A stretch of DNA of 22,020 nt. Origin: Chromera velia. Its lineage: Eukaryota > Sar > Chromeraceae. The notes under the pieces were generated by a model. The model ran no database searches. It saw only the letters and a program-made list of their open reading frames with translations, and was not told the DNA's origin. Made by a program: the position numbers and the translations under genes. Where the stretch lies: NCBI GenBank assembly GCA_018398765.1, contig JAHBMJ010001770.1, positions 2,501 through 24,520 on the forward strand, in the 5' to 3' direction. Positions 1-22,020 of the stretch are shown piece after piece (position 1 is the first letter of the stretch; every line of letters begins with the position of its first letter).

Positions 1-80
1 GCCTTGCATGACAGCGATCCTTCGGCCGCGTCGACATATCCCGCCCCTTTGTTTGCTTGTTACCTTGCTCCTTTCTGCAG

Positions 81-1454
81 GTGATAGGCACCCTGATCAG
101 CTCTATTTCTGCGTTCGTGTACACAATCATAACTTTTCCCACGGTCCTCAACCCGGATGCCGCAGACAGCTTGGGGGAGTACGGCCCCGGGACCTGTGGG
201 AGTGTGCCCAGTGCCGTGATCGGGTTCATCTGCGTCTGGCTCTTCGCAGGTAAGAAGTGCATGGGCACAAGTTCGCTTTTCACTGTGCCCTCGTGCCGTT
301 GCATTTTGATGAAGAGTGAAAGAAGCCAACCAAAGAGAGTATTTGTGATTCTGCGCTACGATTAGATCTTCTTAGACTTGAAAGTACTAACTGGTGTCAG
401 AAGATCAGATGATACGTTAATTGAGTATTCATGCGGATGTCTGTGTACATGCATGCATGAAAATACTGACTGAGGTTGGCATCAATCATCGAGTGGAAGA
501 GTGAGTGAGTGAGTGAGTGAGTCAGTGAGTGAGTGAGTCAGTGAGTGAGTGAGTCAGTGAGTGAGTGAGTGAGTGAGTGAGTGAGTCAGTGAGTGAGTGA
601 GTGAGTCAGTGAGTGAGTGAGAGCAACATCGATATCGACAGGTTCCTTAAAACTGGAGGGGAAGGACGCGCGGGTGAATGACACACTGAATGAACCCGGT
701 GATTCGGTGCATGTCCCTGCAGGAAAGAAATGAGGAGGAAAGGAAAAAGGATCGAGACAGTCTGCCTGATGGAATTCATTCGCACCTCCCTGCCTTCCTG
801 TTTGCCTTTCCTAATGGAAGTTCACACAGGGGTGTAGATTTCCTCTCTTTTTTCTTTCCTTCTTCTTGCAGAATTTTTGAAAGAAGCATTGCCTTGTCAG
901 CACTTCTATCTGATGGCGTATGCAATTTTTCAAATATCATGGGACCTCAGCGTCAGTCGATATATTCTGCCTGTTTATTTGTGTATGTGTGTGTGCGTGC
1001 GTGTGTATGTGCACAAGTCCGGCTAGCTTCCTTCTGATTGCTAAACTTGATGTGCATGCATGCAACCCTCCCTCCTGATGATCTTCCTTCCTTCCTTCAT
1101 TTGGTTTTTGCGTTTCACAGTTACTCCCTACCTTCCTGCCTTCCTTCCTTCGTCCCCACTCATACATCTATTCACTGCTTGTGAATTCGTTCTTTTTTTC
1201 TTCTCATGTGTCTCTTTGTTTGTTTGTTTGTTTCTCTCTTTCTTTCTTTCTTTCTTGCTTTCATTCCTTCCTTCCTTCCTTCCTTCCTATTTTCTTTCTT
1301 TTTTTCTTTCTTTCTTTCTTTCCTTCCTTCTTTGCAGTCCATTCTCGCTGGGGCCCCTGACAACTTTTCCATCTTTCGACGACTCATCGCGATTGTCGCT
1401 TTCGTCTTCTTCCTCTTAGTCTCCAGCACGAAATACGATCGTGTGCAGAGACAG
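81..1454 (+). CDS. Histidine kinase: membrane-spanning sensor exons
   Basis: Three exons (81-249, 872-about 972/990, 1338-1454) encode hydrophobic segments. The first holds two probable transmembrane helices, VIGTLISSISAFVYTIITF and SAVIGFICVWLFA, separated by a loop with one Cys. The second holds a more polar, aromatic-rich segment ending RYILP. The third ends with LIAIVAFVFFLLVSS followed by basic residues (STKYDRVQRQ), as expected where a helix returns to the cytoplasm. No known ligand-binding sensor fold is recognised, so the stimulus cannot be named. The exon at 872 starts after TTCTTGCAG and takes one base from the previous exon to make Glu. Its donor must be in phase 0; GT at 973 or 991 both fit. 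Topology is inference from hydrophobicity. Confidence 0.7.
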
Positions 1455-2154
1455 GTAGGCTAGTTACGATCCCTCATGCACGCCGGTCGTACTGACTGAG
1501 CTCTGTAAAAAACCCAAGCAGAAGTGTGAGAGAAACCTTCGGAATTGAAATCTTCAGGAGAGCAAGAGGATTCATTAGTACATTGATATTTCTGTCCATC
1601 AGCACTTTTGCTCAGAAACGGCACGCCGCCCAACCGTCGAGACATCTGGCTTGGCTCCCTTTATCTTCGGCTGTTTTCTTATTTTTTTCGGAAGTGTCCA
1701 AATGGTATTGGTTGTTGCGGATGTATGTTGTCGTACGTCTGTGCAAATGTGTCGGCGCGATGACACATGATGGATGCACACTCCGGCCCAAAACGAGAAC
1801 ATTTGCACACCCCATGAAGTAATCACTGTGCGTCTGTCTGCGCAGACTTTGGCAGTCTTGTGGGAGGCCCGAAGGAACCGTTTCCTCGTGGAGGAGAGGG
1901 GAAGGGAGCTGTCCTTACAGCAGAGATTCACGCTCAGCCAGGCACTCTTCTTCCAGAAGGTAAGTCGGCGTGCATCGACAAAGATCTATCCACCCATCTA
2001 GGCGCCTTCATTCATATTTTCACTCATTCATTCATTCATTCATTCATTCATTCATTCGGGATCCTAGGGAGTTCTTGATGGAGTGCCGCCAACCCCTGAA
2101 TTTTTTCTATTCTCTCTGATTCTCTGACTGTCTATTCTCTCTGATTCTCTGACT

Positions 2155-2186
<32 letters not shown>

Positions 2187-2646
2187 AAATGACTGACTGA
2201 CTGACTGACTGACTGACTGACTGACTGAATGAATGAATGAATGAATGAATGCGTGAGTGAGTGAGTGAGTGAGTGAATGAATGTTTTGCGCCGACACTGC
2301 TGCTTTGCAACTCATAGTTCAAGGCAGATTGTCTGGCCGCATCGCATCTCCCAGTGGTCCCGTTTCTTTCTTTCCTCTTTGCGTTTTGTCAAGTAATACA
2401 TACAAAGCTGTTCTCCACTCTATACAGTGAGTGTGCCGAGCTCTGCTGATATGCCAAACAGATTGGTTTTGTATGAGACAGGTATGTTGTGCTCTTCATT
2501 CATGACCTGGCTCATCCATGGGATGTTGGCTATCACTCCTTCAATTTCGTTCTTCTTGCAGATTGTCCACGATCTGAAGACTCCTTTGTGGTCAGCCCCA
2601 GTAGTTGCATTGAGCTTGTACATGTGTGTATGTAAATGTGTGGATC

Positions 2647-2679
<33 letters not shown>

Positions 2680-5457
2680 GTGCACGCACGAATGTCCATA
2701 TACAGACGCAAACCGTCAGACAGTCTACCACAAGACTTCTGAAGAGGCCTCTGAGGCCACTTCCTGCATGAGAGGAGAAAGGGGGAATGGTCACAGAGAG
2801 AAAGAGAGAGAGAGAAAAAAAAAGGAAAGAAGAGCATAGCAAGAATGAAGCACCCACTAGTGCGGGCAGCGCGTCTTTTATTTCTTCCTTGATCGTCCTC
2901 CTCCACTCTCCGCACATGACCTGCCGGAAGGCAGGGAGGAAGGTGGGTTTCAATGATTTCAAAAGCACCGGAGCCATCCAACATGTCCAAAATAAAAGCA
3001 GCGGAGCAATCAAAACCAGTCTTTTCTTTCCCTCTTGTCTTCTCACCTCACTATGCCGATTTCTGCCTCTGTGCCTGCCTGCCCATCTGTCGGTCTGTCT
3101 GCATGAACGGAACTTAATAATGGGCGTTGCAGGTCGATCACGCACGCATTTGAGAGCGTCAGAGATTACTGGATAGCCAAGGAAGCTTCTCGAACCGATG
3201 TGTTGAAAACGGAATCAGAAGTCCATCCAGGGAGCCCGAAGAGCCCCCCTGCAAACGGAGGAGAAAGAGGAGGGGGGGGNGGGGGGGGGGGGAGGGGAAC
3301 GTCCCTGGTGGGCTCTGAACGAGACGCCGACTCTGCCAAAGGGGGAAGACGCCAGCACGCCCGCCGAGAGGAGTCAGAGGGCGGACAGTTTCTCGAAGGA
3401 CCATGATCATATCTGGGTACGTTCACTTCAGGAGGATTTCATAGGCCATCCTTCTCAGACAGACATACATACATACATATATACAGACACACAGACAAAC
3501 AGACAGGTAGGAGAACAGAAGGAGAGCGCCGGATCATCAGAAGAGTTGGCCTCAGTTTCTGGTCCATTTTTTTGACAGGGATTGAGCCCCAGCAGGACGC
3601 ACATTCACTCGAAGAGGAAGAGCGTACCCCGAATATGTTTTGTTGCATGGTTGGCTTTGGGTGGACTGCAGCCCTTGCTCCAGGCGGGTCTCGCCTCCAC
3701 TGTCTACATGCAGGTGAGTGAGTGGGTGGTTGGGTAGGCACATGGGGAAACTGAGATGAAAAGTCGGCGTGCAAGTGGCTGAGCTGGCTTGCTTGATGCA
3801 TTTAACTGATCAGTTTTCAAGGATGCATGTCTTGTATGTATGTGGTTGGACTCTGTCACTCTCTGTGTCTTTCTTCCCCCGATTGCACAGAAGTGAAATG
3901 ACATTATTTCAATGAGGATGTCGAAGCGCAGAGAGATAAATGAGCGTTTTTGAAGCGGAGAAGAGGAGAACTCAAGTCGCTCGCTGTGCGCTCGCCATGG
4001 CCTCGCTCCCCTGCTCCTTGAGAGGGGTGACGTCTGCCTTCAAGCACAGACGATCGAACAGCCCATGCACGCACGTTATTACGCATTAAGTACAACGACC
4101 GAGCTTTTGTCTGCAGAACCTTGCGATGAACCTGTTGGAGGTTGCCAGGCTCAAGTTTTCGGGTTCTGAGGACAGCGGAGGAGGAGCAGATGAGGGACGC
4201 GTGAAGCTGGCGTGCGGCGTTGGGTCTGTGCTTCGGTGTCTGGAGGTTGGTCAGATTGATGCGTTAACGATAGGACTGGATGGGAGGCCCTTCAGGAGCC
4301 AGGGGGGATAGAGGAAGCGGCAGAGTCTGTTTTTTCTTTTTCAGCTTTTCTCCTGTCCGTCATTTTTGCTTCGTTCTCGGTGTGTAATGTTTTCGCCCCA
4401 CCGGCTCTTCAACTTTTTTTCTCAAGATGGTTTGCTACGTACTGCGGGTGATGTTGTTCGTCCTTGACGTTTTCCTGTATCACTTTTCTTCTGTGAAACT
4501 GCCCGTTTGTCTGTCTTTCTGTGTGCGTGCGTGCCTGTCCGGTTAATTGTCTGTATGCGTGCAGTCAGTGTGTGCAATCATGAGGCCTGCGGGGGCTGTG
4601 AAGGGCGTGGAGGTGGAGGTGGTGGACTCAAGGGAGGGCCCAAGCCCGGGCAAAGCGGCCCTTCGTGTGCCAGTGGCAGGGGGAACTGAATCCCTCACAG
4701 ACGGTGGGATGGCCTGGTTCGATCAGACGAGGCTCCTTCAGGTCAGTCAGTCACTTTTTGTCAGGATGGTCAGAAGGCATGTCGAGTCTCTTAATTGTGG
4801 TATGAGGATATGATGACACGACACGAGGTGTCTTCCTTCGGATTGCTCAGGAGTGCTTGCTTGCATGGTCAGAAGATTCAAAGAGAAAGCAGGCAGCAGA
4901 GGTCTTCTATGGAAACTAGCTTGAAAGGAGTTCTGTCTGTGTTGGACAACTAGATCGAGGCTTTTGCTCTCACCGAGATCATATCGCCACGCAGATCGGT
5001 TTGTACGCACATATGTCCAGCTGACTCCGCTACTCTCTGTATCTGTATCCCCACCTTTTTGGTCATAACAGATCTCGTATTATCTGCCTGGGACTCCCAA
5101 TTCTGTCTCTCTAGCTGTATGTCTGACAGTGTTCCTTTGTAGACTCCCTCCCTCTCTTTGCTTGTGCGTCTTTTTATTTGTCCATCAGAAGTCTGAAGAA
5201 AAAGAAGAATTAAGTCATATTATTCGTCTGTTTGTTTGCCCACCTGTTTGCTTTCGTGTGCAGGCAACAGCGTCAGTCGCGTAACGGAAGACTGCAGTGT
5301 GTGAGTGGCCCCAAGAGAAGAAAGTTTCTTTCGAGAGATCTGCATTTTTTCCTTTTTGTTCGTCCCTGGCTCACTCATTCAGAGAAACATGTTTTTTCTG
5401 CCTTTTTTTGTCTCTGCTTGGGATGCTGATTGTCGCTTCTTTCTTTTTTTTTTTTTT

Positions 5458-5492
<35 letters not shown>

Positions 5493-6068
5493 GCTTTTAC
5501 CTCTCGATGTCCCTCTAGGCCTCCACTCCCGCAGTTGCGGACGATCTCCAAACGGAAAGAAGGAACTTCTGCCAAACATGCTCTTTCCTTCATTATTTTT
5601 CCTCCCCTACCAAAGCGGGCATCTGTCCGCCCTCTCGTTTACCTCTTTTCTTTCTCGCTCTTGTTTTCTTGTCTGTCTGATTATGGCCATGCAGAAATGG
5701 GGTCTCGAACGGTGTGAAGGTGGGCTCTGATACTCTCTCTCATGTATCTATCTATCTACCTATCTATCTATTTATCTATCTGCCTGTCTGCCATTGAATT
5801 GCCTCGACGGTCCGAGATTCAGACATGCGCATGGCTGCACAATCGCTGCGTGCGTTTGAGAAGAGAACTTCTCTCACAGCATGATCTGAAAGAAGTCGGA
5901 TGATGATAATGATGACCTCTGTGGACCTGGCCAGCTGGGGCCAAACTTTCTCCTCTTTGTTTGTTTGTTTGTTTGTTTGTTTGTTCTTTCTTTCTTTCTT
6001 TCTTGCTTTCTTGCTTTCTTGCTTGCTTTCTTTCTTTCTTGCTTGCTTGCTTTCTTTCTTTCTTTTTT

Positions 6069-6104
<36 letters not shown>

Positions 6105-7979
6105 TCCTTCCTTCCTTCCTTCCTTCTTTCTTTCTTTCTTTCTTTCTTCCTTCCCACCTTCCTTCCTTCCTTCCTTCCTTCCTTCCCCCGTCCTTCCTTC
6201 CTTCTGCCATTCTTTCTTTGTTCGTTCGTCTGATTGTTTTTTTGTGAGTTTGTTTGTGGCCGAGTTTCTTCAGGTTTGGTTGGGTTGTGATCATGTGCTT
6301 TGAGAGTTTGTTTTTACTGCCCCTCTATTCTCTGTTCATCTGCAATGGGGGGGTTCGGCGTCTGTGTTGTTTTTACAAACCATTTTAGTCTACGTTTGTG
6401 AGTCTTTAGTTTTGGTGGGGAAATATTACCTGATCGAAAAATCGTTTTCCTTATTCTCTTTTCTCTTCTCTGTGGCCCTCCAAAGAAAGACTCATGTAGT
6501 CTCCCATCCATCCAGTCAGCCAGGTTTGCGCTTTTAAATTCTGCTTTTCCTCTTTTTTGCGTGGCTGGACGGACATTCTCCTCGCTCGATGATGTCTTTT
6601 TTGATCGATCGATCGTCTTTGTGTCTGCCCGCGTGCAGTACACGAAAGCTGGAGGCAAAGTGACAGTGCGGCTGAGCGACGGGGAGCGTCTGGAAGACAA
6701 GGACGACGGCAAAGGGGGGGGAGGCTTAGTGGGAGAGGGGGGAGGTCTGCATCTGTCCAGGGGTCTGGACCCATGTGAGAACGAGGAGGGATGCGCGGTG
6801 GTAGACGCTGCGGGCCTAGAGTTTGGGTGTTTGAGGAGACTTGTGATTGAAATCGCAGACACCGGAAGAGGCATCCCGGAGGACAAGATGAAGTCCGTCA
6901 GTCAGTCAGTCAGTCAGTCAGTCAGTCAGTCAGTCAGTCAGTCAGTCAGTCAAATACGTACGCGTTGTTCGAAATTAGATCAAAGGGACACGGAGACGGT
7001 CGATTGCTGTCTCAGTCAATCTGTCAGTCATTTAGTCACTCAGTCAGTGAGTCAACAAATCCTCAGTCAATCAATCACGAGAAGACAATCTCGGCTCCGA
7101 TTCGGTCAGTAAGTTTCCCACCGGTTCAAAAGGCTCCATTGATCCTTTGTGCGATGTTTTCAGTGTAGAGTGTCGAGGGTCTACATCAAGCTGTTCACGC
7201 AATTTCTGTGTTCTTTCCTTGCAAATATGTGTCAGCCCCGCGCGCTCTTTCTTTTTGTGTGTCTCTCTCTCGGTCTGTCTATCTATCTAACAATCCATGC
7301 GTCTGTCTGTCTGTCTGTCTGTCTCGTGGCATGCAGGGACATCTGGAGCGAGTACGCCCAGGTGAAAGTCCAGGATGCTGCTGTCGGGTCGGGTCTCGGT
7401 CTCTCTATTGTGAAGGCAATTCTGACCGCAATGGGGGGATCAGCACACGCAGGCACTCTTTTCTGTTTCGGTGCTTGCCAGAAATTAATTTCGCGAAACG
7501 CCCCCTCTCCCTCCCACGTGTGCTTCTTTTTCTGTTCAGCAAGTGTGATCAACTAGTCGAGTGAGTGAGTAAGCGAGTCTCTCTCACTCTCTCTCCCCCG
7601 CCCCCTTCCTGTTTTCTCTCATGCATGATCGAGGCGTCCTTCTCCTCCTCTGATCTGCACAAGGACAGACAGTCTCTTTCTCTCTGTTTGTGCATATGTG
7701 TGTGTAGATCTACTCTGAGGAGGGCGTGGGCACTTCTCTGTTTCTGTCCTTTGTGGTGCGGACGCTGGTGCCACGGGGGAGCGGGTCTCTCCGGATTCCG
7801 ATGGGGGAACCGCACAACCCAACCGGCAGCAGTCTCCTAGTGATCCCCCCAAGGTCTCCGAACGGCTCACTGATGATGAACGCCTCCATGAGGGGGGAAT
7901 TTGAACAGGACACTGAGGCGATGTTCTCTGTTGTGGTATGTCAACCTGCGGCTTTTTTAGAGTAGTACCTTTCTCCAGG

Positions 7980-8024
<45 letters not shown>

Positions 8025-9016
8025 TGTCTGTCTCGCTGGTTGGCTGTTTTCCTTCGAAATTCCCCTCAAGAGCAGTTCCTTCTGCAAAGACGAAGGTTGA
8101 GCTCTTGACCAAAAGAATCGCTGGGGTCTGTGCAGCTGCGTGAAGGATTGCTACAGGAAACCGAAGCTTCTGCAAATCACTTAACTGAAAACACATTGAG
8201 TCTCCATTTATAGCTTCCTTCCCTTTCTTTCTCTCTTCTTTCTTCTGTCCGACTGTGTTTCCTTTTCTTTCCTTCCTCCCTTCCTGCCTTTCTTGCTCTG
8301 CTGTCTTTTGCCCTCTTGCAGCCCATCCGCAATGAGAGCACACCACACTCTGACCCGGTACGTGGCCTCTCTTTCTTTCTTTGTTTGATTTATTTGATCA
8401 TCCCTCCTCCATTTGAGGGAAATCTCAATTTTTGCGTGCATGTGACAAATCGCATTGGCCGACCGATTGATTCCTCCTTGCATGCATGCCCTTTAGCTCG
8501 GGCTTCTTTTATGATTGTCCTTTCTCCCTTGCTTTCCTTCTTATTGGATGTTCATTCCGTTGCTCTCTCTATTTGTCCTTCCGTTGGCCGGTCCTCATTT
8601 TCTTCCCTGTATTATCCTTTTCTTAATTTTCTTGAGTCTGTTTCCTCCTTCCATCCGCTTGGAAGGAAGGAACACTTGTACGTTCCCTCCGGCAGAGTTA
8701 ATTAGTTTAATTAATTCCCCCCCGCAGAGACTCTCCGAGTCGGTGCCCGGCTTCGGAGCGAGGAAGAGCCCGCACGCTTTGAGACGATTTACAGCAGCAG
8801 GCGCGCATGGAGGGAGTTTTTTTGGGTCTTCAGGGAAGACCAAGGCAGAGAGAGAGAGAAGGAAGGCGGGGGGGGGAGCGAAGAAATTGACAAAAGACGC
8901 AGAGACAGCGGCACAGTGGGAGGAGCTGAGGGAGCACGCAGAGGCGGGCAGTCAGGAGCTTTTGTGGAACTGTCTCTTGACGCTTCCTGTGGAGTCTGTC
9001 TCAACGCTCCTCGCCC

Positions 9017-9058
<42 letters not shown>

Positions 9059-10694
9059 ACGTGCAGTCTCTGTCATGCATGAGCGCCTGGCCCGATCTGA
9101 CATGAAGTACACAGTCTTTGGTCTCGTCTTGTCCCCCTTCACCTGCAAATAAGGGTGGGCCGGCTTTGAGGACGTGTTGCTTCACTTTGGTGCAGGCAGA
9201 AGCGAGATGGGAAGGGTTGGGTTTGTTTGTTTGTTTGTTTGGCGATCTTCCCTGCCTCTGGAGTCTGTTGTCTTTTGTAAAGCTCGGTTTGAGCCCTCTC
9301 TGCACAATTTGTCGTCTTTTCTCTTGTGGTTCTGCATTTCTTCTTCTTCTTCTTCTTCTTCTTCTTGCAGGAGATGGGGACTGCGATCGTGCTCGTCGAT
9401 GATCAGCCCATGATGCTGTTCGTCCTTTGCTTGTCTCATGCACACGATGGCATCTTTTCCTCTCGCTTCGGTTGTATTGACACACACCGACCTCCTTACA
9501 CAGAAGAGGCGCTGCAGTGCTTGAACCTAAATTATGCAACGAGATATTTCCTGACAATCTTCCTGATACTCCAGTCATCTTCCGCCCTTTGTCTGCAGCT
9601 GACGTTTGATGTTTGTTTGTTTCTTTCTGCTCCCCTTTTTTGTCTTTGTTGTTTCTTTTTATCAGGATCCTCTCCCCTCTCAGCTCATTTCGCATCGCTG
9701 AATCCAAATTGCCTCCCTTCTTACCTGCCTGGCTGTTTGCAGTCAAGGTTCTCCTTTCCCCTCCTCCCCTCTATTCTCCTAGGATGATTTGTGTAATTGT
9801 GCATCTTGCGTTATTTTTTTCTTTCTGTGCAGGCGCGTGCTTGAGGACATTGTAAAGAAGGTCGGGTTCCCTTCTTACCGCACACTCTCTTACGACGACC
9901 CTGAAACCGCATTTGCACAAATCTTGGCCCTCCTTGGCGGTCCCCTTCCTGCAGGCCAGACGGCGCCGTCTCTCGACAACGTGCAGGCACTTCTTCTCCT
10001 CACAGATATGCAAATGGGCCAGTGGAGCGGCCTGCACTTGACCCGAAAAGTCAAAGAAGGGGCCCTGCAGGCTGGGGCTATCGTCGGCCCCTTCCCTCCT
10101 CCCTGTCCGCCCTCTGCCAGCAAGCAGCCTGCACCTCCCACTGGCCTCGCTGTGCCTACTCTTGTCCAAAGTCCGCAGCAAAGTTCCCTCAAGTTCCCCC
10201 CATCCAATGCTGTCCCCGTTGAGCTGAATGTTCCTTCCCCTTCCCGGGGGAGGGAAGGGCAAAACCAAACGACTCCCCTGGAACCACTGCCGCTCACTGC
10301 GACCGTGTCAAACACCCGCGGACAGTCGGATAGAGAAACCTTGAAAGAAGCCTCGGGCCAACTTGATACACCCCCAGTTCAGACAGGGTTGCGGTCCGAG
10401 TCCGCCTCTCTGAGTCACTCTCCATTACAGCAAAGTGAGAGCGAACAGTGGGCTGTGAGACCAGCCGCCCCCCCACCGGACCCCGTGATTGTTCGTTGTT
10501 GTCTGTTGTCTGCCCAAATTCGGGAGGGCATCATCGAGCGGCATCCAGAGGCAGAGACGGTCATGGACGAAATCTTGGAAAAGCCGTTGTATCCTCCAGA
10601 TCTGGCGGTGCAGCTGCGTCTTCTTGCATCGCATGTGCTCCTGCGTCGACGGATCAAAACCGGATCAGCAGACATCAATTTCTGCGGACAGTGA
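81..10694 (+). CDS. Hybrid sensor histidine kinase with C-terminal receiver domain (spliced, 5' partial)
   Basis: Membrane-bound sensor predicted to autophosphorylate on His and pass the phosphate to an Asp in its own receiver. Phase-compatible exons: 81-249, 872-about 972 (or 990), 1338-1454, 1846-1959, 2562-2590, 3133-3416, 3579-3713, 4117-4245, 4565-4749, 5695-5719, 6639-6892, 7169-7207, 7337-7448, 7708-7935, 8322-8357, 8728-9018, 9371-9417, 9833-10694. Domain order is TM region, HisKA-like dimerisation helices, HATPase_c, linker, REC. All catalytic boxes are present: HDLKTPL, NGVSNGVKYT, DTGRGIP, KLFTQF, GSGLGLSIV, VDDQ, TDMQMG and EKP. The first coding exon(s) lie upstream of the window, because 1-80 ends as an intron with acceptor CTGCAG. 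The exon chain is inferred from phase and family consensus; the 872 exon donor and the 7448 donor are the least certain. Family call is very secure, exact exon ends less so. Confidence 0.88.
500..622. repeat. GAGT/GTCA tetranucleotide array with higher-order pattern (intron)
   Basis: About 30 tetranucleotide units, mostly GTGA, with GTCA variants returning at intervals of 16 bases in several places. It lies in the intron between exons 81-249 and 872. Confidence 0.9.
1083..1333. repeat. TTCC/TTTG/TTTC pyrimidine-rich microsatellite block (intron)
   Basis: Scattered CCTT units, then TTTG (about 1214-1234), then TTTC and TTCC arrays running up to the acceptor CTTTGCAG before exon 1338. It may double as the polypyrimidine tract. 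Confidence 0.9.
1846..4749 (+). CDS. Histidine kinase: DHp/phosphoacceptor exons (H-box)
   Basis: Six exons build the dimerisation helices. Exon 1846-1959 gives the helical lead-in ending ALFFQK. The 29-nt exon 2562-2590 gives IVHDLKTPL with the phosphoacceptor His at 2568-2570. Its last two bases plus G3133 make Trp, followed by SITHAFESVRDYWIAKEASR. Exon 3133-3416 is low complexity in its middle and ends DSFSKDHDHIW. Exon 3579-3713 ends ASTVYMQ and joins NLAMNLLEVARLKFS in exon 4117-4245, which matches the second DHp helix. Exon 4565-4749 carries AIMRPAGAVKGVEVEV and WFDQTRLLQ, the standard approach to the N box. The H-box to N-box spacing is stretched by a roughly 90-residue non-conserved insert in exon 3133-3416. 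The core HisKA pattern is clear; the insert is not recognised. Confidence 0.82.
2021..2283. repeat. ATTC array followed by CTGA/GAAT/GAGT arrays (intron)
   Basis: ATTC units at about 2025-2057, two TCTATTCTCTCTGATTCTCT-like copies at about 2106-2150, then long GACT/CTGA and GAAT arrays with drifting single-base changes. Confidence 0.9.
2648..2826. repeat. GT dinucleotide run and GA-rich run (intron)
   Basis: A GT run at about 2648-2680 and an AGAGAGAG/A-rich run at about 2800-2826, in the intron between the H-box microexon and exon 3133. Confidence 0.85.
3263..3295. repeat. Poly-G run with an undetermined base inside a coding exon
   Basis: G runs on both sides of an N at 3280. Upstream and downstream coding frames of exon 3133-3416 disagree by one base across this run. 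The run could also form a G-quadruplex. Confidence 0.9.
5441..5494. repeat. Poly-T and TTTC array (intron)
   Basis: A T run followed by about ten TTTC units in the intron before microexon 5695-5719. TATC units follow that microexon at about 5738-5782. Confidence 0.9.
5695..7935 (+). CDS. Histidine kinase: HATPase_c catalytic exons
   Basis: Exons 5695-5719, 6639-6892, 7169-7207, 7337-7448 and 7708-7935 encode the ATP-binding domain. The N box is NGVSNGVK, with the conserved second Asn at 5708-5710, continuing into YTKAGGKVTVRL. The G1 box is VIEIADTGRGIPEDKM. The F box is KLFTQF. The G2 box is VGSGLGLSIVKAIL then MGG. The domain closes with IYSEEGVGTSLFLSFVV. A Gly/acidic insert of about 50 residues sits between the N-box strand and G1 (about 6690-6835). 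Joining exon 7337-7448 to 7708 at the consensus length needs a GC donor (GCAGGC at 7449). The last part of exon 7708-7935 is a Ser/Pro/Asn-rich linker. Confidence 0.88.
5956..6215. repeat. TTTG/TTTC/TTGC/TTCC compound microsatellite, about 260 bp (intron)
   Basis: Consecutive arrays of TTTG, TTTC mixed with TTGC, then TTCC. It is open in all three plus frames only because the repeat lacks stop codons. Confidence 0.92.
6893..7062. repeat. GTCA array starting at a splice donor (intron)
   Basis: About 14 GTCA units begin immediately at the donor of exon 6639-6892 (AA/GTCCGTCAG). More dispersed GTCA units follow at 7010-7062. Confidence 0.9.
7298..7325. repeat. GTCT array (intron)
   Basis: About six GTCT units upstream of the acceptor of exon 7337. 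Confidence 0.85.
7979..8029. repeat. CT run joined to a GT run (intron)
   Basis: About 13 CT units directly followed by about 10 GT units, in the intron after exon 7708-7935. Confidence 0.9.
8322..9018 (+). CDS. Histidine kinase: linker exons between kinase and receiver
   Basis: A 36-nt exon (8322-8357, PIRNESTPHSDP, acceptor CTCTTGCAG, donor GTACGT) and a 291-nt exon (8728-9018, acceptor CCCGCAG, donor at a GT repeat) are both phase 0. Together they encode a charged, low-complexity stretch followed by a helical region, AETAAQWEELREHAEAGSQE then LLWNCLLTLPVESVSTLLAQ. No domain is recognised. The second half could be a helical spacer presenting the receiver to the kinase core. The uninterrupted frame and good splice sites support exon status; function is unknown. 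Confidence 0.7.
9019..9058. repeat. GT run beginning exactly at a splice donor (intron)
   Basis: About 19 GT units start at the first intron base after exon 8728-9018. Confidence 0.9.
9219..9367. repeat. TTTG units and TTC trinucleotide array (intron)
   Basis: Five TTTG units at about 9221-9241. About nine TTC units at about 9340-9366 run directly into acceptor TTGCAG before the receiver exon 9371. Confidence 0.88.
9371..10694 (+). CDS. Histidine kinase: C-terminal receiver (REC) domain with large internal insert
   Basis: Exon 9371-9417 encodes EMGTAIVLVDDQPMML with the acidic pair at 9398-9403. Its donor within ATGCT/GTTCGT leaves two bases that join G9833. The resulting VDDQPMML-RVLEDIVKKVGF has the CheY spacing exactly. 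The phosphoacceptor Asp is in LLLTDMQMG (10005-10007). The switch Ser is in VRCCLLSAQ (10509-10511) and the conserved Lys in LEKPL (10581-10583). Ser-to-Lys spacing (24) is normal for CheY-like domains, but Asp-to-Ser is about 168 residues instead of about 30. A Pro/Ser-rich segment (about 10070-10480) is therefore inserted between helix 3 and strand 4. The stop is TGA at 10692-10694. The domain is secure; whether the insert is translated or is an unspliced intron is open. Confidence 0.87.
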
Positions 10695-12116
10695 CTCCGT
10701 GCCTAACTCTCTTCTCTCTTTTTTTTTTTTCGCATTGTCGTGTTTCATCTCTGTGCATTCCTGACTGTTGGGCGGCTTTTAGAATTCTTTCTGAAACCAG
10801 TGTCAGTGGAGAAAAGTGATGGACAGATTTTCGCTGTCTCGATCATGCATCTGCGGTTGCTTTCACTGAAGAAAAGAAAGAGAGTTTGAACGGACACTTC
10901 GGGGAGACTCTGCAGGCGGTTTGGCATCCAGAGAAGAATCATGCAGGAAAAGACTTTGATCAAAGAAGAAAGGAACGGTGCACAGAAGAGAAGAAGAAAG
11001 CAGAGAAAGGCCGGTGTACATACACAGGCCTCCAGAGGAAGGCACAATAAAAACCGAAAAGGAAAGAGACGCCATGGCATTGAATCGAAAAATTGCCTCT
11101 GGCCTGCCCGCATTACGGTACAGCCTGCATGCATGAGCGCACGATTGCTATACACGCAGGCTCGGCGGGAGGGCGGTCTTCTTTCTTCTTTTTACTTTCT
11201 TTATAGAACGTACGCTGTGTGCACGGCCGCTTGAGAGGTGACATCTGCCTTGTCTGCATTCACCCCTGATGCGAAGGTGGCTACTTGTCATCGAATTAAA
11301 TCATTCGGTCTCGACTTGACTTTCACCGACTGAGCGTAGGATTCCAACAGCAACTTTCCGTACTTCGCCTCGAAGTAAGCAGCTTTCGCTTTTGCCTCCA
11401 GCGTCCGTCTCATTCGACAAGATGGATCGATGAATCCGATTCCATGCAGGAAAGGGTGAAAGGTGAAAGTGAATTATGGGGTTCCAGTCTAAGCGTCCAA
11501 ACAGATTGACCTCGTCAGGACGGACAGGGGGGGTCTCAGTAGCCTTGCGTGTTTGCTCGCGTAGAATGAGAGAAAGAGCCAACAGGAGCTTCTTGGCTGC
11601 ATTCGCTTTTGGTCGAAATCTAAAGCAGAAAGCTGTACACTTTTAAGTACTCAGTCTCTCCTCCAACAGCTGTTTTCTAAGCAGCGAAAGGCCGGGCACT
11701 GTGGGCCGGTAAGAGGAGGACGGGCGCACTTGCCGAGAATATTGAAGAGTGCCATACGGAAACCAGCTGGATGATTCAGGCATGCTATTGAGACAAGACA
11801 ACACACAAATAAACGAGCGACTTCAGGAATTTTGTAATGCGTTTAACAGTTCCTGCCTGCTTAAGGCTAAACAGCGCCCTATGAAGAGCTCCCAGCATCT
11901 CCCGGCCTGTGAAGATGTCTGGTTTTGCATGATGTGTAGCTTTCAACTATAATGTTAGATACGTTTAGCTCTCCGATTTTAAAAGAAACCGCAACCACGT
12001 ATTTTGAACATGATTTTTTCAAAAAAATGAAGAAGAAAAGAATGCTAGAAAGAATGTGTATTTTGAATTATCATTTTCAAAAAATAATCTATTATTTTTT
12101 TTCCTGTCAAATTTAA
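10695..12116. other. 3' flank of the kinase gene and intergenic DNA
   Basis: About 1.4 kb without a recognisable gene. It opens with a T-run just after the stop codon, which suits a 3' UTR. AATAAA occurs at 11046-11051, but its role as a polyadenylation signal is unproven in such organisms. Two open stretches, minus 11301-11582 and plus 11749-11952, resemble nothing known to me and are treated as chance. From about 11950 the composition becomes strongly AT-rich. A diverged direct repeat of about 29 bp (TATTTTGAA followed by an ATTTTCAAAAAA-like tail) lies at about 11999-12028 and 12058-12086. Confidence 0.6.
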
Positions 12117-12147
12117 TTTAAACTAGAAAAAAATATAAGTTTTCATT

Positions 12148-12295
12148 CCTTCCTCCCCCCACCAACCGCCTCTCCTCCCACCCACCGCCTCCACCCACAC
12201 CCTCCACCCCCCCTCTTCTCCCCGCCCCCCCCTCCTCGTCGCGATCTCTCCCTCCCTCTGCCACCCCACCTCTCCCTCGCCACGCCCCCGCACAT
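12148..12295. repeat. C-rich polypyrimidine tract at the 5' side of the retroelement
   Basis: About 150 bases that are almost entirely C and T on the plus strand, with many CCACC, CCTCC and CCCCCC runs. It sits between an AT-rich stretch and the endonuclease coding region. The abrupt change in composition marks either the 5' UTR of the retroelement or a pyrimidine-rich target tract. Confidence 0.6.
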
Positions 12296-12314
12296 TCGAG
12301 ATGCGCTTTCGATT

Positions 12315-13493
12315 TTGAACGATGGGAAAAAGAAAGTGACGTGTGAAGTTTGTAGAGACGATTGGAGAGAATATGAGTGTAGGGTGCATATAGAGATCAG
12401 CGAGGTCAGTATGACGGGGTGTAATCATCGAATCTCCACAATAAAAGCGGAATGGGATAGAAGGGCGAGCAATAGAGATATATGTAGGAAAAGCATGAAC
12501 AAAAAAGTCCGCAGAGCAGCAGAAATTGTGTTTGCTGACCTGTCTGCAGAATCATGGGTGAGGAGAGATCCATCTCGGAGGGCTTTTCACGTCCGTCGGG
12601 CGATTGAGCAGTGCAGAAAATATGGGGAAGGAGTACAAGAGGGGCTGATAGAACCAGAGGGGGGCATCATATATCTTATTTTCTCTCCATTCCGGCGTGG
12701 TTTGTATCTTGGTTCAACCCAGGCAGTACCATCACTAAGATGGGATAGGTATGTGACAGTTGCAAAGAGAGATTGGAAAAGGACCAGCAAGGCCAGGAAG
12801 GGGGCGGGGGGGGACTTATACGAAGTCATGAATCAAAGGACTTTACATGAATTCATCATGCTGCCTGTTTGTCGGATTCGGACAGGGGGAGGGGACTTGA
12901 ATAAACATTTATTGCATGCGGTAGAGCTACATCTGATTGATGTGATAAGACCGAGCCTGAATATTCGCGGGAAGACGGGAGCGGGGGAAGGGGTGCGTTC
13001 TTTTCTTCCCTTCGGTCTTTTTTCATCATTATCTGGTGGCAGCATTCAGACAGCTCAGAGAAATCAATTCAAGGAGGAAGTAGAGCGCCTAAGAGCAAGG
13101 CATGGGGCAGGAGTGCACTGGTTCCGCACGTGGTTTTACGCTTGGTTGGCCCGTAAGGCCCGACCAACGTCTCAGCTCAAAAAGACATCGTTAATTTTTG
13201 AGGACGTGGTGGCATTATACTCTCGTTTTCTTCGGGTGGCATCGGATTTGTTCTTTCGATCTATTTTTGTCAGCAACCTCTTTCGGCTGTGTGAGGCAAA
13301 AGGATTCGACTGGGCTTTGGTCCGAGCGCAAGTGTGGTATCAGGAAATTCGCGTTCCCTTATTTGCTTTCCAGTCTGTGCGCGTTGTATTACATTCGTGT
13401 ATTCGTTCATTTTTTGATTCATTCATGCATGGGGCAGCGGAGGAGAGTGGTGCAGGGGTAAGAAGGAAAAAGAAGGTGTTTCTTTGTTTGTGA
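12315..13493 (+). CDS. GIY-YIG endonuclease domain (retroelement N-terminal part)
   Basis: The signature is a GIY-type strand, GGIIYLIFSPF (Tyr at 12672-12674), then GLYLGST as the YIG strand, then an Arg in SLRWDRY in the catalytic-Arg position. The catalytic Glu is in AVELHLIDVIRPSLN (Glu at 12924-12926), which also has the usual terminal Asn. Upstream, CEVC followed by ECRVH (about 12345-12390) has a C-x2-C...C-x2-H pattern that might bind zinc. The segment after the endonuclease is basic and aromatic without a recognised fold. The open stretch ends at the TGA at 13491. Known role of such domains in Penelope-like elements: nicking target DNA for primed reverse transcription. Domain identification is confident, activity unknown. 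Confidence 0.8.
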   Translation: MNDGKKKVTCEVCRDDWREYECRVHIEISEVSMTGCNHRISTIKAEWDRRASNRDICRKSMNKKVRRAAEIVFADLSAESWVRRDPSRRAFHVRRAIEQCRKYGEGVQEGLIEPEGGIIYLIFSPFRRGLYLGSTQAVPSLRWDRYVTVAKRDWKRTSKARKGAGGDLYEVMNQRTLHEFIMLPVCRIRTGGGDLNKHLLHAVELHLIDVIRPSLNIRGKTGAGEGVRSFLPFGLFSSLSGGSIQTAQRNQFKEEVERLRARHGAGVHWFRTWFYAWLARKARPTSQLKKTSLIFEDVVALYSRFLRVASDLFFRSIFVSNLFRLCEAKGFDWALVRAQVWYQEIRVPLFAFQSVRVVLHSCIRSFFDSFMHGAAEESGAGVRRKKKVFLCL

Positions 13494-13793
13494 GCAGAAA
13501 AGGGAACGACTCTCAGGGATCTCTTTTCAAATGAGAAAGAGGCAACTGCGCGCTTACGTTGGTCAGAGAGAGAGCTGCTGCTAGTTTCTTGCACATATGC
13601 AGACATTGGACGTAGGTTCGGGTTGCACTTGGTGGAGGGGCATATGGTGGATAAGTGGTCGACAGCCTCTGGTTTGCAGCGCCTGTTTGCGACTCCTGAG
13701 AATTAGAACTCTCGATCTCGTTTTATTCCTTCGATAAATGAGGTTGCTAACCATGTAGTAGCAACGCTTAGCCAAAGGCTCGCTCGATCGAGG

Positions 13794-15443
13794 GTGTGGG
13801 GATGGAAGTGGGGGGAGGAAGGAGGAGAAAGGAAACGTGAATGGAAGAACGAATTAACGTACTGCCTTAGCAATTCTTCATTCTTTATAGCTCAGGCCTG
13901 GAGGTTCTGCTCTGTGCCACCTAGAGCAGTGGTGAGAGACTTGCGCAGTAAATTAGTCATTGGGCAGCTGGATCGGTCAGGAGGGGACCTTTTCTTTGTA
14001 TGTCCTCAGGTTTATGCAAATGCAGTGGAGAATTTATTCGTAAAGAATCTTGACTATATATTGTGTACTCAGTTGATGGAAGAAGAAGCAGTAGAAAAGC
14101 TCTTTGGAAAAGGAAAAGGGATTGGGGAGTTAGGGGAGAAAATGGAAAGAAAGTCTCGTGGGCGTCATGCATTTGGGCGAGGGATTGTGTGGCTGAAAGC
14201 AAAATCGTTTAAAGACGGGCACCCTAGACAGCTCTCTGAACTGAAGTGGTACCCACTGGTGTCGTATGTGAGGCACACATGGAGAAAGCCCTTTTCGATT
14301 GTGTGTCGGTTGTTGAATGGATTGCTTTCCACTTTAAGTCCGCATGCGACCTTGTTTTCACCGTTTACTTTTATGCAAGACATCGAAAAATTTAATGGGG
14401 GGTCGGGAGATATCGAATGCGCCCATTTTACTGCTGTTCGGGGAAGGATGTTACCGTCTGTTTCACATTTTAGTCAGATCTTCGTTTATGTCGAGGACAT
14501 TAAGAACTTTTATCCTTCAATTCCCCGAGCATTGGTTCTTCATTTACTTTCTTGTATGTTTGATGAGCTTCGTGCATCTCGTCGGTATTCTTTTTTAGTA
14601 TTGCCTTTTTCTTCTGTTGGGGGTGTTCGGATTTATTCTGCCACAATCATGGGGAGAGGAGGGAGAAAGTGGACGCCCAAGGGTCACACTCGGCCTACAG
14701 CTTTTCTTTTAACACACGGCCGGTTCCAGAATGCATGGACACTTTCTTTTGACGAAATTCTGGATTTTGTGAAATTGGACTTTGCGACCTGCTTTGTGGC
14801 TATTGGGAATCGTCATGTGTGGTAGCGGCAGGGGTTTGCACAAGGCTCTCCTCTGTCACCGGCCCTTGCGAATGGAAGTACGGCTTTGGTCGAACGTGAT
14901 TGGGCCACAGCCCAGGGGATTAGCTCCTTGTCGGGCAGTAAGCGTGTGGTACGAAGATGGATGGATGATCGGCTCCTGGTTGCTTGCCTTCCCTTTGCTT
15001 TAGAAAAAGATCACATATGTACAAGTCTTCGCAGGGAGGATTTTTATGCTGTTGAATGTGTGCTTAAGGAGCAAAATTCGGACACTTTTCTGCAGTTTGA
15101 GCTTTGTCCATACAACTGCTGTACCCGCTTGTTTTTATTGCCGAAGGACCCCAATCGCTGTCGTGTTTCTTTGCTAGCTGGTAGAGTGAAAGCTCCTCTT
15201 CCCTTTCCTCGCTATGCTCATGCGCGATCAGCTGTTCCTGCACATCGTCTTCTTGACACTTTGCGTTCTCATATTTTACGTGCGTTTCTTTTTTCGTTAT
15301 GTCCTGATTCTTTGTTTGTTGCAGTTTTATGTGGTATGTGGAAAGAATTGCAGGAGTGTGGTTTTCTTTTGCATAACATCCGTCGCATCACTTTTGGTTT
15401 ACTTTTAGCAGCCGGTCTTGGTCACCTTCGCGATCGGTTTTGA
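13794..15443 (+). pseudogene. Reverse transcriptase domain (retroelement C-terminal part), split by a TAG
   Basis: The finger region includes IGQLDRSGGDLFFV (Asp at 13971-13973), resembling the DKG-type motif of Penelope-like RTs. Motif A is YVEDIKNFYPSIPRA (catalytic Asp 14496-14498). Motif B is RQGFAQGSPLSPALAN, starting right after the TAG at 14823-14825. Motif C is RRWMDDRLLV (Asp pair 14964-14969), with Trp-Met in place of the usual Tyr-x. The thumb region includes MWKELQECGFLLHNIRR. The frame ends at TGA 15441-15443. All three catalytic Asp residues survive although the frame is interrupted, which suggests fairly recent loss. A non-retrotransposon RT is possible but less likely, given the linked GIY-YIG domain. 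Confidence 0.8.
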
Positions 15444-15840
15444 AGGAGAGAATTTGAGTTTTATAGCTGCACTTAGGGCGGCTGCAATTTTATATCGGTT
15501 GGCGCATGGTGAAGGGCGGGCGCGCGCCATGCGCCGCTGTTTTGCTTTCGTCCGCGGCCTGCCATGCATTTGTTTTTGTAGCATTGGCATGCATTTGTGT
15601 GAGTTAGCATGCATGGGCCATCCGAGATTAATGTGCACTTTGCCTATGATTTCAACAATTCGCATACAAACCCTTTGGATCGAAACCGCTCGATCTTCTC
15701 GCTTCCTGCAGAGGATATTGAAAGCTGACACTCCGCAAACGTCTGACAGGGTGCATGAAAGTCAGAAAATACAGTTGATTAATGCAATTTTATATAGTTT
15801 TACAGTTATTTTACATCAATGTTGGAGTATGTTGGAGTAG
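15418..15840 (+). other. Open frame overlapping the retroelement 3' end (status unclear)
   Basis: A 140-codon open stretch starts 26 bases before the RT stop, in a different frame. It is rich in Cys, Arg and Ile and has no motif I know. It could be the continuation of the retroelement protein after a single frameshift, or chance. Near its end a 10-bp unit, ATGTTGGAGT, is repeated in tandem. Confidence 0.25.
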
Positions 15841-15923
15841 TGAAGGCGGATATAAACTTGATAAAGCAATAATAAGGCAACGTCTCCCTGCATCAAGAGT
15901 GTTTCACCTCAACAAGAGATAAG

Positions 15924-15931
15924 AAGCCCGG
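15924..15931. repeat. Target-site duplication, left copy
   Basis: AAGCCCGG immediately before the left terminal inverted repeat. It is identical to the copy at 16451-16458. Confidence 0.85.
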
Positions 15932-16450
15932 TACACAGTACGGTTAGGAGTAACGAAAGTAAGACGGTTACTAGGTGGCCGCTAGGCCGTCCGGTTACCA
16001 ATTTTGTGGTTACGGTAGTAGTGTTCCAATGGTAGTGGTAGTAGCTAAAAATAGGCAGATTTTGCCATATTCTGAGTTTAACTTGACCTACAAAACCAAT
16101 TTTAGCTAGTAAAAATCATATTTTTGGCATTCATTAAAAGTTTATTCTAGTAAAATTCAATGTTCATCATTTTATGACTGAACTCAGTGAACTCTAACTA
16201 GTATATTACTATATATATAGCATATATGTTATTTGAATATGATCATTTCAGCGCTTTAAACTGTTAATAACTTAAGTGGTCAGACTTTAAAATAGGTTTA
16301 GCAACTGCTTTTATCAGAGTTTTTCCTTGAACTACCATGGTAATGGTATATGCCTTCAAGTCTGCCGGTTACCATCTCATGGTTACTAAAGTGACGGTAA
16401 CTCACTACTGGCTAAAAAAAGCCAGTAGTAACTCCTAACTGTACTGTGTA
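15932..16450. mobile_element. 519-bp non-autonomous DNA transposon (MITE, hAT-like) with 8-bp target duplication
   Basis: The ends are inverted copies of each other. The left end starts TACACAGTACGGTTAGGAGT, and the reverse complement of the right end differs at one position in the first 20. The flanks carry the same 8 bases, AAGCCCGG, at 15924-15931 and 16451-16458: a perfect target-site duplication. No coding sequence lies inside and the interior is AT-rich. The motif GGTTAC or its complement recurs near both ends, like transposase-binding subterminal repeats. Eight-base duplications are known for hAT, P and Merlin elements. The terminal bases are not the typical hAT CAGNG form, so the superfamily is inferred. 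Confidence 0.85.
16404..16429. repeat. Subterminal hairpin inside the MITE
   Basis: ACTACTGGCT and its exact complement AGCCAGTAGT are separated by six A residues. This 10-bp perfect stem lies about 20 bases inside the right end; no equivalent is seen at the left end. Confidence 0.8.
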
Positions 16451-16458
16451 AAGCCCGG
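16451..16458. repeat. Target-site duplication, right copy
   Basis: AAGCCCGG immediately after the right terminal inverted repeat, identical to the left copy. Confidence 0.85.
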
Positions 16459-17322
16459 AGTAGCTGGAAGAATAAAAAAAAGGAATGTCACTAGCGACTG
16501 TAAGAAGTTAGTAAGAAGTAGTAAGAAGGCTAGTAAATAGTCCTCCGCGTAGGAAAACAACTTCTGAGTAAGTGTGAAATTGAGTTCAATGCTAACTAGC
16601 TAGAGATTACTAGAGATTAAAACTATGTTAGTATGCATCTAAGGAATCACTGCAACATTTTTCGCAATTTTTCGTTAAGAGATAGTAATTCATTAAATTT
16701 TATTCTTAGGTTCAATTGTTTTCTTAATTTTTCTTCTTTTTCTGTATCGACATAGTCCGAAAAAAGTATAGTCCGACTTCGCTTCACTTCCTGGGATACT
16801 TCCTGGCATATCCTGGCACCCCGGCATACCCCGGTTCTTCTTGAAGAAGACTTCTTCGCACACGCCACTTCGGCGCGCGATGCGCGCCAACTCCCAAATT
16901 AAAAATGCTTTGTGAAAAAACAATCTATATCCTCTTCTGCATTCTTCTTCCATATCCTCCTTCTGTTGGTGCGAATGGCCAATCTCGGATCACTGGCAGC
17001 ATCTGGCAGCGCGTCGTGTCCTTTGACATAACTATCAGAGAAGTGTCCGTTTTCTAGTGATCCTCATTCCGCCTCCAAGAGAGAAAAGGAGGTTGCAGAG
17101 TGGCTTCCTTTCTTTCTCAAAGGGACACATCCAACCGAACCTGATTGGTTGGCTTTTCCAGTCTCTCGATGGATCCTCTCCCTTCCTTCCCTTTGACTGC
17201 ATGTGCGAGTTGATAGACCTCGGCTAGACTGGACGGAGACTGGAAGTTAGTGGCAGGCAGCTTGATCGATCGAAGTTCCCCTTCTTCCTCCCTAATTTAA
17301 TTGACGTATTAAGCTAAGCGGT
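16459..17322. other. Intergenic region between the mobile-element island and the adhesin-like gene
   Basis: It starts AT-rich, with short recurrent units (GTAAGAAG at about 16500-16530 and TAGAGATTA at about 16602-16618). A GC-rich palindrome, GGCGCGC-GAT-GCGCGCC, lies at 16872-16888. The minus strand is open at 16647-16868 with a Lys/Glu/Leu-rich, coiled-coil-like end, but no homology is recognised and the short repeats around CCTGGCAT (16790-16830) make chance likely. From about 17040 the composition returns to that of the flanking genes. This end probably includes the promoter and 5' UTR of the next gene; no core promoter motif can be assigned. Confidence 0.5.
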
Positions 17323-17416
17323 ATGAAGAACCTTCCCGCTGTTTGGGCGTCTGTGGGAGCCTCCGTTGTGTCGGGGGCTCTTTTTCGGAAAGACCTTCGG
17401 CGGTTGAACGTTCCTG
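17323..17416 (+). CDS. Adhesin-like gene: probable first exon with signal peptide
   Basis: ATG at 17323 opens 31 codons with a hydrophobic, small-residue core (LPAVWASVGASVVSGALF) followed by basic residues. The donor G/GTTAGT at 17417 leaves one base, which with AT at 18084 makes Asp, in frame with FHVKHSDMKTL. Intron length would be 667 bases. No other nearby ATG gives both a hydrophobic start and the right phase. Confidence 0.55.
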
Positions 17417-18613
17417 GTTAGTTTGGCAAGCTCTTTGTGTCTGGAGGGGAGGGTCACTAGTTTTGATGTGAGCGTGCATTTTGCCTTCGAGCCACTGAAA
17501 CAGTGAAAGTCAGATTTGAATTTCTGCCTACCTGCTCGTGTTGGACGTTCCGTCTCCGTACGCTCACTCTGCGTCCAGAGAGAGAGGAAGCGGTGTGTCA
17601 TTCTAGACCCGTCTGCTGTGTCTGCTCAGCACGTGCTCGCCCCCCGCATCTCCCTCCCTCCCGTCCTTCTTTTTTCCTATTTTCCGTCCTCCCTCGCACC
17701 ACCCGTCTCGTGCCGTTCCCCCCTCATGGAGCATGCAGGCAAACGTTCTTCCGTGAGTGCAAGCAGGCTTCCTTGTCTCTTTGCATGCCCGCTGTCTCTT
17801 CCGACCCCTGTTCCATTTAGAGACAAGGAAATTGTGTATGCAGCCCTAGTTGTCACCCACACCTGATTCTTTCGTAACTAATCGTTGGTTTTATCGACGA
17901 TTCGAATGTATGCGCGGCCATCGAGCGAAAGGAAAAGAAAACAAAGGAGACGGAAAGGGAAAGAAAAGGAAAAGGGGACGAGACAAGAAGCAAAAAACAA
18001 CGTTTGCGGGGGTGATTGTTCAAGAGGGAAGTAAGGAGTGCCGACTTTGTGTGTGTACCTGCCCCCACCCTCCCCTTTTGCAGATTTCCACGTGAAGCAC
18101 TCGGACATGAAGACTTTGAAGGAGATCGCCAGCCAGCTCTCCACTGAGGATGCAGTGCAGGCGATCGGCTCCGTCGACCTTCCTGATGAAGTCAGGGCTT
18201 TCCTCCAAGGCAGAAACGAAGACCTGAAGACTGACGCAAGCTACGATGCTGCGAAAATCATTCAGAAACTCAACGCGGTCTTCGAACAGGCACAAACAGA
18301 AATGGGTCAGTCAGTCAGGAAGTGAGTGCAAATGTGTGGGCTTCTAGAGAAAGAAAGCTCTGGTTCGTTTTACCCAGATTTTCTCCATCTCCGACCGACG
18401 CTCCACGTGCCAGTTGGCGCGCCGTCTTGTCTGTCTGTGAATCTAAGAGAAGGAGGGAAAAGAAATTCCGTGTTTGCTTGTTGGTGCAGTCCATTTGCAT
18501 GCAAACAGCAGGAGGAGGAGGGAGACGGGATGTGAGAAACGGGAGGGAATCTCTCAGATAGACCACGTTTAGGAGTACTTCTTCATAGAATGCTTCATCG
18601 CATATGTGTATGC

Positions 18614-18650
<37 letters not shown>

Positions 18651-18847
18651 CCTTTTCTGCCTTTCTCTCTCTCTTCAGACTGGACCTACATCGACTGCCA
18701 GAGCGACCTGAGGGCCAAGCAGCAGGCCCTGGAGTCGTTTGACCTCGACATGGCACAGGCCAACGCGATGCTGGAGGACGCGGTGGCAGAGCAGGTGCGT
18801 GCGTCAATGCGACCGGTCCTTGCGTCTGTCCGTCCGGCTGCTGCCTT

Positions 18848-18878
<31 letters not shown>

Positions 18879-19099
18879 AGCAGAACAATCAGTGGGGAGC
18901 TGGGGGAGTTGAGGGGTGTGTGCATCCCCCGACCGGTATTTTTTCTTGCTTTCTTCCTTCTGTCTTCCTCTCCGTATGGAAGTACTCTCTGTAAAGTAGG
19001 GCACAGAGAGAGAACGAATTGTGAACAGGGTCTGTTGTTTCTGTTCTGTGCGTCAATGGGTGATCGGTTACGGGTGTTCAAGTTCGTGTGTGTGCGTGT

Positions 19100-19149
<50 letters not shown>

Positions 19150-21600
19150 TTGAGCGTTCATAGATGTGTTCGTTCCCCTTGTCATCTGTCTGTGTGTCTG
19201 TCTGTATGTATGTGTGTGTGTGTGCAGGTCCAGTGGCGCGCTGAGCACGCGGCTTCTGAATCGGTGGTTGAGAAGATCAAGGGGGAGATGGAGGGCTTCG
19301 GCAAGCAGTGCGAACTCGCAGCGTCCCAATCTGAGGCTCTGATTAAAATGATCTCCCACGACTACGACGTCATTCAGGACGTCATCAAGGGCCACCCATG
19401 CACCCCCAAAACCATCTTCCTCCAGCAACAAACCGAAGCTGAAGGTGATACCAATCAACGCACCAACCCACAAACCACCCCCTCTCTCCGTCGCTCGTCC
19501 CCCTCCAACAGTCCCTTTTCCTTTCTCGAAACATCCGCGTCCACCTCCTCCACAGCCAGGGCAGCCCAGGTGCTTCTTGACAAGTACCGAAGGATGGGCA
19601 TAGAGGCCCTCAGAGGAGGGGATGTGACAAAGCCCTACTACCGTCTCAGCAGCGACGAGGAGTCCGAGCTAGAGGCCTCCAAGGGCCTCGTGCTCCTCAG
19701 ATGCTCCTTCAAGTCGGGCCTGTCCTTCTTGACGTTCCGAGAGCCGTCTCTGGCGAAGGCCATGGTCCAGATGAGCAACAAAAAGTTCAGGGCCCTGCAG
19801 GTCCGTCAGACTGAGCTCATGAGGTGCAGGGACGAGGGAGGGAGGAAGCCGAGCGGCCCTCTTGATGATAGAAAAACAAAAAAAAAGGGCAGACAGAAAA
19901 GAGACACACGTGTCCGCAACGAAGGGCTGTCTCGGCAGGCCAAACAAAGGAAAAAAGGAAGGAAGAAGAGAGCGACGAAAAGTCGAATGACACCATCCAT
20001 CAATGAATAAGGCGCATCAGAGAAGAGAGAGAGAAACCAGTAAAGAGACAGAAAGATCACGTGCGTGTGATGGGATTGTTGCTGCATGGACACGCGGAAA
20101 GGAAGAAAAGAAGAAAGGAAGGAAGGAAGGAAGAAAGACAGACAGACAGACAGACAGAAAGAAAGAAAGAAAGAACACAGACTCACCCTTCCCTTCCCTC
20201 TTTTCTTTGTGGTTCTAGGCACGCAGTTTCATTATTTGATGCAAATCTGCCTACGCTGTATTGTATGAGTTGTTATCCGTTCCGTCACACCCCTTCTTCT
20301 GTTTGTTCCTTTTTTTTTGTTCTTTTTCTTTTTCTTCCTCTTCTCTCAGGACGAGCTGGAGTCTCTCATCGAGGCCGGCTCCTCCACAGAAGTGCAGACA
20401 GAGATCGGCAAAGAAGAGTCGTTCTCTTCCAAAACCACTGCGACCACCACAGTCGCTGTGAAGGACCCTGCAGCTGCAGACAAGGAGGCCAGAGATCTAG
20501 CCAAAAAGATTCGAAATGCGCAGATAGCAGGGGAGGATGTGGATGCAGAAGCCGAATGTGACTTTGCGGGGTCGGCACTGTGCCCTGAGTTCTTTGAGTC
20601 GTTGTCCGATCTAGGGGGGGATGTAGACACAGAGCTCCAGAACGAAATAGCATTCAGGGACTCCAACCAGATTACATGCGATGAGACGCAACAACGGATG
20701 CAACTCGATTTGGGGGGGTGGGAGACGCACGTGACCTACTGCTCCAAACACGCTGCCGCATTGGCAGGTCGCATTGAGGAGTTGAAGGAGATTGTGCGGA
20801 ATATTGGGGAGGCAGCGAAGGAGTTGCTGTCCCAATTCAATGGAAAGCAGGAGTACTGCAGTGAGGCAATGGAGGAAAAGAAGTCTGCCATGTGTGGGGC
20901 CATCAGGGTGAAAACAGAGTTGATGCGAATGAATTCGATTCCGAATGAAATTTGGGATTGTGAGATGTCACCCTTTGAAGAGTCCGAGTGCTCGGCCTCC
21001 TGTGGGGGGGGCACGAGGAGGTGGAAGAGGGACATCGTGCTCAACCCGAGCCCGACGTATGGCACCAAGTGTGGTGCATCGTCCTATGATTTTGCCTGCA
21101 ACACCCAGGAGTGTCCCACCCACTGCAGAACTAGTCCCTGGTCCCCCTGGACCCATTGCTCTGCCGAGTGCGGCCTAGGTATGCACTACCGAGTCCGATC
21201 CGTTGATCAATACCCCTTGAACGGGGGTCAGTCCTGTCCGTCTTTGCAAGACGCAGATGAGTGCGATGCAGGGATTTGTGATGCACCCTGTGAGCTGACT
21301 GGGTGGACTGAGTGGTCCCGCTGTTCCTCCTTTTGTGGGGGGGGGAAGAAGACTCGAGAGAAGTATGTGAAGAAAGAGGCGATTGGGGAGGGTACCTGTC
21401 CGGGTGAGAGGAGTCCTCTGCGGTATGAGGAGATCCCCTGCAACACCGCTGCTTGTTTCCCTGGCATTCCGGTGTGCAACAAGATGATCGATTTGGTCAT
21501 TGTGGTGGACTCGAGTGGGTCGATCGGAAAGAAAAATTGGCCCACCATCGTCAAGGGAGTTACCCGAATTGTTCACCAAGTCAACCTGGCACACGTACAG
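17323..21600 (+). CDS. Secreted or surface adhesin-like protein: coiled coil, three TSP1 repeats, vWA domain (spliced, 3' partial)
   Basis: Phase-consistent exons: 17323-17416, 18084-18305, 18679-18794, 19228-19800 (perhaps split by a 111-nt intron, 19445-19555) and 20350-21600. The last ends ACACGTACAG/GTAGGG inside the vWA domain, so the gene continues outside the window. The N-terminus MKNLPAVWASVGASVVSGAL looks like a weak signal peptide, as expected for an extracellular protein. Several hundred helical, charged residues follow, then three thrombospondin type 1 repeats and a vWA beginning DLVIVVDSSGSIG (MIDAS D-x-S-x-S). TSP1 plus vWA is the hallmark of apicomplexan adhesins such as TRAP and MIC2, but there vWA precedes TSP1. 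Role inferred: adhesion or matrix binding. The first exon is the least certain, chosen for ATG, hydrophobic core and phase match. Confidence 0.82.
18084..19800 (+). CDS. Adhesin-like gene: helical/coiled-coil exons
   Basis: Exon 18084-18305 (acceptor TTTTGCAG, donor G/GTCAGT) encodes DMKTLKEIASQLSTEDAVQ and further helical sequence ending QAQTEM. Exon 18679-18794 begins DWTYIDCQSDLRAKQQALE and ends DAVAEQ. Exon 19228-19800 begins VQWRAEHAASESVVEKIKGE and ends KKFRALQ. Charged and hydrophobic residues alternate as in long helices or coiled coils; no named domain is recognised. The middle of the last exon (19445-19555) is Ser/Thr/Pro-rich, starts GTGATA, ends in a pyrimidine tract plus ACAG, and is a multiple of three long, so it may be an intron. 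Exon phases agree across the chain. Confidence 0.75.
18614..18650. repeat. GT run (intron)
   Basis: About 16 GT units in the intron before exon 18679. Confidence 0.9.
18848..19147. repeat. CCTG units and long GT run (intron)
   Basis: Eight CCTG/TGCC units at about 18848-18879 and a GT run of about 30 units at about 19083-19147, in the intron between exons 18679 and 19228. GTCT/GTAT units follow up to the acceptor. Confidence 0.9.
20093..20175. repeat. Purine-rich GAAA/GGAA/GACA array (intron)
   Basis: GAAA, AAGG and GACA units on the plus strand. This is the one large intronic array here in which the sense strand is purine-rich rather than pyrimidine-rich. Confidence 0.88.
20350..21600 (+). 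CDS. Adhesin-like gene: Cys-containing helical region, TSP1 x3 and vWA start
   Basis: 417 codons in one exon (acceptor TCTCTCAG). About the first 200 residues are acidic and helical with scattered Cys (AECDF, ALCPEFF, ITCDE, TYCSKH, EYCSEA, SAMCGA). The TSP1 repeats follow. Repeat 1, about 20960-21115, has ESECSASCGGGTRRWKR without the usual Trp pair. Repeat 2, about 21125-21280, has SPWSPWTHCSAECGLG. Repeat 3, about 21290-21460, has TGWTEWSRCSSFCGGG. Repeats 2 and 3 carry WxxW, the C-mannosylation pattern; only repeat 1 has the C-x-x-S-C-G O-fucosylation pattern. The vWA starts about 21480 with the MIDAS DSSGS. Family assignment is firm. Confidence 0.92.
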
Positions 21601-21869
21601 GTAGGGAGGGAGGGAGGGAAGGGAAGGCGAGGGGAGGCTGGCATGCAGACGGGTTCTTTTCTCTTTTCTCTTTTGGTGTTGTTCGGCCTTCTGATTGGTT
21701 CATATGCTGTGGTCTGTCCGTCTGTCTGCCTGGACATTTTCTTTCTTTCTTGCTCTCTTTCTTTTCCTGTCAGTGTCTCTATCGGGTGCATGAGGTTTTG
21801 CTTTTGTGCCTGTCTCTTTGTCTTCGGCCTTCTTTGGTTTGGTATTGTTTAGGTTTTCTTTTTTACACC

Positions 21870-21904
<35 letters not shown>

Positions 21905-22020
21905 CGCTTGACCGGTGCATGTATCCATGCTTTTCTTCTTCGAGCTCTTTATCAGTCCTTCTGTTCCGTTCTCTTGTCTGCTTTGTTTCTTTCTTTCTTT
22001 CTGTCTGTCTTTCTCTTCCC
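21601..22020. other. Intron after the vWA-start exon, running to the window end
   Basis: Begins GTAGGG with (GGGA) units, then becomes pyrimidine-rich with a CT run at about 21873-21901 and TTTC units at about 21985-22005. The plus frame stays open to 21852 but reads as low-complexity hydrophobic sequence, as translated introns do here. No coding exon is recognised. Confidence 0.7.

Follow-up and report, generated by a model that had tools for sequence, protein, structure and literature searches.

A Retroelement Copy in the Window

The window, a stretch of 22,020 nucleotides, corresponds to positions 2501-24520 of contig C1767 in a genome of 177.8 Mb (4040 contigs). It carries a retroelement copy, and the features of this copy are listed in Table 1. 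Frame 1 of positions 12117-15443 has 1109 codons and only three internal stops, against a chance expectation of about 50 (3/64 per codon). The genome has 43 matches to this region. One is the window itself; the remaining 42 show 87-96% identity, and in some cases separate matches are pieces of a single copy. In 18 of the 20 loci that we fetched, the 3' end lies at the same place (15783-15802); the exceptions are L023, which has an insertion, and L024, which meets the contig end. These locus counts include two overlapping pairs that share copies (L013/L014 and L022/L023).

A preliminary description of this DNA had placed the element at 12117-15443. The motifs are present in the order that it gave, but the element begins at 12294 and runs to approximately 15790. 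The 177 bases at 12117-12293 are probably host DNA outside the element, because the alignment of the sister copies starts at 12294 and a query of 11000-12320 matches nothing in the genome besides the window. The description had also proposed that the assembly be searched for further copies and pseudo-LTRs; the copies exist, and no pseudo-LTR could be defined among them. The window copy is a dead relic.

Table 1. Positions of the retroelement features in the window
Feature	Position	Strand	Remarks
Retroelement copy	12294..15790	+	5'-truncated; sister copies align from 12294; 3' end common with sisters
ORF2 remnant	12315..15443	+	Single frame; internal stops at 13491, 13704, 14823
Putative GIY-YIG endonuclease core	12663..12971	+	GGIIYLIF...GLYLGST...R...E...SLN; four sequences agree at Y, Y-x-G-x-T, R, E and N
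Linker LVSCTYADIGRRFGLHLVEGH	13581..13643	+	CxC decayed to CTY in the window copy; CTC in four sisters
DRSGGD	13971..13988	+	Motif A follows after 173-177 residues (five sequences)
RT motif A EDIKNFYPSIPR	14493..14528	+	DIKNFYPSI at about 14496
Long motif A-B' stretch	14529..14828	+	Motif A Asp and QG lie 115 residues apart; resembles an insertion in the fingers
RT motif B' QGFAQGSPLSP	14829..14861	+	Motif reading, alignment
RT motif C RWMDD	14955..14969	+	Motif reading, alignment
3' untranslated region	15444..15790	+	Terminus is CAGTTGATCAATGCAAT bar one change

Putative Endonuclease

The signature residues of the GIY-YIG family are Y, YxG, R, E, and N. We aligned the endonuclease (EN) of the window with those of L010, L042, and L043, four sequences that span three families, L042 and L043 being approximately 30% identical to the window. 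All four sequences are identical in 19 columns, which include Y25, G34, Y36, G38, T40, R47, E109, and N121. In a canonical Penelope-like element, mutants of the EN Tyr and Gly lose DNA cleavage (PMC11167929).

Profile comparisons give faint signals. Two of the four EN pieces match Pfam PF01541 (GIY-YIG), with an E-value of 0.0045 at best and 0.048 for the window piece, all below the curated cut-off. Pfam gives no GIY-YIG match when longer pieces are used (window, L042, and L043), and the EN profile has no match in the PDB. A PF01541 scan of the genome does not return the present element; the one match above the cut-off genome-wide is another gene (L039, 1381-3003), a GIY-YIG frame that lies, by eye, just 3' of a helicase-like frame and outside the element. 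We accept the N-terminal domain as a predicted GIY-YIG EN on the conservation of its residues, not on E-values. The invariant columns of the aligned core (four sequences) contain no Cys and no His, although the CCHH motif may lie elsewhere in the EN.

Linker and Reverse Transcriptase

A linker of the form CxC...(E/D)GH follows the EN. Among the seven own-family copies read, four have CTC (L010, L012, L016, and L023), the window and L013 have CTY, and L018 has YTC. Across six loci, CxC is found in L010 (CTCADIG), L040 (CDCGRL), L042 (CHCREI), and L043 (CNCERL); the window has CTY, and L041 is without CxC (YPCRSL). Since Cys-to-Tyr requires one G-to-A change, the commonest change in the family, the window copy probably lost its CxC through decay. 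The preliminary description had failed to find this linker, but the element does not lack it: the motif is missing from the window copy, and sisters and other families keep it. A second Cys-rich stretch lies 5' of the EN (window 12345-12395), reading RDDWRECECR in L010 and RDDVRKCSCK in L043, with one Cys replaced by Tyr in the window.

The reverse transcriptase (RT) is recognized by its motifs. An alignment of five sequences, from families approximately 30% identical, shows motifs A, B', and C plainly, and all five contain a DRxxGD block, which we take to be the DKG motif of Penelope-like elements. Motif C had been described as WMDD and considered distinctive; it is not fixed, and occurs as RWMDD, RWMND, RWIDN, and RYMDD. 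The spacing between motifs A and B' is 112-115 residues in the five sequences, compared with 49 (8bgj), 62 (9d4s), and 42 (7v9u) in bacterial RTs of the PDB. Judged on length, not on structure, this stretch would fit an insertion in the fingers.

How close is this RT to known ones? Three of the five RT pieces match Pfam RVT_1 (E-value 0.0043 at best, below the curated cut-off), and window 14886-15440 has no RVT_1 match in Pfam. The comparison with GIY-YIG and RT profiles suggested in the preliminary description thus returns matches to both PF01541 and RVT_1, all of them weak and below the curated cut-offs. Against the PDB, the RT profile finds bacterial-type RTs only, weakly (best E-value 0.0036), and telomerase RT (TERT) is not matched up to an E-value of 10. 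The NCBIfam group II RT profile matches at 0.00092, which falls far short of its cut-off. No relative was confirmed in viral and prokaryote collections, and a Penelope-motif pattern had no match. Structure predictions from single sequences (mean pLDDT 34 and 31) gave no usable fold.

ORF1 and the Whole Element

The copies at L013, L016, L018, and L023 reach further 5' than the window copy, that of L013 by approximately 1.9 kb. L013 contains an additional open reading frame, ORF1, which begins MSGFPVSGG and includes RRGPGRPRKDG, where GRPRK looks like an AT-hook by eye; a Pfam comparison of ORF1 found no AT-hook and one unrelated sub-threshold match. ORF2 follows ORF1 in a different frame. An ORF1 query (P0005) has matches on 14 contigs of other families (E-values 7e-21 to 0.002). 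On ten of these, an EN match lies 3' of ORF1 on the same strand (gaps 996-1322), and on the other four none is listed. Because ORF1 precedes the EN in this way in other families, ORF1-EN-RT looks like an old unit. The conserved ORF1 5' of the EN is a new feature here. The outermost 53 nt searched in L013 match nowhere else in the genome, and the element is at least approximately 5.4 kb long.

Copy Ends and C-to-T Decay

In 18 of the 20 fetched loci, the 3' end of the copies is fixed, approximately 350 nt past the RT frame, and the 5' ends vary. At three places the 3' end alone is present: approximately 25 nt at L031 (227, minus strand), 67 nt at L045, and 36 nt at L046. This pattern fits target-primed synthesis from the 3' end. 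The EN would nick chromosomal DNA, and the RT would extend the free 3' end along the element RNA, starting from its fixed 3' terminus; synthesis may often stop early, leaving 5'-truncated copies. Two cases of head-to-tail partial tandems were found (C63 and C3833). No target site duplication was seen in 19 rows inspected, approximately ten of which have a real 5' junction. The only match beyond 200 shuffles, 18 nt at L012, was rejected as such a duplication, since the 5' junction of L012 carries an 18-19-nt copy of the element's own 3' end. No hammerhead ribozyme was found up to an E-value of 1 in the window, L010, or L013.

The copies have decayed mostly by C-to-T change, likewise a new observation here. 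An alignment of 16 copies contains 1444 departures from the column majority; C>T and G>A account for 1223 of them and transversions for 103. When the data are filtered more strictly, CpG sites show such changes at a rate of 9.2%, CpA sites not before G at 7.4%, and other sites at 2-5%; the window copy has 56 C>T/G>A changes and three transversions. Nested within the own-family copy of L016, in opposite orientation, is an element of the same type but a different family (7365-8822). Compared with L042, this nested copy shows 71 transitions and four transversions in 1510 bases. Other shared repeats (15 rows, some counting one repeat twice) have 217 transitions to 60 transversions and are less biased; the present elements thus show the strongest bias. 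The decay fits both methylation followed by deamination and a RIP-like process, and suggests host defence or methylation. We know of C-to-T hypermutation of repeats only from fungi or under heavy methylation.

Other Features of the Window and the Host

Just 3' of the element lies a high-copy repeat of approximately 520 bp (15932-16450; 40 of 332 candidate places scored). It has inverted ends of 23 nt and what, by eye, is an 8-bp duplication, AAGCCCGG, and resembles a hAT-like MITE. An open frame at 20317-21849 contains three TSP1 stretches, and it matches, at a sub-threshold E-value of 0.00039, the beginning of a VWA domain; apicomplexan TRAP-like adhesins combine these two domains. A sub-threshold HATPase_c match at 6561-7109 (E-value 6.4e-05) is perhaps an exon of a host gene.

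A chromerid-like alveolate had been proposed as the host, and the antenna genes and the TSP1 gene indicate that the host is probably a chromerid, a photosynthetic alveolate. The genome has 58 antenna-protein matches, one of them on C63, a contig that also carries two element copies. Plastid psaA and psaB are not found in the assembly, and a search of the genome for telomerase (RBD) gave nothing above the cut-off.

Order of the Two Domains

Do the EN and the RT belong to one element? An RT query from L010 has at least 116 matches in the genome, with identity down to approximately 30%. Those listed, sorted by identity, comprise 44 own-family matches and 72 diverged ones on 70 contigs. On 32 of these 70 diverged-RT contigs, the EN or linker is matched 5' of the RT, on the same strand and within 5 kb (gaps 0.9-2.6 kb); in 30 of the 32 the match covers some or all of the GIY-YIG core, and in two the linker only (C3422 and C862). 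A single frame spans both domains in L010 (four in-frame stops in 1146 codons) and L043 (two in 1155), and in L040 the EN Glu and Asn and the RT fall within one 844-codon frame.

Were the EN and the RT of separate origin, each from its own element or gene, the window would show a chance neighbourhood, a reading to which its stops between the two domains lend something, as do the 37 of 70 listed diverged-RT contigs that have no EN match. The latter can be attributed to 5' truncation. The order and strand recur on 32 contigs of diverged families. This co-linearity, together with the single EN-RT frames, refutes the two-element explanation, and we regard its probability as negligible. Other copies revealing two separate elements had been named beforehand as the finding that would overturn the initial proposal; the copies are instead co-linear, and the proposal of an EN ahead of the RT, in one frame and one element, is borne out. 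The apparent order could also arise in a partial tandem of a canonical Penelope-like element, where the EN of the upstream unit would look N-terminal to the RT of the next. Such elements do form partial tandems, as stated in two papers (PMC11167929 and PMC3846280), and C63 and C3833 are head-to-tail cases here. Yet EN, linker, and RT share one frame with no element end between them, the copies stop shortly after the RT frame, and in 46 EN-RT row pairs on shared contigs the EN is 3' of the RT just once (C604, where EN matches lie 15 kb 5' and 3.1 kb 3' of the RT). We therefore disfavor the tandem as the cause of a false order and consider it very improbable. The permuted EN-RT retroelement is genuine.

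Discussion

To which class does this element belong? Naiad and Chlamys elements have the EN N-terminal to the RT, a CxC linker, and a fingers insertion between motifs A and B', and are not known to carry a canonical hammerhead. The CxC linker, the long A-B' stretch, and the lack of a hammerhead point to this N-terminal-EN type. Membership among Penelope-like elements rests on architecture and motifs. We consider it likely that these are non-LTR Penelope-like retrotransposons of the N-terminal-EN type, with Chlamys as the nearest known group. They have two ORFs: ORF1, and an ORF2 predicted to encode EN, CxC linker, DRxxGD, and an RT with a finger insertion. They might instead form a distinct non-LTR lineage outside Penelope-like elements, in which a GIY-YIG EN joined an RT independently; the RT profile lies nearest, weakly, to bacterial RTs (the group II match being far sub-threshold), and the two-ORF layout is LINE-like. 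This we think unlikely, since the linker, the spacing like that of a finger insertion, DRxxGD, and the lack of a hammerhead jointly match the permuted Penelope-like type.

The permuted retroelement is most likely Chlamys-like, and its host group is probably new for permuted Penelope-like elements, a range extension. The definitions of Chlamys reportedly come from Craig et al. 2021. Permuted Penelope-like elements are said to keep the finger insertion that links them with telomerase, and N-terminal-EN elements have an insertion bias for microsatellites. The families in this one genome, approximately 30 to 48% identical, make a good data set for RT placement and for the study of target choice. 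The preliminary description gave the range of Chlamys as green algae, spike mosses, and slime molds, which is out of date: the brown alga Ectocarpus carries three Chlamys families, according to a 2025 paper which states that Penelope-like elements had been unreported in TSAR (PMC12477816). We found no report of Penelope-like elements in Chromera, dinoflagellates, or other alveolates among the openly licensed papers listed, and the word Penelope is absent from the main text of the chromerid genome paper (PMC4501334). Penelope-like elements and telomerase share a common RT ancestor (PMC3846280). Finding permuted elements in a relative of apicomplexans would add alveolates to their range and help to date the permuted form. 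A more speculative reading, which we think less likely than not, is that permuted two-ORF Penelope-like elements form a deep lineage of their own here, with many families in a chromerid and copies that record C-to-T hypermutation of repeats. If true, such a lineage, together with the brown-algal Chlamys, would point to an early presence of the permuted form in TSAR.

Canonical Penelope and Poseidon elements resemble the present ones in combining GIY-YIG and RT, in 5' truncation, and in partial tandems (PMC11167929 and PMC3846280). They differ in having a C-terminal EN, a single ORF, a hammerhead, and pseudo-LTRs, whereas here the EN is N-terminal and no hammerhead was found; their single ORF (PMC11167929) sets them apart from the present elements with their conserved ORF1. 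The C-terminal EN that defines Penelope and Poseidon is not what we observe, the EN being 5' of the RT. R2 and LINEs share the common 3' end, the 5' truncation, and the target-primed logic, but they use other endonucleases. Naiads also have the EN before the RT, the CxC linker, and the finger insertion; however, they are invertebrate elements whose EN keeps CCHH, and the present EN core has no invariant Cys or His. The Chlamys EN is not known to carry the CCHH motif. Set beside Chlamys by description, the present elements differ in their two ORFs with a conserved ORF1 and in their host, which is probably an alveolate. They are like Chlamys in the EN before the RT, the CxC linker, the putative finger insertion in the RT, the lack of a hammerhead, and in being found in algal or protist hosts.
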